A stretch of 64,000 nt of DNA, from positions 3,744,071 through 3,808,070 of the forward strand of contig CP032507.1 in NCBI GenBank assembly GCA_008375315.1, written 5' to 3'. A model generated the notes under the pieces. It saw only the letters and a list, made by a program, of their open reading frames with translations, searched no databases and was not told the origin of the DNA. The stretch is from Ectothiorhodospiraceae bacterium BW-2 (GTDB lineage: Bacteria > Pseudomonadota > Gammaproteobacteria > Thiohalomonadales > Thiohalomonadaceae). The position numbers were made by a program, and so were the translations under genes. Positions 1 through 64,000 of the stretch are shown one piece after another (position 1 is the stretch's first letter; every line of letters begins with the position of its first letter).

Positions 1-590
1 GGTGCTGTTATTCGAATCATCGGTTGCGATAACAGTAAAGCTATAGCTAGCTTTAGATTCATAATCGGGATTACTACTAAGAGTAACCTCCCCACTATTA
101 GCATTAATTGAGAATAGTGCCGCATCATCGCCCGTTTTTAAGCTGTAAGTCACGGTACCGCTATCGGTCGCTGTGGCGGTATAGATGACTTGTTCGGTAC
201 CACTATTTTCATCAATGGCATCAGCTATGGCACCGGAGGTGAATTGAGGGGCACCTTCATCTAAGTCATTGACGGCAAGGGTGACGCTCTGCTCTGAGCT
301 GTTACCGGCAGCATCGGTCGCGATAACAGTAAAGCTGTAACTAGCTTGAGTCTCATAATCGGGATCAACGCTGAGTGTGACCTCCCCACTATTAGCATCA
401 ATCGAGAATAGTGCGGCGTCATCACCCGCTTTTAAGCTGTAAGTCACGGTACCGCTATCGGTCGCGACGGCGGTATAGACTAATTGACCGGCACCACTAT
501 TCTCATCAATGGCGGCTGTTGCAATAGCCGAAGCAAATACAGGGTTAAAAGAGTCGTAGGTAAAAGAAAAATTATTAACAGATGAGACAT
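1..590 (-). repeat. 294-bp direct repeat coding tandem cadherin-like domains
   Basis: The same DNA phrase, for example agctgtaagtcacggtaccg, occurs at 141 and 435, giving a 294-bp (98-codon) period. The two copies are nearly identical over long runs, which suggests recent unit duplication. More copies probably lie left of the window. Confidence 0.8.
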
Positions 591-3048
591 TACCCGCTGC
601 GTCCACCTGTCTGACATAAACAATATTTTCACCTTCAACAGGAGTTAACTCTACACTGCTCCAGTTAGTATTGTCGGCACTATACTCCACCTTTGCCCCG
701 ACTTCCAAATCTGATACTGTGTATGCGCCATTATTAGTAACAAGGTCTGAATCATCTCTTCCGCTATCTGTTATTAAAGCCACAGTTGGCGCTGAAGGAA
801 CCGAAGTATCAAGAACAAACACTCCCCCTTCAACTGTAGTACTATTTCCTAACTGGTCTGTTATAAAGAGACTCGATGTAATAACCCCATCACTCAACGA
901 GCTCAAATCGATAAAGTAAGTTCCATTTGCTGCAACCACCTCTGAGACAACACTACTTCCGTCACTAAACTCTACTGTAACATCTGTACCAGAAGCAACT
1001 CCTGCTACCGTATATACTACAGAGCTTTTTTCCACACTATTAATTAAATCATCTGCAACTCCAAATATAATTTCAGCAATAACAACGCTCTCTATTGATG
1101 TGGTCAGGTTCACAACATCTGAAGAGCGTTCCAAATCCGATACATCTCCGGTTTCAACCGCCTTAACAATATCTTTTTTTACCGCATCCGCAACAACCTG
1201 AGTCTGCGCAAGCTTAGCAAGCAAAACTGAAGCGCTACCATCTTCGGTTTGAGCGGCAGCAGTTTCGGCCATAACAGTATTCACATTAACTATAGAAGCT
1301 GACAAAGCTTGAGAAACATTATCAATTTTAGACAGTTTTTCTACCGAAGATGTCACCTCCTCTGCTGAGGATTTTATCACTGAACCAACAGTACTCTCTG
1401 ACTGAAGATCAAGTTGACCATTTTCAATAACAGAAGAGCTTATCACGCTATCAGATAGTGATTTAAATACTGCATCAGCCGCCGACTTCTCATCCGAAAC
1501 GCCTAAACTTGATATTGCAGTTGCCGACTGGTTCACAACATTTACGATTTGCACCGCTAAAGATTGTAACTCCAGAGCACTTTTTTGAACTTCACTACTT
1601 GAGTTAAGATCATTTGCTGTAGCGATGGGATCAAAATTTAACAGATCTACACTGGGATCAATATTAAATACCTTTGTGACCTTACTCAGAGCATCATCTA
1701 CAGTGATATTGCCATTTGAATTTTGCACAATCTGATCCACCAGCGTGGTGATTGGAGAGATTACCGTAGAACCCTCTGGTGCAGTAAAAGTTCCCTCAAA
1801 AAGCAATCCAGTAGAGATGTCAATACCACCAGTTGCTATAAGATTACCGCGACCTTCAATAAGCTGAAAATCTCCGTTTTCATCTGTAACGGTTTTTGCC
1901 TCACCCTCATCCCATGCTCTATTGCCGTTCACATCTATAAATACTGTTGCACCAGCAATATAGCCATCACTTACCTTTCCTTGAATTACATCCTGCTGCT
2001 GACTATTAGGTTCTGGATCAGGATTAATAATTTGCGACCCATTTTCAATTTCTGGATATTGTAATTCTGGTTGAGGTTGGGGTTGGGGTTGGGGTTGGGG
2101 TTCCGGCTGAGCTTGATATTGTGATTCTGGTTCGGGTTGCGGTTGCGATTCCGGCTGAGGTTGAAGTTGCAACTCTGGTTGGGGTTGCGGTTGCGATTCC
2201 GGCTGAGGTTGAAGTTGCAATTCTGGTTCGGGTTGAGGTTGCGATTCCGGCTGAGGTTGAAGTTGCAACTCTGGTTGGGGTTGCGGTTGCGATTCCTGCT
2301 GAGGTTGGAGTTGCAATTCCGATTCGGGTTGCGGTTGTGATTCCGGTTGAACTGAAGATAAAATGGTGAGCGGAGCACCTGTCAATTGAAAATTGGACTC
2401 CTCAGAATCAAAAGATTGAAAAACATCTGTGTTTAATGAGAAACCAACAGGCAAACCATCTGCAAATTCTCTCCTGTTATAATCCCCATAAATATTATTC
2501 AAATCAAGCTTATCGTAATCATTTTTCACAAATTCAGCTAAAGCAGATTTATCAACCGACAGCTCCAGAGAGAGAATGGTTAAAAAATCATTAAAATCAA
2601 CCTCTCCTGCCTCTATCTTCTCAACCCATCCTTGCAGCTCATCCTCACTTAAACCTAACCCAGTAATAGATAAATAAATTTCCGACAACCGTTCAACTAA
2701 CCCACCAAAATCTTTAGCTCCAATCTGATTAATATTTTTTTCTACTTCAGATTGAACATCGGATTGGGCAGCACTATCTCCGTTTAACTCTCCTTTTGCT
2801 GTCTCTTTTGCACCCTCCCCCGAGTTCAGGTAGTCTGCCTTAGCCTCCTTGACTAACAAAGCCAAACTGACAACCACCAGAGAAAGCTGATATTTTCTGT
2901 TAGCAGAGAGCGCGCGATGCTTATCTTTATCCAAATATAACTTCAGCCTTTCAGCAGTAACAGATGCCAAATAAACAACATGATAATAACTCACTTTTTC
3001 ACAACGAAAAAGATTCGATTTTTCAAAAAGTCTATCAGCTGAAATCAT
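1..3048 (-). CDS. Large cadherin-repeat surface adhesin, N-terminal part (runs off left edge)
   Basis: An uninterrupted minus-strand reading frame of 1016 codons runs from ATG 3048 off the window edge, so the C-terminus is missing. AAGG lies 8 nt upstream of the start. Order of parts: a hydrophobic stretch near residues 53-65 that ends in an AxA-like site before KADY; an acidic helical region (about 70-230); a Gln/Pro-rich repeat (about 234-317); a short domain with a DVNGNRAWDEGE calcium-loop-like motif, typical of large bacterial adhesins; a long Ser/Val-rich stretch; an Ig-like repeat (SAPTVALITDSG through VDAAGN); then two cadherin-like repeats with DENSG, ATDSGTVTYSL and FTVIATD motifs. 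Such proteins are usually secreted and calcium-stabilised, acting in adhesion or matrix (family knowledge). The N-terminal two thirds is clearly more AT-rich than the window average. Export route is not visible. Confidence 0.85.
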   Translation of the reverse strand, partial: MISADRLFEKSNLFRCEKVSYYHVVYLASVTAERLKLYLDKDKHRALSANRKYQLSLVVVSLALLVKEAKADYLNSGEGAKETAKGELNGDSAAQSDVQSEVEKNINQIGAKDFGGLVERLSEIYLSITGLGLSEDELQGWVEKIEAGEVDFNDFLTILSLELSVDKSALAEFVKNDYDKLDLNNIYGDYNRREFADGLPVGFSLNTDVFQSFDSEESNFQLTGAPLTILSSVQPESQPQPESELQLQPQQESQPQPQPELQLQPQPESQPQPEPELQLQPQPESQPQPQPELQLQPQPESQPQPEPESQYQAQPEPQPQPQPQPQPELQYPEIENGSQIINPDPEPNSQQQDVIQGKVSDGYIAGATVFIDVNGNRAWDEGEAKTVTDENGDFQLIEGRGNLIATGGIDISTGLLFEGTFTAPEGSTVISPITTLVDQIVQNSNGNITVDDALSKVTKVFNIDPSVDLLNFDPIATANDLNSSSEVQKSALELQSLAVQIVNVVNQSATAISSLGVSDEKSAADAVFKSLSDSVISSSVIENGQLDLQSESTVGSVIKSSAEEVTSSVEKLSKIDNVSQALSASIVNVNTVMAETAAAQTEDGSASVLLAKLAQTQVVADAVKKDIVKAVETGDVSDLERSSDVVNLTTSIESVVIAEIIFGVADDLINSVEKSSVVYTVAGVASGTDVTVEFSDGSSVVSEVVAANGTYFIDLSSLSDGVITSSLFITDQLGNSTTVEGGVFVLDTSVPSAPTVALITDSGRDDSDLVTNNGAYTVSDLEVGAKVEYSADNTNWSSVELTPVEGENIVYVRQVDAAGNVSSVNNFSFTYDSFNPVFASAIATAAIDENSGAGQLVYTAVATDSGTVTYSLKAGDDAALFSIDANSGEVTLSVDPDYETQASYSFTVIATDAAGNSSEQSVTLAVNDLDEGAPQFTSGAIADAIDENSGTEQVIYTATATDSGTVTYSLKTGDDAALFSINANSGEVTLSSNPDYESKASYSFTVIATDDSNNST
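2097..2346 (-). repeat. 48-bp tandem repeat coding a 16-residue Gln/Pro/Glu spacer
   Basis: About five in-phase units of 48 bp (unit landmarks at 2145, 2193, 2241, 2289 and 2337) encode the 16-residue pattern PESQPQPxPELQLQPQ inside the adhesin gene. It probably forms an extended flexible linker between the N-terminal export region and the folded repeats. Units differ by a few substitutions, so it is a polymorphic coding repeat rather than an array of spacers. Confidence 0.85.
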
Positions 3049-3387
3049 AACAAAAACCTTAATTACCAGTTAACCCAAATAACCAATCAATTTTATCTGC
3101 ACATATATTTAATTAAAGACTCACACACTCTAACCCCCCCCCTTAATCGTAGACTCATACAACCTACTAACATAACCACGATTAAGGCGAATAACACATA
3201 ATAATCTAAAGTATGACTTAGCGACTTATCACGCTTAAGGTGATTTAAATAGCGCAACACACTTCACAGAGCCTTGTGTAATTAAATTTAACTATATTTT
3301 AGAAACAAAGTTAACCATTTACTAATAGATTTTCCTGCTATATTCGCTTTTACGCAGTTTTGCGTACCTTGAAAATAAACTCATAAA
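3049..3387. other. AT-rich intergenic region upstream of the adhesin gene
   Basis: No credible gene is seen. The stretch is markedly AT-rich and should carry the adhesin promoter, but no single -35/-10 pair stands out. A perfect 6-bp palindrome with a 4-nt loop, TACGCA-gttt-TGCGTA, lies at 3351-3366. CTTG follows at 3368-3371; CTTG is one of the tetranucleotides after which IS91-type elements insert. Confidence 0.5.
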
Positions 3388-3630
3388 AAGGATAGGAAAT
3401 CCAACCGCCTACGCCAAAGTATCCCCCAGCTCCGGAGCGCCGTCAAGATTCGGTCAGAGCCCCTTCTGACCACCGGAAGGCGAGGATGAAACAGAAATTG
3501 GCCTGTCGGGAGGTGTTTGAGGCGGTTGTCGCCGCAGGGAGAGAGACGGAAAGAAGCGGGTTTCGCGCGAGCGGCAACGGTCGGTCCGGCAGCCCCTCGG
3601 CGGGCTGCTACCAGGAGACTCGTTGATCGT
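3388..3630. repeat. IS91-type end, copy A (attached to the transposase)
   Basis: 3388-3424 matches 5284-5320 with one mismatch. A 45-46 bp stretch (about 3425-3470) is absent from copy B. After a diverged joint, 3493-3630 is identical base for base to 5342-5479 (138 bp). Copy A overlaps the transposase stop at 3608. Confidence 0.9.
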
Positions 3631-5053
3631 ATTCGTACTCCGGCTCGGGCTGGGCGAGAGGGTCGCCCTGAAGGGAATCCTCGGCGTCGATGGCGTCCTC
3701 CACGGACTCTTCGTACCACTCTGGCGGTCCCCTGGCGGAGGCGATTCGTGGCGGGGCGGCGGGTTCGCCGATGTGCTCCAGGATAGCCCGCACCTCCACG
3801 GCCTCGGTGATGAAGGCGATGATCTGCATCTCGGCCCCGCACTGGGGGCAGGTCAAAGGGAACGCTTCGTAAATGCGAGCCAGCAGCATGGCCCAGAGGT
3901 AGCGGGCGGGGGATCGCCCGATAGCCACCGGAGGGTCGTCCGCTGCCGTCTCTACCGCCGGTTTCGTTTCAGGCTCCGCCGCCACGGGCTCGGGCGCGAG
4001 GGCGGTTACCGCCGGCCGCAGTGGTGAGTTGGGGGCGAGCACGCCGTAGTAGCGATGCCGGTGTTGCCTGGGCGGCGGAACCAGGGCGGCGATGCGCCCG
4101 ATCAGTTCGAGCGGCGAGAGGATGATCTGGGTTTGCCCGTCCGGGCCGGGCTTGGACAGGTGGTAGATCAACCGCTGGGCATCGATCTCCTCCAGTCGGT
4201 CGGCGGCGAAAGGCGGGCGGGCGCAGTAGCGCAGCAGACGCTCCATGCCTCGCCGGTCGTGTGCCTCGATCCGCACGCTGGCGTCGAGGGAGAACCCGCC
4301 GCCGTGATCCCACTGCTCCATCTCCTGGCGATCTGCCTTTTCCAGCAATCCCCGCCGCACGAACGCCCGCAAGATGCGGCGGCGGATTTGGGTCTGCACC
4401 GCCTCGGCGTCGTCCGCATCGAGTTCCTCCACTTCGATGAAGTGTACGCCCTGCTCCGGGTCGGGTTCGAAAATGCCGTCGATGAAGACGACATGGAAAT
4501 GCGTGTGTTCGTTGAGTGAAGAGCCGAATCGGTGGATGAACGCCACCGCGCCGGTTCGCGCCTTCGGACCTGCCCCAGGGCTCTGTTCGCGCAAGTGTTG
4601 CTCGACGGCATCGAGGAAGATGCGCAAAGCGCTGCTGAGCGCCTTGCGGTCGTGCTGGAGGTGGTAGCGCAGCCGCTTGGGCAGGGAGAGCACCCATTGG
4701 CGTACCGGCAGCCGGGGCAGGACATGATCGGTGAGGTGAGCAGCGGTCTCCGCCATCCGCCGGGTGTTGCACGAAGGGCAGACGCCCCGCCCTTTGCAGG
4801 AGAAGGCAATCAGGAAATCATGGCCGCATTCGTCACAGCGGGCGCGGGCGAACCCATAGGCGAGGATACCGCACTCCAGAAATCGGCGTAGTTCCCGTTC
4901 GGCGTGAGGGGAGACTCGCTCCTGCTCCCAGTCGTCATGGCACAGGGCAAGGAAGGTCTCTAGGTGGTTTTGCACCACCCGATACAGCGGGGTGTCGGCG
5001 GGCCGACGCGCTCGGTAGGGGGCTGGGATGCATCCCGGCGTTTGGGCGGCCAT
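3608..5053 (-). CDS. IS91-family transposase
   Basis: 481 residues, full length for the family. An N-terminal zinc-binding domain has CDEC (73-76), C86 and CPSC (92-95). The HUH nuclease motif is HTHFH at 183-187, preceded by FIHRFGSSLNEH. Candidate catalytic tyrosines are Y276 (LLRYCARPPF) and Y297 (IYHLSK). A second zinc knuckle, CPQC (402-405), lies in the C-terminal domain and precedes the IIAFIT motif common in this family. These enzymes nick single-stranded DNA at the origin end and move by rolling-circle replication (family knowledge). The frame is intact, so the element may be active. The last 23 bp of the gene lie within the duplicated end segment. Confidence 0.92.
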   Translation of the reverse strand: MAAQTPGCIPAPYRARRPADTPLYRVVQNHLETFLALCHDDWEQERVSPHAERELRRFLECGILAYGFARARCDECGHDFLIAFSCKGRGVCPSCNTRRMAETAAHLTDHVLPRLPVRQWVLSLPKRLRYHLQHDRKALSSALRIFLDAVEQHLREQSPGAGPKARTGAVAFIHRFGSSLNEHTHFHVVFIDGIFEPDPEQGVHFIEVEELDADDAEAVQTQIRRRILRAFVRRGLLEKADRQEMEQWDHGGGFSLDASVRIEAHDRRGMERLLRYCARPPFAADRLEEIDAQRLIYHLSKPGPDGQTQIILSPLELIGRIAALVPPPRQHRHRYYGVLAPNSPLRPAVTALAPEPVAAEPETKPAVETAADDPPVAIGRSPARYLWAMLLARIYEAFPLTCPQCGAEMQIIAFITEAVEVRAILEHIGEPAAPPRIASARGPPEWYEESVEDAIDAEDSLQGDPLAQPEPEYEYDQRVSW

Positions 5054-5283
5054 TGGCGAGTCTAGGGTGAAATGCGGATCGTTAGCATTTTATTTCCTAA
5101 TCTTATTTTCTCAAAAAATGCTCTACCAAAGTCTATCGATACCATATTTATCAAACTCACTATCTTTGCTTACTAATGGAACCTGTTCATATAAACTAAG
5201 AGATAGGTAATTATATGAATTCATTATCCGACAATTCTCTTGGTATTAATATCTCAAACGATTACGAAATCTCAAGCTTGCTT
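5054..5283. other. AT-rich segment between transposase start and detached end copy
   Basis: No supported gene. From about 5080 on it is AT-rich like the adhesin flank, so it is probably host DNA. A short plus-strand frame begins at ATG 5215 (MNSLSDNSLGINISNDYEIS) and runs directly into the repeat at 5284, where its codon style changes. This may be the 5' stub of a host gene cut by the repeat, or chance. Confidence 0.4.
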
Positions 5284-5479
5284 AAGGATAGGAAATCCAA
5301 CCGCCTACGCGAAAGTATCCACCGGAGGGCGATGATGGAGAAGAAATTGGCCTGTCGGGAGGTGTTTGAGGCGGTTGTCGCCGCAGGGAGAGAGACGGAA
5401 AGAAGCGGGTTTCGCGCGAGCGGCAACGGTCGGTCCGGCAGCCCCTCGGCGGGCTGCTACCAGGAGACTCGTTGATCGT
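5284..5479. repeat. Detached IS91-type end, copy B
   Basis: A 196-bp copy of the element end in the same orientation as copy A, ending 22-23 bp inside what would be the transposase gene and followed by unrelated DNA. It lacks about 46 bp found in copy A. CTTG (5277-5280), an IS91-type target tetranucleotide, sits 3 bp before it. It fits a decayed second insertion or an aborted one-ended event. The 138-bp perfect identity argues that it is recent. Confidence 0.85.
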
Positions 5480-5539
5480 GATAGTCAACCTGCCAGCCGT
5501 GACTCATCTAGGCTTTTGAGCATCAGAGATATTTTTAAA

Positions 5540-6070
5540 CTAGCGGCCTCGGCACCCTTTAATCATCTTAGGGATCATCAGACTCTGTAGCCACGCCCCG
5601 TTCGGCCCAATCGTGCGCCATGAGGGGGTCGCTAGCTGTAGGGTCACCAGCGCGGCGGTGGGGACTCTTATCGTCCCGCCGCCCATTAAATAGCTAGCCA
5701 GCATCGACCAGGTCGGTTCGTGGCCAACTAGGAGTAGATGGCGCACCGAATCGGGCTGCTGCTGTAGCAGCGATATCACCTCCTCCACTGACGCGCCATA
5801 GAGCAGATCATTGCATTGAGATGGCGGTGGAGAGCGCAGCTCGTTGGCGACCAAAGCCCAGCTCTGCTGCGCTCTAAGCGCCGTCGAGCAGAGCACCTGC
5901 TGCGGAACTAGGCCACTACACTCTAGCCAGCCCCCCATGAGTGGCGCATCTCTTCGGCCCCGTTTAGCCAGTGGGCGTTGGTGATCGCTCTGCGCCCCAC
6001 TCTCCCAGTCCGACTTGGCGTGTCGTAGTAGTGAGAGTAGTCGCGGCTTATCAGTCTCGTCAGTTAACAC
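5540..6070 (-). CDS. sixA: SixA-like phosphohistidine phosphatase
   Basis: 176 residues of the histidine phosphatase (phosphoglycerate mutase-like) superfamily. The catalytic RHAKS motif is at residues 16-20, and a second conserved histidine lies in VGHEPT. Short members such as SixA remove phosphate from phosphohistidine in signalling or phosphotransfer proteins; the substrate here is inferred. Start GTG 6070 is backed by AAGGAG 8 nt upstream. The C-terminal basic tail (KMIKGCRGR) lies close to the IS fragment, so the exact end might have been altered. It sits 30 bp downstream of the glcF-like gene and may be co-transcribed. Confidence 0.8.
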   Translation of the reverse strand: MLTDETDKPRLLSLLRHAKSDWESGAQSDHQRPLAKRGRRDAPLMGGWLECSGLVPQQVLCSTALRAQQSWALVANELRSPPPSQCNDLLYGASVEEVISLLQQQPDSVRHLLLVGHEPTWSMLASYLMGGGTIRVPTAALVTLQLATPSWRTIGPNGAWLQSLMIPKMIKGCRGR

Positions 6071-6099
6071 AGCGGTGACTCCTTAAGGGTTCATAGCAG

Positions 6100-7305
6100 T
6101 TAATGGGGGGGAAGAGAGGGCGAGTTAAGTAGTGAGCGCAGTAGCAGCTCTAGCGGATGGTAGAGCGCAATCTCAACCCCCCGTCGGCGTGCCTCGGCAC
6201 CTAGATGGAGGGTACAGCCGATATTGGTGCTGATAATCGCGCCTAACGGCTGCTGCTGTAGCCACTGCAGTGGGGCGATCGCAAAACTAGCGGCATGCTC
6301 GGGATCGGATAGAAGATGGCTTCCTCCCGCCCCACAGCACCCATCGACAGGCAGCCTCTGCCAAACTAGCTGCGGAATCTTCGTCAGTAACTCCACCGCC
6401 TCGGCACTGTTATTTAGACGGTTACGGTTACTGCACGGGGTATGAAGGGCGTAGCTGCCCGACAGCGGGGCCGGCTGCCACGCATTAGGCCAGTATCGTA
6501 GCAGCAGCGCCTCGACTGTCGTGATTTTATCAAGCGCGGCAAAGGATAGTAGCTGCGCGATACAGCTACTACTCACCCCGACTAGCCAGTCAGCTCCACT
6601 TCGCTCTAACTGCGCTAGGGTCGCTAGCGCTAACCTATCTCCCTGCTCTATCTCACCGGCATGGCTATGCAGGGCGCCACAGCACTGGGGCTGGGTAAAC
6701 TCCACCACCTCAAAGCCGCAGCTCTGTAGCAGCCGCTTTGCCGCCTCTAATGCCACCGGCTCTAGCTGGTTCCCCATACAGCCGCGAAACAGTGCCACTC
6801 GACCCTGTTGAGTCGAGGGTTGCGGAAGTGGCTCTAGGGGAAGTGGGCGGTAGTCGGGTAGCAGCGACTCTAACCGCGCTAGCTCCCCTCTCACCCATCC
6901 CCGCCTACGAACCACCCGTTGCAGACCACTCTTTTGGTACCACTGCCCCATCTGACCTAATAGCGCCAGAGAGCGGGGGTGCGCTACGGCGTCTAAGAGC
7001 CGCTCCCTGCCCCCATCGGCCGGCAGGGGTAGGATAGAGGCTCTAGCCGCCACCACAATCTCACTATATCGGACTTGTGAGGGGCAATGGGTCTCGCAGT
7101 TACGACAGAGTAGGCAGTGGTTTAGGGCAGTTTGATCGACCTCGGTTGGGGCGATCTCCCCCTTAGCCACCGCCTGTAGCAGCATCAAACGCCCTCGCGG
7201 CGACTCCGGCTCTCGCCCCTCGGCCAGAAAGGTGGGGCAGTGGGGTAGGCAGAGGCCACAGAGAACACACTGATCTATCGCTGCTAATAACTCGCTGCGC
7301 TGCAT
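6100..7305 (-). CDS. glcF: Glycolate oxidase iron-sulfur subunit-like (GlcF family)
   Basis: About 400 residues. Two N-terminal 4Fe-4S motifs (CVLCGLCLPHC and CLLCRNCETHC) are followed by two CCG domains (PQCCGALHSHAG, and VDGCCGAGGSH after HTPCSN). This is the layout of GlcF, the electron-transfer subunit of glycolate dehydrogenase, which passes electrons from a flavin subunit to quinone. The GlcD/GlcE subunits are not in the window, so function is by family. In-frame GTG (7311), ATG (7308) and ATG (7305) compete; GAGGAG spans 7311-7316, so ATG 7305 has the best spacing. It starts right after the yhdP stop. Confidence 0.85.
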   Translation of the reverse strand: MQRSELLAAIDQCVLCGLCLPHCPTFLAEGREPESPRGRLMLLQAVAKGEIAPTEVDQTALNHCLLCRNCETHCPSQVRYSEIVVAARASILPLPADGGRERLLDAVAHPRSLALLGQMGQWYQKSGLQRVVRRRGWVRGELARLESLLPDYRPLPLEPLPQPSTQQGRVALFRGCMGNQLEPVALEAAKRLLQSCGFEVVEFTQPQCCGALHSHAGEIEQGDRLALATLAQLERSGADWLVGVSSSCIAQLLSFAALDKITTVEALLLRYWPNAWQPAPLSGSYALHTPCSNRNRLNNSAEAVELLTKIPQLVWQRLPVDGCCGAGGSHLLSDPEHAASFAIAPLQWLQQQPLGAIISTNIGCTLHLGAEARRRGVEIALYHPLELLLRSLLNSPSLPPH

Positions 7306-7315
7306 CATCACTCCT

Positions 7316-10300
7316 CTAGTCGGGAAGGTCGGCCATCGGTCGATTTAACTGTTCTACTACCGGCTCGGCAAACGCCCCATGAATACGGTATTGAAACATC
7401 GCCGCCTGCTCCACCTCCGGTTCAAAGAGATTCTGCAGCAGCCATAGCGCGGCCCCGACCTGCGGGCCAAGGATAATCGCCCCCGCGAGTGAGATAGTTT
7501 CGGTCAGTTTTGGAGCTATCGATAGCAGTAGGTTGAGCTGCTGCTGTGGTAGATCGATAGCGCCAGTCAATAGGGCGTTGCCCGGTACCGCCTTTAGCAA
7601 CATATTGCTGCTGCTCATCTTGCCTCGGATGAAGCGAATATCGCCACGAATCGACTCATAACGAATATCGCGGCTACGCACATCGTCAAAGTTAAACAGC
7701 AGGTGGTTCGGTAACTTTTTCAGACTCAGCAGTTGCAGCAGACGAGTCGCCCCATTTTGGAGATCGCGAATTTTGCCATCGCGAGCGCTGAGAGTGATCT
7801 CACCGTGAAGTTTAGCTAAGGCAAAACTCTCCGGTGATCCGGGCCAGTTAAGCTCACCACTGGCGTTAAACTGCCCCTGCTGCAGCTCGCTCACAAAACC
7901 CCACTGCTGCAAGGTCGCCCCTAAATCGCTGCTAGTGAGCTTCACTTTCGCTCGGGTCTGCTCATTAGGGCGCCAGCTACCACTGGCATTAAACTGGTAG
8001 TTAGCCCCCTCTAATGTCAGGGTCGGCACCCACCACTCCCCCTGACGAGGCACCATTTTGAGTCTTAATGCCCCTAGCTTTCGCTCATCTATCCACAGCT
8101 CTTTGATGGCCACATTAACCGGTATCATCCCCTCCCGTATCACAGGCTCAGTCGCCTCGCCTCGCTCTTGATCCCTCGGCTCTGCCGCCCTCACCACCGT
8201 TAGCCGCTCCATATCGATATCAATCGGCAAGGTTAGCTCCTTTTGGCTACCGAACGGCAGTAGCTGCTGCCACTCTTTTAGCGCCACTTCGCCCCCCCCC
8301 GTGACCACAATACCGCTCCCCCCCTGCTGCGGTAGCGGGGCCTCGGTTGGCCCTAGGTGGAGCCGTAGCTGCTGTAATGTCTCTGCCTGTCGCTGTATAT
8401 TGACCCCGACCCGCTCCCCTAGCTGAAGCTGAAACCGCTGCTGCTCCGGCTCAAGCTGTCCCCAAAACTGTAGCCGTAGCGGCTCCCCAATCGCTTTGGT
8501 GAGCGGCTTAGGTAGATTGAGCGCTAACGGCTCTAATTGGCTCTCAAATTCGACTCGAATCGCCCCCTGTTGCGGCAGTTGTAGCCGTAACTGCCAAGAG
8601 CTCCCCCCCGTAACGGCGCGGCTCGGCAGCGACAGCAGCGACTGCCACCCCTGATCGGAGAGGCTACCTACCGCCGCTAGAGTCAAAGTTTGACTCTCGC
8701 GCTCTCGCTCTAGCGCTAAGCGAAGCGGTTGCGAGTCGAAGCTGCCTAGCAGGGTACCGCTGTTAAAGCCTTGCTTATCAAAGTTCAGCTCCCCAGAGAG
8801 ATCGGTGGCCGTTAGCCTATCAAAGGCGGTCATCCTCCCCTGCTGTAGCACCATCTTACCCGCCACAGTGAGCTCCTGATCTTCGAAGGTAAGGGGGCGA
8901 TTGAGCGGGATCTGTAAGGTTAACTTCACCTCAGCCCGACCCGCCTGCGGCGCTATCTGTGCCCCAACTTGGTGAGCCCGCTGCTGTAGCGGGGTCTGTG
9001 CTAGCAGGGGGAGTAGCTGCGGCAGCGGCAGCGACAGCTCCCCTTCAGCACTTAGCTGCGCTCGGCGCATATCGGCGATCTGTACCCGCGTCTGACGCAG
9101 CGTTGCCGCTGCCATCTTCGCCTCGGTCGCAAAGATATCCATCGACTGGTTATAGAAGCGAAGCTGGCCTCGAATCGCCTCTAGCGCTGGCCAGTGAGAG
9201 TTAAAGACTATAGAGAGGTTTTCGGCACGGGCACGAACATCGATCACGCTACTCGGAGCGAGCTGGAGTAGCTCCTCTAGCGTGCCAAACATGAGCAGCC
9301 GTCCGCCACTCATCCGACCGGCTGTAAAGGCCTGTTGTAGCCAAACGGCCGTTTGCGGCGGCAGCAGTCGCTGCGGTAGTAGCTCGGTTATCGCGATCGC
9401 TTGCGGCAGCTCAAAGCGCGCTTGGGTATCGATATGGAGCGGCTGCTGCGGCGGCTGTTTTAGGCGCAGATCCCCCTGTAGCGTTAGCAGCGGCCCTTGC
9501 AGCAGTAGATCGCGCCCCCGCAGATGCCAGCCGCCCTCACCCTCCCTATCACCATGGTGTAGCTGCCACTCCCCCCGCAAGGTGCCCAAATCGAGCCGCT
9601 CAATGCCGGCCGTAGGGATTGAGAGCACCACTCCCTCTGCTTGGAGCGATAGGTGTAGCTGCTCCTCCCCCAGACGAATCCAGCTATGGTGCAACACCCC
9701 GCGATGGAGCGTTAGCGGTAGCTCTAGCCAGGGCTGTAGCAGCGGTTGCCACTGTGATAGATCGACCCGCTGTAGCCCAATATCGGTCTGCTGGCCACGA
9801 TTGAGCAGATGGATCTGCTGTGGTTCGCCCTCACCACTGACAAACTGCACCACCGCCTGCCACCCCTGTGGCACCGGTTGCCACACCAGTCCCCCCTCCA
9901 TCGGCGGCAGCGGCTTCGCTGCGCCTTTAATGGCGGGAGTCGCTGGGGTGAAGCGCCAATTCGACTGTAGTTGTAGGGGCTCCCCCTGCTCAAAATCGAG
10001 CCAAATCTGGCTACTAAGATCACCTGGTAGCTGTGGTAGCGATAACGACTGGTTAAACAGGTAGAGCGAGGCGGTAGGGGCGAGCACCCCCGACAGATAG
10101 TTCTGTAGCTCCCCTTTAAGTAGCGTCTTACCTAGTAGCGGTTCTGCCTCTAGTCGTGCCTGAAAATAGCTACTAAACCCCTGCTGTTGCAGTCGCAGCG
10201 CCTCAATCACAAGCTGCTCTGGTGGTGAGTTAAGGGGGAGCCCGGCATCTCGGGGCACGCTCACCTCGACACGCGCTATCTGTAGCTGCTGTTGCAGCAG

Positions 10301-10738
10301 CAGTCGATCGAGCCAGTCGGAGAGCTGCGACTGCGATACGGTCGCTGTAGCGCTATGTGAGCGCTGTGGTAGTTTTAGCTGCAACAGCTCTAGCTGTAGC
10401 TGCGCTAAAACCGGTTGTCGGTGGAGCAGCGAACGCAGCAGATTGAGCGAAAGCTCCCCCTGTTGTAGCGTCACCAGCGGTTCACCGGCACGATTTTGTA
10501 GCTGTAGCTGCTCAAAACGGAGCAGAGGATCCCGCTGCCACCCCCACCCCTGCAACTCGATAGCGACCAGCGACACCCCCTGCGGCTCTAAATAGCGGTT
10601 GAGCAGCGGCAGCAGCGAGTCGATCTGACTAATCGTTAGCCGCAGCGCGGTACTCGCGATCGCCATCCCCAGCAGCAGCAGCCACAGTAGCCGCCATACG
10701 ACTCGGCCCGCGCCACGAAATCTCACCCTCAATCCCAA
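7316..10738 (-). CDS. yhdP: YhdP family AsmA-like envelope protein
   Basis: 1140 residues. One N-terminal membrane helix (about 12-33, VVWRLLWLLLLGMAIAS) is followed by a very long beta-rich periplasmic region and the conserved C-terminal TIGR02099 part (LKKLPNHLLFNFDDV, GALLTGAIDLPQQQLNL, and AIILGPQVGAALWLLQ). YhdP, TamB and YdbH are bridge-like proteins thought to move phospholipids between the inner and outer membranes (family knowledge). It is slightly shorter than E. coli YhdP. The yhdP-rng pairing is conserved in many gammaproteobacteria and supports the call. The spacing to rng is 14 bp, so an operon is likely. Confidence 0.9.
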   Translation of the reverse strand: MGLRVRFRGAGRVVWRLLWLLLLGMAIASTALRLTISQIDSLLPLLNRYLEPQGVSLVAIELQGWGWQRDPLLRFEQLQLQNRAGEPLVTLQQGELSLNLLRSLLHRQPVLAQLQLELLQLKLPQRSHSATATVSQSQLSDWLDRLLLQQQLQIARVEVSVPRDAGLPLNSPPEQLVIEALRLQQQGFSSYFQARLEAEPLLGKTLLKGELQNYLSGVLAPTASLYLFNQSLSLPQLPGDLSSQIWLDFEQGEPLQLQSNWRFTPATPAIKGAAKPLPPMEGGLVWQPVPQGWQAVVQFVSGEGEPQQIHLLNRGQQTDIGLQRVDLSQWQPLLQPWLELPLTLHRGVLHHSWIRLGEEQLHLSLQAEGVVLSIPTAGIERLDLGTLRGEWQLHHGDREGEGGWHLRGRDLLLQGPLLTLQGDLRLKQPPQQPLHIDTQARFELPQAIAITELLPQRLLPPQTAVWLQQAFTAGRMSGGRLLMFGTLEELLQLAPSSVIDVRARAENLSIVFNSHWPALEAIRGQLRFYNQSMDIFATEAKMAAATLRQTRVQIADMRRAQLSAEGELSLPLPQLLPLLAQTPLQQRAHQVGAQIAPQAGRAEVKLTLQIPLNRPLTFEDQELTVAGKMVLQQGRMTAFDRLTATDLSGELNFDKQGFNSGTLLGSFDSQPLRLALERERESQTLTLAAVGSLSDQGWQSLLSLPSRAVTGGSSWQLRLQLPQQGAIRVEFESQLEPLALNLPKPLTKAIGEPLRLQFWGQLEPEQQRFQLQLGERVGVNIQRQAETLQQLRLHLGPTEAPLPQQGGSGIVVTGGGEVALKEWQQLLPFGSQKELTLPIDIDMERLTVVRAAEPRDQERGEATEPVIREGMIPVNVAIKELWIDERKLGALRLKMVPRQGEWWVPTLTLEGANYQFNASGSWRPNEQTRAKVKLTSSDLGATLQQWGFVSELQQGQFNASGELNWPGSPESFALAKLHGEITLSARDGKIRDLQNGATRLLQLLSLKKLPNHLLFNFDDVRSRDIRYESIRGDIRFIRGKMSSSNMLLKAVPGNALLTGAIDLPQQQLNLLLSIAPKLTETISLAGAIILGPQVGAALWLLQNLFEPEVEQAAMFQYRIHGAFAEPVVEQLNRPMADLPD

Positions 10739-10752
10739 CCGAGTCGCGGCAG

Positions 10753-12225
10753 TTACATGAGGACTATATCGAACTGCTCGCGACTATAGAGTAGCTCGGC
10801 TTGCAGTCGAATTTCGCGCTCGACAAACTCCTCTAGCTCCGCTAACGCGGTAGAGAGATCGTCTTCGAGTACATCGATAACCTCAGGTGCCGCAAGAACC
10901 AACAGGCTTGGGGTATCGTAGGCTTTGGCCTCACGCATAATTTCGCGAAAAATTTCGTAACAGACCGACTCGGCTGTTTTCACCTTGCCACGACCGCCAC
11001 AGACAGGACACTCCTCACACAGCACCTGCTCTAGACTCTCGCGCGTGCGTTTACGGGTCATCTGCACCAATCCTAACGGCGAGACATCGCTAATATGGGT
11101 CTTCGCATGATCGCGCTCTAACGCCCGCTCCAGAGTGCGTAACACCTGCCGCCGATGCTCCAGCTCATTCATATCGATAAAATCGATAATAATAATGCCG
11201 CCCAAGTTGCGCAGCCGTAGCTGCCGTGCTAAGGCCGCCGTCGCCTCCAAATTGGTTTTAAAGATCGTCTCTTCCAGATTACGATGGCCCACAAAGGCAC
11301 CGGTATTGACATCGATTGTCGTCATCGCTTCGGTCTGATCGACAATCAGATAGCCGCCCGATTTAAGCTCAACCTTGCGCCCTAGCGCCCGCTGAATCTC
11401 ATCTTCAACCCCATGGAGATCAAACAGCGGTCGCTCACCGGTATAGGGGACGATCCTATCCCCTAGCTCAGGAATGAGCCGAGAGGCAAATTTAATCACC
11501 TTATCGTAGGTAATTTGGGAGTCGATACGAATCTTCTCGATCTCTTCAGTGGCCAGATCACGCATGGTGCGCATCACTAGCGGCATATCCTCATGCAGTA
11601 GCGTCGGGCCGGTTGTGGCGGCGATATTCTCCTCAATGGAGCTCCAGAGCCGTTGCAGAAACTTAATATCCTGCCTAAGAGCACTCTCCGTCACCCCATC
11701 GGCGGCAGTACGGACAATAAAGCCCCCCTTTAGGGTACCGCTCTCATCGACGACTGTACGAATTAGCCGCCTCAGCCGATCTCGCTCACTCTCATCCTCA
11801 ATTCGTTGTGAGACCCCAATCTGCCGACTCCCCGGCAGATAGACTAGAAAACGGGACGGAATCGAGAGCTGGGTTGTCAACCGCGCCCCCTTGCTCCCTA
11901 AGGGATCTTTGGCCACTTGGACAATAATCTCCTCACCATCGTGCAGTAACTGTCGAATCGACGGTACCCCCTCGCCGTTAAACTCTGCCCGCTCGCGGTT
12001 CAGAAGTAGATCTGAGGCGTGCAAAAAGGCGGTGCGCTCCAGATTGATATCGACAAACGCCGCCTGCATTCCGGGCAGAACCCGACAGATACGACCGCGA
12101 TAGATATTGCCCACCAGACCGCGCTTTTTACAGCGCTCAATGTGAACCTCCTGCAACACGCCATTTTCGACATAGGCCACCCGCGTCTCCTCGGGGGTCA
12201 CATTGATTAGTAACTCTTCGCTCAT
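10753..12225 (-). CDS. rng: Ribonuclease G
   Basis: 490 residues from ATG 12225 (MSEELLINVTPEETRVAYVE), the usual RNase G length. The reading frame is open 219 bp further upstream, but that extension overlaps maf and is unlike the family. AAGG lies 5 nt before ATG 12225. An N-terminal S1 domain (NIYRGRICRVLPGMQAAFVDI) is followed by the catalytic domain (TTIDVNTGAFVG and IIIDFIDM, bearing the metal-binding aspartates). A zinc-link motif, CEECPVCGG, completes the family pattern. It cleaves single-stranded RNA and matures the 16S rRNA 5' end. The long RNase E C-terminal scaffold is absent, which distinguishes it from rne. Confidence 0.95.
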   Translation of the reverse strand: MSEELLINVTPEETRVAYVENGVLQEVHIERCKKRGLVGNIYRGRICRVLPGMQAAFVDINLERTAFLHASDLLLNRERAEFNGEGVPSIRQLLHDGEEIIVQVAKDPLGSKGARLTTQLSIPSRFLVYLPGSRQIGVSQRIEDESERDRLRRLIRTVVDESGTLKGGFIVRTAADGVTESALRQDIKFLQRLWSSIEENIAATTGPTLLHEDMPLVMRTMRDLATEEIEKIRIDSQITYDKVIKFASRLIPELGDRIVPYTGERPLFDLHGVEDEIQRALGRKVELKSGGYLIVDQTEAMTTIDVNTGAFVGHRNLEETIFKTNLEATAALARQLRLRNLGGIIIIDFIDMNELEHRRQVLRTLERALERDHAKTHISDVSPLGLVQMTRKRTRESLEQVLCEECPVCGGRGKVKTAESVCYEIFREIMREAKAYDTPSLLVLAAPEVIDVLEDDLSTALAELEEFVEREIRLQAELLYSREQFDIVLM

Positions 12226-12235
12226 CTCTACCTTG

Positions 12236-12847
12236 TTAATAGACTTTACTGCCATGTTCGCCCAAAATCGGAAACCCGAACTGCTGTAGCAGTCGCGCTG
12301 TCTCAAACAGCGGTAGGCCCACCACATTGGAGTAGCTACCGTGTAGTTGCTCGACAAATAGCGCTCCTCGCCCCTGAATCGCGTAGCCCCCCGCCTTATC
12401 TCGCGGCTCACCACTCTGCCAGTAGGCCTCCATGAGCGGCTCACTCAGTTCGGTAAACTTCACCCGACTCACGACCCGCTCTACCCGATCAAAATTGTTC
12501 GATACGAGCGCCACGGCGGTCATCACCTGATGCTCTCGCCCCGACAGCCGCGCCATCATCTGCATAAAGTCGCGCCTATCTTTCGGCTTACCGAGGATCT
12601 CCCCCTCACCCACCACGATCGCCGTATCGGCACCTAGCACCAGATGGCGCGGAAAGGCCCCCTCGACCACTCTCGCCTTATTAAGCGCCATACGCTCTAC
12701 GTAACTAGCGGGCGACTCGCCACGGCGGGGCGTCTCATCAATTTTGCTAACCTGTTGCCGAAACGACACGCCGATTTGGGTTAACAGTTCCGCACGACGA
12801 GGCGATGCCGAAGCGAGAATTAACGACAACGCACTGGTCACTGTCAC
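12236..12847 (-). CDS. maf: Maf nucleotide pyrophosphatase
   Basis: 203 residues. The Maf signature [14 protein letters not shown] is at 9-22; the [13 protein letters not shown] and LGADTAIVV motifs and GKPKD follow. It hydrolyses non-canonical or excess nucleoside triphosphates (the YhdE-type subfamily prefers dTTP/UTP). Its start overlaps the rlmH stop by 4 bp (ATGA), so translational coupling is likely. It is followed 10 bp later by rng. Confidence 0.92.
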
Positions 12848-13314
12848 AAGCGATGGTAGGGGTGGTTATTGAGCAGCGACCAGGCGCGATAGAGCTGCTC
12901 GGCGACCACGATTCGCACCAGCGGGTGGGGCAGCGTGAGCGGCGAGAGTGACCAGCTCTGCTGACAACCACGCGATAGCTCAGACTCAATACCATCTGGC
13001 CCGCCGACAATCAGCGCCACCGGTCGCGCCAACTGCTGCCACTGCGCTAGCTGTGAGGCTAGCTGCTCGGTACTCCAGCGCTGACCCTCCACCTCTAGCG
13101 CCACGGTATGGGCACGGGGGGGGAGTGCCGCCTCAATGAGCCCCGCCTCCTGCCGTTTCAGTCGCTCAATGTCGCCCTTTTGACTCCGTTTAGGGAGCGG
13201 TAGCACCTTTAGGATCAAATTGACCTCGCGCTGTAGTCTGCGGGCGTAGTGGGCATAACCGGCCTCAACCCACGCCTCAGCTCGGTTCGCCACACTAATA
13301 AGGTAGAGATTCAT
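12844..13314 (-). CDS. rlmH: 23S rRNA (pseudouridine1915-N3)-methyltransferase RlmH
   Basis: 156 residues, the usual size. The SPOUT fold is shown by the glycine-rich SAM-binding stretch [12 protein letters not shown] and the C-terminal knot motif ending in NHPYHR. It methylates pseudouridine 1915 in helix 69 of 23S rRNA on assembled ribosomes. The ATGA overlap with rsfS upstream and with maf downstream makes one translationally coupled chain. Confidence 0.95.
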
Positions 13315-13652
13315 ACCGCCGCAGCGGGTGCCTCATCACCCCATAACTTCTCCAAATTATAAAAAGCGCGCGTCTCAGGTAGCATCACATGGACGACCAC
13401 ATCGCCTAAATCGACCAAAATCCAGCCACTCGACGGCTCCCCCTCGACACCTAACGGCACTACAGCCGCCGCCTTGCTCTTTTCGACCACACTCTCGGCG
13501 AGGGATTGTAGTTGGCGGCTCGAACTGCCGGAGGCGACAATGAGGGTGTCGGTCACCGAGGTCTTACCGATCACATTTAGCACCTTAATGTCGTTCCCTT
13601 TCAGATCCTCTAGCGCATCAACGGCTAACTGGGCTAACTCTTTACTCTGCAT
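13311..13652 (-). CDS. rsfS: Ribosome silencing factor RsfS
   Basis: 113 residues of the Iojap/RsfS family, with the conserved core [29 protein letters not shown] and the final YNLEKLW. It binds uL14 on the 50S subunit and blocks subunit joining under nutrient limitation. It overlaps nadD by 11 bp and rlmH by 4 bp. The adjacency to nadD and rlmH is widely conserved. Confidence 0.95.
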
Positions 13653-14328
13653 ACTCTTCTATCTGCTCTATCTCTTTGGCCGCATAACAGCCATGTTGTT
13701 CTATCAATTGAATCACACTATCGGGGGTTAAATAGCGTATCGACCCCCCCCGCGCTAGCTGCTGTCGAATAGCGCTAGCGCTAATCTCCAACGGAGTCAC
13801 TGCTACCTCAACCACCTCAGCCAGCGCCGCAGTGGCGCTATCGAGCTCGGCCACCCCCACTCGCCGCTGCCATAGCGGCTGTAGCGGTTCGGCAAGTGTC
13901 TCATCTCGCAAAGGGTAGCCGGGGCGGGTCATCACCACCAACCGACAGAGAGTCAGTAGCTGCCGCCAGCGTGACCAGCAGTGCAGTTTGACAAAGGCAT
14001 CCGCCCCCATCAGCCAAAAAGGCATCGGCTGCCCCTCTCGCTGACGCTGCCACTCTAACAGGGTATCGACGGTGTAGGAAGTGCCGCAGCGCTGCTGTTC
14101 GATCGGATTGAGCCGAAAACGGCGATTCTGTTGCAGCGCCAGCTCAACCATTTTTAGTCGCAGCGAGGGGGCTACCTCTGGTCGATCACGCAGCGGGGGC
14201 AGCGCGGCGGGCAGAAATTCGACTCGCTCAAGCCGTAGCTGCTCCGCCACCTCCTCTGCGACGCGCAGGTGACCGTAGTGGATCGGATTGAAAGTCCCCC
14301 CGAACAGAGCGATCCGACCCTCTATCAC
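13642..14328 (-). CDS. nadD: Nicotinate-nucleotide adenylyltransferase
   Basis: Nucleotidyltransferase with the [15 protein letters not shown]-binding motif, then LMGADAF and the ISASAIR signature near the C-terminus. It makes deamido-NAD from nicotinate mononucleotide and ATP. The open frame allows a GTG at 14340, but the GTG at 14328 forms a GTGA overlap with the stop of the upstream gene and gives the usual compact N-terminus ([11 protein letters not shown]), so it is preferred. The product is 228 residues. Confidence 0.94.
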
Positions 14329-14906
14329 CTCGCCCACCACCGCTGACGCAGCAGTAGCGCATCGGGTTCGGGCTGGGGTTCGGGCGGGACTATCTTCGGC
14401 TGCGACTTAGCTTCGACAACCCGCTTAGCGAGACTAAACAGCTCACTCTCTAGCCGCTGTAGCTCCTGCTGTAGCTCCAGAGTCAGACTCTGCTGCTGTA
14501 ACTGCTGCTGCCGCAGCCGCTCTAGTCGCGCTTGGGTTAAGAGCCAATGATCATCCCACCCCTCTAACTGCTCTAGTGCTCGCCTATGGCGATTGGCCAG
14601 TGTCACGGCGGCAATGAGATCGATCTGCGCCACCTGCTGCTGCGAGGGGATCTGCAAACGACTACCCGGTTTAAGCTGCCAAATATTATCGTTAGTAAAC
14701 GCCTGGCGGTTAAGATAGTAGAGCGCCACCATCCAGCGCTGCCAATGCCACGGCGACTCGCCGCGTAACTGACGCGCAATCTGATCCAGACGCTCCCCCT
14801 CCCCTACCGGGCCGTAGTAGCGCTCGGAGGCTACCGTCGTGCCAAGAAACACCAGCGAGCCGCAGAGCAGAGCAAAGGCTATTCTACTGCCGAATATGGC
14901 CGTCAC
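14325..14906 (-). CDS. Exported FimV-like LysM protein
   Basis: 193 residues starting at GTG 14906. A signal peptide (about 1-27, ending VASE) is followed by a LysM-type segment ([18 protein letters not shown] through [11 protein letters not shown], about 30-90) that resembles the N-terminal domain of FimV, a polar inner-membrane hub protein. A Gln-rich coiled coil (about 115-165) and a Pro/Glu tail follow. FimV itself is far longer with TPR repeats, so this is a short relative that may bind peptidoglycan. It overlaps proA by 23 bp and nadD by 4 bp, so it is embedded in the operon. The exact role is unknown. Confidence 0.7.
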
Positions 14907-16143
14907 CGATGACGATATATTTTTGCGAGGTCAGCCCCTCCAGCCCGACGGGGCCACGGGCGTGAATTTTATCGGTACTAATACCGATCTCAGCCCCCAA
15001 ACCGTACTCAAAGCCATCGGCAAAGCGGGTAGAGGCGTTCACCATGACCGAACTCGAATCGACCTCAGTCAGAAAACGGCGTGCGGTCGTCAAATTTTCG
15101 GTCACAATCGCTTCGGTATGGCCCGAACTGTGGCGCTGAATATGGGCGATCGCCTCATCGATACCGGCCACAGTACGAATCGACAAAATCGGTGCCAGAT
15201 ATTCCGTATCCCAATCCTCATCCCTAGCCGATACCATATCGGCAACGATCTCTTTAGTCAGAGGACAGCCCCTCAGCTCCACCCCTTTCGCGCGGTACTG
15301 CCGCACAAGCTCCGGTAAAATTCGCTCGGCCACCGAAGCGGCAATAAGCAGCGTCTCCATTGCGTTGCAGACCCCATAACGGTGGGTTTTGGCGTTATAG
15401 GCGATCGCGATCCCCTTATCGAGATCGGCATCGCTATCGATATAGACATGGCAGATACCATTAAGGTGCTTAATAACCGGTACCTTCGCCTCGGCACTAA
15501 TGCGTTCGATTAACCCCTTCCCCCCGCGTGGGACAATCACATCGACTAGCGACTGCATCCGAATTAGCTCGCCTACCGCCTCACGACTGGTGGTCGGCAC
15601 CACCTGTACCGTCGCTGCCGGCAGAGCCGCCTGCTGTAGCCCGCGACTAATCGAGGCGGCAATCGCGTTATTCGAATAGTGCGCCTCCGAACCACCGCGC
15701 AAAATCGTCGCATTGCCCGATTTTAGGCAGAGCGCCGCCGCGTCAGCGGTCACATTAGGGCGCGACTCATAGATAATCCCAATCACCCCGAGCGGCACCC
15801 GCATCTTACCGACCTGTATCCCCGAGGGGCGCCGACTCATCTCGCTAATCGCCCCGACCGGATCGGGCAGAGCTGCAATCTGGCGCAACCCCTCTGCCAT
15901 CGCGCTGACCCGTTCCGGATTGAGCGCTAATCTATCGAGTAGCGCCTCATCTAACCCCTTAGCCCTGCCCGCCTCAAGATCACGCCGATTCTCCTGCAAT
16001 AGCTGACTCTGACTCTGTTCTAGATCGGTTGCTATCGCCAACAGAGCACTATTTTTCTGCCCTGTGGTTGCGGTGGCTAATACTCTAGCCGCCGCTTTAG
16101 CCGCCTCACCTAACCGCTGCATGAGCGCCTGCACTTGCTCCAT
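14884..16143 (-). CDS. proA: Gamma-glutamyl phosphate reductase
   Basis: 419 residues, the typical size. It is an aldehyde-dehydrogenase-fold enzyme with [26 protein letters not shown] and the catalytic cysteine in [12 protein letters not shown]. It reduces glutamyl-5-phosphate to the semialdehyde in proline synthesis. proB is not in the window. In an organism that also makes ectoine, proline may serve as a further compatible solute (inference). It is the first gene of the proA to rng minus-strand cluster. Confidence 0.95.
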
Positions 16144-16232
16144 CTACCTCTCCTAACACTTAATCCCAATCCGAATTTAGGGGCAGAATGATAGCAGCCT
16201 CTGTGCCAATTTGCGATAGCTGTTCATTGCTC

Positions 16233-17027
16233 TCATCGCTGTAGCGCCCGTTCTAGCTTTGGCCAGCACGAATGGCGCTCTATTTGTGCCATAAAACGCC
16301 TAAAGTGGCTGCGCAGATGACGCTTTAGGTGGGGGGTAATCTGGCGAGGAGGTAGCCGCTTTAGCGCCGCGAACAGTGCTAGGGCGTAGAGCGACTCAAG
16401 CTCTGAGAGATTGGCCTGTCGTACCGCATTGGGATTATAACAGCTACCACAGCCGCCACGATGGGTAAAGGCGCTATTAGCGAACATCACCCCAAAGCCC
16501 ATATAGATCGCCAGCAGTTCGGTCGCATAGCCCCAACTCGCCTCTCCACCTGGGGGCGGCTCGCGACCCATTTGAGCCAAATAGTGGCCAATCACATGGG
16601 CAAAGGTGGCGATCATCCCCTCCGGTCTGGTGAGCTGATCGACCAGATAGGGGATCGGGATAAGTGCCGTCTCGGCCCCCGGCGGCATCGACTCTGCCGC
16701 TGGCCGGCGCAGTGGCGGCTCTATCGCCAGACGGAGACTCTCCACCGGCTGACACTGGAGCGAGGAGACGGCCACCAGCGGCCAGTGAGTGGTGCCGGCG
16801 TAGCGCTTAACATGATCCAAAATCAGATTGGCCATCGCATCGGAATGATCGGCCCGTCCGGGAAAGAAGCGCTCATTCGGTAGCACCAAGACCGTATGGT
16901 GCTGAAAAAAGTCGCTATCAAACTGCTCTAGCGCCCAGAGATAGGTATCGATAAGCCACTGTGTTGCCTGCGGTTCAACCACCGCCGCGGGTTTAAACCA
17001 CTGCTTAACTGCCGTTAGTAGCGCCAC
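16233..17027 (-). CDS. Conserved protein with degenerate zinc-protease motif (HVIGH)
   Basis: 264 residues from GTG 17027, chosen because GGGGAG lies 6 nt upstream; an open-frame TTG at 17075 is the alternative. The helix IATFAHVIGHYLAQMG (motif at 144-148) has the shape of a gluzincin HExxH helix but with Val (GTG) where the catalytic Glu should be. The segment further on, ELLAIYMGFGVMFANSAF, is like the third-ligand region of such proteins, with Glu in a place where an acidic ligand is common. Three close cysteines follow (GGCGSCYN). It may be a non-catalytic relative. No signal peptide. Family not firmly recognised. Confidence 0.55.
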   Translation of the reverse strand: MALLTAVKQWFKPAAVVEPQATQWLIDTYLWALEQFDSDFFQHHTVLVLPNERFFPGRADHSDAMANLILDHVKRYAGTTHWPLVAVSSLQCQPVESLRLAIEPPLRRPAAESMPPGAETALIPIPYLVDQLTRPEGMIATFAHVIGHYLAQMGREPPPGGEASWGYATELLAIYMGFGVMFANSAFTHRGGCGSCYNPNAVRQANLSELESLYALALFAALKRLPPRQITPHLKRHLRSHFRRFMAQIERHSCWPKLERALQR

Positions 17028-17113
17028 GCCCCTCTCCCCACTAGCTGGCCAAAAAATAACCACAACCCCATCCAATCGACTCCTATCGCAACTTTAGTGA
17101 GTTATTCACCCAC

Positions 17114-17135
17114 TTATCCACAAGAACTGTGGATA
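17114..17135. promoter_or_regulatory. Inverted pair of DnaA-box-like sites
   Basis: TTATCCACA (17114-17122) is a perfect consensus DnaA box; its inverted partner TGTGGATAG lies 5 bp away, giving an 8-bp perfect dyad (TATCCACA-agaac-TGTGGATA). A weaker TTATTCACC precedes it at 17102. It lies 1 bp from the end of the megasynthase gene. No T-tract follows on either strand, so it is a poor intrinsic terminator. Confidence 0.55.
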
Positions 17136-17136
17136 G

Positions 17137-20100
17137 TTAACGCGGCGCCTGCCCTAGCTCTTCAGCTAGGAGCTGCGCGAGCTCATCCTCTGAGAGCTGC
17201 TCTAGCTCCCCCTCTAATGCAGCGGCTAACTCCGCCGCCACCGCCTCGGTAGCCTTATCGGCATCGGAGTCACCGAGCCCTTGCCAACCGAGAACCTCAT
17301 CGGCGATATGGCCCTGTAGTGCCTCAAGCGTTGGAAAGTCGAATAGCAGCGTCGAACGCAGCGTGGTGTTGAGCCGAGTCGCGAGGCGATTTTTTAGCTC
17401 AACCGCGCCTAGCGAGTCGAGCCCCAGTTCAAACAGCCGCTTGCGCGGGGCGATCGCCCTCCCATCGGCCAATCCCAACGCGCTGGCCACCTCATGCCGT
17501 AGCGCCTGCTCTAGTAGAGCGTGCCGCTCCTCTCTATCGGCCTGCTGTAACCGGGTCAAAAGCTCCCCACCGGCACGGCTATCGATCTGGACGAAGTGGC
17601 GATAGAGCGCCGTTACGGTACTACGCTGACCAAAGCGGTTCCAGTCGATAGAGGCGACCGCCATGTGACCATGCTCGCTGCCTAAACCTAAGAGCCGACC
17701 TAGCGTCATTAACGCCGGCTGTGGCTGCAACGGCTCAATACCGAGATCATAAAAGCGCTGTTGCAGCACTGTTGCCATCCCCAGCGACCAGGGCCCCCAG
17801 TTAATCGAGAGCCCCACCCGCCCCTCGCTGCGCCTTTGGGCAATAAAGCCATCGAGCCAGCCATTAGCGAGTGCATAGTTCGCCTGTCCTGCAGAGCCGA
17901 GTAGGGCAGCGATGGAGGAGAAGGTGACAAAGTGGTCTAACGGATCATCGAGAGTGAGCTGGTGCAGGTGGCGACACCCAGCCATTTTCGCTGCCATCAC
18001 CGTCTCAAATCGCTGCCAGCTCTGCTCGGTGAGCGGCGCATCGTCGAGCCTCCCTGCTAGATGGAACACCCCTTTCAGTGGCGGAAGCTCTGCCCTTAAT
18101 GGTGCCAATCCCGCCTGTAGCGCCCCAAAATCGGTCACATCGGCCTGAAGCAGTACCACCTGCGCCTGCTGTCGTAACGCGAGCAGCCGCTGCTGTTGCC
18201 CCTGATCGGGGGCGCGGCGGGCAATTAATACCACAGCCCCCGCCCCCCGCATCACCAGCCACTCGGCCAGCAGTAGCCCAATGTCGCCTAACCCCCCGCT
18301 AATCAGATAACTCGCCTCGGCACAGAACGATACGGTAGCCAAAGCTGATGGGTTATAGCGCTGTAGCTGCTGCTGCCATAGCTGACCGTTGTGCCAAGCT
18401 AGCTCGTGGCTCTGCTTGAGCGCCAGTAGTGGCGGCAGCGAATTAGGTGAGCCATCAAGCGGCAGATCGAGCCACTGGCAACAGAGCTGTGGATATTCAC
18501 GCGCGATCACGCGCCACAGCGCGACCAGCGCCGTTACCGCAGGATTGAGCGTTGCCCCCTTGGCAACCGCAGCTCCCCCCCGAGTCAGTAGCCATAGGGT
18601 GAGTGTGCTATCGGTTAGCTGGCCTAATAGGGTCAGTAATGGTGCCACTAACGGCTGCAGCGCGGCATCATCACCACTCTCTAAGTCGAGCGGGGCGGCA
18701 AATAGAAGCGCGGTTACCCCCTCACGCTCAAGGCTATGGAGTTGGTCTAGTGCTATCGTTTGATAGTCATCCACCCCTTCAGCCTGTAGTAACGATAGGG
18801 CGATACCGGCTCGATCAGCCACGACGGCCCAACGCCCGCTAGCTGCCGGTGCGACGTCGGTAAACGGTAACCAGTCGGGGTGGTAGAGGTGATCATCATA
18901 CCCCTTTCGTAGCTCCCGCAGTAGCTGCTGCTGCGCCACCCGTTTGGCTCGAAACCCCTCGATATGGAGTAGCCGCGCCCCCCTCTCATTGACCAGTTCG
19001 ACCCGACTGACCACCTCCCCTCGCGCCTCATCCTCCTCTAGCAGCTCGATATAGCTCCAGAGCGGCTGCGGTAACGGCTCTGAGCGACCATAGTAGTCGA
19101 GCCTATCGATGGCAAACGGAATCACCACCTCATCAGACTCTATCGCCACTAGCGCAGCCAATACCTGCAGCGTGGAGTCAAAAAGACCCGGGTGGAGCTG
19201 TAGCTGCTCGCCCATTAGCTGCTTTAGCGGTGGCTCCAATCTGGCCAAAACGGCCCGCTCGCCGCGCCATAAGGCCCTAATCCAGCGAAACTCTTCGCCC
19301 AGTTCGATATGGCTCTGCCAGATATGTTCATAAAAGGGTTCGCTTAGCTGCCCACACTGTCGCTGCCATAACGGAAGTGGCGCGGCCTCTAGCCGAGGCT
19401 CTGTCAATGGCATCAGGCGACCGGTCGCGTGCTCCTCATAGTGGTTTGGCGTGTTAAAACTCACTAGCGCGAAACTCCCCTCGGGGTTGAGCTGTAGCTG
19501 TACGGTTCGCTCCCCCTCGGCAGGGAGTACTAACGGCTGGGGAAAGATCACCTCCGTTAAGCGGCACGCGCTCTGCCCCTGCTCCGCCTTGGCCGCCTCT
19601 AGCAGTAGCGATAGATGCCCCGCTCCCGGTACCACTACCTCACCAAAGACGCGATGCTGGGCGTAGAGCGGCAGGCGTTGGAGTGAGAAAACGCTCTGGT
19701 AGAGGCGACTCTCTAGCAGCGGTGCTACCACCGCCTCACCTAGCAGATCAGCCATCGCCTCGCCGCTATTGGTAACCGATGAAAGGGGGGCGGCGGTCGC
19801 CTCTCTCGATAGCCAAAAGCGCTGGCGCTGCCACGGGTAGCGCGGCAGCGCTACCCGATGGCTGCGATCAGTGGCGTAGAAACGCTCCCAGTTGATCGCC
19901 ACCCCTCGTAGCGCCAAGGCGGCCACCGTGCGACTTAGCTGCTCCCCATCGGCAACGCTACTGCGAAGTGTCGGCAGCCAGAGCGCCGCCTCCCCCCCCG
20001 CTAGCGCCGCCCCTAGGCCGAGAAGGTTAGGCCGCGGGCCAATATCGATAAAGGTGTTATACCCCTGATCAAGCAGCCTCTGTAGCCCCTGGCCAAACTC

Positions 20101-23100
20101 GACCGGCTGGCGCAGATGGTTAACCCAGTAGTCGGGTGTCGCTAGCTCCTCTCCGCCCCAATCGCCACTGACATTGGCCATTAGGGGAATCTTTAGCTCA
20201 CCAAAGTTGATCTGAGCCACGGCGGCAGCAAAATCGGCCAAAATCGGCTCCATCTGCGGGGTGTGGAAGGCGTGCGAGACCGAGAGGGGACGGGTCTCAA
20301 TCTGCCGCTGCTCTAGCGCTGTGACTAGGTTGGCCACGGCGTGACTCTCTCCAGCGATCACGACATTAGCCGGACCGTTACGGGTCGCCACGACCACCTC
20401 TGGCTGCTGCGCTAACAGCGGTTTTAGCTCCGCTTCGGTCGCCATCACCGCTACCATACTCCCCTTAGCGGGTAGCGAGCCCATTAACTCAGCCCGCCGA
20501 CAGATAAGCCTCAGCCCCTGCTCCAAACTCAATAGTCCAGAGATAGTTGCCGCCACATACTCTCCCACACTGTGGCCGATGAGAGCCTGCGGCTCTATCC
20601 CCCAGTGGAGTAGTAGCTGCGCTAGCGACCACTCCAACGCAAATAGCGCCGGTTGGGTATAGCGGGTGTGGTTAAGTTTGCTCTCCGCGGCCTCAGACCA
20701 GAATAGCTCTGGCAGCGTTAGCCCCAATAGCGGCGCTAAAATCTGATCACAGCGATCCATCGCGGCTCGAAATAGCGGCTCTCGCCGATAGAGCGCCTCA
20801 CCCATGCCACGATACTGCGCCCCCTGACCGCTAAAGAGCCAGACCACTGCGGGGGCCTCCCCCGTCTGACTCTGTTGCTGCCAGTGGGGGCTCGCTTCGG
20901 CGGCCAGAAACTGGTTGATCCCCAGCAGTAGCTCTGCGCCTGACTCCCCCACCAGCGCCAGCCGCTGCTGCTGTAGTGGCCGGCTGACGGCACTGCTATA
21001 GCCAATCGCGGCCAACTCGGCCTGATCGCTCTGTTTAAGTCGCTGCCGATAACGATCGGCTAGCTGCCGCAGTGCGGTACTCTGTTGGGCAGATAGGAGC
21101 ACAATAGTCTGTTGCAGTGGGGCCGTCGGCGCACCACTCTCTTCGCCTCTGTTGGCAACGGGGGCAGCTGAGAGGATGGCGTGCGCGTTAGTCCCGCCAA
21201 AGCCAAACGAGCTAATGGCGCTATAGCAAGCTACCGCCTCCGGCCACGGTTGCGTGGTATTGACCAGCTCAAACCGACTCCCTGCCAGCTCAATCAGTGG
21301 ATTGAGTGTTTTAAAGTGGCCATTCGGTGGCAGTTGGCGATGGTGAATCGCCAGCACGCTCTTAATCAATCCGGCCATACCAGCCGCCGCCTCTAGGTGA
21401 CCGACACGACTCTTAACCGCTCCTAAACGGCATGGCCGCTCCCCCTCTCCTAGCACCGCCTGTAGCGATTTGAACTCAATTGGATCGCCAAGTGCGGTGC
21501 CGGTTCCGTGGGTTTCGACATAGCCAATCTCACCGGCAACGACCCCACTATCGGCCAACGCCGCGCGAATCACCGCCTGCTGCGCTAGACCATTCGGTGC
21601 CGTCAGGCCGTTACTGCGGCCATCTTGGTTAACGGCTGTCCCTCGTACCACGGCCAGAATCGGATCGCCATCGCGCTCTGCCTCGCTAAGCCGTTTTAAC
21701 ACCACCACCCCGCACCCTTCGCTTCGTACATAGCCGTTCGCCTCGGCATCAAAAGTTTTACAGCGACCATCGGGCGAGAGCATCTGCGCCTGCGACAGCG
21801 CAATCGAAAGGGTTGGCGAGAGGAGGAGGTTCACCCCACCACTCAGCGCTAGCGAGCACTCCCCCCGACGAAGCGCCGCTACCGCCTGATGCAGCGCCAC
21901 AAGGGATGAGGAGCAGGCGGTATCGATCGCCATACTCGGCCCATGAAAATCGAAACAGTAGGAGAGCCGATTCGCGGCAATAGAGTAGGCCTGCGCCGGA
22001 GCGGTATAGGGGCTAAGCTGTGCCCTATCGGCCAACTGCCACTCACTATAGTCGTGGGTACTGATGCCGATGAAGACGCCGGTATCGCTGCCGGCGAGTT
22101 GGTCGGGGTTAAGCCGCGCCGACTCTAGCGCCTGCCAGCTACACTCCAGTAACAGCCGCTGCTGCGGATCCATCACCTCAGCCTCTGGCGGGGTAATTCC
22201 AAATAGGGTCGGATCAAATTGATCGACTCCCTCGATAAAGCCGCCGCTACGGTTATTGATTCTACCCGGTGTGCCGGCTATCGGATCATAGAGCGCCGCG
22301 CTATCCCAGCGCTCAGCAGGGACATCGATAACGCCATCGCTCTCGCTACAAAGAAACGCCCAATAGGCCTCAGGGGAGTCGCTGCCGCCGGGCAGACGAC
22401 AGCCGATGCCGATTAGCGCTATCGGTTCATGGGTTGAGGCTGACTGTTTCGGTGCAGGTTGTATCGCTACAGAAACGCCGCTAAGGTGGCGGCAGAGGGC
22501 GTCGATGGTCGGATATTCCCATAGGAGGGTTCCCGATAGCCCCTCCTCGCCTAACCACTCCTCTAAAGCGCCTATCAACTCGACCGCTGCGCGGGAGGTG
22601 AGGCCATAGTCGGCTAGCGGCGTCGTATCGTTAAGCATCGCTGCCGAGAGGTGCAGTCGCTGGCTTAACTGCTGGCGCAGCCAGCGCCGCAGTGTCTCGG
22701 GGTTTATTTGCCTCGCTATGCTCACCGAGTCACTCTCAGCGGAGCCTGCGCCCGAGTCATCCTCACGACACCAGCTAAAGTGGCTCTCAAAGCGCTTATC
22801 GAGCCACGCCTGCCGACAGCCACGGCGCTGAATTTTGCCGCTAGAGGTCTTTAACACTTGGCCTTTGCGCAGTAGCTGCAGGCCGTAGAGTTCAACCTCA
22901 TGGGTTTCGGAGATCGCGCGGCGCAGGCTCGCTAACAGCGGTTGCCAATCCTCAAGCCGTTGCTCAACTTCGGCCACCACCACCAGATGCTCCTCGCCAT
23001 CGCTCTCAATCGCGAAGGCGGCGCAGTGATCGCGCCGAATCAGATCGGAACTAGTCTGTAGCGTCCACTCAATATCCTGCGGATAGTGGTTCACTCCGGC

Positions 23101-24489
23101 GATAATGATTAAATCTTTCTCACGACCGGTCATATAGAGCTCACCACGGAGCATAAAGCCTAAATCGCCGCTACGCAGAAACGGCCCCCGCTGTGGCTGA
23201 TCGATGAGGCGGGCGCGAAAGGTCGCTTCACTCTCCTCTGGACGCTGCCAGTAGCCGGCACCAACGCTCTCACCGCTAATCCAAATCTCACCTACTTCGC
23301 CATCGGGCAGCCGCTGCTTAGTGTCGGGATCGACAATCACAATATCCATCCCCTCGCCCGGAACGCCACAGCTCACGATCGCGCGATGTGGGCGCTCTCC
23401 CTCTGGAGAGAGCTCCTCAATGCGGTGCTGCTGCTCTAAAAGCGTCGCATCGGCATAACAGTATTGGGGTAAGCTTTGGTGAGGTTTTGCGGTTACTAAT
23501 AGGGTCGCCTCTGCCAAGCCATAGGCCATATAGAGCGCTTCTGGATCTAACCCACACTCGGCGAAGGTCTGAATAAATCTCTCCACCGTATCGCGCCGAA
23601 TCGGTTCGGCCCCATTACTCGCCTCTCGTAGTGAGCTTAAATCGAGCTGTTGGCGCTGTTTGGGGGTTATCTTTTGAATACACGCCTCATAGGCAAAGTT
23701 GGGGGCTTGGGTATGCGTCCCCTTAAAACGGCTAATCACCTCCAGCCAGCGTAGCGGTCGCTTTAAAAAAGTTAAAGGCGAGAGGATATAGCAGGGAATG
23801 CCGCTATAGAGCGGCTGAATCAGCCCATCGACTAAGCCGTAGTCGTGAAAATAGGGCATCCAGGTCACTTCAACGCTACTCTCGTCATACGCAAACGAGC
23901 GCTTTAATACAGCGCTATGGCGCATAATGTTAGCGTGAGTCAGCATCACCCCTTTCGGGGTCGAGGTCGAGCCGGAGGTGTATTGCAGATAGGCGATCGA
24001 CTGCGGATCTATCGCCTCTAGCGCTTGCCACATTGAGGCTTGCGTTAAATCGACACGATCTGAGGCGAGCCAAGCCATGGTTTGACTCCCCTCATCGGCA
24101 TCCATCACCGCCTGTAGCTGCTGCTGAATGTTGGCGGTGGTGATAACCCAAGCGGCCTCGGCATCATTGACGATGGCATTTAATCTCGGCAGAGTCCGTT
24201 TTAGGCGAGCGGTATCGGGGGGGGGGGCCGGAATCGCGATCATGCCTGCATAGAGGGTGCCAAAAAAACCGGCCAAAAATTCGATACCTGGCGGGTAGAG
24301 CAGTAGCGCCCGCTCTCCTTGATGTCCGGTCAGCGTCACTGCGATAGCACGAGCCGCCTCATCTAGTTCAGCATAGCTGTAGCTAGCGCTCACCTCTTTA
24401 CCATCTTTGACAAAGGAGTAGGCCATTTTATCGGGAGTTGTAGCGGCACGATGGCGCAGCAGAGCAACAAGATCGTTAAGCGTTTCCAT
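17137..24489 (-). CDS. FAAL-type hybrid type I polyketide synthase (FAAL-ACP-KS-AT-DH-KR-ACP)
   Basis: 2450 residues. Domain order: fatty acyl-AMP ligase (1-565; TSGSTSTPKG at 171-180); ACP1 (about 600-670; GLTS, Ser632); ketosynthase (688-1110; Cys859, His994, His1031); acyltransferase (1215-1530; GHSVG with Ser1307, and HAFH 1406-1409, the malonyl-type signature); dehydratase (about 1585-1850; HxxxGxxxxP at 1612-1621, Asp1771); ketoreductase (about 2055-2290; GGLGDIG 2065-2071, Tyr2205, Asn2209, LDD 2148-2150 as in B-type KRs); ACP2 (GLDS, Ser2359); and an acidic tail (LSEDELAQLLAEEL) like a docking segment. Predicted: a free fatty acid is adenylated, loaded on ACP1, extended once by malonyl, reduced and dehydrated to a 2-enoyl thioester. 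No ER, methyltransferase, thioesterase or reductase is present. No other PKS gene or PPTase is in the window, so release must occur elsewhere. Confidence 0.93.
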   Translation of the reverse strand: METLNDLVALLRHRAATTPDKMAYSFVKDGKEVSASYSYAELDEAARAIAVTLTGHQGERALLLYPPGIEFLAGFFGTLYAGMIAIPAPPPDTARLKRTLPRLNAIVNDAEAAWVITTANIQQQLQAVMDADEGSQTMAWLASDRVDLTQASMWQALEAIDPQSIAYLQYTSGSTSTPKGVMLTHANIMRHSAVLKRSFAYDESSVEVTWMPYFHDYGLVDGLIQPLYSGIPCYILSPLTFLKRPLRWLEVISRFKGTHTQAPNFAYEACIQKITPKQRQQLDLSSLREASNGAEPIRRDTVERFIQTFAECGLDPEALYMAYGLAEATLLVTAKPHQSLPQYCYADATLLEQQHRIEELSPEGERPHRAIVSCGVPGEGMDIVIVDPDTKQRLPDGEVGEIWISGESVGAGYWQRPEESEATFRARLIDQPQRGPFLRSGDLGFMLRGELYMTGREKDLIIIAGVNHYPQDIEWTLQTSSDLIRRDHCAAFAIESDGEEHLVVVAEVEQRLEDWQPLLASLRRAISETHEVELYGLQLLRKGQVLKTSSGKIQRRGCRQAWLDKRFESHFSWCREDDSGAGSAESDSVSIARQINPETLRRWLRQQLSQRLHLSAAMLNDTTPLADYGLTSRAAVELIGALEEWLGEEGLSGTLLWEYPTIDALCRHLSGVSVAIQPAPKQSASTHEPIALIGIGCRLPGGSDSPEAYWAFLCSESDGVIDVPAERWDSAALYDPIAGTPGRINNRSGGFIEGVDQFDPTLFGITPPEAEVMDPQQRLLLECSWQALESARLNPDQLAGSDTGVFIGISTHDYSEWQLADRAQLSPYTAPAQAYSIAANRLSYCFDFHGPSMAIDTACSSSLVALHQAVAALRRGECSLALSGGVNLLLSPTLSIALSQAQMLSPDGRCKTFDAEANGYVRSEGCGVVVLKRLSEAERDGDPILAVVRGTAVNQDGRSNGLTAPNGLAQQAVIRAALADSGVVAGEIGYVETHGTGTALGDPIEFKSLQAVLGEGERPCRLGAVKSRVGHLEAAAGMAGLIKSVLAIHHRQLPPNGHFKTLNPLIELAGSRFELVNTTQPWPEAVACYSAISSFGFGGTNAHAILSAAPVANRGEESGAPTAPLQQTIVLLSAQQSTALRQLADRYRQRLKQSDQAELAAIGYSSAVSRPLQQQRLALVGESGAELLLGINQFLAAEASPHWQQQSQTGEAPAVVWLFSGQGAQYRGMGEALYRREPLFRAAMDRCDQILAPLLGLTLPELFWSEAAESKLNHTRYTQPALFALEWSLAQLLLHWGIEPQALIGHSVGEYVAATISGLLSLEQGLRLICRRAELMGSLPAKGSMVAVMATEAELKPLLAQQPEVVVATRNGPANVVIAGESHAVANLVTALEQRQIETRPLSVSHAFHTPQMEPILADFAAAVAQINFGELKIPLMANVSGDWGGEELATPDYWVNHLRQPVEFGQGLQRLLDQGYNTFIDIGPRPNLLGLGAALAGGEAALWLPTLRSSVADGEQLSRTVAALALRGVAINWERFYATDRSHRVALPRYPWQRQRFWLSREATAAPLSSVTNSGEAMADLLGEAVVAPLLESRLYQSVFSLQRLPLYAQHRVFGEVVVPGAGHLSLLLEAAKAEQGQSACRLTEVIFPQPLVLPAEGERTVQLQLNPEGSFALVSFNTPNHYEEHATGRLMPLTEPRLEAAPLPLWQRQCGQLSEPFYEHIWQSHIELGEEFRWIRALWRGERAVLARLEPPLKQLMGEQLQLHPGLFDSTLQVLAALVAIESDEVVIPFAIDRLDYYGRSEPLPQPLWSYIELLEEDEARGEVVSRVELVNERGARLLHIEGFRAKRVAQQQLLRELRKGYDDHLYHPDWLPFTDVAPAASGRWAVVADRAGIALSLLQAEGVDDYQTIALDQLHSLEREGVTALLFAAPLDLESGDDAALQPLVAPLLTLLGQLTDSTLTLWLLTRGGAAVAKGATLNPAVTALVALWRVIAREYPQLCCQWLDLPLDGSPNSLPPLLALKQSHELAWHNGQLWQQQLQRYNPSALATVSFCAEASYLISGGLGDIGLLLAEWLVMRGAGAVVLIARRAPDQGQQQRLLALRQQAQVVLLQADVTDFGALQAGLAPLRAELPPLKGVFHLAGRLDDAPLTEQSWQRFETVMAAKMAGCRHLHQLTLDDPLDHFVTFSSIAALLGSAGQANYALANGWLDGFIAQRRSEGRVGLSINWGPWSLGMATVLQQRFYDLGIEPLQPQPALMTLGRLLGLGSEHGHMAVASIDWNRFGQRSTVTALYRHFVQIDSRAGGELLTRLQQADREERHALLEQALRHEVASALGLADGRAIAPRKRLFELGLDSLGAVELKNRLATRLNTTLRSTLLFDFPTLEALQGHIADEVLGWQGLGDSDADKATEAVAAELAAALEGELEQLSEDELAQLLAEELGQAPR

Positions 24490-24541
24490 GCAGAATCTCT
24501 CTAGGCAGATAAGAAATTAACAGTTTTAATACAGAAATAGA

Positions 24542-24570
24542 AAGGGGCCACCCACTATGGATGGCCCCTT
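24542..24570 (-). terminator. Intrinsic terminator after the secreted-protein gene
   Basis: A 9-bp perfect stem (AAGGGGCCA/TGGCCCCTT) with an 11-nt loop lies 37 bp past the stop of the minus-strand gene at 24607. On the minus strand the stem is followed by a T-rich tail (tctatttctg). It separates that gene from the megasynthase, which therefore probably has its own promoter in the short gap. Confidence 0.75.
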
Positions 24571-24606
24571 ACTCTAAAATCGACTTATGTCGTCAAGAGG
24601 CTGAGT

Positions 24607-26460
24607 TTAGTTTGACTCGCGACGCCCCCCTCTAGCTAGATAGCCAGCAGAGAGCAGCACTAACAGCAGCAGCAGCGGGTCGGTGGCGCTGCGGCTAGTG
24701 GAGCAGCCGAATGAGTCGGTACCGTCGTAGCTATCTTTGTATTGACGAGCATAGGAGACCTCGCCATTGGCCATAACGCCGTCGTCAGTTTTTGCATCGC
24801 GAGATTCGACCGCCGCATCAGCCTTGCGCTGTACCTCTGTGGCAATCGCACTCAATTCAGCGCTTAAACCACTATTTTGTACGGCGGTATCGGCATCGGT
24901 AGCGCTATTGAGAGTTCCATCTAGCCAACGCAGGGTATTGAGTACGAACTGCTGATTATTGGTAGCCATCTGGTTATTAAAACCCATTTGGGAGGCGGCA
25001 TCGGCTGCAATTTGGGCGGTAAACATTCCCGCTTCTGCAAATACCGCCAAACGCCCTTTACCTACTGTTAATACCGCCCCTTGCAGATGATAATAATCGA
25101 CCGAACCATCACTATGCCTCACAGGTTTGGTCTCCTTTTTAGGCACGGTATAGTCGGGAACATTGCCGGTGGTTAGTGTGGTTGCGACCAGATTATCTTC
25201 TGAAGCATCAGCATCGACGCCAAAGTAGTTATCTTGTGCGGTCGTCATCAGGGTGTAGGTTTCGTCACCTAAGCGCATTAGCTCAAGAAAGTTACCGTGC
25301 TCACCACTACCATAGGCCTGTAGATCGCCCGCTAGCGGCTTGTTATAGGTAAAACTCTGACCGGTAAAACTGGTCACATAGGGGATCGACTCTGCAGCAG
25401 TTCGCCCGCGGGTTATCGGGTGGTCAGTCAACCAGCCATCCCCTTCAGAAAACCCCTGCTCGGCTGTCGGTAGGTCACCTGCCCAAAATAGCAGCGAGTT
25501 AACATCGGCACCTAAGCCAACCATAATCCGTCGAACTTCATCGACCAGATCGTCCTTAACGGTACGCTCTTTCCACTCACCGGTCTTCTTTTTGTAGTTA
25601 TAGCAGATACCATCTTCGAGTTTATTCCCAGACTTCTCTACCGGACAGGGCTCCATGGAGATATCAGAGGTTAATTTCAATTGACGGCGAATATCTTTCG
25701 CTAGCTGCCCCTCTAACAGATCATAGACAAAGACATCGTTGTAGTTAGGGTCGAAGTTGTAGCCGTTATCAAATTTAAAGCCAAACCGCATCGCCAACTC
25801 GGCCACAGCAGCTGGGAACGGGTAGTGGTCGGCAATGAGGAGCAGATTCCCCCCCTCAGAGACCCACTTGACAATGGCATCCATCTCGCTCGGGCTATAG
25901 GCGCTGTAGATAGGATCCATCCAAGCATCGGGCTCCCCTTGGGATTTGGTCGCCGCATTAGAGATGACTAAGACATCGCTACCAATGCTCTCTAGGGTCT
26001 CGTTTCGAGTCAGTTTAGCCAAGGTGCCGCTGGCATTACCGCTGGCATCGATATCAAAGCTGATGCCCTCTTCAATAAAAGCGTTGACGCTATAGCCATC
26101 CTTCTCTAGTAGCGTTGCAAAGGGCAGAAAACGGCCATCACGGGTATGGAAATTATCTCTGGAGACCGATTGCTCAATGTAGATCTTAGGCGAGCTTGCG
26201 GTATGGGCTGGGGCATTGACGGGGATGAACTGATCCCAGTGGATGAAGCACTCGTCATTTCTCTGGCTGCCATAAAACTGGCTGGCATAACGAGTGACAC
26301 AGTCCTCATAACTTGTTGTGCTCTCTACCGTTATCGTGCCCGCCTCAGCAGAGGTGGTAACCGCTGCAACCGGTGTGGCCTCTTCTGCGTTGAGAGAGCC
26401 AGAAACCGCGCCCATAGCCAGCAGTGTGGTAATTGCAACCGTTTTCATCTTGAATTTCAT
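24607..26460 (-). CDS. Secreted protein with Cys-containing C-terminal sorting tail
   Basis: 617 residues. A signal peptide spans about 1-25 (VAITTLLAMGAVSGSLNAEE). The middle has a glutamine-amidotransferase-like fold pattern as in DUF4350-type proteins: SDVLVISNAAT, then SPSEMDAIVKWVSEGGNLLLIADH, and later GKGRLAVFAEAGMF (by pattern, low certainty). The end is FGCSTSRSATDP, a Leu-rich helix and RGGRR, i.e. a cysteine followed by Asp-Pro, a helix and basic residues. This resembles proteobacterial C-terminal sorting signals of the JDVT-CTERM/GlyGly-CTERM type, in which the tail is cut in the membrane and the protein is displayed or lipid-linked. No sorting protease is in the window. It has its own terminator. 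Function unknown. Confidence 0.7.
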   Translation of the reverse strand: MKFKMKTVAITTLLAMGAVSGSLNAEEATPVAAVTTSAEAGTITVESTTSYEDCVTRYASQFYGSQRNDECFIHWDQFIPVNAPAHTASSPKIYIEQSVSRDNFHTRDGRFLPFATLLEKDGYSVNAFIEEGISFDIDASGNASGTLAKLTRNETLESIGSDVLVISNAATKSQGEPDAWMDPIYSAYSPSEMDAIVKWVSEGGNLLLIADHYPFPAAVAELAMRFGFKFDNGYNFDPNYNDVFVYDLLEGQLAKDIRRQLKLTSDISMEPCPVEKSGNKLEDGICYNYKKKTGEWKERTVKDDLVDEVRRIMVGLGADVNSLLFWAGDLPTAEQGFSEGDGWLTDHPITRGRTAAESIPYVTSFTGQSFTYNKPLAGDLQAYGSGEHGNFLELMRLGDETYTLMTTAQDNYFGVDADASEDNLVATTLTTGNVPDYTVPKKETKPVRHSDGSVDYYHLQGAVLTVGKGRLAVFAEAGMFTAQIAADAASQMGFNNQMATNNQQFVLNTLRWLDGTLNSATDADTAVQNSGLSAELSAIATEVQRKADAAVESRDAKTDDGVMANGEVSYARQYKDSYDGTDSFGCSTSRSATDPLLLLLVLLSAGYLARGGRRESN

Positions 26461-26756
26461 TAAGTAACCTCGCTTTACAGAAGAAGTAGCCGTGGCCGAT
26501 GCCCGATGATTTGCCGCCAGCGGCCTAAACTAGGGGCCGCCAGCCAAAAACTGCCCGCATATTACCCGCTCTGAAATTTGATGACAACACCTCTGACCAC
26601 TTAAATTATGAGCAGCCCCCCCCTTTCACTCGCTGCTTGACTCTCCTGAGTGACTACAGGATACTCCCCTTCGTGGGCAGCCGATGCTATGGCTACACTC
26701 TGTTTTGTTCATTTTGTTCATCTACACTTGACTTTGTAAGGAGTAACAGCAGCGCT

Positions 26757-27257
26757 ATGGGTCTATTTGATATGTTTAAGGGTGACAGCGAAGAGATGAC
26801 ACCCCATTTCGCTTTTGCCACGGCGTTAATCTACATGATGGGAGCCGATGGTGAGTTCGATAACGAAGAGATTGGCCACCTACTCTCGGTACTTGGCGGT
26901 TCAAAAGAGGGGGGCTCTATCGGTGTAGGGGCTAACAATAAGGCGCTACTCGATCGAGCGGTTCGTTATGCTCAGAAAAATCCGCTAGATAAGTTTCTGG
27001 AGGAGAGCACTCCGATTCTAACCGAAGGACAGAGGTTCTGCATTTTGGTCAATCTTATCGACTCCTCACTCGCAGACGGCCAGGCCGAAAGGGAGGAGCA
27101 GGTGATGTTTGAGAAGATTATGCAGACATGGGGCATTAGCGAAGCGCAATTTGAGCCCTTCTTTGAGGTGATCGTGCTCAAAAATGACCGCTCCATCTTC
27201 ACCGATCAGAGCCATCCGAAAAACCAGCCGGGATATCAGGTGAAGTTGGGCGTTTAA
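26757..27257 (+). CDS. TerB-like protein
   Basis: 166 residues from ATG 26757 (MGLFDMFKGDSEEM). The frame is open 120 bp further upstream, but that part is not protein-like and AAGGAG (26738-26743) fits a downstream start, though its spacing is long (13 nt). The helical core with the acidic pattern ALIYMMGADGEFDNEEIGHLL and the repeat-like SLADGQAEREEQVMFEKI matches the TerB/DjlA-N family, whose acidic residues may bind metal. Family members occur in stress and tellurite loci, but no other ter genes are here, so the role is unknown. It is divergent from the secreted-protein gene. Confidence 0.75.
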   Translation: MGLFDMFKGDSEEMTPHFAFATALIYMMGADGEFDNEEIGHLLSVLGGSKEGGSIGVGANNKALLDRAVRYAQKNPLDKFLEESTPILTEGQRFCILVNLIDSSLADGQAEREEQVMFEKIMQTWGISEAQFEPFFEVIVLKNDRSIFTDQSHPKNQPGYQVKLGV

Positions 27258-27277
27258 ACCCCCTCTTCACCCATAGT

Positions 27278-27297
27278 GGGCGCACAGCCGTGCGCCC
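27278..27297. repeat. Perfect GC-rich hairpin, REP-like
   Basis: GGGCGCAC-agcc-GTGCGCCC: an 8-bp perfect stem with a 4-nt loop, 21 bp after the TerB-like stop. No T-run follows on the plus strand, so it may be a REP-type palindrome or an mRNA 3' end stabiliser rather than a strong intrinsic terminator. Confidence 0.6.
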
Positions 27298-27355
27298 CTA
27301 TCCTACCGAGTCGCGTTGCCAATACTGTTATGACTCTGTTACAGCGCTATCGCTG

Positions 27356-27384
27356 TTGGCAGCGGCTATAAAAATCCCTATACT
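27356..27384 (+). promoter_or_regulatory. Sigma70-type promoter for the aconitase-citrate synthase unit
   Basis: TTGGCA (27356-27361), 17 bp, TATACT (27379-27384). This puts transcription start about 110 nt before the aconitase ATG at 27503, giving a long leader. No better pair is seen in the gap. Confidence 0.6.
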
Positions 27385-27502
27385 GTCAGCCGTTTTCTGC
27401 CACATTGGCAGAGGCTAACGCCAGATTTGCCTTTAAGTCTGCCGTTTGGGGTGGTCTAGTACCACACATCTGCGACTCTACCCACTGCGTGAACACTGAA
27501 AC

Positions 27503-29761
27503 ATGGCTTACGATCTCGATACTGTCCGCTCGCTCTACGCCCACTTCCCCGCCCGAGTTGAGGCTGCCCGCCAGCACCTTGGCCGCCCTCTGACCCTAAC
27601 CGAAAAGGTGCTCTTTGCCCACTTAGGGGAGCCCCTTGCCGACTTTAAGCGGGGTGAGAGCTATGTTAACTTCCACCCCGACCGAGTGGCGATGCAGGAT
27701 GCGACCGCCCAGATGGCGCTGCTACAGTTTATGAATGCCGGTAAAGAGCGCACTGCGGTTCCTTCGACCGTCCACTGTGACCACCTCATCGCCGCGAACG
27801 CTGGTGCAAAGAGCGATCTGGGCGTGGCAATAACGCAGAATAGCGAAGTCTATGATTTTCTACAATCGGTCTCGGCTCGCTACGGTATCGGCTTCTGGAA
27901 GCCGGGGGCTGGGATTATTCACCAAGTCATTTTAGAGAATTACGCCTTCCCCGGCGGAATGGTTATCGGCACCGACTCCCATACGGTCAACGCCGGTGGC
28001 TTAGGTATGATCGCCATCGGCGTCGGCGGTGCCGATGCGGTCGATGTGATGGCCGGTATGCCGTGGGAGCTAAAGATGCCAAAGCTGATTGGGGTTAAAC
28101 TAACTGGCCAGCTACAGGGGTGGAGCTCTGCTAAAGATGTCATTCTTACATTGGCCGGTATTTTGACGACCAAGGGGGGCACCAACGCCATTATCGAATA
28201 TTTTGGCCCCGGTGCCGATTCGCTCTCTTGCACCGGTAAGGCGACCATCTGCAACATGGGCGCTGAAGTGGGGGCAACGACCTCCCTCTTCCCCTACGAT
28301 GCCAACATGGCGACCTACCTCAAGCAGACCGGTCGCGAAGAGATTGCCCAACTGGCCGATGGCCTGGTGGCCTCGTTACGCCCCGATGATGAGGTAACCA
28401 ACCACCCGGATAGCTACTACGATCAGCTCATTGAGATCGATCTCTCCTCGTTAGAGCCGCACATTAACGGCCCCTTTACCCCCGATGCCGCCCATCCTCT
28501 GTCACAGTTTGCCGCTGCTGTTAAAGCGAACGACTATCCTAACAAACTGGAGGTTGGCCTCATCGGCTCCTGCACCAACTCCTCCTATGAGGATATGAGT
28601 CGCGCCGCCTCACTCGCACGGCAGGCGATGGAGAAGGGGCTAAGTTGTCAGGCAGAGTTTATTATTAACCCCGGCTCAGAACAGGTGCGCTATACCGCTG
28701 AACGAGACGGCATTTTAGAGGCGTTAACTCAACTCGGCGGAACGGTCATGGCTAATGCCTGTGGCCCCTGTATCGGTCAGTGGCAGCGCCATACCGACGA
28801 TCCGAACCGTAAAAATTCGATTATCACCTCATTTAATCGCAACTTTGCCAAGCGCAACGATGGTAACCCCAATACCCATAGCTTTGTCGCTAGCCCCGAA
28901 ATGGTGACAGCGCTGGCAATCGCAGGCTCACTCAGCTTTAATCCTGCCACCGACACGCTCACCAATAGTCGGGGTGAACAGGTCAAACTCGATCCACCCA
29001 CTGGGGAGGCGCTGCCACCAAACGGCTTTGCAGTCGAGGAGGATGGCTTTTTAGCCCCCCCCGCCGAGGGTAGCGGCGTCGAAGTTAAGGTCGCCGCCGA
29101 CTCGGATCGACTCCAACGGCTCGCCCCCTTCGCCCCTTGGCCAGGGGGAGATATCGAACAGGCCCCGCTACTGCTTAAAGCTAGCGGTAAATGTACCACC
29201 GACCATATCTCTATGGCCGGCCCGTGGCTCAAATATCGCGGCCATCTCGACAATATCTCTAATAATCTGCTTATCGGGGCCGTGAACCACTTTAATAGCA
29301 AGACTAACTCGGTGCTTAATCAGCAGAGCGGGGAGTATGGCGCGGTGCCCGATGCCGCTCGTAGCTATAAGGCGGCCGGTTTGCGCTCTATCATTGTCGC
29401 TGAAGAGAACTATGGTGAGGGCTCCTCGCGAGAACACGCCGCGATGGAGCCGCGCCATCTCGGTGTCGCTGCGGTCATTGTTAAATCGTTCGCCCGTATC
29501 CACGAAACCAACCTCAAAAAGCAGGGGATGCTAGCGCTCACCTTTGCTAATAAGAGCGACTACGACAGTGTGCGAGAAGAGGATAAGCTCTCCATTCACG
29601 GTCTCGACAGCTTCAGCCCCGGCGTGCCGCTACAGGCCACATTGCACCATCGCGATGGCACTCAGGAGCAGCTCACACTGAACCACACCTATAATGAGCT
29701 GCAGATCGCTTGGTTTCGCGCCGGCAGCGCACTTAACTACCTCTCTAGCAGAGAGGGCTAA
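27503..29761 (+). CDS. Aconitate hydratase, mitochondrial type
   Basis: 752 residues, much shorter than AcnA (about 890) or AcnB (about 860) and colinear with mitochondrial aconitase. The 4Fe-4S cysteines are C357 ([14 protein letters not shown]), C420 and C423 ([11 protein letters not shown]). The swivel domain has [20 protein letters not shown], and the active-site region [22 protein letters not shown] is conserved. It interconverts citrate and isocitrate. This version is common in Bacteroidetes and deltaproteobacteria, and is unusual in gammaproteobacteria (established family knowledge, not checked here). The start has a poor Shine-Dalgarno. It is followed after 11 bp by citrate synthase. 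Confidence 0.93.
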
Positions 29762-29772
29762 GGAGTTATCTG

Positions 29773-31152
29773 ATGGAAGAAGGTCTGATCTGTACCCCTA
29801 AAACTGATGTCATCGAAAATATCTCTGAATCGATCAAGTGCTCCAGCTATATCGATCTGGCGCTGTTTGACCAGTTTAATGTCAAACGAGGGCTACGAAA
29901 TGCTGACCATAGCGGGGTACTGGTCGGGCTGACCAATATCGGTGAAGTGGTCGGTTACCAAAAAGAGGGGGAGCTGCTCATTCCGGTTGAGGGCGAACTC
30001 TACTATCGCGGCATTAGTGTCAACGATCTCGTGCGAGGGATTCAGCAGAGCGGTCGCTACGGTTTCGATGAGGTCGCCTTTCTGCTCTTAACCGGCCGCC
30101 TACCGACTCGCAGCGAATTAGAGGGGTTCGAGAACCACTTAGCCGACAATCGTGAACTCAATCGCGATGTGGTCAACAGCTTTATCCTCTCGCTCAAGGG
30201 CTCTAATATGATGAATGTCCTCGCCCGTACTGTATTAGGTCTCTATACGCTAGATACCTGTGGTGATGATACCTCCCATACCAATTTGGTGCGTCAATCG
30301 CTAGAGCTCATCGCCAAAGTCCCCGCGATTATCGTCTATGCCTACTTTAGTATGCGCCATAAGTACCATCGCGACTCGCTCATTATGCGCTACCCGCAGC
30401 CGGGGTTAAGCACCGCCGAAAATTTCCTCTATATGCTCAAAGGAGAGGAGTACACCCCACTTGAGGCGGAGCTGCTCGATTTAGCACTCATTCTCCACGC
30501 CGAGCATGGCGGTGGTAATAACTCCAGCTTTACGATTCGCGTCACTAGCTCCTCGGGAACCGATACCTATTCGGCTATCGCCTCAGCCCTCGCGTCACTA
30601 AAGGGGCCGCTTCACGGCGGCGCTAACCTAGAGGCGCAAGATATGATGGATCACATTAAGGCCAATATTAGCGATTGGGATGATGAGGCAGAGATTCGCG
30701 CCTATATCGCCAACATTTTACGCAAAGAGGCGTATGACGGCACCGGTAAGGTCTATGGCATCGGCCACGCTATCTACACCCTCTCCGATCCACGCGCGGT
30801 ACTGCTAAAAGAGCGAGCACGAGAGCTCGCCAAAGCGAAGGGGCGTGAGGCGGAGTTTCGGCTATTTGAACATATTGAAAGGCTCACCCCAGAGGTCTTT
30901 AGTGAGATTAAGGGCAATAAAAAGGTGCTCTGTGCCAATGTCGATTTCTACTCCGGTTTTGTCTATACCAGCATCGGGATTCCTAAAGAGCTCTATACCG
31001 CACTGTTCGCTATGGCGCGTATCGCCGGCTGGTGTGCCCACCGCATAGAGGAGCTTAATTTTACCGCTCGGCGAATTATTCGCCCCGCCTATCGCAATGT
31101 TTTTGGGCGGCGAAGTTATATAGCTATCGATAAACGGGGTAGCACGGTTTAA
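29773..31152 (+). CDS. Citrate synthase, Clostridia/Bacteroidetes-type
   Basis: 459 residues with an extended N-terminus (LFDQFNVKRGLRNADHSGVLVGLTNIG) typical of the long form found in Clostridia and Bacteroidetes, not the GltA form usual in gammaproteobacteria. Catalytic residues are visible: His in GPLHGGAN, His in YGIGHAIYTLSDPRA and Asp in CANVDFYSGFVYTS. It condenses acetyl-CoA with oxaloacetate. AAGGAG overlaps the aconitase stop, 7 nt before ATG, so the two are one operon feeding C4 units into citrate and isocitrate. Transfer as a pair is likely (inference). Confidence 0.92.
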   Translation: MEEGLICTPKTDVIENISESIKCSSYIDLALFDQFNVKRGLRNADHSGVLVGLTNIGEVVGYQKEGELLIPVEGELYYRGISVNDLVRGIQQSGRYGFDEVAFLLLTGRLPTRSELEGFENHLADNRELNRDVVNSFILSLKGSNMMNVLARTVLGLYTLDTCGDDTSHTNLVRQSLELIAKVPAIIVYAYFSMRHKYHRDSLIMRYPQPGLSTAENFLYMLKGEEYTPLEAELLDLALILHAEHGGGNNSSFTIRVTSSSGTDTYSAIASALASLKGPLHGGANLEAQDMMDHIKANISDWDDEAEIRAYIANILRKEAYDGTGKVYGIGHAIYTLSDPRAVLLKERARELAKAKGREAEFRLFEHIERLTPEVFSEIKGNKKVLCANVDFYSGFVYTSIGIPKELYTALFAMARIAGWCAHRIEELNFTARRIIRPAYRNVFGRRSYIAIDKRGSTV

Positions 31153-31231
31153 GTCAAGCCGCTCCAATGCTCCCCCGACAATAGTGATACACTAACACTC
31201 GATCTACTGTACTGTAAGAGGCTACCCCCCC

Positions 31232-32422
31232 GTGCAACACCCCCTATCTTTTCGCGTCCAACAGGTAAAACCCTCCCCCACTCTGGCCATTACCGCCCGT
31301 GCGCAGCAGCTTCGTAGTGAAGGGATCGATGTCATCGGCCTCGGTGCTGGCGAACCCGATTTTGCCACCCCAGACCATATCAAACAGGCAGCGATTGCGG
31401 CGATCCATCATAATCAGACCCGTTATACCGCAGTCGATGGAACGGCGACCCTAAAAGCTGCGGTTATCGATAAGTTTCAGCGCGATAACCGCTTACTCTA
31501 TCAGCCCGATCAAATTTTAGTCTCCTCCGGTGGCAAACAGAGCTTCTTTAATCTGGCTCAAGCGCTGCTAAACTCTGGTGATGAGGTGGTTATTCCCGCC
31601 CCCTACTGGGTCTCCTACCCCGATATGGTGCTACTCGCCGAGGCTAAACCGGTGATTGTTCCGACCGGCATTAACCAGCAGTTTAAAATCACTCCCGACC
31701 AGCTACAGCAGGCCATGACCCCTCGCACTCGCTTAGTGGTCTTAAACAGCCCCTCTAACCCCACTGGGGTCTGCTACAGCGAGGCGGAGCTGGCGGCACT
31801 GGCCGAAGTACTACTGCCCCATAGAGGGATCTATATCGCCTCAGACGATATGTATGAGCATATTCGTTGGAATCACCTCCCCTTTTGCAATATCGTCAAC
31901 GCCTGCGCCGAGCTCTATGAGCGCACTTTCGTCCTCAATGGTGTCTCTAAAGCCTACGCCATGACCGGCTGGCGTATCGGCTACGCTGGGGGGCCGAGCG
32001 ATATTATTAAGGCGATGAAACGGGTACAGTCGCAAAGCACCTCCAACCCCTGCTCTATCTCCCAAGCCGCCGCCGAGGCGGCGCTAAGTGGCGATCAGAG
32101 CTGTGTGAGCGACATGGTGACCGCCTTTAAAGAGCGCCACGACTATGTGTTAGAGCGCGTGAATCAAATGGAGGGCTTTTCGGCTATCGCCTCAGAGGGG
32201 GCCTTCTATACCTTTGTCGATATCAGCGCTTATCTTGCCCAACACCCCCACTTTAGCGACGATATCGTGCTCGCCGATTATCTGCTTAACGAAGCCAAAG
32301 TAGCGGTTGTCCCCGGCTCCGCCTTTGGCCAGTCTGGCGCGATACGGCTCTCTTTTGCCACCTCGATGGCACAGCTAGAGAAGGCACTCAACCGCATTGA
32401 AGCTACCCTGTACCACCCTTAA
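31232..32422 (+). CDS. Aspartate aminotransferase, class I/II (AspC/AatA type Ib)
   Basis: 396 residues from GTG 31232, with AAGAGG about 11 nt upstream. PLP fold type I: GAGEPDFATPDHIK near the N-terminus, the SPSNPTG turn, ASDDMYEHI, and the PLP lysine in VLNGVSKAYAMTGWRIGYAGG. The C-terminal arginine lies in AIRLSFATS. It interconverts aspartate and oxaloacetate with 2-oxoglutarate/glutamate. Its place next to citrate synthase and upstream of an ectoine locus (aspartate-derived) fits an oxaloacetate/aspartate node, though that link is inference. Confidence 0.9.
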   Translation: MQHPLSFRVQQVKPSPTLAITARAQQLRSEGIDVIGLGAGEPDFATPDHIKQAAIAAIHHNQTRYTAVDGTATLKAAVIDKFQRDNRLLYQPDQILVSSGGKQSFFNLAQALLNSGDEVVIPAPYWVSYPDMVLLAEAKPVIVPTGINQQFKITPDQLQQAMTPRTRLVVLNSPSNPTGVCYSEAELAALAEVLLPHRGIYIASDDMYEHIRWNHLPFCNIVNACAELYERTFVLNGVSKAYAMTGWRIGYAGGPSDIIKAMKRVQSQSTSNPCSISQAAAEAALSGDQSCVSDMVTAFKERHDYVLERVNQMEGFSAIASEGAFYTFVDISAYLAQHPHFSDDIVLADYLLNEAKVAVVPGSAFGQSGAIRLSFATSMAQLEKALNRIEATLYHP

Positions 32423-32442
32423 CCCACCTAGAGGCGCCTCTC

Positions 32443-33543
32443 ATGGCTATAGTGTTCCAGTCACTCTTCATCGCTCTACTGCTCTTTGGTACCGCCCAGG
32501 CTAACACCGAACTACAGATCACCCCGATGATGACCGATCTGAGCCACCCTTGGGGGATGGCATTTCTGCCCGATGGCACGCTACTAGTCACCGAACGGGG
32601 GGGGGCGCTATACCATATTGATCTCGATAACAGCAGCAAACATAGCGTTACCGGCGTACCTAAAGTGGCCGCTCTCGGTCAGGGGGGGTTACTTGATGTC
32701 GCCGTTCACCCCGACTTTGCCACAAATCGCCTCATCTACCTCTCCTATGCCGGTGGTCAGGGTAACTCTGTCGGTACGGAGGTCGCTCGGGCAAGATTGG
32801 CAGCGAATCGACTCACTCAATTAGAGATTATCTTTCAACTCGATCCTAAGACCCACACCGGCTACCACTTCGGCTCCCGTCTGGTTTTTGATCAACAAGG
32901 CTACCTCTATATCACCAATGGTGATCGAGGCGTCAAGGAGCGGGCACAAAATCTGGCCGATCACGCCGGTTCAGTGGTTCGGCTGCACGATGATGGCACG
33001 ATTCCGAGTGACAACCCCTTTATCGACCAAGGCTCGGCCCACCCCGGTATCTACACCTTTGGCCACCGAAATCCGCAGGGAATGGTGGTCGATAGCGCTA
33101 ATCAGATCTGGATTCACGAACATGGGCCACAGGGGGGCGATGAGCTTAACCTCATTGAGGCGGGCAAAAACTATGGCTGGCCAGTCATCACCTACGGGGT
33201 GAACTACGGTAGCGGTACCCCCATTGGTGAAGGGTATGAGAAACCAGGGATGGCGCAGCCTCGCTACCACTGGATCCCCTCTATCGCCCCCTCTGGAATG
33301 GCGCTCTATCGGGGCGATCTCTTTCCACAGTGGCAAGGTGATCTACTGCTCGGTTCGCTTAAATTTCGAATGCTAGTGCGGCTTGATGTTGAACAGGGAA
33401 AAATCGTCGCCGAAGAGCGCTACATTAAAGATCGCATCGGTCGCATTCGTGATGTCGAGATCGACCCACACGATGGTTCGATTCTGGTACTAACCGATGA
33501 ACGCAACGGCGGACTCTACCGCCTAACCCCAGCCACTCCGTAG
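32443..33543 (+). CDS. Soluble aldose dehydrogenase-like PQQ beta-propeller protein (YliI/Asd family)
   Basis: 366 residues. A signal peptide (about 1-20, ending AQANT) is followed by a six-bladed propeller of the GSDH family: LSHPWGMAFLPDGTLLVTER, GQGGLLDVAVHPDF, the HFGSRLVFD strand with its catalytic-type histidine, TFGHRNPQGM, WIHEHGPQGGDELN, GKNYGWP and the WIPSIAPSGMALY strand. Family members oxidise aldoses with PQQ in the periplasm. No PQQ synthesis genes are in the window, so the substrate and cofactor supply are open. Confidence 0.88.
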   Translation: MAIVFQSLFIALLLFGTAQANTELQITPMMTDLSHPWGMAFLPDGTLLVTERGGALYHIDLDNSSKHSVTGVPKVAALGQGGLLDVAVHPDFATNRLIYLSYAGGQGNSVGTEVARARLAANRLTQLEIIFQLDPKTHTGYHFGSRLVFDQQGYLYITNGDRGVKERAQNLADHAGSVVRLHDDGTIPSDNPFIDQGSAHPGIYTFGHRNPQGMVVDSANQIWIHEHGPQGGDELNLIEAGKNYGWPVITYGVNYGSGTPIGEGYEKPGMAQPRYHWIPSIAPSGMALYRGDLFPQWQGDLLLGSLKFRMLVRLDVEQGKIVAEERYIKDRIGRIRDVEIDPHDGSILVLTDERNGGLYRLTPATP

Positions 33544-33581
33544 CCTCCCCCACCCTACTCACTCTCAGTTTGGAGCAATTT

Positions 33582-34910
33582 ATGCAGCGTTGGTCTATTG
33601 TATGGCTCTTTCCGCCGATTCTTATCGGTATTGCCGTGGTTAACTTTGTCGCCTCCGAGCGTCCCGCTCCGACTCGAATCGAACAGAGCGAGACGGCTCG
33701 CACGGTTCGAACGCTAACATTAGAGCCGATTAACCTCATCCCCGAGGTACGCGGTTACGGCAGCGTCACCCCGGCTCGGGTTTGGCAAGCCGTAGCCCAA
33801 GTATCGGGGCAGGTGATTGAGATGCATCCACGACTACGAAACGGTGAGATGATTGCCGCCGGTGAGCTATTGCTGCGTCTCGATCCGACCGATTACGAGT
33901 TACGCTTAGTTCAGGCCGAAGCCGAACTGAACGAACTCACTATTCGCCAGCAGAACACCACCGCACTGCTACAGATAGAGCAGAGTAGCTTGGCCTTAGC
34001 CGAACGGGAGTGGCAACGACTCTCTGAGCTGCGCACCCAAAATAGCGTCTCCCAAAGCAGCGCCGATAGTGCCGAACGCACCCTGTTAAATAGCCGCACA
34101 GCGGTACAAAACCTACAGAATACGCTAGCGCTCATACCCACTCAGCGCAAGATACTCCAAACCAAAGTGAAACAGGCTCAGCGCGATCTAGAACACACCC
34201 GCTTACGAGCCCCCTTTAATCTGCGCGTGGCCAATTTGCAGATAGAAGAGAACCAATTTGTGACCCAAAATAAGCAGCTCTTTAGCGGCGACTATGTTGA
34301 TAGGGTCGAGGTGATCGCCCAGCTACCACTGAGCTCATTTCGCAACCTACTGCTCGATGAGCGCTATCGCCACCCCACCCAAGACGCCTCTTTGCTCTAC
34401 GATAACAGTCGCCTACAGCAGTTCACCGGCTTTAATGCCACACTCAGTCTCGATATCGGCACCCATCAGGCGCAGTGGCAGGCGCAATTCGTCCGTTTTA
34501 GTGATGCTATCGATAGCCAGACCCGTACTATCGGCGTGGTGGTCGCGGTCGATAAGCCGTTAGAGAAGAGCAGCCCTGGCGTGCGACCTCCGCTCTCTAA
34601 AGGGATGTTTGTCGAAGTGACCCTACGAGGCAAAGAGCAGCAGGATCGGATAGTGGTTCCCCGCTCTGCGCTGCACCAACAGCAGCTCTACCGTCTTAAC
34701 CACGATAACCGGCTACAGATCGTACCGGTCACACCGCTGTTTTACCAAAATGGCTGGGCTATTATGAACGGGGAAGTTAAGGCCGGAGATCAGATAGTCC
34801 TCACCGATCTAGTCCCTGCGATTGAGTCGATGCGACTAGAACCTGTCGTCGATAGAGAGGCGACAGCGGCACTTCACGCCTTAGCCAGCTCCACTCACTC
34901 GGGAGAGTAA
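33582..34910 (+). CDS. RND efflux periplasmic adaptor (membrane fusion protein)
   Basis: 442 residues from ATG 33582 (MQRWSIVWLFPP); GGAG lies 6 nt upstream, so the TTG at 33570 is not needed. An N-terminal membrane anchor (about 4-22) is followed by a biotinyl-lipoyl half (RLRNGEMIAAGELLLRLDPTDYE), a coiled-coil hairpin (about 110-205), the second lipoyl half (RLRAPFNLRVANLQIEENQFV) and beta-barrel domains ending VVPRSALHQQQLY. It joins the RND pump downstream to an outer-membrane channel not encoded here. There are 3 bp between its stop and the pump start. Confidence 0.92.
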   Translation: MQRWSIVWLFPPILIGIAVVNFVASERPAPTRIEQSETARTVRTLTLEPINLIPEVRGYGSVTPARVWQAVAQVSGQVIEMHPRLRNGEMIAAGELLLRLDPTDYELRLVQAEAELNELTIRQQNTTALLQIEQSSLALAEREWQRLSELRTQNSVSQSSADSAERTLLNSRTAVQNLQNTLALIPTQRKILQTKVKQAQRDLEHTRLRAPFNLRVANLQIEENQFVTQNKQLFSGDYVDRVEVIAQLPLSSFRNLLLDERYRHPTQDASLLYDNSRLQQFTGFNATLSLDIGTHQAQWQAQFVRFSDAIDSQTRTIGVVVAVDKPLEKSSPGVRPPLSKGMFVEVTLRGKEQQDRIVVPRSALHQQQLYRLNHDNRLQIVPVTPLFYQNGWAIMNGEVKAGDQIVLTDLVPAIESMRLEPVVDREATAALHALASSTHSGE

Positions 34911-34913
34911 CCG

Positions 34914-37900
34914 ATGATTCAGTGGCTCGCCTACCACCCGACCGCAGCCAACCTCATGATGGTAGCCATTATGGGATTAGGGCTCCTTTCGCTACCCGAA
35001 CAGCAGCGAGAGACCTTTCCAACCATTAAAAACGACAAAGTTGAGATTCGCACCCTCTATCCGGGAGCAACGACCGATGAGGTCGAAGACGCGATCTGCC
35101 GTCGGATCGAAAACCGACTCGATAGTATCACCCTACTCGATGAGACCCGTTGTGAAGCGCGAGAGGGGATCGCCATTACCACAGCCATTATGGTCGAAGA
35201 GGGCGATATGTCGCGCTTTCTCGACGATGTTAAGGCCGAAATCGATGCCATTACCGACTTTCCTGACGAAGTAGAGCTACCGACGATCCAGGAGTTAGGC
35301 CGCACCGACCAGGTGATGTCACTCGCCATTACCGGGCCGAGTGATCCTGTCGTGCTCAAAAGCTATGCTGAAGATCTAAAACAGCGCCTACTGGCCGAAA
35401 CTGATATCGCCACCGTCACCATTAACGGCTTTGCCGCCGAGCAGATTGTGATCGAACTGAGTGCGGCGACCCTACGCCAATATGGCCTCTCGGCTGCCGA
35501 TATTGCCGCACTGGTGCAGGGGCGGAGCCTCTCAACCCCGACAGGTCAGCTTAAAGGGGTGGATGAGGATGCGATTATTCGCGTCGATGATCAGCGTCGA
35601 ACAGTGTCTGAGCTACAAGATCTAACGGTTATTTCAGGCGTGCATGGCGCGGCGATCCGCTTAGGCGATATTGCCACCCTTAGGCACGAATTTGCCAATA
35701 CCGAAGAGAGGATAGAGTTTAACGGTAAACGGGCTGCGATGCTTAGTATCACCAAAACCCGAGATCAAGATACCCTCAACTCATTCGATTCGATCGCCGC
35801 TTTTATTGCACAAGAGCGCCAAAATCAGCCGCCGGGGCTAGAGTTAACGATCACTCAGGATGTCTCCTCAATCGTGCGAGATCGCCTCAGTATGCTAGTC
35901 CGAAACGGTATTCAAGGGTTAGCTGCGGTCTTCTTGATGTTATGGCTCTTCTTTGGCACCCGCTATAGCTTCTGGGTCACCCTAGGGCTACCGGTCTCTT
36001 TTTTAGGGGCGCTGGCGATTCTGCCCCATCTAGGGGTCACCATCAATATGATTTCGATGGTAGGCCTACTGATCGGCATCGGTCTGTTAATGGATGATGC
36101 CATTGTGATTTCAGAAAATATCGCCGCCCGTCTCCATCGCGGGGAGCGGGCACTACAGGCGGCAGTGGCTGGTGCTACACAGGTTCTGCCTAGCGTGCTC
36201 TCCTCTTTTACCACCACTATTCTTATCTTCGGCTCACTCGCCTTTATTAGCGGCGAGATAGGTCAGGTGCTGCGAGTCATGCCGATTGTACTGCTTGTTG
36301 TGCTATCGGTCAGTCTATTAGAGGCGTTTTTAATCCTACCGAACCATTTAGGCCACTCACTAGCCCACATGGATAAGCACCAGCAGCCCTATATCCAGCG
36401 CAAAGTCGAGCAGGGCTTTAACGCACTCCGAGATCGCTGGTTCGGGCCACTTCTCGATCTGGCTATCGACTACCGCTATCTAACGGTGGGGTTAGTGGTG
36501 ATGTCGCTCCTGCTCTCCATCGCTCTCCCCGTTGGCGGCTGGCTTAAGTTCAAAGGCTTTCCCAATATCGACGGCGATATTATTGAAGCAAGATTACTGC
36601 TACCCCAAGGCACACCTCTAGCGCAGACCGAGCAGCTAGTAAAACAGATTACCACTGCGGCAACCCGTAGCGGTGAGCACTTTCAGGCGGCGCAGCCAGA
36701 GGGGCAGAGTTTAATTCGTAACATTAGCGTTATCTACGGTCAAAACCCCGACGCTTTTGAGAGCGGCCCCCATGTGGCTCGAATCGTGGTCGATCTGTTA
36801 AGCACCTCAGAACGGGGCACCACGATGGATCAGTTTCGCGATCACTGGGCCGCCGAGGTAGATCATTTAACGGATGTCATTGCGCTTAAATTTGCCGAAC
36901 CGACGATGGGACCGGGTGGTAAAGCGCTCGATCTGCGCATTATTGGTCCCGATCTGGAGCAGTTGAAAGAGGCCTCACACCAACTACAGCAGTGGCTAAA
37001 TAGCTATGCTGGAGTCATTAATCTTAGCGACGATCTGCGCCCGGGAAAACGGGAGTATCGCATTCGGCTCAAACCCGACGCCGGTGTCTTAGGGTTGAAC
37101 GCCTCACAACTAGCGAGTCAGCTACGCACCGCCTTTCAAGGGATAGAGATCGATCAATACCCTAACGGCTCCTCGACTATCGAGATTGAGCTACAACTTA
37201 ACGCCGCGGATCGAGAGAGTATTACCGATCTGGAGCAGTTTACCGTTACCGGCCCAAAGGGGGTACTCATCCCCCTCACGGTGGTCGCCGATATTGAGGA
37301 GGTACGCGGCTGGGCTAGAATTCACCGCATTAACGGTCAGCGGGCGATTACCATTCAAGGCGATGTCCAGCACGGCGTGGCTAATGCTCAAGAGCTGTTA
37401 GCACTGGCGCAACAGCAGATTATTCCTCAAATTAAACAGCAGTTCCCCCATATCCAGATCGATATTCAAGGAGAGAGTAACGAATCGGCTAAGACCAGCC
37501 GCTCCATGTTAGGCCATATTCTCACCGGCCTGTTTGGGGTCTATATCCTGTTAGCGATCCAGTTTCGCGGCTACCTACTGCCGGTGGTCGTGATGGCCAT
37601 TATGCCGGCAGCCCTCATTGGAACGCTAGTAGGCCACTGGGTGCTAGGGCTCGATATGACTATGCCGAGTATTATCGGACTCGCCTCACTCTTTGGCGTG
37701 GTGGTCAATAACTCTATCCTATTGGTGATCTTTATGCGCGAAGCGCACACCCAAGGCGAGAGCGTGATCGATGCGGCAAAACAGGCCGGCAGAGCCCGCT
37801 TCAGACCCATTGTGCTCACCTCAATGACTACCATTGGCGGACTCACACCACTCCTACTAGAGACCAGCTTGCAGGCACAGGTGGTGATTCCGTTAGCAGC

Positions 37901-38012
37901 TAGCCTAGCGTTTGGGTTAACCTCGGCAACTTTAACGGCTCTGTTTACAGTCCCCGCGCTCTACACGATTTTGCACGACTTTAATCTATCGCAGCCCCAC
38001 TCCCAAGATTAA
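34914..38012 (+). CDS. RND efflux pump permease
   Basis: 1032 residues of the AcrB/MdtC-like HAE-type family: one N-terminal helix (about 10-28), a porter loop, helices around 330-470 and a second half repeating the plan. The FPTIKNDKVEIRTLYPGATTDEVE start and the DDAIVISENIAARLHRGERALQAA segment (proton-relay helix region) are family hallmarks. The proton-relay aspartates read as MDDAIV; the second half has VVNNSILLVIFMREAH. It exports small molecules by proton motive force; substrate not predictable. It forms a tight pair with the adaptor. The MarR gene next to it faces the other way and belongs to the ect locus. Confidence 0.93.
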   Translation: MIQWLAYHPTAANLMMVAIMGLGLLSLPEQQRETFPTIKNDKVEIRTLYPGATTDEVEDAICRRIENRLDSITLLDETRCEAREGIAITTAIMVEEGDMSRFLDDVKAEIDAITDFPDEVELPTIQELGRTDQVMSLAITGPSDPVVLKSYAEDLKQRLLAETDIATVTINGFAAEQIVIELSAATLRQYGLSAADIAALVQGRSLSTPTGQLKGVDEDAIIRVDDQRRTVSELQDLTVISGVHGAAIRLGDIATLRHEFANTEERIEFNGKRAAMLSITKTRDQDTLNSFDSIAAFIAQERQNQPPGLELTITQDVSSIVRDRLSMLVRNGIQGLAAVFLMLWLFFGTRYSFWVTLGLPVSFLGALAILPHLGVTINMISMVGLLIGIGLLMDDAIVISENIAARLHRGERALQAAVAGATQVLPSVLSSFTTTILIFGSLAFISGEIGQVLRVMPIVLLVVLSVSLLEAFLILPNHLGHSLAHMDKHQQPYIQRKVEQGFNALRDRWFGPLLDLAIDYRYLTVGLVVMSLLLSIALPVGGWLKFKGFPNIDGDIIEARLLLPQGTPLAQTEQLVKQITTAATRSGEHFQAAQPEGQSLIRNISVIYGQNPDAFESGPHVARIVVDLLSTSERGTTMDQFRDHWAAEVDHLTDVIALKFAEPTMGPGGKALDLRIIGPDLEQLKEASHQLQQWLNSYAGVINLSDDLRPGKREYRIRLKPDAGVLGLNASQLASQLRTAFQGIEIDQYPNGSSTIEIELQLNAADRESITDLEQFTVTGPKGVLIPLTVVADIEEVRGWARIHRINGQRAITIQGDVQHGVANAQELLALAQQQIIPQIKQQFPHIQIDIQGESNESAKTSRSMLGHILTGLFGVYILLAIQFRGYLLPVVVMAIMPAALIGTLVGHWVLGLDMTMPSIIGLASLFGVVVNNSILLVIFMREAHTQGESVIDAAKQAGRARFRPIVLTSMTTIGGLTPLLLETSLQAQVVIPLAASLAFGLTSATLTALFTVPALYTILHDFNLSQPHSQD

Positions 38013-38032
38013 CAGATTAGCCAGTTAGAAGA

Positions 38033-38521
38033 TTAGTACGCCTCGTCCACCTCCGCACTCGCTGAATCGATAAGCGGTGCGGCATCTAGCTCATTCGCAT
38101 CCATCATACTCGCCACCCGCTGTAGTGAAGAGAGCAGCAGCGACTGCTCCCACTGCTCTAGCCGGCTAAAAGCTTCGATAAACGACTGCTGCATTAGCTG
38201 TGGGGCCTGCTGTAGGGCAACCGCCCCCTGCTCGGTCAAAGAGAGATAGACCTTACGCCGGTCGCTCTCTGATCGCCGCCGCCGCACCACCCCTTTACGC
38301 TCCATCCGATCGAGAATAGAGGTCACCGTCGCCTGACTTAGGCTCACTCGACGCGCCACCTCTCCGGCCGAAATCGAACTATCCTCACTCTCACCAATCG
38401 CGTGCAGTACCACTAGCTGAGGCCCCGTCAGTCCCGATTCGCGCTCAAGTTTCTTTGAGTTTAAATCAATGGCTCGAATAATCTGGCGCAGAGCCACCAG
38501 TACCTGCTCATGCGTATTCAT
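38033..38521 (-). CDS. ectR: MarR-family regulator, probable EctR1
   Basis: 162 residues from ATG 38521 (AAAGGG lies 6 nt upstream; further in-frame ATGs are at 38524 and 38545). The winged helix reads ISAGEVARRVSLSQATVTSILDRMERKG, then the wing RSESDRRKVYLSLTEQG. It is divergent from ectABC, which is the arrangement of EctR1, the MarR-type repressor of ectoine genes in halotolerant methylotrophs and other halophiles. It is predicted to bind the dyad in the 107-bp gap and to act on both promoters. It ends 21 bp from the convergent RND gene. Confidence 0.85.
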   Translation of the reverse strand: MNTHEQVLVALRQIIRAIDLNSKKLERESGLTGPQLVVLHAIGESEDSSISAGEVARRVSLSQATVTSILDRMERKGVVRRRRSESDRRKVYLSLTEQGAVALQQAPQLMQQSFIEAFSRLEQWEQSLLLSSLQRVASMMDANELDAAPLIDSASAEVDEAY

Positions 38522-38533
38522 CATTATCCCTTT

Positions 38534-38558
38534 GATACATGACATTGTATAGATACAT
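38534..38558. promoter_or_regulatory. Candidate EctR operator
   Basis: A dyad, ATACA-tgacat-TGTAT (38535-38550), overlaps a direct repeat of GATACAT (38534-38540 and 38552-38558). It lies 13 bp from the regulator start, between the regulator and ectA. MarR proteins bind such AT-rich pseudo-palindromes of 16-20 bp. A second short dyad, TTGCT-gat-AGCAA (38604-38616), lies in the ectA leader. Confidence 0.55.
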
Positions 38559-38628
38559 TTGCTATCTCTTCTAGGCCGTGTTAATATTTAGTCGTCTAAA
38601 CAATTGCTGATAGCAACAAGTCAAACTT

Positions 38629-39126
38629 ATGCCACATCAATCAAACCTCCTTTTCCGTCACCCCCTTGCCGATGAGGGGCTTATCATCACTAACTTAATA
38701 GCTGCTAACCCGCCGCTCGATAGCAACTCGATCTATAGCTACTACCTACTCTGCCGCCACTTTGCAAATAGCTGCGTTGTGGCCGAGACAGCGGGCGAAA
38801 TCGGAGGTTTTATCTCCGCCTATCCTCTGCCGACTCGACCTAAGACGCTGTTTGTTTGGCAAGTCGTGGTCGCCCCTAACTTAAGGGGACAAAGGATTGC
38901 TCGCCGTATGCTCGACTGGCTACTGCAACAACCAATGTTGCGCCATATTACCCAAATCGAGGCCACAGTTAACCCCAACAATATCGCTTCACGCAAGATA
39001 TTTGAGGGAGTCGCACACGATCAAGGCACCGCTATCGATGAAGAGCTCTTTCTTCCCGCCACCGCCTTTGGCAGCGATGCCTCCCATGAGAGCGAAATTC
39101 TATTACGGGTAACCTTAAAAATCTAA
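38629..39126 (+). CDS. ectA: L-2,4-diaminobutyrate acetyltransferase
   Basis: 165 residues of the GNAT fold. The N-terminal substrate region LDSNSIYSYYLLCRHF is highly specific for EctA; the acetyl-CoA loop is VVVAPNLRGQRIARRML, and NPNNIASRKIFEG follows. It acetylates diaminobutyrate to N-gamma-acetyl-diaminobutyrate, the second step of ectoine synthesis. It starts with a weak Shine-Dalgarno. It is followed after 67 bp by ectB in the same direction. Confidence 0.95.
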   Translation: MPHQSNLLFRHPLADEGLIITNLIAANPPLDSNSIYSYYLLCRHFANSCVVAETAGEIGGFISAYPLPTRPKTLFVWQVVVAPNLRGQRIARRMLDWLLQQPMLRHITQIEATVNPNNIASRKIFEGVAHDQGTAIDEELFLPATAFGSDASHESEILLRVTLKI

Positions 39127-39193
39127 TCAGTTCTATCGTCAGCAGCTCATGCTGGCGCCCTATCCCACTTTTCTAGCAACACAGGAGAATACC

Positions 39194-40477
39194 ATGCGTA
39201 TATTTGAGGAGATGGAGTCTGAAGTTCGCGGCTATGTTCGTGCATTTCCGGCCATATTTGATACCGCCAAAGGGGCGTTTCTCTACGATGAACATGGCAA
39301 CGAATATATCGACTTCTTTGCCGGTGCCGGCACCTTAAATTATGGCCACAATAATCCGCTTATTAGCAGCGCCCTGATCGACTATCTGCAGCGGGACGGC
39401 ATTGTACATGCCCTCGATAAGGCGACGGTCGCCAAAAAGAGTTTTTTGCAGAAGTTTCGCGACACCATTCTCTCCCCGCGCAATCTCGACTACAAAGTGC
39501 AATTCACCGGCCCTACGGGGACGAATGCTGTCGAAACGGCTCTCAAACTGGCCCGAATGGTCAAACGGCGCTCTAATATTATTGCCTTTACCAACGGCTA
39601 TCACGGTCTGACCATGGGGGCGCTGGCGGTCACCGGTAACGATTTTTATCGCGACGAGTCGTATGGTGCCCGCAATAACGCCGACTCAGTCCCCTTCGAT
39701 GGCTATCTAGGCGAGGGGGTCAATACCATCGACTATCTGCGTAAAATTATCGGCGATAGCTCTAGTGGCGTTGATCTACCCGCCGCCATTATCGTCGAGA
39801 CGGTTCAGGGTGAAGGGGGCATTAATGTCGCCTCATTTGAGTGGCTCAAAGAATTAGAGCACCTCTGCCATGAGTTCGATATTCTACTCATTATCGACGA
39901 TATCCAGATGGGTAATGGTCGCACCGGCACCTTCTTCAGCTTTGAGAGAGCCGGCATAAAACCCGATATGGTTACCGTCTCCAAATCGATTGGCGGCGGA
40001 TTGCCGATGGCACTGCTGCTCATGCGACCTGAGCTCGATCAGTGGCAACCCGGTGAACATACCGGCACCTTTCGCGGCAATAATCTGGCCTTTGTTGCCG
40101 CTACCCAAGCGCTGGGCTACTGGGATAATGACGACTTCGCTAACGCTATTGACTATAAAGGCGAGATTATGGAGCAGGAGCTAGGTGCCATTGTCGAAAA
40201 GTATCGCTCCAAACTCGATATCGAACTGCGCGGTCGCGGCATGGTATGGGGGCTCGATATTCACCGTACCGGTTTTGCGAGCGAGGTCTCCCGTGCCGCA
40301 TTTCAAAAAAATCTAGTCATTGAGCTAGCCGGTGCCGATGATAGTGTGGTTAAGTTCCTCCCCGCCTTGATCATTGAAGAGGAGACGCTACGACAAGGCA
40401 TCGCTATTATCGATGAGGTCATCGGTGAGTTACTAGCGCAAAAACAGATCGCCATGACGGGGGATACTGCCGCATGA
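39194..40477 (+). CDS. ectB: Diaminobutyrate-2-oxoglutarate transaminase
   Basis: 427 residues from ATG 39194 (MRIFEEMESEVRGYVRAFP); AGGAG lies 7 nt upstream, so the open-frame start at 39149 is rejected. Class III PLP aminotransferase: TGPTGTNAVETALKLAR, then DDIQMGNGRTGTFFSFE and the PLP lysine in VTVSKSIGGGLPMAL. It converts aspartate semialdehyde and glutamate to diaminobutyrate, the first step. Its stop overlaps ectC (ATGA). No dedicated aspartokinase (ask_ect) follows the operon, so precursor supply comes from general lysine/threonine metabolism. Confidence 0.96.
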   Translation: MRIFEEMESEVRGYVRAFPAIFDTAKGAFLYDEHGNEYIDFFAGAGTLNYGHNNPLISSALIDYLQRDGIVHALDKATVAKKSFLQKFRDTILSPRNLDYKVQFTGPTGTNAVETALKLARMVKRRSNIIAFTNGYHGLTMGALAVTGNDFYRDESYGARNNADSVPFDGYLGEGVNTIDYLRKIIGDSSSGVDLPAAIIVETVQGEGGINVASFEWLKELEHLCHEFDILLIIDDIQMGNGRTGTFFSFERAGIKPDMVTVSKSIGGGLPMALLLMRPELDQWQPGEHTGTFRGNNLAFVAATQALGYWDNDDFANAIDYKGEIMEQELGAIVEKYRSKLDIELRGRGMVWGLDIHRTGFASEVSRAAFQKNLVIELAGADDSVVKFLPALIIEEETLRQGIAIIDEVIGELLAQKQIAMTGDTAA

Positions 40478-40902
40478 TCGTTCGTACACTCGATGACATG
40501 AAGGGCACCGAGCGGGAAGTTCATGCCGATAGCGGTAACTGGGTTAGTCGCCGTTTTGTTATTGATAGCGATCGAGCCGGCTTCTCGTTCCACGAAACTA
40601 TCATTAAAGCGGGCACAAAGACCCCGATTTGGTACAAAAATCACATTGAAGCGGTCTATTGCGTCGCCGGTGATGGAGAGATAGAGGATCTAGCTAGCGG
40701 CGAGATCCACCCCATTCGTGACGGTACCCTCTATCTGCTCAATAATCATGACCGTCACATTCTGCGTGGCGGCAGCGAAGACATGCGGCTCATTTGCGCC
40801 TTTAACCCCCCGGTAACCGGCCACGAAAAACATGATGCTGACGGTGCCTATAGCGCCCATCCGCAACATGAGGCGTGGCAGAAGCTGCGGCGGGGGGCAT
40901 AA
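40474..40902 (+). CDS. ectC: L-ectoine synthase
   Basis: 142 residues, a cupin. MIVRTLDDMKGTEREVHADSG and WYKNHIEAVYCVAGDGEIEDL (bearing metal-site residues), then LYLLNNHDRHILRGG, are signature stretches. It closes the ring of N-gamma-acetyl-diaminobutyrate to give ectoine. A 4-bp overlap with ectB implies translational coupling. ectD (hydroxylase) is not present, so ectoine rather than hydroxyectoine is the expected product. A tRNA promoter begins 15 bp after the stop. Confidence 0.96.
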   Translation: MIVRTLDDMKGTEREVHADSGNWVSRRFVIDSDRAGFSFHETIIKAGTKTPIWYKNHIEAVYCVAGDGEIEDLASGEIHPIRDGTLYLLNNHDRHILRGGSEDMRLICAFNPPVTGHEKHDADGAYSAHPQHEAWQKLRRGA

Positions 40903-40917
40903 AATCAAAAAATAGCC

Positions 40918-40945
40918 TTGACACATTCAGAAAATTATCTATAAT
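40918..40945 (+). promoter_or_regulatory. Consensus sigma70 promoter for the tRNA pair
   Basis: TTGACA (40918-40923), 16 bp, TATAAT (40940-40945): both hexamers are perfect. A GC-rich discriminator (cgccc) follows, as in stringently controlled stable-RNA promoters. tRNA-Ala begins 14 bp downstream of the -10 box. Confidence 0.85.
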
Positions 40946-40958
40946 ACGCCCACCTTTC

Positions 40959-41034
<76 letters not shown>

Positions 41035-41054
41035 AAAAGAGAGGTAACTGTTTA

Positions 41055-41130
41055 GTCCCCATCGTCTAGAGGCCTAGGACATTGCCCTTTCACGGCAGTA
41101 ACAGGGGTTCGACTCCCCTTGGGGACGCCA
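41055..41130 (+). tRNA. tRNA-Glu (TTC)
   Basis: 76 nt with encoded CCA. The acceptor stem GTCCCCA pairs with TGGGGAC, anticodon TTC sits in CCTTTCACG, and the T-arm is AGGGGTTCGACTCCCCT. It is 20 bp after tRNA-Ala and likely on the same transcript. Confidence 0.95.
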
Positions 41131-41139
41131 ATTAAAATC

Positions 41140-41170
41140 AAAGGGTTACGAGTGATCGTGGCCCTTTTTT
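41140..41170 (+). terminator. Intrinsic terminator of the tRNA transcript
   Basis: A 12-bp stem with two G-U pairs (AAAGGGTTACGA/TCGTGGCCCTTT), GTGA tetraloop and a run of six T, 10 bp after tRNA-Glu. It is also close to the end of the convergent yrfG gene. Confidence 0.88.
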
Positions 41171-41203
41171 ATTGGCTGTACACTCATCCTTATAACGGCT
41201 TGA

Positions 41204-41866
41204 CTAGTTCACTAGTTCGGCAAAGCTATCGACACAGAGCCACGGCACCTGACCCGCCTCGCGCTTCGGCTGTTTAGAGTCGGGGGCTAAAATCGCCACT
41301 AAATGGCGAAAACCGTAGTTAAACGCCGCCTGTAGCACCGAGACAGAATCATCAACAAACAGCGTTCTATCGGGATCAAACGGCTCAATCTGTTGCAATC
41401 GGTGCCAGAAGTCGGGATGCTCTTTGGCCACCCCTAAATCGTGGGAGCTAATCGAGGCATCGAGCCAAGTGTGAAGCCGAGTCTGCTCCATCTTTAGCGC
41501 CAAACTCTTTGTGTGGGCATTGGTCACTAAGACGACTCGCCGCGCCGAGCGCTGTTGTGACTCTAAAAAGGGAATCACATGGGGGTGAATTCGAATCAGA
41601 TGGCTCACCTCCCGTTTTAGTAGCGCAATATCGAGCTCAAGCTCCCGACTCCAGTAGTCAACGCAGTACCACTCTAGCTGCCCTTGCAGCGCCTGCGATT
41701 TGGCCATCACATCAGCCGTCGCCTGCGCTAGCGGCAGGTTATGGCGCAAAGCGTACTGTTTAGGCACATAGGTGAGCCAGAAGTAGTTATCGAAATGAAG
41801 ATCGAGCAGCGTCCCATCCATATCGAGAAAAACGGTATCAATCTGCTCCCAAGCTATCGTCGGCAT
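41204..41866 (-). CDS. yrfG: HAD-family GMP/IMP nucleotidase
   Basis: 220 residues. HAD motif I is FLDMDGTLLDLHFDNYFW, which closely matches YrfG; motif II is VLVTNAHTKSL, then the lysine in VAKEHPDFW and motif IV TLFVDDSVSVL. YrfG hydrolyses purine mononucleotides (GMP, IMP). It is divergent from cysQ with a 65-bp gap, a pairing kept in many gammaproteobacteria. Confidence 0.9.
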   Translation of the reverse strand: MPTIAWEQIDTVFLDMDGTLLDLHFDNYFWLTYVPKQYALRHNLPLAQATADVMAKSQALQGQLEWYCVDYWSRELELDIALLKREVSHLIRIHPHVIPFLESQQRSARRVVLVTNAHTKSLALKMEQTRLHTWLDASISSHDLGVAKEHPDFWHRLQQIEPFDPDRTLFVDDSVSVLQAAFNYGFRHLVAILAPDSKQPKREAGQVPWLCVDSFAELVN

Positions 41867-41931
41867 AGGCCTCTCCCCTTAAATGCGCTATGATGAGCGC
41901 TAATGTTACCACAAGCTAAAGAGAGCAGCCG

Positions 41932-42753
41932 ATGTCAAGTATGATCAAACTTGCTGATATCTCCCGTCTGACAGCAGCGGTGATCGAGATCGCACACGAA
42001 GCCGGGCGCACCCTTTTAGAGCTCTACGCCACCGAGCTAAAAGTTGAACAAAAGGCCGATATGACACCCGTTACCGCCGCCGATCTTGCCGCCCACCGCC
42101 TCATTCAACAGCGACTACAGCAGCTCACCCCCGCTATTCCGGTCTTAAGTGAGGAGTCGGCAACTATCCCCTTTAGTGAACGGCAGCAGTGGCGCTGCTA
42201 TTGGCTGGTTGACCCCTTAGATGGCACCCGCGAATTTATCGACCATACGGGGGAGTTTACCGTTAATATCGCCCTCATTTGCGACCAAATGCCAAAATTG
42301 GGGGTAATCTATGCGCCAGTGGTGGAGAGCTACTACTACGCCTGTGAGGGGGAAGGGGCGTGGAAACGGGAGGCGACACGCCCCCCTAAAACGATTAGGG
42401 TGCGCCAGTGGCAGGGGGGCAGAGTCGTGCTCGCCTGTGGCCGCTCCCGCTACAGCGCTGCTTTAAAAAGGCTGCTACAGCGCCTACCGGAGTATGAGAT
42501 TCTCACTCTCGGCAGTGCGCTAAAATCGTGCGCTGTCGCCGAAGGGGTAGCCGATATCTACGCCCGCTTCGGCCCGACCTCGGAGTGGGATACTGCCGCG
42601 GCGCAGATTATTCTGCGAGAGGCGGGCGGCCACTTGACCGATACCACCTTAACGCCGCTACGCTATAACTGCCGTGAGGAGCTGCTCAACCCCCACTTTA
42701 TCGCCTTCGGTGGCGGTGAGGCGCTGCGCCACTACCTGCTGCCCTCCCCCTAA
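41932..42753 (+). CDS. cysQ: 3'(2'),5'-bisphosphate nucleotidase
   Basis: 273 residues of the inositol monophosphatase fold. Metal-site motifs: SEESA (the first acidic cluster), DPLDGTREFIDHTGEFTVNIAL and EWDTAAAQIILREAGG. It removes the 3'-phosphate from PAP, the by-product of PAPS use in sulfate assimilation, and PAPS-using sulfotransferases or ACP holo-synthases also make PAP. It could recycle the PAP made when carrier proteins such as those of the megasynthase are activated (inference). Confidence 0.92.
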   Translation: MSSMIKLADISRLTAAVIEIAHEAGRTLLELYATELKVEQKADMTPVTAADLAAHRLIQQRLQQLTPAIPVLSEESATIPFSERQQWRCYWLVDPLDGTREFIDHTGEFTVNIALICDQMPKLGVIYAPVVESYYYACEGEGAWKREATRPPKTIRVRQWQGGRVVLACGRSRYSAALKRLLQRLPEYEILTLGSALKSCAVAEGVADIYARFGPTSEWDTAAAQIILREAGGHLTDTTLTPLRYNCREELLNPHFIAFGGGEALRHYLLPSP

Positions 42754-42759
42754 TGCGCC

Positions 42760-44541
42760 CTATAACCCCTGCTGTTGCAGCCAGAGCTCCGGCAGCGCTA
42801 AATGCCACAGTTGACTCCCCTGCAGACGGGTGAAGTGTTGGTCTGGCTCTAAGAGTAGCTTATCGACATAGCGTCGCTGATAGAGCCCCCGCTGACGACA
42901 CGCCTGACTATTTAAAATATCGCCCATAAAGTCGAGAAACTCCCCGCGCACATATTTGAGCGCCGGCATCGGAAAGTAGCCCTTTTGACGATCAATCACC
43001 GCCGCCGGTAGTAGCGGCCGAGCAATCTCTTTTAGGGCATATTTGGCTTCATCCCCTTTCGGGCCGAGTTTTAACGCTGGCGGTGCCTGCATCACCTGCT
43101 CAATTAGGTGGTGATCCAAAAACGGTACCCGCGCCTCTAACCCCCACGCCATGGTCATATTATCGACCCGTTTGACCGGATCATCGACAATCAGTGTTGT
43201 CACATCGAGCCGCAATATCTGATCGAGCCAACTGTCGGCACCCGGCTGTTGCAGTAACGCCTCAATGGTGGCGGCGGTAACATCGCCGCTTATCCACTCT
43301 GGCTGCAACATCTGCACCATGTCAGCATGATCTCTATCAAAATAGAACGGCGCAAAGCGCTCTAATGGGCTCCCCTCCGCCGCCACCATCTGTGAGTACC
43401 AGAAGTAGCCCCCAAAGAGCTCATCGGCTCCTTGACCACTCTGTACTACCTTCACGGTTTGTGAGACCTGTTCGGCTAGCAGATAGAAGGCGACTGCGTC
43501 CTGTCCGACCATCGGCTCGGCCATTTGGGTGACCGCCTCTGGCAGCCGCTGTAGCACCTGCTCATTGGCAATAATAATTTTATGGTGCTGACTCTGATAG
43601 CGTTCGACCACCTGATCGGAGTACTCAAACTCACTCCCCCTCTCTTCGGGTTGATCTTCAAAACCGATGGAGAAGGTGTGCAGATCACTCACCCCCTGAT
43701 CGGCTAGCAGAGCGACTAAGAGACTCGAATCAAGCCCACCTGAGAGCAGTACCCCAACCGGTACATCGGCAATCTTTAGCCGCTTTTTTACCGCCTGCTG
43801 TAGCTGCTGCTTGATCCTCTCTAACCACTGAGCTTCTGATAACGGCGTCGCGGGCCGCTCTGCGGTCAGACTCCAGTAGCGGTTGAGCTGTGCCTCGCCT
43901 CGATAGTTAATCAGCAGGGTGTGGGCGGGGGGGAGTTTATGGATGCCGGCCAAAATGGTATCGGGTGCCGGCACCACCGCGTGCAGGGTAAAGTGGTGGT
44001 GCAGAGCAATAGGGTTGAGCGTGGTGTCGATCCCCCCCGTCGCGAGTAGCGCCTGAGTGTTAGAGGCGAACAGAAAGCGCTGCGGGGTGTGGCTATAATA
44101 GAGCGGTTTAATGCCAATTCGATCTCGCGCCAAAAAGAGCCTCTGCTGACGACTATCCCAAATTGCAAAGGCAAACATGCCATCTAACCGAGCCACCGCC
44201 GCCTCGCCCCACTCGGCGTAGGCTTTTAAGATGACCTCGCTATCGCCATGGGAGCGGAAGGTGTGCCCCTTAGCGATGAGCTGCTGCCGCAGTTCGGGGT
44301 AGTTGTAGATCGTGCCGTTAAAGACCAGCGTCAGGCCGGTCTCGCTATCGACCATCGGCTGCGCCGCAGCGTCAGAGAGATCGATAATCGCCAGACGGCG
44401 ATGACCTAAGGCGATCTGCCCCTGCTGCCACTGCCCACCGCCATCCGGCCCACGACGCTGTAGCTGCTGCAACATTCGCGCCACGGTTTGGGGTTGGGGC
44501 TTTTGGCCATCAAAACGGAACTCACCGGCTATTCCACACAT
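42760..44541 (-). CDS. Asparagine-synthase-type amidotransferase of the N-acetylglutaminylglutamine amide (AsnO/TIGR03104) class
   Basis: 593 residues from ATG 44541 (MCGIAGEF), which puts nucleophile Cys2 at the N-terminus; AGGTGG lies 5 nt upstream, so the longer open frame to 44604 is rejected. A class II glutaminase domain (RRGPDGGG, FNGTIYNY, HGDSEVILKAY) precedes a synthetase domain with the PP-loop VLLSGGLDSSLL and AVAFYLLAEQ. HHHFTLHAVVPAPDTIL is the stretch that marks the NAGGN amidotransferase branch rather than AsnB. That enzyme amidates the osmoprotectant dipeptide NAGGN, normally beside a GNAT-ligase and a peptidase; both are absent here. It starts 11 bp after the coiled-coil gene, in the same direction. 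Confidence 0.8.
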   Translation of the reverse strand: MCGIAGEFRFDGQKPQPQTVARMLQQLQRRGPDGGGQWQQGQIALGHRRLAIIDLSDAAAQPMVDSETGLTLVFNGTIYNYPELRQQLIAKGHTFRSHGDSEVILKAYAEWGEAAVARLDGMFAFAIWDSRQQRLFLARDRIGIKPLYYSHTPQRFLFASNTQALLATGGIDTTLNPIALHHHFTLHAVVPAPDTILAGIHKLPPAHTLLINYRGEAQLNRYWSLTAERPATPLSEAQWLERIKQQLQQAVKKRLKIADVPVGVLLSGGLDSSLLVALLADQGVSDLHTFSIGFEDQPEERGSEFEYSDQVVERYQSQHHKIIIANEQVLQRLPEAVTQMAEPMVGQDAVAFYLLAEQVSQTVKVVQSGQGADELFGGYFWYSQMVAAEGSPLERFAPFYFDRDHADMVQMLQPEWISGDVTAATIEALLQQPGADSWLDQILRLDVTTLIVDDPVKRVDNMTMAWGLEARVPFLDHHLIEQVMQAPPALKLGPKGDEAKYALKEIARPLLPAAVIDRQKGYFPMPALKYVRGEFLDFMGDILNSQACRQRGLYQRRYVDKLLLEPDQHFTRLQGSQLWHLALPELWLQQQGL

Positions 44542-44552
44542 TATGCCACCTG

Positions 44553-45467
44553 CTATTGATAGTAGTAGTCGTAACGACTGAGCACCTTTTGGGTAAACTC
44601 CCACGCCTCGTTGTAAGAGAGGCCGCTATTATCGGGAATAATCACCTTAATGTAGAGCTGATTATGGTGCTGTTGCTGTAGCTGCTGCAATTTTTGATGC
44701 AGTTCGGGCAGCGACAGTTGGGTATAACCCGCCTCCCCCGGTAGATGGTACTCGATAATTTTAGCCCCTGCCTCCACTCGATAGCGCACATCGACCACAT
44801 ATTTGCCCTGCGCGGTACGGGCCGGACGCACCAACTTGTCATACTCTACTTTGAGCTGCTCATACTGTCCCTGTACTAGTGAGAGCCGCTGATCACTACT
44901 GCGGCTAAGTCGCTTTAGCGTCTCATAATCGACAACCTGCTGCTGGTAGTTCTGTTGCAGACTCTCTAGCCGCTGCTGCTCTGTTTGAAGTAGCTGTTCG
45001 AGCTGCTGTTTCACCTCGCGGGTCTGTTGTAGCTGCTGTTGGCTCTCGCGAGCTAGCTGACTCTGCTGCGAGAGATCGCCACGCAGTCGCTGGAGCTGCC
45101 CATTTAGATCGGTTAGCTGCTTATCTTGATCTTGCAACATTTGGGTCATCAGCTCATTGGCCTCCTCCCGCTGCATCAGTTTCATTCTTAGTTCGGAGAC
45201 TTGGTACTGGGTCTGCGATAGCTGCTCTTCGAGTGTGGCGTTGGTTTCGGTCGCTACTTCAGCGAGACGGCTAGCGAGCTGTTCTGCCTCCATGGTGCTA
45301 CTGAGCTCCTTTACCAGCTCAAAGTTACGCAGCACTAGCACTGTACTGGCCAGCATAAAGATCATCACCACCACCATCATAATGTCGGTAAACGATGGCC
45401 AGAAGCTGCCGGCACCGTGGTCACTGCTGCTATCGTGGCGCAGATCGACAAAGCCCCCTCTTAACAT
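44553..45467 (-). CDS. MotB/ExbD-like protein with long coiled coil
   Basis: 304 residues. A short cytoplasmic N-terminus and one membrane helix (about 24-46) carry PSFTDIMMVVVMIFML: Asp28 is placed like the proton-carrying Asp of MotB, ExbD, TolR and ZorB. Residues about 50-215 are a continuous Gln/Glu/Leu-rich coiled coil that would reach far into the periplasm, followed by a small C-terminal domain (about 220-304). No OmpA-like peptidoglycan-binding motif is seen, so it is neither classic MotB nor ZorB. It overlaps the channel gene upstream by 7 bp. Function unknown; partnership with the channel is a strong inference. Confidence 0.75.
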   Translation of the reverse strand: MLRGGFVDLRHDSSSDHGAGSFWPSFTDIMMVVVMIFMLASTVLVLRNFELVKELSSTMEAEQLASRLAEVATETNATLEEQLSQTQYQVSELRMKLMQREEANELMTQMLQDQDKQLTDLNGQLQRLRGDLSQQSQLARESQQQLQQTREVKQQLEQLLQTEQQRLESLQQNYQQQVVDYETLKRLSRSSDQRLSLVQGQYEQLKVEYDKLVRPARTAQGKYVVDVRYRVEAGAKIIEYHLPGEAGYTQLSLPELHQKLQQLQQQHHNQLYIKVIIPDNSGLSYNEAWEFTQKVLSRYDYYYQ

Positions 45468-46420
45468 GATGGCCGATCGCCCCGTTTTAGTGCCTCCAGA
45501 TCGCTCTCAGAGAGGCGAAAACCGAGCTGTAGCAGGCGGGTAATGCGCTCCATCTCACCGGCAACGGGAGCGAGCTGCTGCCGAAAGCCATCGACTGCCT
45601 GATAGAGCTCTCTTCCTGCTGCTGCATACTCCTGCTGGCTACTCTGCATAGTGATCACAATGTTGTGCAGTTGACGCACCAATCCCCCGACTTCGGCAAT
45701 CACCGACTGCTCGCTGTGGCTATAGCGGGGCAGAAGATAGACCGAGGTCACCTCCTCCACTCGACTCAATAGATGGGTCTGGGCATCGGTCAATTTCAGA
45801 TAGAAGTAGCCGAAAAAGACATAGCTAATAATGGCAGTAATGGTGGTCGATAGTGCGGTGGACATACCGTGAATCACCATCCCCATATTGCCAAATATCT
45901 CTTTATTTTCTAGCAGATTAGATGCCCCAACCAAGGCGATAGAGAGGGAGACGATGGTGCCAAACACGCCGCTTAAAATCAGAATATTGTGGACAAATTT
46001 TGGCAGTGAGATACGAGTACTCTCACTCGCTAGCAGCATCGAGGCGAGCGCCGCCTGATCGATAGGTACGCTACGCTGGTTCATCTTCTTAACCATCTCG
46101 TAGCGCTGACAGATGATCCGCTTCGGCGACAGATCGTCAGTCGGCTGAGACTCACCGGCATCAATGGCACTCACAAACTGAGCCAGTGCCCCCTCCTCAG
46201 CCTGATAGCGTAATAAAATCAGAAACAGCTTCACCATTCCTAGCCCAAATAGCGCCAAAATGGCACCATTAATTAACAAGCCGGTGGTGGTGAGTTGATC
46301 TTCCCAATAGATCGCCCGCAGCTCAATCGCGCCATAGACGACCAGCCCCCCGACTAGCAAGGTAAGAATGACAAATCGAATCAAAATCGATCGGCTATAG
46401 TTTTTGCCATAACTGCCCAT
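45461..46420 (-). CDS. MotA/TolQ/ExbB-type channel protein
   Basis: 319 residues with four predicted helices: about 12-34, 47-69, 142-166 and 184-208. The pair LSGVFGTIVSLSIALVG and GMSTALSTTITAIISYVFFG matches helices 3 and 4 of MotA/ExbB-type stators, including the small-residue Thr-rich stretch lining the ion path. A cytoplasmic loop (70-140) and a C-terminal helical tail (about 210-319) are present; the tail is shorter than in ZorA. With the next gene it should make a 5:2-type ion-driven complex (family knowledge). No flagellar, Ton/Tol or Zorya helicase genes are near. Confidence 0.8.
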   Translation of the reverse strand: MGSYGKNYSRSILIRFVILTLLVGGLVVYGAIELRAIYWEDQLTTTGLLINGAILALFGLGMVKLFLILLRYQAEEGALAQFVSAIDAGESQPTDDLSPKRIICQRYEMVKKMNQRSVPIDQAALASMLLASESTRISLPKFVHNILILSGVFGTIVSLSIALVGASNLLENKEIFGNMGMVIHGMSTALSTTITAIISYVFFGYFYLKLTDAQTHLLSRVEEVTSVYLLPRYSHSEQSVIAEVGGLVRQLHNIVITMQSSQQEYAAAGRELYQAVDGFRQQLAPVAGEMERITRLLQLGFRLSESDLEALKRGDRPSC

Positions 46421-46584
46421 AGAGTAAAGCTCCTACAGAGAAAAATGTGGTTGAAAGTGTAGCACAACTCGCTCGCCATCGTCGTTGCAATATGGCCCCC
46501 ACCCGCCCCTCTTCGGCCATTGGATTAATTCCCCGCTTCAGGCTACCATAGCCCCCTTATAGCGACATAGACAGGAGCCTCCCC

Positions 46585-48312
46585 CTGAACCAACTCTCCC
46601 CCCGCCTACTAGATCGACTGCTACTGCTGATTCTAGCTATCGGTGCCGGCTGCGGCCTCATCTACGAATATCTACTCGCCCACTACGCCGGACGGGTTTT
46701 AGGCGCGATGGATGTGGCTATTTTCGGCATGATTACCACTATGATGATCTCGATGGGGTTAGGATCGTTTGCGGCCAGAAAGATTACCAACCCCTTTACC
46801 GGCTTTGCTTGGTTAGAGAGCCTGCTAGCCCTCATCGGTGCCTCGGCCACCCTCATTATCGGGGCTATCTTTGCCCTAAGTTACCTGCTGCCACAGAGTC
46901 TGGCCGATACTTTCGCGCTACCGCGCGATCTAATCCCTGAAGGGGGAGTCTTACAGAGCCTAGCGCAGTTTACCCGCCTCAGCCCCTATCTACTCGGCGC
47001 CCTGCTCGGCTTTTTAATCGGTATCGAAATTCCGCTTATCGGCCGCATTCGGGCCGAGCTCTACCAAGATTGGCGTCGCAACGATCCCGGGGCTATCTAC
47101 GGCATCGACTATATCGGTGCCGGTATCGGCGCGACCTTATGGATTGTGGCGATGTTATCGCTGCCGGTCACACTAGCCGCATCAATGACCGCTGCGGTCA
47201 ACCTGCTGCTAGGGCTCACCTTTTTCGCCCTATTTCGGCAACGCATCGGCCATGCCGGAGCGCTGCTGCTAGTTAACGCCACCGTAGCGCTGATTATTCT
47301 ACAGATAGCGAGCTACGGCAGCGACTGGGATCACGCCATGGAGGATCTCATCTATCGAGATGAGGTGGTACTGCGCCACAACACCCGTTTTCAGCGATTA
47401 GTAGTCACCTCACGCCAGCTCTCGCCGACAGAGCCGGAGGTGATCTTTTTCCATATCAATGGCCGTACCCAGTTCTCAAGTGCCGATGAGCATATCTACC
47501 ACGCCATGCTTACCTACCCGCCGATGGTAGCGAACCCCCACCGTCACCATATCTTAATTATCGGCGGTGGCGATGGCTTAGCGCTGCGCGATATTTTGCG
47601 CTGGAACCCCGACACTGTCACCCTACTCGATCTCGACTCAGAGCTAGTTGATCTCTTTACCCGACCGCTAGAGTTACAAGGTAGCGTAGTCAATCAACGA
47701 CTACTACAACTCAATCAACACGCTTTTAGCGATCCGCGGGTAAAGACCCACTTTGGCGATGCCTTTATTACCATAGATAGTCTGATTGAGGCACAGCGGC
47801 TCTTTGATGTCGTCATTATCGATCTACCCGATCCGAACCACCCCGATCTGAATAAACTCTACTCCTCCCGCTTCTACAGCAAAATTCGCATGGTGATGGC
47901 AGGCGATGCGGTACTCTCTCTCCAATCCACCTCCCCCTATCATGCCAAACGCGCCTTTCTCTCTATCGGCAAGACGCTAAAACATGCCGGTTTTACCCAT
48001 GTCGAACCCTACCACGCCAATGTCCCCTCGTTTGGCGAATGGGGCTGGCATCTTGCCACCTTAAACGATCCCCCAGCCTCAGAACGGATTGCCACAGCCG
48101 CAGAGATGCCGGTTGACGACGGCTGGACGACCAAAGGGGTGCTCTTAGCGGCCTTTCAATTTAGTCGCCACTACTTTGATGAGGTTGAGTCGATAGCGAT
48201 CAACCGCCTCGGCTCGCTAGCCACCTACCAGTACCACCATAAGGACTGGCAGCGAGAGATGGGAATCGTTCCAAACCAAAAAAGAGTTGCACTGCCAAAC
48301 GAGGGTGATTAA
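46585..48312 (+). CDS. Membrane-bound spermidine-synthase-like protein (probable CTG start)
   Basis: Predicted 575 residues if started at CTG 46585. The frame is closed by TAG at 46549, and between there and ATG 46708 no ATG, GTG or TTG exists in frame. AGGAG (46573-46577) is 7 nt before CTG. The added 41 residues supply the usual first helix (RLLLLILAIGAGCGLIYEYLLAHYAG) that a start at 46708 would delete. Further helices lie before about residue 240. The C-terminal domain has a SAM/dcSAM-binding Rossmann motif (ILIIGGGDGLALRDIL), LLDLDSELV, and VVIIDLPDPNHPDLNKLYSSRFY, as in SpeE-like aminopropyltransferases with an N-terminal membrane domain. Substrate uncertain. Confidence 0.8.
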   Translation: MNQLSPRLLDRLLLLILAIGAGCGLIYEYLLAHYAGRVLGAMDVAIFGMITTMMISMGLGSFAARKITNPFTGFAWLESLLALIGASATLIIGAIFALSYLLPQSLADTFALPRDLIPEGGVLQSLAQFTRLSPYLLGALLGFLIGIEIPLIGRIRAELYQDWRRNDPGAIYGIDYIGAGIGATLWIVAMLSLPVTLAASMTAAVNLLLGLTFFALFRQRIGHAGALLLVNATVALIILQIASYGSDWDHAMEDLIYRDEVVLRHNTRFQRLVVTSRQLSPTEPEVIFFHINGRTQFSSADEHIYHAMLTYPPMVANPHRHHILIIGGGDGLALRDILRWNPDTVTLLDLDSELVDLFTRPLELQGSVVNQRLLQLNQHAFSDPRVKTHFGDAFITIDSLIEAQRLFDVVIIDLPDPNHPDLNKLYSSRFYSKIRMVMAGDAVLSLQSTSPYHAKRAFLSIGKTLKHAGFTHVEPYHANVPSFGEWGWHLATLNDPPASERIATAAEMPVDDGWTTKGVLLAAFQFSRHYFDEVESIAINRLGSLATYQYHHKDWQREMGIVPNQKRVALPNEGD

Positions 48313-48323
48313 TACTTAACGCC

Positions 48324-51221
48324 ATGAAACAGCAATACCCCCTCCATATCCACATCTCGACCCTCTTTATCGCGCTAGTCACCCTCACTGGTCTGCTATT
48401 AGGGCTCTCCTCCTACTATGAGGGCCGCGCGATCCTCGCCTCAACGGCCGATAAACTGACCACCCGAGTCAGTCAACAGACCCAAACCACCCTGCACAGC
48501 ATGGTCAAACCGGCGCAAATGGCGGTCAATTTAATTCGCGCTCACCCCCTCATTGAGAGCAGCAGCACCACAGAGCGCCTGCGTCACCTCCCCTTTCTGC
48601 GCCAAGTGCTTGACAATGCCGATGGCGTGATTACCTCCCTCTATCTGGCCTATGGCGATGGCGACTTCTTCTATCTGCACACCATTGAGAACGACAACGA
48701 ACGGTTTGGGGTGCCGATACCGGCCCACAGCCGCTATATTGTGCAGACCATCGAAGGGGAGCGAGGTCAAGTCCTCTTTTTCGATACCGAGCTGCAACAG
48801 CTACAGCAGCTAGAACAACCCGACTACCCCCAGCGCTACAACCCTCGGCAACGCCCTTGGTATCAGGCCGCGATTGGCAGTGACGAGCTAATTACCACCC
48901 GCCCCTACCCCTTCTTTACTAGCGGTAAGAGCGGCTACACCATCGCCGGCAGCGTTAGAGAGGAGGGCGTCGTCATCGGGGTTGATATCCTTACCGAAAC
49001 GCTAGATAAGTTGATGTCACAGCAGAAGATCACCCCCAGCGCCGTGCTGCTACTCATTACCCCACAAGGGGCGATTATCGCCCACGAACAGATGCAGCAG
49101 CTACTGCAACAGAGGCGCACGGAAGGGCTGCCAACCCTAAGTGGTAGTGGCGATCCGCTACTCCAAGCGATAGCCCAACAGCCGTTACACAGCGGCGATA
49201 GCTATCGCACCGTCTCACTAGAAGAGGGCGATTGGCTCTACCACCTAACGCCGTTTCTGCTTCAGGGGGCGGGGGATATTCTGTTACTCTCGGCCATGCC
49301 CGAACCGGAGCTATTTGCCGAAGCCTATACGATTCTTAAACGCTCGGCGCTGACCAGTTTGGCGATTATCTTAGCCGTTATTCCGGTGATCTGGTGGCTC
49401 TCTAACCACCTTGCTAGCTCAATTCGACAAGTGGCCCGCTACGCCGAGCGGCTGCGCCACTTCGACTTTTCGAGCAAGATTGAAGCGCATCCCTCGCTGA
49501 TTATTGAGGTCAACGAGCTCGCACTGACACTCAAAAATCTCCAGAGCACCATCAATACCTTCCAACAGACTAGCACTTCGCTAGTGGCTGAACACGACTA
49601 TACCCTACTGTTGCCCTATATCGTTAAAAAGATGTTGGCGATATCGACGACCCGCTACGGCCTCCTCTACATCTACAATAATAAACTCGGTCGCCTTGAA
49701 CCGACAGTGGCGATTCACCATAGCGGCAACGCCCTCCCCCTCCCCACCACCCCCCTCGACTGCGGTAGCCAGAAGAGCCTAGCGACCCTCTCCATGCTCG
49801 ATGGCTCGACCCGCAGCTCAGAGCTAAGCGCCGCCGAGATGGCCGCTCTAGGCCTCCCCCCCCTACCCGATCCGCCCATTTACCAAGTGGCCGTGCCGCT
49901 ACTTAACCGCCAACAACAACCGATCGGCCTACTCCTACTACTGCGCGAGCAGCAGCCGGTCGATGATGCCCAAATTAGCTTTATTGAAGCCTTCTCTGGA
50001 CTCGTCGCGGTCACACTGGAGAATCGACAGCTAACCGGCCAACATAAAAAGCTGTTTGAGTCGTTTATTCAACTCATCGGTAGCGCTATCGATACTAAAA
50101 GTCGCTACACCGGCAACCACTGCGCCCGTGTTCCCGAACTAACCCAAATGTTGGCCCAAGCGGCTCAGGCAGAGAGCAGCGGCCCCTTCGCCGATTTCCA
50201 GCTCACGCCCGCTGAGCAGTACGAACTCCATATCGCCTCTTGGCTACACGACTGCGGTAAAATTACCACTCCGGAGTATGTGGTCGATAAGGCGACTAAG
50301 CTCGAAACCATCTATAATCGTATTCACGAAGTAAGACAACGATTTGAGATATTAAAGCGCGATGCCGAGATTCAGTGCTACCAAGCGATTCTCAGAGGGG
50401 AGAGTGACGCGCAAGCAAAACAGCAGTGCCAACAGCAGCAGCAGCAGCTCGATCAGGAGTTCGCCTTTATCGCCGAGTGCAATATCGGTAATGAGTTTAT
50501 GGATCCGGCCAATATCGATCGCCTCAAACAGATTGGTGCCCGCACCTGGCAGCGCACCCTCGATGATAGACTCGGCCTCTCCTATATGGAGCTACAGCGC
50601 TATAGCGAGCCGCCGCAGCCGCTACCGGTCACCGAAACCCTACTAACCGACAGAGCAGAGCAGCGCATTGCCCGCCCCGCCGATGAGGTGATGCCGATCG
50701 ATAATCCGTGGGGGTTCAAATTAGAGTCTCCAGAGCTGCTCTACAATCGGGGTGAGCTCTATAATCTCTCGATCTCCTACGGCACTCTGACGACCGAAGA
50801 GCGCTATAAAATTAACGACCACATCATTCAGACCCAAATGATGCTAAGTCAGCTAGAGTTTCCGGAGGGGCTAGGCAAGGTAGTCGACATTGCCGGCAAC
50901 CACCATGAGACCCTTGATGGTCGCGGCTATCCGCGTCGATTAACAGCCAAAGAGCTCTCCACCACCGCCCGAATGGTCGCCATTGCCGATATTTTTGAGG
51001 CGTTAACTGCCGATGATCGCCCCTATAAAAAGGGCAAGTGTTTGAGCGAAGCGCTAAAAATTCTCGCCTCAATGAGTGAAAAACAGCACATAGATGCCGA
51101 GCTATTCGCACTATTTCTGCGCAGCAATATCATTGAGAACTATGCAAAACGCAACCTCAATCCGGCCCAAATCGATATGGATAGTGCAGCCATTGCCGCC
51201 TTCGCCTCCTCCCTGCGCTAA
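48324..51221 (+). CDS. dCache-HAMP-GAF-HD-GYP sensor phosphodiesterase
   Basis: 965 residues. TM1 (11-30), a periplasmic double-Cache sensor (about 35-330; RYNPRQRPWYQAAI and SGYTIAGSVREEGVVIGVDI), TM2 (342-360), HAMP-like (361-415), GAF (about 425-570) and HD-GYP (about 575-945). The HD pair is H642-D643 (WLHDCGKITTPEYVVDKATKL), and the GYP motif HHETLDGRGYP is at 860-870. Between them lies an insertion of about 140 residues (675-820) not found in ordinary HD-GYP domains. It is predicted to hydrolyse cyclic di-GMP in response to an extracellular ligand. It follows the membrane aminopropyltransferase-like gene by 11 bp, so polyamine-linked signalling is conceivable (speculative). Confidence 0.9.
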   Translation: MKQQYPLHIHISTLFIALVTLTGLLLGLSSYYEGRAILASTADKLTTRVSQQTQTTLHSMVKPAQMAVNLIRAHPLIESSSTTERLRHLPFLRQVLDNADGVITSLYLAYGDGDFFYLHTIENDNERFGVPIPAHSRYIVQTIEGERGQVLFFDTELQQLQQLEQPDYPQRYNPRQRPWYQAAIGSDELITTRPYPFFTSGKSGYTIAGSVREEGVVIGVDILTETLDKLMSQQKITPSAVLLLITPQGAIIAHEQMQQLLQQRRTEGLPTLSGSGDPLLQAIAQQPLHSGDSYRTVSLEEGDWLYHLTPFLLQGAGDILLLSAMPEPELFAEAYTILKRSALTSLAIILAVIPVIWWLSNHLASSIRQVARYAERLRHFDFSSKIEAHPSLIIEVNELALTLKNLQSTINTFQQTSTSLVAEHDYTLLLPYIVKKMLAISTTRYGLLYIYNNKLGRLEPTVAIHHSGNALPLPTTPLDCGSQKSLATLSMLDGSTRSSELSAAEMAALGLPPLPDPPIYQVAVPLLNRQQQPIGLLLLLREQQPVDDAQISFIEAFSGLVAVTLENRQLTGQHKKLFESFIQLIGSAIDTKSRYTGNHCARVPELTQMLAQAAQAESSGPFADFQLTPAEQYELHIASWLHDCGKITTPEYVVDKATKLETIYNRIHEVRQRFEILKRDAEIQCYQAILRGESDAQAKQQCQQQQQQLDQEFAFIAECNIGNEFMDPANIDRLKQIGARTWQRTLDDRLGLSYMELQRYSEPPQPLPVTETLLTDRAEQRIARPADEVMPIDNPWGFKLESPELLYNRGELYNLSISYGTLTTEERYKINDHIIQTQMMLSQLEFPEGLGKVVDIAGNHHETLDGRGYPRRLTAKELSTTARMVAIADIFEALTADDRPYKKGKCLSEALKILASMSEKQHIDAELFALFLRSNIIENYAKRNLNPAQIDMDSAAIAAFASSLR

Positions 51222-51337
51222 CTTTTTTCGGCCAAGCCGGCACTCACGACTCGGTTACGGCCATCATGCTTCGCCCGATAGAGCGCATGATCGGCCTGAG
51301 TCAGGCAATCTAGCCTCGCCACCTTTAAGAGGTTGTT
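51218..51337 (-). pseudogene. Remnant of a diguanylate cyclase C-terminus (GGDEF domain)
   Basis: The minus strand reads LTQADHALYRAKHDGRNRVV and then ends with a stop, the standard C-terminal end of GGDEF domains. Upstream the frame is closed by TAG at 51338-51340 after only 39 codons, and no GGEEF motif is present. It overlaps the end of the HD-GYP gene by 4 bp on the opposite strand. Confidence 0.75.
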
Positions 51338-51379
51338 CTACCCACCCCCATTCTCATCTCTCCTGTTCAAACACAACAC

Positions 51380-52048
51380 TTACTCTAACGATATCCGCAG
51401 CGCCACAGCGGCCGCTAAGGGGGCGAAAAAGAGCGCAACTAGCGTCATGGCGGTTAACAGATAGAGGTGCCCCTCCCCACCCAGTCCAGAGCTATCGGCC
51501 TCCACTGCACCTGCACCAAAGATAAGCACCGGAATCACCAGCGGCAGTATCAGGAGCGACACCAGCGCCCCTCCCCCACGCAGCCCCAGAGTTAGCGCCG
51601 CCCCAATCGCGCCAATCGCACTTAGCGCTGGAGTCCCTAAAAGCAGCGAGATAAACAGCACCCACAACGCCCCCCCCGGTAGCCCATACTGTAGCCCGAC
51701 TATCGGTGCCATCACCACCAGCGGCAGCCCGGTGACCAGCCAGTGGGTAACAATTTTCGCCAGCACCAGCAGCGACAGCGGCCAGCTACTCAAACAGAGC
51801 TGCTCTAGGGTGCCATCGGCAAAATCTTGTCCAAAGAGCCGCTCTAGCGCCAGCATCGACGCCAGCAGTGCCGCCACCCAGACAATACCTGGCGCGATCA
51901 TCCGCAGCACCTCCAGCTCCGGGCCAATCGCCAGCGGAAAGAGGCTAGTGACAATTAAAAAGAAGACCAGCAGCGTCACCATATCGCCCTGATGACGCAT
52001 CGTTAGCCGCAGATCACGCCGAACCATCGCCAAAAATGCCCTACCCAT
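51380..52048 (-). CDS. ccmB: Heme exporter permease CcmB
   Basis: 222 residues from ATG 52048, which overlaps the ccmA stop by 8 bp; the longer open frame is rejected. Six helices, with the family stretches VRRDLRLTMRHQGDMVTLLVFFLIV, RLFGQDFADGTLEQL and IGAALTLGLRGGGALVSLLILPLVIPVLIFG in order. It is the membrane part of the CcmAB ABC transporter of cytochrome c maturation system I. ccmC-ccmH do not follow; the module is cut short here next to the GGDEF remnant. Confidence 0.93.
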   Translation of the reverse strand: MGRAFLAMVRRDLRLTMRHQGDMVTLLVFFLIVTSLFPLAIGPELEVLRMIAPGIVWVAALLASMLALERLFGQDFADGTLEQLCLSSWPLSLLVLAKIVTHWLVTGLPLVVMAPIVGLQYGLPGGALWVLFISLLLGTPALSAIGAIGAALTLGLRGGGALVSLLILPLVIPVLIFGAGAVEADSSGLGGEGHLYLLTAMTLVALFFAPLAAAVALRISLE

Positions 52049-52670
52049 GCGTGAGCCCCTGTAACTGCAGCCGCTGAATCTCGACATCACTCCAATTGAC
52101 CTCCTGATGGGTGGTCATCATCACCATCCCCCCCTGCTGCAGATGGGCATGAATCGTCGCCATTAACTGAGCCACCGCTCGCTTATCGAGTGCGGTAAAG
52201 GGCTCATCTAGCAGCCATAGAGGCGCCCGATTTAACAGCAGCCGCGCTAGCGCTACTCGCCGCTTCTGCCCCGCCGACATCGCTCTAGCTAGCTGATCTT
52301 CATAACCCCTTAACCCGATCTGCCATAGCGCCTGCCATACCGACTCCTTCGTGACCGGTTGGCAATTCATCGCGGCCGCAAACTGCAGATTCTCTGTCGC
52401 TGTCAGCTCCTCTTTAATACCAGCACGATGGCCTACATAGAGCATCTGCTTAAAATACTCCTCCATTAACTCGCCAATCGACTGCTTCTGCCACCAAATC
52501 TCCCCCTCCGCGGGGTTAAAGAGTCCCGCCACAGCTCGCATTAGCGTCGTTTTACCGGCCCCATTACGACCCTCCACATAGAGAAGCTCTCCTGGCTTTA
52601 GGGTAAAGTTAACCCCTGTAAACAGACGCCGCTCCCCCCGCTCACAACTTAACTGCTCAACCTGTAACAC
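52041..52670 (-). CDS. ccmA: Heme exporter ATP-binding protein CcmA
   Basis: 209 residues. Walker A GRNGAGKTTLMR, the signature region MSAGQKRRVALARLLLN, Walker B PLWLLDEPFTALD, and a switch histidine in MMTTHQEV. It powers release of CcmE-bound heme by CcmAB. It is 3 bp downstream of the MCE gene and translationally coupled to ccmB. Confidence 0.95.
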   Translation of the reverse strand: MLQVEQLSCERGERRLFTGVNFTLKPGELLYVEGRNGAGKTTLMRAVAGLFNPAEGEIWWQKQSIGELMEEYFKQMLYVGHRAGIKEELTATENLQFAAAMNCQPVTKESVWQALWQIGLRGYEDQLARAMSAGQKRRVALARLLLNRAPLWLLDEPFTALDKRAVAQLMATIHAHLQQGGMVMMTTHQEVNWSDVEIQRLQLQGLTHG

Positions 52671-52673
52671 CCG

Positions 52674-53117
52674 CTACCACCCTCCGTGACGACTCTCACC
52701 ACCTTGGCTAAAGAGCCACTGTCCTATGAGTCGCTCTAGCGTCATCGCAGGCTGCGTGAGCACGATTTCAGCCCCCGCTTGTAACAGCTCACTCGCCCCC
52801 CCCGGCTGTAGCTGCACATAGCGCTCGCCTAAAAAGCCGTAGCTACCGATCATTGCACCGGTATCACTCGGCAGACGGCCATATTGGGGCGCGATGGCTA
52901 GCGTCACCACCGCTTCGTAGCTTAGCGGATCGAGCGCAATGTGCGTCACCTCGCCCACCACTACCCCAGCAATGGTTACCTCAGCCCCCTGTTTCAGCCC
53001 CTCGACCCCCATAAAACGGGCGCTGAGGCTAAACGGTGCCGCGCTCTGACACCCCCAAAGTAGCGCCGCTACGACTAGCGATAGTAACAGCCCGATACCT
53101 CGTCTTACTCTCAACAC
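52674..53117 (-). CDS. MCE-domain lipoprotein (MlaD-like)
   Basis: 147 residues. A lipoprotein signal with lipobox LLWGC (Cys22) is followed by one MCE domain (about 32-115): FMGVEGLKQGAEVTIAGVVVGEVTHI, then YGFLGERYVQLQPGG. MCE proteins form hexameric rings that pass lipids across the periplasm, but MlaD-type members are normally inner-membrane-anchored by a helix and sit with MlaEFBC, none of which is here. A free-standing lipid-anchored MCE protein beside ccmAB is unusual. It may have outer- or inner-membrane placement; position 2 after Cys is Gln, not Asp, which favours outer-membrane sorting by the Lol rule. Confidence 0.8.
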   Translation of the reverse strand: MLRVRRGIGLLLSLVVAALLWGCQSAAPFSLSARFMGVEGLKQGAEVTIAGVVVGEVTHIALDPLSYEAVVTLAIAPQYGRLPSDTGAMIGSYGFLGERYVQLQPGGASELLQAGAEIVLTQPAMTLERLIGQWLFSQGGESRHGGW

Positions 53118-53148
53118 TTCTCCCTCCTCCTAACGATTCAACCCTGGA

Positions 53149-54465
53149 TTAACTGACGATAGTGGCAAACAGATCGTGCTCATCGGCTGCGGTCACTTCG
53201 ATATCGACCACATCGCCCGCCTGATAGCGAGACGGTTCACGGCTATCGAGCCAAACCACCCCATCGATCTCCGGTGCCTCTGCCGGGGTTCGCCCCACCC
53301 ACTGCCCCCCCAGCGCCTCATCAATAATCGCCACACTCTGCTCCCCGATCCGCTGCTGTAGCCGATTGGCACTAATGGCACTTTGCAGCTCCATAAAGCG
53401 CTCTAACCGCTCCTGCTTTAGCGCCTCGGGTACCGGATTAGGCAACCGATTCGCCACCGCCCCGTCCACCGCCGAATAGGTAAACGCACCGACCCTATCG
53501 AGCTGAGCCGCCGCTAAAAAATCGAGTAGCTGCTCAAAATCCGCTTCGCTCTCCCCGGGGAAACCGACAATAAAAGTCGAGCGCAAGGTTAAATGGGGCA
53601 GCTGCTGACGCCAAGACTCAATGCGCCGCAATATATTCTCCTGCTTCGCTGGGCGACGCATCGCCTTAAGCAGTGGCGCTGAGGCGTGCTGTAGTGGCAT
53701 ATCGAGATAGGGCAAAATAAGCGAATCGGACATCAACTCAATCAGCGCCTCAAGATGGGGATAGGGGTAGAGATAGTGGAGTCGAATCCACGCCCCCAGC
53801 TCACCGAGTTCAGCCACCAGCGTCTCGATACGGCTCTTCAGCGGCCTACCACGCCAAAAGGCGGCCTGATAGCGCTTATCGACCCCATAGGCGGCCGTAT
53901 CCTGGGCGACGATGAGTAGCTCTCTAACCCCATCGTCAACCAGCGCACTCGCCTCAGTCAAAATAGCCTCCAACGGGCGGCTAACTAGCGGCCCCCGCAA
54001 GGAGGGGATAATACAGAAGCTACAGCGCTGGTTACACCCCTCGGCAATCTTCAGATAGGCGTAGTGGCGCGGGGTCAGTTTGACGCCGCCTGCGGGGAGT
54101 AGAGCGGTCAAAGGATCGTGCTCTGGCGGCAGGTGGCGATGGACAATGTCAACCACCTCGGCGGCAGAGTCTGGCCCGGTCACCGCTAGCACCTGCGGAT
54201 GCGCCTGCTCCACCACCCCCGTCTTCGCCCCCAGACAGCCGGTCACCACCACCTTACCACTCTCTTGCAGCGCCTCACCGATAGTGGCTAACGACTCCTC
54301 TATCGCCGCATCGATAAAGCCACAGGTGTTCACAATGACTAAATCGGCCGCGCTATAGTCATTGACAAACTGATACCCCTCCGCCCTTAAGCGGGTCAAA
54401 ATTCGCTCTGAATCGACCGTCGCCTTAGGACAGCCGAGGCTAATAAAGCCTATCGCACCACTCAC
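53149..54465 (-). CDS. rimO: Ribosomal protein S12 methylthiotransferase
   Basis: 438 residues. An N-terminal UPF0004 domain has cluster cysteines C12, C48 and C77; the radical SAM motif CNQRCSFC is at 144-151; a C-terminal TRAM domain follows (about 370-438). The start [20 protein letters not shown] matches RimO rather than MiaB. It adds a methylthio group to Asp88 of ribosomal protein S12. Confidence 0.95.
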
Positions 54466-54510
54466 TCTGCCTCTTCTCCTTAGAAATATATTAAAATATG
54501 ATAGAGTCGC

Positions 54511-55686
54511 TTATAGTCGATAGCGCAGATCACGCCACGGGTAGTCGAGCGTAGAGCGCCCCTTCTCCAGCAGCAGTAGCTTAAACTTATCGCCCATGTC
54601 AGCCGGATCGGTCAACCACTGTAGCTGCTGCGTTAACTTGATAGCGTCGGTATCGCTAAGCGTACCGCCTGAGAGCTGTCCCTCTGCTAACGATAATAGC
54701 CCGGCACCGAGTAGCCACTGCGACTGCGTTGTAAAGCTGCGCACAGCTAACCCCAGCGCCAGCGCACTATCGGCCAGCGCGGTAAAGTTGACATCGCAGG
54801 TCAAATCGACCAATCCCGGCCATAACAGCGGGTTATCGAGCAGATGGTGGCGATAGTAGCCGCGCAGCCGCCCCTCTGGTCGCTCAAAGTAGTCGGCCAT
54901 CGTCACCCCATAATCGAGTAACCAAATCGCCCCCTCTTTCAGCGCCTCGGCCACGGTCGCTAGCCAAGCAGAGTGCTGGCGGCCAAACTCAAACCTTAGA
55001 TCAACCGAGGCGGGGATAGGCCACGATGGCGGCGGCATTCGGCTCGACTCCAGCGCCATCTCGGCCCAATAAAAGGCCCCATCACGCCACCCCACCCCCA
55101 GCTCATGTAGCCCCGACTCGCTCTGGCAGTAGCAGTTAAAGGGGATGGCGTCGATCACCTCATTCGCAATAACTATCGCCGTTAACGCCTGCTGTGACGG
55201 TAGCGTGTGCCACCACTCAATGCGAGAGAAGAGCTCAGGTAGCTGCTGCTGTAGTCGCTGCTGCTGCTGCTGCTGTCGTGCTGCGCTTAGTTCGACAATA
55301 ATATAGCGCTCCGGCAGCCTATCTAGCTGCGCTAGGCGCTGTAACAGCGCGGCGGCTAACTTACCACTGCCGGCACCAAATTCGATAAGTCGCGTCTGCT
55401 CACCCCACTGCTCTAGCTGCGGTAACAGCGCATTAGCTAAACTTTGACCAAACAGCGGCGTTAACTCTGGGGCGGTGATAAAGTCCCCAGCGACACCGAA
55501 TAGCTCAGTCGGGCGGCAGTAGTAACCATAGCGCGGTTGGTAGAGCGCCTGCGTCATAAAGCGCTCAAAAGAGATCGCCCCCACCGCAGAGGCGTTCATC
55601 TCGGCCACTAGCTGCCGCTGTAGCGGCTGTGAGAGCGCCAACTCATCGCCACTCGGTTGCGGTAGCTGACTCATTGGAACGAGCAT
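54511..55686 (-). CDS. MidA/NDUFAF7-type SAM-dependent methyltransferase
   Basis: 391 residues from ATG 55686, whose A is shared with the stop of the upstream gene (TGATG), pointing to coupled translation; ATG 55674 is the alternative. PF02636 (DUF185) features: MTQALYQPRYGYY, DFITAPELTPLFGQSLA, IEFGAGSGKLAAALL (SAM site) and VDLTCDVNFTALA. The eukaryotic relative NDUFAF7 dimethylates an arginine of complex I; the bacterial target is not known. Confidence 0.88.
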   Translation of the reverse strand: MLVPMSQLPQPSGDELALSQPLQRQLVAEMNASAVGAISFERFMTQALYQPRYGYYCRPTELFGVAGDFITAPELTPLFGQSLANALLPQLEQWGEQTRLIEFGAGSGKLAAALLQRLAQLDRLPERYIIVELSAARQQQQQQRLQQQLPELFSRIEWWHTLPSQQALTAIVIANEVIDAIPFNCYCQSESGLHELGVGWRDGAFYWAEMALESSRMPPPSWPIPASVDLRFEFGRQHSAWLATVAEALKEGAIWLLDYGVTMADYFERPEGRLRGYYRHHLLDNPLLWPGLVDLTCDVNFTALADSALALGLAVRSFTTQSQWLLGAGLLSLAEGQLSGGTLSDTDAIKLTQQLQWLTDPADMGDKFKLLLLEKGRSTLDYPWRDLRYRL

Positions 55687-56213
55687 CAGTCTTGTAACCA
55701 GCTCGCCAACCACAAGCGCCCCCGTAGCCCCCACTCGCTGGTATAGCCACGGGTGACAAAACGGATCTGGTTGTGGCCATCGACAACTAGCGTTACCGGC
55801 ACGGAAAAGACCCCTAAAGCGCGACTCAAGGCAGCCTCGGGATCGTTAATGACCGCATAGCTCAACTGCTCCTCGGCCATATAACTAGCCACCTCATTGA
55901 GGCTGCCAGAGCTCATGGCGATACTCATTAGCGGTACATCCACCGCCAGCGACTCCATTGAGGCGTGCTCCAGCTCACACACCGGACACCAGCTCGCCCA
56001 TAGATGGAGCAGCCACGGCTGCTCTGCAAACTCTCGGCTATTGAACTGCTCGCCCTCAATAGTCGTCGCGACAAAAGCGGGCATCTCCCCCCTGACCACT
56101 TCACGACTCAACCACCACTCAGCGCCCCAGAGCAGAATTAAAAAGAGGGCAATCTGCCCTCCCCACCGCGCTATGTGAATCGGCCGAATAGATCCTTTCG
56201 TCAACCAACCCAA
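55686..56213 (-). CDS. Membrane-anchored thioredoxin-like protein (TlpA/ScsD type)
   Basis: 175 residues. An N-terminal helix (about 17-34) anchors a periplasmic thioredoxin fold with WASWCPVCELEHASM (active-site CPVC) and the cis-proline loop FSVPVTLVV. CPVC and this size match ScsD-like or TlpA-like reductants that keep periplasmic cysteines reduced, for example for cytochrome or oxidase maturation. Gene neighbours CcoS and CcmAB agree with that job. The first codon, TTG at 56213, is uncertain because no strong Shine-Dalgarno is seen. Confidence 0.82.
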   Translation of the reverse strand: MGWLTKGSIRPIHIARWGGQIALFLILLWGAEWWLSREVVRGEMPAFVATTIEGEQFNSREFAEQPWLLHLWASWCPVCELEHASMESLAVDVPLMSIAMSSGSLNEVASYMAEEQLSYAVINDPEAALSRALGVFSVPVTLVVDGHNQIRFVTRGYTSEWGLRGRLWLASWLQD

Positions 56214-56227
56214 CCGAGCGCTCCGGT

Positions 56228-56320
56228 TTAGCTGTTATCGCCCTTTTTCGATTGCACCACTTTGTAAATCACCCAACCAATTAACGCCAAGCCAATCATT
56301 GAAAACAGCATGCCCATCAT
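56228..56320 (-). CDS. Predicted 30-residue single-helix membrane peptide
   Basis: Reads MMGMLFSMIGLALIGWVIY then KVVQSKKGDNS and a TAA stop. AGGAG is 7 nt before the first ATG, an ideal spacing. The peptide is one hydrophobic helix with a basic cytoplasmic end, resembling in size and form the small subunits of cbb3 oxidases (CcoQ/CcoM-like). It sits between ccoS (39 bp upstream) and the TlpA-like gene in the same direction. Homology is not claimed. Confidence 0.6.
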   Translation of the reverse strand: MMGMLFSMIGLALIGWVIYKVVQSKKGDNS

Positions 56321-56359
56321 AGTTCTACTCCTGAGTTTAATGTCAGATCTAATTTCAGA

Positions 56360-56560
56360 CTAATCGGCGTCGGGCCAGTTACGGCCCCGCTTATTCGCCA
56401 CCGAATTTTGCATCATCTCCTCATCTTCGTCCATTAAGATGCGCTGGCCGTCACCATCAAGATCATCATACTGACCGCGACGCACCGCCCAAATCAGCAC
56501 CCCTACCAAAATTAACCCCAAAAAGATCATTCCCGGAATTAATGAATAGATCACTTCCAT
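56360..56560 (-). CDS. ccoS: cbb3-type cytochrome oxidase assembly protein CcoS
   Basis: 66 residues: one membrane helix (about 5-25, IPGMIFLGLILVGVLIWAV) followed directly by RRGQYDDLDGDGQRILMDEDE, the CcoS signature. CcoS is needed for cofactor insertion into cbb3 oxidases. The ccoNOP and ccoGHI genes are not in the window, so CcoS is detached from them. Confidence 0.88.
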   Translation of the reverse strand: MEVIYSLIPGMIFLGLILVGVLIWAVRRGQYDDLDGDGQRILMDEDEEMMQNSVANKRGRNWPDAD

Positions 56561-56632
56561 TGCCAGAGTACCCTAAGAAAAAATAGATAACCGGCCCATT
56601 ATGCCCGATAGCCGATAGGGATGCTAGCGCCC

Positions 56633-58270
56633 CTACCCTCGAAATAGTGCCTCTATCGGCAGGCGAAACTTTTTTAAGCGTTGCGGTGTCGCCGCTAAGA
56701 GCTGCTCTAGCAGGTAGTGGCTGCGATAGAACATCTCCTCAGCTAAGGTCTGATCGAGAATAAATCGAGTCGAGGTGGCAAAGGAGCGCACCAGCCCTAG
56801 TGCCAATCTCGCGTCAAAGCTCTTATCCCTCTGTTTTAGGGCAAATTGACGCCGATTTTGATAAAAACGGCGGCAGAGGAGCATAATCCGCTGCCGCACC
56901 TGTTGATCTAAAATTCTGAGTCGATAGTTCGAGACCATAAAGACCGCAATATCTTGCACATAGTCCATATAGCAGGAGCGGTGGAGGTCGATAAAGTTAA
57001 TCCGCTTCTCGTTAGGATCAAAAATCACATTATCGACATTAAAATCGCCATGAATATAGACCGAAAAGGGGGCGATTAACTGCTGCTCTACCTCTTCGGC
57101 CCGCTGTAATAGCTGCTCAAAACTCCTTAAGCGGCTGCCCCCTATCGTCACCGAACCGTTTTGAAAATGGGGGTGAATCGCATAGACATCAGGCAGCCGT
57201 TGGCGCAGTTGAGCCATGTGGTTCGCCTGAATCGGCTGGTTGCGCCGCGTCTCTAGCCAGACTTGGCTTAAGGTTCGGTTGAGATATTTGAGTGCTGTCA
57301 TAATCTGCGCCTGCGACTGGTGTAGCACTATCCGCTCGAAGGTCTCGCCGGCAAGGTGCTCAATCAGTAGTGCTGCCGATTCACCCCGCTTTTTATAGGA
57401 GAGGATACGCGGTGCTAGACCGGGATAGATCTCGTGCCAGCTCTCGACCCCTTCGCGCTCCTCTTTGAGTTTCCTCTTTTGACCCGCTTTATAGATGGCC
57501 GTGGTCTGCTGTTCGCCGCGCGAGAGGGTTAAGGCCGAAATACCGCTACCGGAACGGGTTTCAGCGATTGACCGCATCGAGACCGACTCGGCATCCCCCT
57601 CCTCGGTCAGCGACTCTATCGATGCCTGTAGCGAGTAGAAGCTCTCCATATCGAGCGGTTGGCCCACATTGCCGGAGATGATCGCCTCGCTCATCAATAA
57701 CAGACTATCCCCCATCTGTTCGATTAACTGCGCTATTCGCAACAGTAGCAGCCGCTCTTCGGGCGCTCTACCCCGCTGTAGCTGTTTGAGGGTTTGACGC
57801 CAATAGCGGGCGTAGTGGCGATCGAGCCTCGCTTCGCTACGGCCAATTTTTAGCGCCAGACGGCTATTTTTTTGCGCCAGTGCCGGTTCAATATCGGCAA
57901 TCGCCGTCTGTACGATCTCTAACCACTGCGCCAGCTTGCTCTGTTTTAATTGACTAGGACGCTGTAGGTGGTCAACCTGATGCACAATGTGACGCCCTAG
58001 TGCGGTTATCTGCGCTAGCTCTGAGGCCACCGTTTCGATACCGCGCCAGTAGTGGACATTGGCAGCTTCGCTCTCTTTAAGTAGCTCTAGGCAGTGGTTT
58101 TGAATGCGCACCTTGAGGTTATAGCCATACCCACTGCGACCGAGAAGCGCCTCACCGACCGTCTCGCTCGGCTGCTGTAGGTAGTGCGTTAGGGTCGCTA
58201 ACTGCGATGCGACCTCTATCACTAAAAAGTGGAGATTATCGTCTATCGCCCGCTGTAGCTGCTTCGTCAC
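56633..58270 (-). CDS. PhoU-like / aminoglycoside-phosphotransferase-like kinase fusion
   Basis: 545 residues from GTG 58270. Residues 1-205 are all-helical and PhoU-like (two triple-helix bundles; LKVRIQNHCLELL and QLIEQMGDSLLLMSEAIIS). Residues about 240-530 form a kinase-like domain of the APH/CHK type with Brenner's motif YIHGDFNVDNVIFD (His407, Asp409, Asn413) and the metal Asp428 in INFIDLHRSCYMDYVQDIA. A conserved Lys near 261 (AIYKAG) may bind ATP. Such kinases phosphorylate small molecules such as sugars, choline or antibiotics. Fusion to PhoU suggests a phosphate-sensing kinase (inference). It is 14 bp downstream of the epimerase gene. Confidence 0.75.
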   Translation of the reverse strand: MTKQLQRAIDDNLHFLVIEVASQLATLTHYLQQPSETVGEALLGRSGYGYNLKVRIQNHCLELLKESEAANVHYWRGIETVASELAQITALGRHIVHQVDHLQRPSQLKQSKLAQWLEIVQTAIADIEPALAQKNSRLALKIGRSEARLDRHYARYWRQTLKQLQRGRAPEERLLLLRIAQLIEQMGDSLLLMSEAIISGNVGQPLDMESFYSLQASIESLTEEGDAESVSMRSIAETRSGSGISALTLSRGEQQTTAIYKAGQKRKLKEEREGVESWHEIYPGLAPRILSYKKRGESAALLIEHLAGETFERIVLHQSQAQIMTALKYLNRTLSQVWLETRRNQPIQANHMAQLRQRLPDVYAIHPHFQNGSVTIGGSRLRSFEQLLQRAEEVEQQLIAPFSVYIHGDFNVDNVIFDPNEKRINFIDLHRSCYMDYVQDIAVFMVSNYRLRILDQQVRQRIMLLCRRFYQNRRQFALKQRDKSFDARLALGLVRSFATSTRFILDQTLAEEMFYRSHYLLEQLLAATPQRLKKFRLPIEALFRG

Positions 58271-58284
58271 CCTAACGCTCTCCT

Positions 58285-59205
58285 CTACTGCCGTAACTGC
58301 CGCAGCGCAGGTTCTAATTCAGGGTAGTCAAACTCAAATCCCGCCTCTAGCAGCCGTTGGGGTATCACCCTCTGTCCGGTTAATAGCAGCTCATCGGCCA
58401 TCTCCCCTAAGAGCAGCCGCGCCACCACCGCCGGCATCGGTAGCTGTAGCCAGCCTCGATGAACCCGCTTTAGCGTCGCCATAAACTGGTAGTTAGTCAC
58501 CGGCTGTGGCGCGGTCATATTGACAGGACCGGCGATATCGTCGCGCTGCAGTAACCACAGTACCATCTTTATATAGTCGTGCAGATGTACCCACGATAGC
58601 CACTGCCTCCCGGTACCAAAGTGGACGACCATCTTGGCCAGCAAAGAGCGCTGCATCTCAGGTAGCGAGCCACCCTCACGACCGAGCACAACGCCGGTTC
58701 GTAGCATAATCCGCCGAACGCCCTGCTGCTCCACCGCTGCCGTAGCCTCTTCCCAATCGCGACATAAGCGGTGGGAGAAGCTATCAACCCCTAAACTCGA
58801 CTCTGTCAGCGCCTCATCCCCCGCCGGGCCATAAAAGCCGATAGCCGAGCCGCTTAACAGCACCTTAGGCGGCTGCGGGCGCTGCTGCAACCATGCGGTT
58901 AATGCGGCTGTCGTCTCAACTCGACTAGCGACAATCTCCGCCTTATAGCGCTCACTCCAACGCTTAGCCGCTAAGGAGGCTCCGGCAAGATTGATCACAC
59001 CATCCAGTGGCTGATTCGGTTCGAACTGCTGCAACGACTCAATCGGCTTCGCCTGATGAAACAGCTTTTTTGCCGTCGCCATCGCACTGCGGGTCAAGAC
59101 AGTCACGTCACACCCCTGCTGATGGAGAGATGCCACCAGCGCACGACCAATAAAACCGGAGCCACCGGTAATTAAAATATGTTTAGGTAGATAGTTATCT
59201 AACAC
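58285..59205 (-). CDS. TIGR01777 family NAD(P)-binding epimerase-like protein (YfcH type)
   Basis: 306 residues from GTG 59205; GAGGAG is 8 nt upstream. Extended short-chain dehydrogenase: ILITGGSGFIGRALVASL (NAD site), the LSGSAIGFYG strand with catalytic serine/tyrosine, and GRQWLSWVHLHDYIKMV, ending with the DUF1731-like region PMPAVVARLLLGEMADELL. Substrate unknown; a role in cell-division or envelope sugar metabolism has been suggested for relatives. It lies 16 bp after the AAA ATPase gene. Confidence 0.88.
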   Translation of the reverse strand: MLDNYLPKHILITGGSGFIGRALVASLHQQGCDVTVLTRSAMATAKKLFHQAKPIESLQQFEPNQPLDGVINLAGASLAAKRWSERYKAEIVASRVETTAALTAWLQQRPQPPKVLLSGSAIGFYGPAGDEALTESSLGVDSFSHRLCRDWEEATAAVEQQGVRRIMLRTGVVLGREGGSLPEMQRSLLAKMVVHFGTGRQWLSWVHLHDYIKMVLWLLQRDDIAGPVNMTAPQPVTNYQFMATLKRVHRGWLQLPMPAVVARLLLGEMADELLLTGQRVIPQRLLEAGFEFDYPELEPALRQLRQ

Positions 59206-59221
59206 TGTTATTTCTCCTCAT

Positions 59222-60823
59222 TCAACTTCCCCACACCTCAACCACCCGCCCTGAGGCGTTATGGCGCTGGTGCCAAATTTTCTCATCCCAACTCACGCTA
59301 GATGCACGGTTAAATATCACCAGATGCGCTTCAGCCGCAGCCGCTTTATCGGCATAGTCGCTGATCTGTAGCAGCGCCTCAGGCAGCAGCCTCTCTAGCG
59401 AACCGCGCAGCAGTTTGAGTTCGACCACAATGCGCTGCACCTCCCCCCAAAAGCCCGCCTCGCTCACCGGCCACTCGATAATCAGATCGGTGCGACGGCG
59501 ACCGAGGGCGTATTCGCGGTTAATCCGACCGCCGCCGTTAATAATTCGCTGCAAAAAGGCCTGCATCAGTAGCTGCGGCCCCGCCTCTTGATAGTCAAAA
59601 CGCTCTAACCAGCTCTCGGAGTGTTCGCGAAAAAAGTGTTGAAAGGCGGTCAAGAGTTTCACCATGTCGAGGCGGTTCGCGGGGGTTAAATACCAGCTCT
59701 GCTCCTGGTTGCTGATGGTTAGTTGCGCCCCCCAAGAGAGTTCCCTTGGAATAATCTCCTGATAGATGCGGTTGCCAATCACCACGGTGCCTCCCCGCTC
59801 TTGGCGTATCAGCCCTAAATCGGCCACATAGCTCAAATCATCCGGTTGAATGGTCTCGCTCCCCTCTTCACCCACCAAAATCGGCGCAATCACCCGATGC
59901 ACTCTCGGCTCTTTGAGTTTGTCGGCCAGTTGATCTAGATGGGTCGCCCGCGACTGAATCAGGCGCTCTCGTGCAGCTAGGTAGTGTGCTAGGGTAATCG
60001 GCTGGGTGCGATCGCGCAGGCTGCGATCTTTCCAGCACATCTCATGGGCAAGGGCGTTAACTAGCCACGGCTGACCGGCGGTGTCGAGCCAGAGCGGTTC
60101 GAATAGCTCGGCGGCAAAGCGCTGGCCGGTCTCCGCGGTGTGTTGCAAGTAGAGCTGTTCAACCTCTTGCCGGCTGAAGTTGCCCAGACGCAGCGATTCA
60201 GTCTTAATGTTAAAGGCGCTGCCGCCGGTAATCACTTCGCCATTGCCCTGATGGATGCGGTAGTCTTTGATGTCACGCACGCCACAGAGAATAATCGACT
60301 GCGGAAAGGCGTTGGGGCGTTGGGTGTAGCCGGCGCGTAGTTGGCGCAGTAGGGAGATTAGGGTATCGCCCACCAGCGCATCGACCTCATCGAGCAGTAG
60401 CACGGTCGGCTGTTCTACCGTGGTCGCCCAGTACGATAAGACGGTTTTAAAGCGCTGTTGCGGCTCCCCTTCCGCCACTAGCCGACGATAGGCGCTCTCA
60501 TCCATCCTATCGGGTAGGTAGTAGCGGGCGCTTTGTAAAAACGAGTCGCAAAACTGGCGGTCACCTAGCTCGGCATCATTACGAGCGGTTTGTGAAGTCT
60601 CGATATTGACATAGAGCGCCTGATAGTTGCCGCTGCCATTGAGCGCCTCCATGAGCTCCAGTAGCGCGGTGGTCTTGCCGGTCTGACGCGGTGCGTGCAG
60701 CAGAAAATAGCGCTGGGCGGCGACTAGGTGGAGTAGCTCCTCCCAGTCGATGCGCTGGCAGGAGGGGATGGTGTAGTTTAGCTCCGGCTTTTGCGGGCCG
60801 GCGGTGTTAAAAAAGCGTTCCAT
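59222..60823 (-). CDS. AAA-type ATPase with PD-(D/E)XK-like C-terminus
   Basis: 533 residues. Walker A APRQTGKT (44-51), Walker B TVLLLDEVDAL (D144, E145), a sensor segment IILCGVRDIKDYR, a winged-helix-like middle (about 300-370) and a C-terminal block with RRRTDLIIEW (D445) and IVVELKLLRG (E467, K469), the arrangement of PD-(D/E)XK nucleases. Proteins of this layout occur in many copies in large sulfur bacteria and cyanobacteria; roles in defence or genome-parasite biology have been proposed but not settled. An IS607-type element stands directly upstream. Confidence 0.75.
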   Translation of the reverse strand: MERFFNTAGPQKPELNYTIPSCQRIDWEELLHLVAAQRYFLLHAPRQTGKTTALLELMEALNGSGNYQALYVNIETSQTARNDAELGDRQFCDSFLQSARYYLPDRMDESAYRRLVAEGEPQQRFKTVLSYWATTVEQPTVLLLDEVDALVGDTLISLLRQLRAGYTQRPNAFPQSIILCGVRDIKDYRIHQGNGEVITGGSAFNIKTESLRLGNFSRQEVEQLYLQHTAETGQRFAAELFEPLWLDTAGQPWLVNALAHEMCWKDRSLRDRTQPITLAHYLAARERLIQSRATHLDQLADKLKEPRVHRVIAPILVGEEGSETIQPDDLSYVADLGLIRQERGGTVVIGNRIYQEIIPRELSWGAQLTISNQEQSWYLTPANRLDMVKLLTAFQHFFREHSESWLERFDYQEAGPQLLMQAFLQRIINGGGRINREYALGRRRTDLIIEWPVSEAGFWGEVQRIVVELKLLRGSLERLLPEALLQISDYADKAAAAEAHLVIFNRASSVSWDEKIWHQRHNASGRVVEVWGS

Positions 60824-61036
60824 GAGGCGACTCTCCGTTGGCAGCGATGGGGGTCAAGTTAACCATGTCACTAGCCTTACCGCAAGCGCGGCGATAGGAT
60901 GACCGTGTTTTCAAGGCCCGAACGATTTTTGGTCATCAACGGCGTGTCGGGGCACCACTTTCTTAATGCAAGACTGAAGGATATACTGCGCTACCTAAAA
61001 GTTGACCCTCAATTGAAAGGAGCAATTAACAGCTGC

Positions 61037-61064
61037 TTGATTTACATTCAAAGATGTCTATAAT
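61037..61064 (+). promoter_or_regulatory. Promoter of the IS607-type element
   Basis: TTGATT (61037-61042), 16 bp, TATAAT (61059-61064). The tnpA ATG follows 8 bp after the -10 box, so the transcript would be nearly leaderless. Confidence 0.65.
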
Positions 61065-61072
61065 TACGTGTT

Positions 61073-61285
61073 ATGAGCAGTAGATACAGCATAGGCGAGT
61101 TTGCCACGCGCATTGGGCGGTCAGTGCAAACCGTGCTGCGTTGGTAAAGAGAGGGGAAGTTACAGTCCAAGCGCCTGCCATCGGGGCATCGGTATTTCGA
61201 TGAGTCCGATGTTCGCCTGATGCTGGGCGGGGCGCCTAAGAGGCGAGATGTGGTGGTGTATTGCCGAGTCCAAGGATGTGTGCGA
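61073..61285 (+). pseudogene. IS607 transposase (tnpA) remnant
   Basis: MSSRYSIGEFATRIGRSVQT-VLRW, then an in-frame TAA (61145-61147), then REGKLQSKRLPSGHRYFDES-DV: a MerR-type helix-turn-helix of the IS607 resolvase interrupted at codon 25. The frame goes on to RRDVVVYCRVQ, the first strand of the serine-recombinase domain, and then ends in the tnpB start. The catalytic core (more than 100 residues) is missing. Confidence 0.8.
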
Positions 61286-62686
61286 ATGAAGGTCACGCGA
61301 GTTTTGAACGCAAAACGCCCGAACAAGGGCAAAGTCGCCGCATTGCGCGAGCAGGCGCGTCGGCTTGGCCAAGTGCGTACCGAGGTCTGGCAGAGGTTTG
61401 GGTCGGTCGGTGGCGTGGGTCTCTCGGATCGCAAGATTCGCGATGGCTGGCTGAAGGAAGGTCGCGCCTTTCCGGTTTCCGCCAACGCTTGGAAAGAGAC
61501 CCTACGCGATGCGAATGGCAACATCACCGCCTGCATGGAAGCGGCCAAGGTTAAGGTTCGCCAATCTGTCTTTCGTCACACCCGGGACGAAGCCGAGCAA
61601 AAACGCCTGTTCACTGCCCTCAAGCGCAACGAATGGACGGGCGATTCTTATCTGCGCCGGCTCATGCGTAAGCACTGGCATCATGGCCATAACCATACCC
61701 ATAACCAGATTATTGTCCGTTCAGATAATTACACTACCTTCCTCCTGGGTGGGTGCGTCTGGATCAAGATCCCCGGCCTTGTTAAAGGTCAGCGTATCGC
61801 CATTTTGCTCAATACCACGATCACGCCAACTGGCACTCTGCGCGTCATTATCAAAAACGATGACCGTATTGAGGTTCACACCACCGTTAATGTCGAAACC
61901 AAACAGGATTGCGGCAAGCGCACCCTCGGCATTGATAAAGGCTACTCCGAAGTGCTTGTGGATTCAGACGGCGATCACCACGGCCAGGAGCTCGGTCAAG
62001 TACTGACCGAACAATCCGATAAGCTAAAAGCCAAATATCAGCGCCGATCAAAACTGCGAGCGCTCGCCAACACGACCCGTAACCCGCATAAACGCGAGCA
62101 CATTCGTCGCTTTAACCTTGGGCGCAAAAAGCTAAACCGGCAGATGGACAAAACCCATGCAAGCATCCGTGATGTGGTGTTTCAGTCGGTTCATAAGGTT
62201 GTTGATAAAGCCGCCGTGATTGCGGCGGAAGACCTCACCGCCCCGATGTCGGGCAAGTCCTTCGGCAAGAACGTCAATCGTCGGCTGGCAAGCTGGACGA
62301 AAGGCGTCATTGCCGAAGCACTTGATAGTGTTTCAAGCCGCAGAGGTTCTGCGGTCGTTCTGGTCAATCCTGCCTACACATCGCAAATTGATTCCCGCAA
62401 CGGATGCCTACTCGGCAAACGCCAGGGGGATCGGTTTTACTGTTTCGACGGGGTTGTGTTGCAGGCAGACCAGAACGCTGCGCGAAACGTGCTGGCACGG
62501 TTGTCCGATCTTGACATCGATCGGTTCATGCCGTACCGACAGGTGAAGACGATCTTGCAAGCGCGGACTGAGCGCCTCCGGTTGGGACTGCTCAACCAGG
62601 ACTCCAGTTGCTCGCCCGTACGGGTGTTATCAACGGAGAGCGAATTACCGAAAAACTGCCATGAGCAACTTTGCTTAGGTTTTTAG
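61286..62686 (+). CDS. tnpB: TnpB RNA-guided nuclease (IS607-type), without zinc-finger CxxC pairs
   Basis: 466 residues from ATG 61286; AAGGA lies about 9 nt upstream, and an upstream in-frame ATG at 61220 would add only the tnpA remnant. The RuvC residues are D217 (LGIDKGYSEVLVD), E315 (VIAAEDLTAPM) and D395 (LQADQNAARNVLA), so the nuclease centre is intact. The usual target nucleic acid zinc finger of TnpB (two CxxC pairs between RuvC-II and III) reads QIDSRNGCLLGKRQGDRFYC with only single cysteines left. TnpB is an RNA-guided DNA nuclease guided by the right-end RNA of its element and the ancestor of Cas12 (established). GC-rich codons differ little from neighbours. Confidence 0.85.
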   Translation: MKVTRVLNAKRPNKGKVAALREQARRLGQVRTEVWQRFGSVGGVGLSDRKIRDGWLKEGRAFPVSANAWKETLRDANGNITACMEAAKVKVRQSVFRHTRDEAEQKRLFTALKRNEWTGDSYLRRLMRKHWHHGHNHTHNQIIVRSDNYTTFLLGGCVWIKIPGLVKGQRIAILLNTTITPTGTLRVIIKNDDRIEVHTTVNVETKQDCGKRTLGIDKGYSEVLVDSDGDHHGQELGQVLTEQSDKLKAKYQRRSKLRALANTTRNPHKREHIRRFNLGRKKLNRQMDKTHASIRDVVFQSVHKVVDKAAVIAAEDLTAPMSGKSFGKNVNRRLASWTKGVIAEALDSVSSRRGSAVVLVNPAYTSQIDSRNGCLLGKRQGDRFYCFDGVVLQADQNAARNVLARLSDLDIDRFMPYRQVKTILQARTERLRLGLLNQDSSCSPVRVLSTESELPKNCHEQLCLGF

Positions 62687-62700
62687 GAACAGAGAGCAGT
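62560..62700 (+). ncRNA. Possible right-end (omega) RNA locus of TnpB
   Basis: In IS200/605 and IS607 elements the guide RNA covers the 3' part of tnpB and the right end. Here that would be about 62560-62700. No clear structure or boundary could be read by eye; the call is by position only. Confidence 0.3.
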
Positions 62701-62887
62701 GTCAGGCATCAACCCCTACCAATATATGCAGCAGCTTGCGGCCCAAATCGACTCGATGGAGACACCGGAGCGACTAAATCGTGCCCTAGATGAGATGGAG
62801 TATCTGTTTGAGATCATTCCCCCCGAACTACAATCCCCAGCCGAGGAGCTCATTGCCCGCCTGCGCCAAAAATTGGGACTCAACTAG
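62699..62887 (+). CDS. Small helical protein, unknown
   Basis: 62 residues from GTG 62699. Acidic, predicted two-helix protein (NPYQYMQQLAAQIDSMETPERLNRALDEMEYLFEIIPPELQ). The start lies 12 bp after tnpB, so its original upstream region has been replaced by the element. Its stop overlaps the next start by 1 nt (TAGTG), so the two are translationally coupled. No family recognised. Confidence 0.65.
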   Translation: MSGINPYQYMQQLAAQIDSMETPERLNRALDEMEYLFEIIPPELQSPAEELIARLRQKLGLN

Positions 62888-63750
62888 TGACGCCTCCCGT
62901 CTGCCGCTGCTACGCCCTGCGGCGACTCAACCCCTTTCTCGGTCTGATTCAGGTCGTCGAGAGCGCCATGGGGCGAGCGCTCTCTTTTAACGGCCTCAAC
63001 TGGGAGATTGAGGTTAAGAGTGACCGCACCCCAACGCTATGGGGCTCGCTGCCACAACCCTCTGAGACCGCCTACTTTCGCTACGGCCTCTGGTCTGCGA
63101 GCGAAGGGCTAGCGACCCGCAGCTACGCCTCCCACTACGACAATAACGGCCTGCGCCCCCGTGCCGATGAGGTTGTTGCCGCCGTGCAAGCTTCACTTAG
63201 TCAGCTACCGTTTGCGCTAGCCGACAGCCACGAACTATGGCTGCTCGATCAAGAGCAGGGGCTCCCCCTAGCGCTTATCGCTGCGGTTAGACCCGAACAG
63301 AGCAGACCGAAACCGGAGCCAAGACGCTGGAGTGCCTGCCTTAGCAGTGATATTCCCAGCCAACCGAGCTACCCCAATGGCGATGCGTTAACCGCGCTAG
63401 TCAAGGCGCGGGTCGGGTTCAATATTCGTAAAGAGTGGATTGAGCGCCATAGCGATGGCAGTGGTACGGTGCTACGAACCCAAACTAGGCTCGCCGCAGA
63501 GCACCTCTCCCCGCTGCTACTTAGCCGCCACTGGCCAGAGGCCTCACAACCATTAGTCGAAAACTACTTTAACTGGATTGCACCAGTACTGCTGACCCTA
63601 CCCCATCTATCCGCAGAGCTCAGAGGCCATCTGGAGCAACAGCTACACCGCTGCGCCGCGACGATAGAGCACCACTGGCGCCTCTACCCGACGATGATAG
63701 AGCCACAACTAATCACCTCGGCACGGGTGCAGAGTAGGCTACAGCCTTAG
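62887..63750 (+). CDS. Conserved hypothetical protein
   Basis: 287 residues from GTG 62887, coupled to the preceding small gene. No signal peptide or membrane helix. Notable stretches are FNGLNWEIEVKSD near residue 37, YFRYGLWSASEG, HELWLLDQEQGLPLALIAAV and a C-terminal helix of Leu/His/Arg (HLSAELRGHLEQQLHRCAAT). Not recognised. Codon use is like the rest of the host genes, so it is probably native. Confidence 0.7.
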   Translation: MTPPVCRCYALRRLNPFLGLIQVVESAMGRALSFNGLNWEIEVKSDRTPTLWGSLPQPSETAYFRYGLWSASEGLATRSYASHYDNNGLRPRADEVVAAVQASLSQLPFALADSHELWLLDQEQGLPLALIAAVRPEQSRPKPEPRRWSACLSSDIPSQPSYPNGDALTALVKARVGFNIRKEWIERHSDGSGTVLRTQTRLAAEHLSPLLLSRHWPEASQPLVENYFNWIAPVLLTLPHLSAELRGHLEQQLHRCAATIEHHWRLYPTMIEPQLITSARVQSRLQP

Positions 63751-63845
63751 TTATAGCGCCAAGACTCAGGAGAGCTATTCCCCTACGATAGCGAAGCTGC
63801 TACCATGCTACCCACTCTATTAACCCAAAGACTGAGGTGAGAATC

Positions 63846-64000
63846 ATGCCAATCCGTAACACACTCTATTTTTCACTCCTCATTCTGCTGCTGCTCTACC
63901 TCCCCCCAGCCACCGCTGCTGAGCCGCTCATCTTCTCCGCCGCCCCCACCCAAAACCGCCTAACCGCCGAAGCGCTCTATCAACCGCTAGTCAGTTATCT
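63846..64000 (+). CDS. Phosphonate/phosphate-type ABC binding protein, 5' end (partial)
   Basis: The first 51 codons from ATG 63846 run off the right edge; AGGTGAG lies about 4 nt upstream. A signal peptide (about 1-23, LYFSLLILLLLYLPPATAA) is followed by EPLIFSAAPTQNRLTAEALYQPLVSYL, like the start of PhnD-family periplasmic binding proteins and sensor partners (FxxxPxxxxxxxxxYQPLxxYL). Ligand unknown. Confidence 0.6.
   Translation, partial: MPIRNTLYFSLLILLLLYLPPATAAEPLIFSAAPTQNRLTAEALYQPLVSY

Follow-up and report, generated by a model that had tools for sequence, protein, structure and literature searches.

The gene pair and its surroundings

Within the window (the whole 64,000-nucleotide stretch of DNA that was analysed), two genes, here termed A and B, overlap by 7 bp (Table 1). 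Both open reading frames lie where the preliminary description had placed them, on the minus strand, which that description had not mentioned, and they are not chance frames, since 150 non-identical homologous A genes are each accompanied by a same-strand B. The gene after B, which starts 11 nt beyond it, encodes an N-acetylglutaminylglutamine (NAGGN) amidotransferase (TIGR03104, E 8e-281); its first-pass open reading frame began too early, and the ATG at 44541 agrees with the start of the profile. This gene and ectA, ectB, and ectC (38629-40902) are osmolyte genes close to the pair (38629-44541), an association that is absent from the neighborhoods of relatives (150 loci) and is particular to the window genome. 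Scans for promoters and terminators returned fewer sites than were found in shuffled sequences. In this window the pair is, as originally described, free of adjoining Tol/Ton, flagellar, gliding, or Zorya genes.

Table 1. Features of the A/B locus, in window coordinates.
Feature	Position	Strand	Remarks
Shine-Dalgarno-like TAGGAG, 9 bp 5' of the ATG of A	46430..46435	-	read from sequence
A: MotA/TolQ/ExbB-type channel subunit, four membrane helices plus cytoplasmic helical tail	45461..46420	-	319 aa
A residues 141-210, helices 3 and 4 (channel pair)	45791..46000	-	alignment to TolQ/ExbB
A channel threonines	T155 45956-45958, T193 45842-45844	-	invariant in 150 homologues
A residues 300-303, GFRL motif, end of cytoplasmic tail	45512..45523	-	98-100% conserved, 150 homologues
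B: axle, rod, and end domain	44553..45467	-	304 aa
B residues 6-10, F-x-D-L-R motif, cytoplasmic	45438..45452	-	92-97% conserved, 147 homologues
B residues 22-48, membrane axle helix with ion-site Asp28 (45384-45386)	45324..45404	-	ZorB-like by profile
B residues 49-212, proline-free heptad coiled coil, in phase with axle	44832..45323	-	structure model and heptad analyses
B residues 213-304, TolR-like end domain	44556..44831	-	predicted model; found only in B subunits

A was detected in 57 of 369 sampled gammaproteobacterial genomes, or about one in seven (E <1e-10, two of them weak), and also in two families outside the Gammaproteobacteria but within the same phylum (28 of 398 sampled genomes, including the window's own). 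A single-sequence scan of genome contigs for relatives found none; an alignment-based scan of contigs found 333, and the carriers among the best 80 of these 333 loci include Sedimenticola, Candidatus Thiodiazotropha, tubeworm and Solemya symbionts, Chromatiales, and Methylococcales. B adjoins A wherever checked: a same-strand B is present at all 150 non-identical A loci and is directly adjacent in 147, the remaining three being cases in which the chosen open frames overlap.

A constant third gene, which the preliminary description had hoped would name an effector, did not emerge, as no neighbor family is constant over the 150 loci. The commonest two families (37 and 34 loci) lie on the opposite strand and are confined to groups of related genomes, and the gene of 970 residues that follows B in several relatives, considered as a third component, proved to be glnE. 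At L082 and about 20 related loci, in Sedimenticola/Thiodiazotropha-type genomes, genes that by eye resemble those for Slp-family lipoproteins lie downstream of B on the same strand, near a tsaB-like gene; these probably reflect old synteny, and a lipoprotein partner is conceivable in that lineage. The window genome also has a complete tolQRA, an exbBD pair, and two separate motAB sets, which makes A/B the fifth motor of its kind in this organism.

The channel subunit, the axle, and the rod

The upstream protein, A, had been described as having two stator-type helices. The last two helices indeed form the channel pair, although A has four membrane helices in all, at about residues 8-37, 43-74, 141-170, and 177-210; the first three are backed by hydropathy, and the polar fourth is taken from the structure model. 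The AlphaFold2 model (13-sequence alignment, mean pLDDT 76) places helices at 8-41, 45-87, 138-171, and 177-233, followed by a tail at 237-301. Its closest structural matches are ExbB (Z 13.3 over 207 residues, 3.8 Å), TolQ (12-13), ZorA (11.5), and PomA/MotA (at most 10.3). Helical proteins may attain such Z values through a common arrangement of helices, but the top 23 rows of the search all belong to the MotA/TolQ/ExbB superfamily. The Pfam family PF01618 scores 19.2 bits against A from the window, under its cut-off of 22.9, and matches 12 of 13 A-family members, with two homologues above the curated cut-off. Additionally, the A profile scores 40 against that of TolQ/ExbB (reversed control 20.6) in an alignment that spans both channel helices, and in which T155 and T193 of A fall on T145 and T178 of TolQ, residues that form a polar ring beside D23 of TolR (PMC12583513). 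By the PF01618 match and the channel helix pair with its conserved threonines, A belongs to the MotA/TolQ/ExbB channel superfamily; it looks like a divergent channel subunit of this type, at the edge of the family by sequence.

A phylogeny of 56 sequences over 94 channel-region columns separated A, together with two further kinds of A subunit (PRK09039-type and VWA-type, discussed below) and ZorA, from TolQ/ExbB/MotA with a support of 0.999, in a tree whose internal order is uncertain and whose ZorA branches are long. Several other observations were set aside: profile matches of A to spike-like and designed coiled coils are coiled-coil noise, Pfam matches to SHP, STING, and Pax2 were taken as chance, and apparent N-terminal fusions of A at L071 and L089 (783 and 804 aa) look, by inspection, like upstream open frames that were read through rather than domains. 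The near-invariant cytoplasmic motifs, GFRL in A and F-x-D-L-R in B, suggest either contacts inside the complex or an unlinked partner in the cytoplasm.

In the downstream protein, B, the helix reported to bear Asp28 is well supported, as this residue is invariant (147/147). Judged by sequence, Asp28 with T155 and T193 of A is equivalent to the ion site formed by TolR D23 and TolQ T145/T178. The coiled coil of about 165 residues was likewise borne out: in the AlphaFold2 model of B (mean pLDDT 83), a single uninterrupted helix runs from residue 26 to 212 (pLDDT >90 over most of it) and is followed by an alpha/beta domain at 223-301, and the rod has a sharp period of 3.5, with a heptad-period power of 2.21 that was reached in none of 2000 shuffles (shuffle mean 0.21). 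Profile matches of B to tropomyosin, PI3K, and similar proteins are coiled-coil noise.

Proline is absent from all 146 measurable rods, and in these homologues the distance from Asp28 to P215 of the end domain ranges from 173 to 572 residues. The 23 distinct distances are all 5 or 2 modulo 7 and form two classes separated by half a heptad (Rayleigh 0.91 at period 3.5; nominal p ~5e-9, which takes the distinct lengths as independent, whereas related sequences are only partly so). Such quantisation was not seen in the N-tail or end domain of B, the tail of A, or TolR/ExbD (0.17-0.36). As only the axle-to-rod segment is phase-locked among the segments tested, axle and rod are read as one continuous coiled coil. 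The correlation of A and B distances (0.69) may reflect shared ancestry and was set aside as evidence.

The register of this coiled coil follows that of the flagellar motor, in which the ion-site Asp of the MotB axle lies at position b (derived from PMC10659934). Laid over the whole rod without any fitting, the MotB register places hydrophobic residues at a in 67% of cases and at d in 51%, compared with at most 16% at every other position, and a and d lead in every third of the rod. Two conserved pairs, Asn48 with Leu51 immediately beyond the membrane and Tyr209 with Leu212 immediately ahead of the end domain, each occupy an a and then a d position, so that axle, rod, and neck read as one hinge-free coiled coil. 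An Asn residue at position a is characteristic of coiled coils that form parallel dimers. Heptad phase is expected for any uninterrupted coiled coil and is by itself no proof that torque is carried.

At 0.15 nm per residue, the rod encoded here (about 165 residues) measures roughly 24 nm and could reach the cell wall or outer membrane. Among relatives, no rod is shorter than 152 residues, and the longest reach 551 residues (about 82 nm), far beyond the width of a normal periplasm; such rods cannot stand straight, and bending or lying along the wall must therefore be allowed. Long B subunits occur at L105 7936-10041 (701 aa), L103 7959-9812 (617 aa), and L095 7933-9468 (511 aa).

The end domain had been called new, small, and not of the OmpA type. 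It is not OmpA, but its predicted fold is not new: of 994 PDB chains aligned to it, the two that rank highest are periplasmic domains of TolR, namely 5by4 (Z 8.3 over 87 residues, 2.9 Å) and 2jwk (Z 8.1 over all 74 residues, 2.3 Å), modestly above the next unrelated folds (Z 6.7). By sequence, the end-domain profile scores 15.0 against TolR and 15.6 against the reversed control, and PF02472 (ExbD/TolR) gives no gathering-level match to B, its best hits being E 0.14 at full length (five of 13 B proteins matched weakly) and E 0.0074 in one of 18 end domains. Because the sequence evidence is weak, the domain is termed TolR-like in its predicted fold, and homology is left aside. Searched for in other proteins, as had been proposed, it gave one match per genome and only in pair-bearing genomes (24 of 185).

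Proposed mechanism and alternative readings

We consider it probable (roughly 0.6) that A and B form an ion-driven 5:2 motor of the inner membrane, with a rigid shaft that acts on the cell wall or outer membrane. A pentamer of A would surround a dimer of B (A5B2), and protons or sodium ions, reaching Asp28 of B by a path through A that is lined with threonines, would make A rotate with respect to B. From the membrane, the B dimer would emerge as a continuous parallel coiled coil without plug, hinge, or flexible linker, the rod serving as a rigid extension of the motor axle, and the TolR-like domain at its end may dock on the wall or on an outer-membrane partner. The rod might anchor the motor far out, with A turning something in the cytoplasm, or it might carry torque or pull to the outer envelope. 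Envelope maintenance is our guess at the physiological role. The preliminary description had envisaged a rotary or force-transmitting device across the periplasm; the heptad phase strengthens the idea of a rod, while a straight spanning strut is not the whole story in every species, given the 551-residue rods, and rotation, ion flow, and force transmission are what we infer.

The best placed of the alternatives, although we regard it as improbable, is that A/B is a TolQR/ExbBD variant that energises a TonB- or TolA-like protein encoded elsewhere, the rod only positioning the TolR-like domain. It would account for a channel model closest to ExbB and TolQ, for the predicted end-domain fold, and for the weak ExbD matches noted above. 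It sits poorly with a genome that already has a complete tolQRA and an exbBD pair, with neighborhoods that hold no constant TonB- or TolA-like gene, with the short, flexible linkers of TolR and ExbD, which have no phase-locked rod, and with the position of A apart from TolQ/ExbB in the tree.

Less likely still is a defence sensor akin to Zorya, in which phage entry at the wall or outer membrane would be sensed by the rod and signalled by A to an effector encoded elsewhere. ZorAB has been modelled as a wall-tethered sensor motor (PMC11890865), the B axle matches ZorB best, and in the tree A falls on the side of ZorA; against this, no Zorya effector or convincing defence system lies beside the pair (PADLOC matches of the window neighbors are to generic domains), and elsewhere the neighbors are housekeeping genes such as glnE, with no constant effector. 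Equally unlikely is a non-rotating device, either a mechanosensitive or turgor-gated ion channel with the rod as its gate or a passive strut, a reading in keeping with the lack of an adjoining load or effector gene and with the osmolyte genes around the pair here, but opposed by the restriction of those neighbors to the window genome and by an invariant Asp/Thr site that is that of 5:2 motors.

Comparison with known systems

The pair had been put forward as an undescribed one of MotA/ExbB type with a long periplasmic rod, a proposal to be given up on a clear match to a known system. No specific Tol, Exb, Mot, Agl/Gld, or Zor model matched, so that outcome did not occur. Additionally, no description of the A/B pair, or of PRK09039-type pairs as motors, was found in a literature search that left preprints and most subscription journals outside its scope. 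Recent surveys report non-flagellar family members with varied appendages (PMC12505986; PMC9389320).

Flagellar MotAB/PomAB shares with A/B a four-helix A subunit, an axle with the ion-site Asp, and the axle register, but B has no OmpA match or plug, A has no MotA-level match (including to the MotA equivalog model) and a lower structural match, and no flagellar genes lie beside the pair. The features common to A/B and TolQR/ExbBD are the channel fold, the Thr/Thr/Asp ion site, and the periplasmic TolR/ExbD fold, which is present in the predicted B model; A/B differs in its long rod, in having four rather than three A membrane helices, in falling under the model cut-offs, and in having no TolA or TonB gene beside it, or as a constant neighbor in 150 loci. 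The likeness to GldLM, which also has a B-type subunit with a long periplasmic shaft, is analogy only: the 18 nm shaft of GldM (PMC9389320) consists of four folded domains. Neither GldL nor GldM appears among the structural matches listed, which carries no weight either way. For the rod-length rule, the arms of SMC proteins, in which length rules apply to a coiled coil presumed to be force-transmitting (PMC5344682), are a logical precedent only, as these are unrelated ATPases.

Zorya ZorAB resembles A/B in the axle helix, which matches ZorB best, and in the position of A in the tree. Its models matched over the axle and channel stretches only (ZorB E 3e-4, ZorA E 0.03) rather than at full length, and no ZorC/D/E effector was matched among eight nearby window genes. 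In Zorya, the long tail is on the cytoplasmic side of ZorA and ZorB ends in a Pal/OmpA-like domain (PMC11890865), and effector genes are present; A/B has none.

The nearest relatives of A that were found are the A subunits of the uncharacterised PRK09039-type pairs (profile E 1e-13). Their B subunits share the W-P-x-x-x-D axle and, in a small sample of ten proteins with six distinct lengths, a rod that lacks proline and is quantised in length, and B of the window likewise combines the axle with a proline-free, phase-locked rod; the PRK09039-type rod ends in an OmpA-like wall-binding domain, and that of B in a TolR-like domain. The model NF006544 (PRK09039-like) scores 23.7 bits against B, under a cut-off of 362 and over residues 21-161 only, a stretch without an OmpA end. 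PRK09039-type pairs occur at L118 3372-5592 and at L285-L293, with the rod protein beside an A-type channel subunit; these proteins carry the NCBIfam name 'peptidoglycan-binding protein' and deserve study as motors. A further arrangement, VWA-type pairs, is found at L031 8594-10406, L032 6733-8572, L033 8493-10270, and L035 6020-7786, where an A-type channel subunit is followed by a B whose end domain, judged by eye, resembles a VWA domain bearing the metal-site motif DxSGS; these are possibly another undescribed 5:2-type system.

The known 5:2 motors differ mainly in their parts beyond the membrane. The flexible linkers of Mot, Tol, and Ton make it difficult to ask there whether torque can pass outward through the B dimer, and the A/B family offers a natural test, as the length of its rod has changed more than threefold in evolution and the heptad register was never lost. 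A rod that must be rigid should accept the insertion of 7 residues but not of 1-3. A broader, more tentative idea, which we hold to be possible but doubtful, is that of a 'shaft-drive' branch of the 5:2 motors, in which the axle continues as a rigid, phase-locked rod that would convey rotation or force outward over tens of nanometres, and one and the same core bears exchangeable heads, TolR-like or OmpA-like; Mot, Tol, and Ton would differ from it in the flexible linker or plug between motor and wall domain. If the motor reading is true, A/B would join the Tol, Ton, flagellar, gliding, and Zorya systems as a further energy-using machine of the envelope, widespread and uncharacterised. Fitting the full definition of no named family, A/B resembles a 5:2 motor in its anatomy, and in it a predicted Tol-like end-domain fold is joined to a motor core of the rod and Zorya side.
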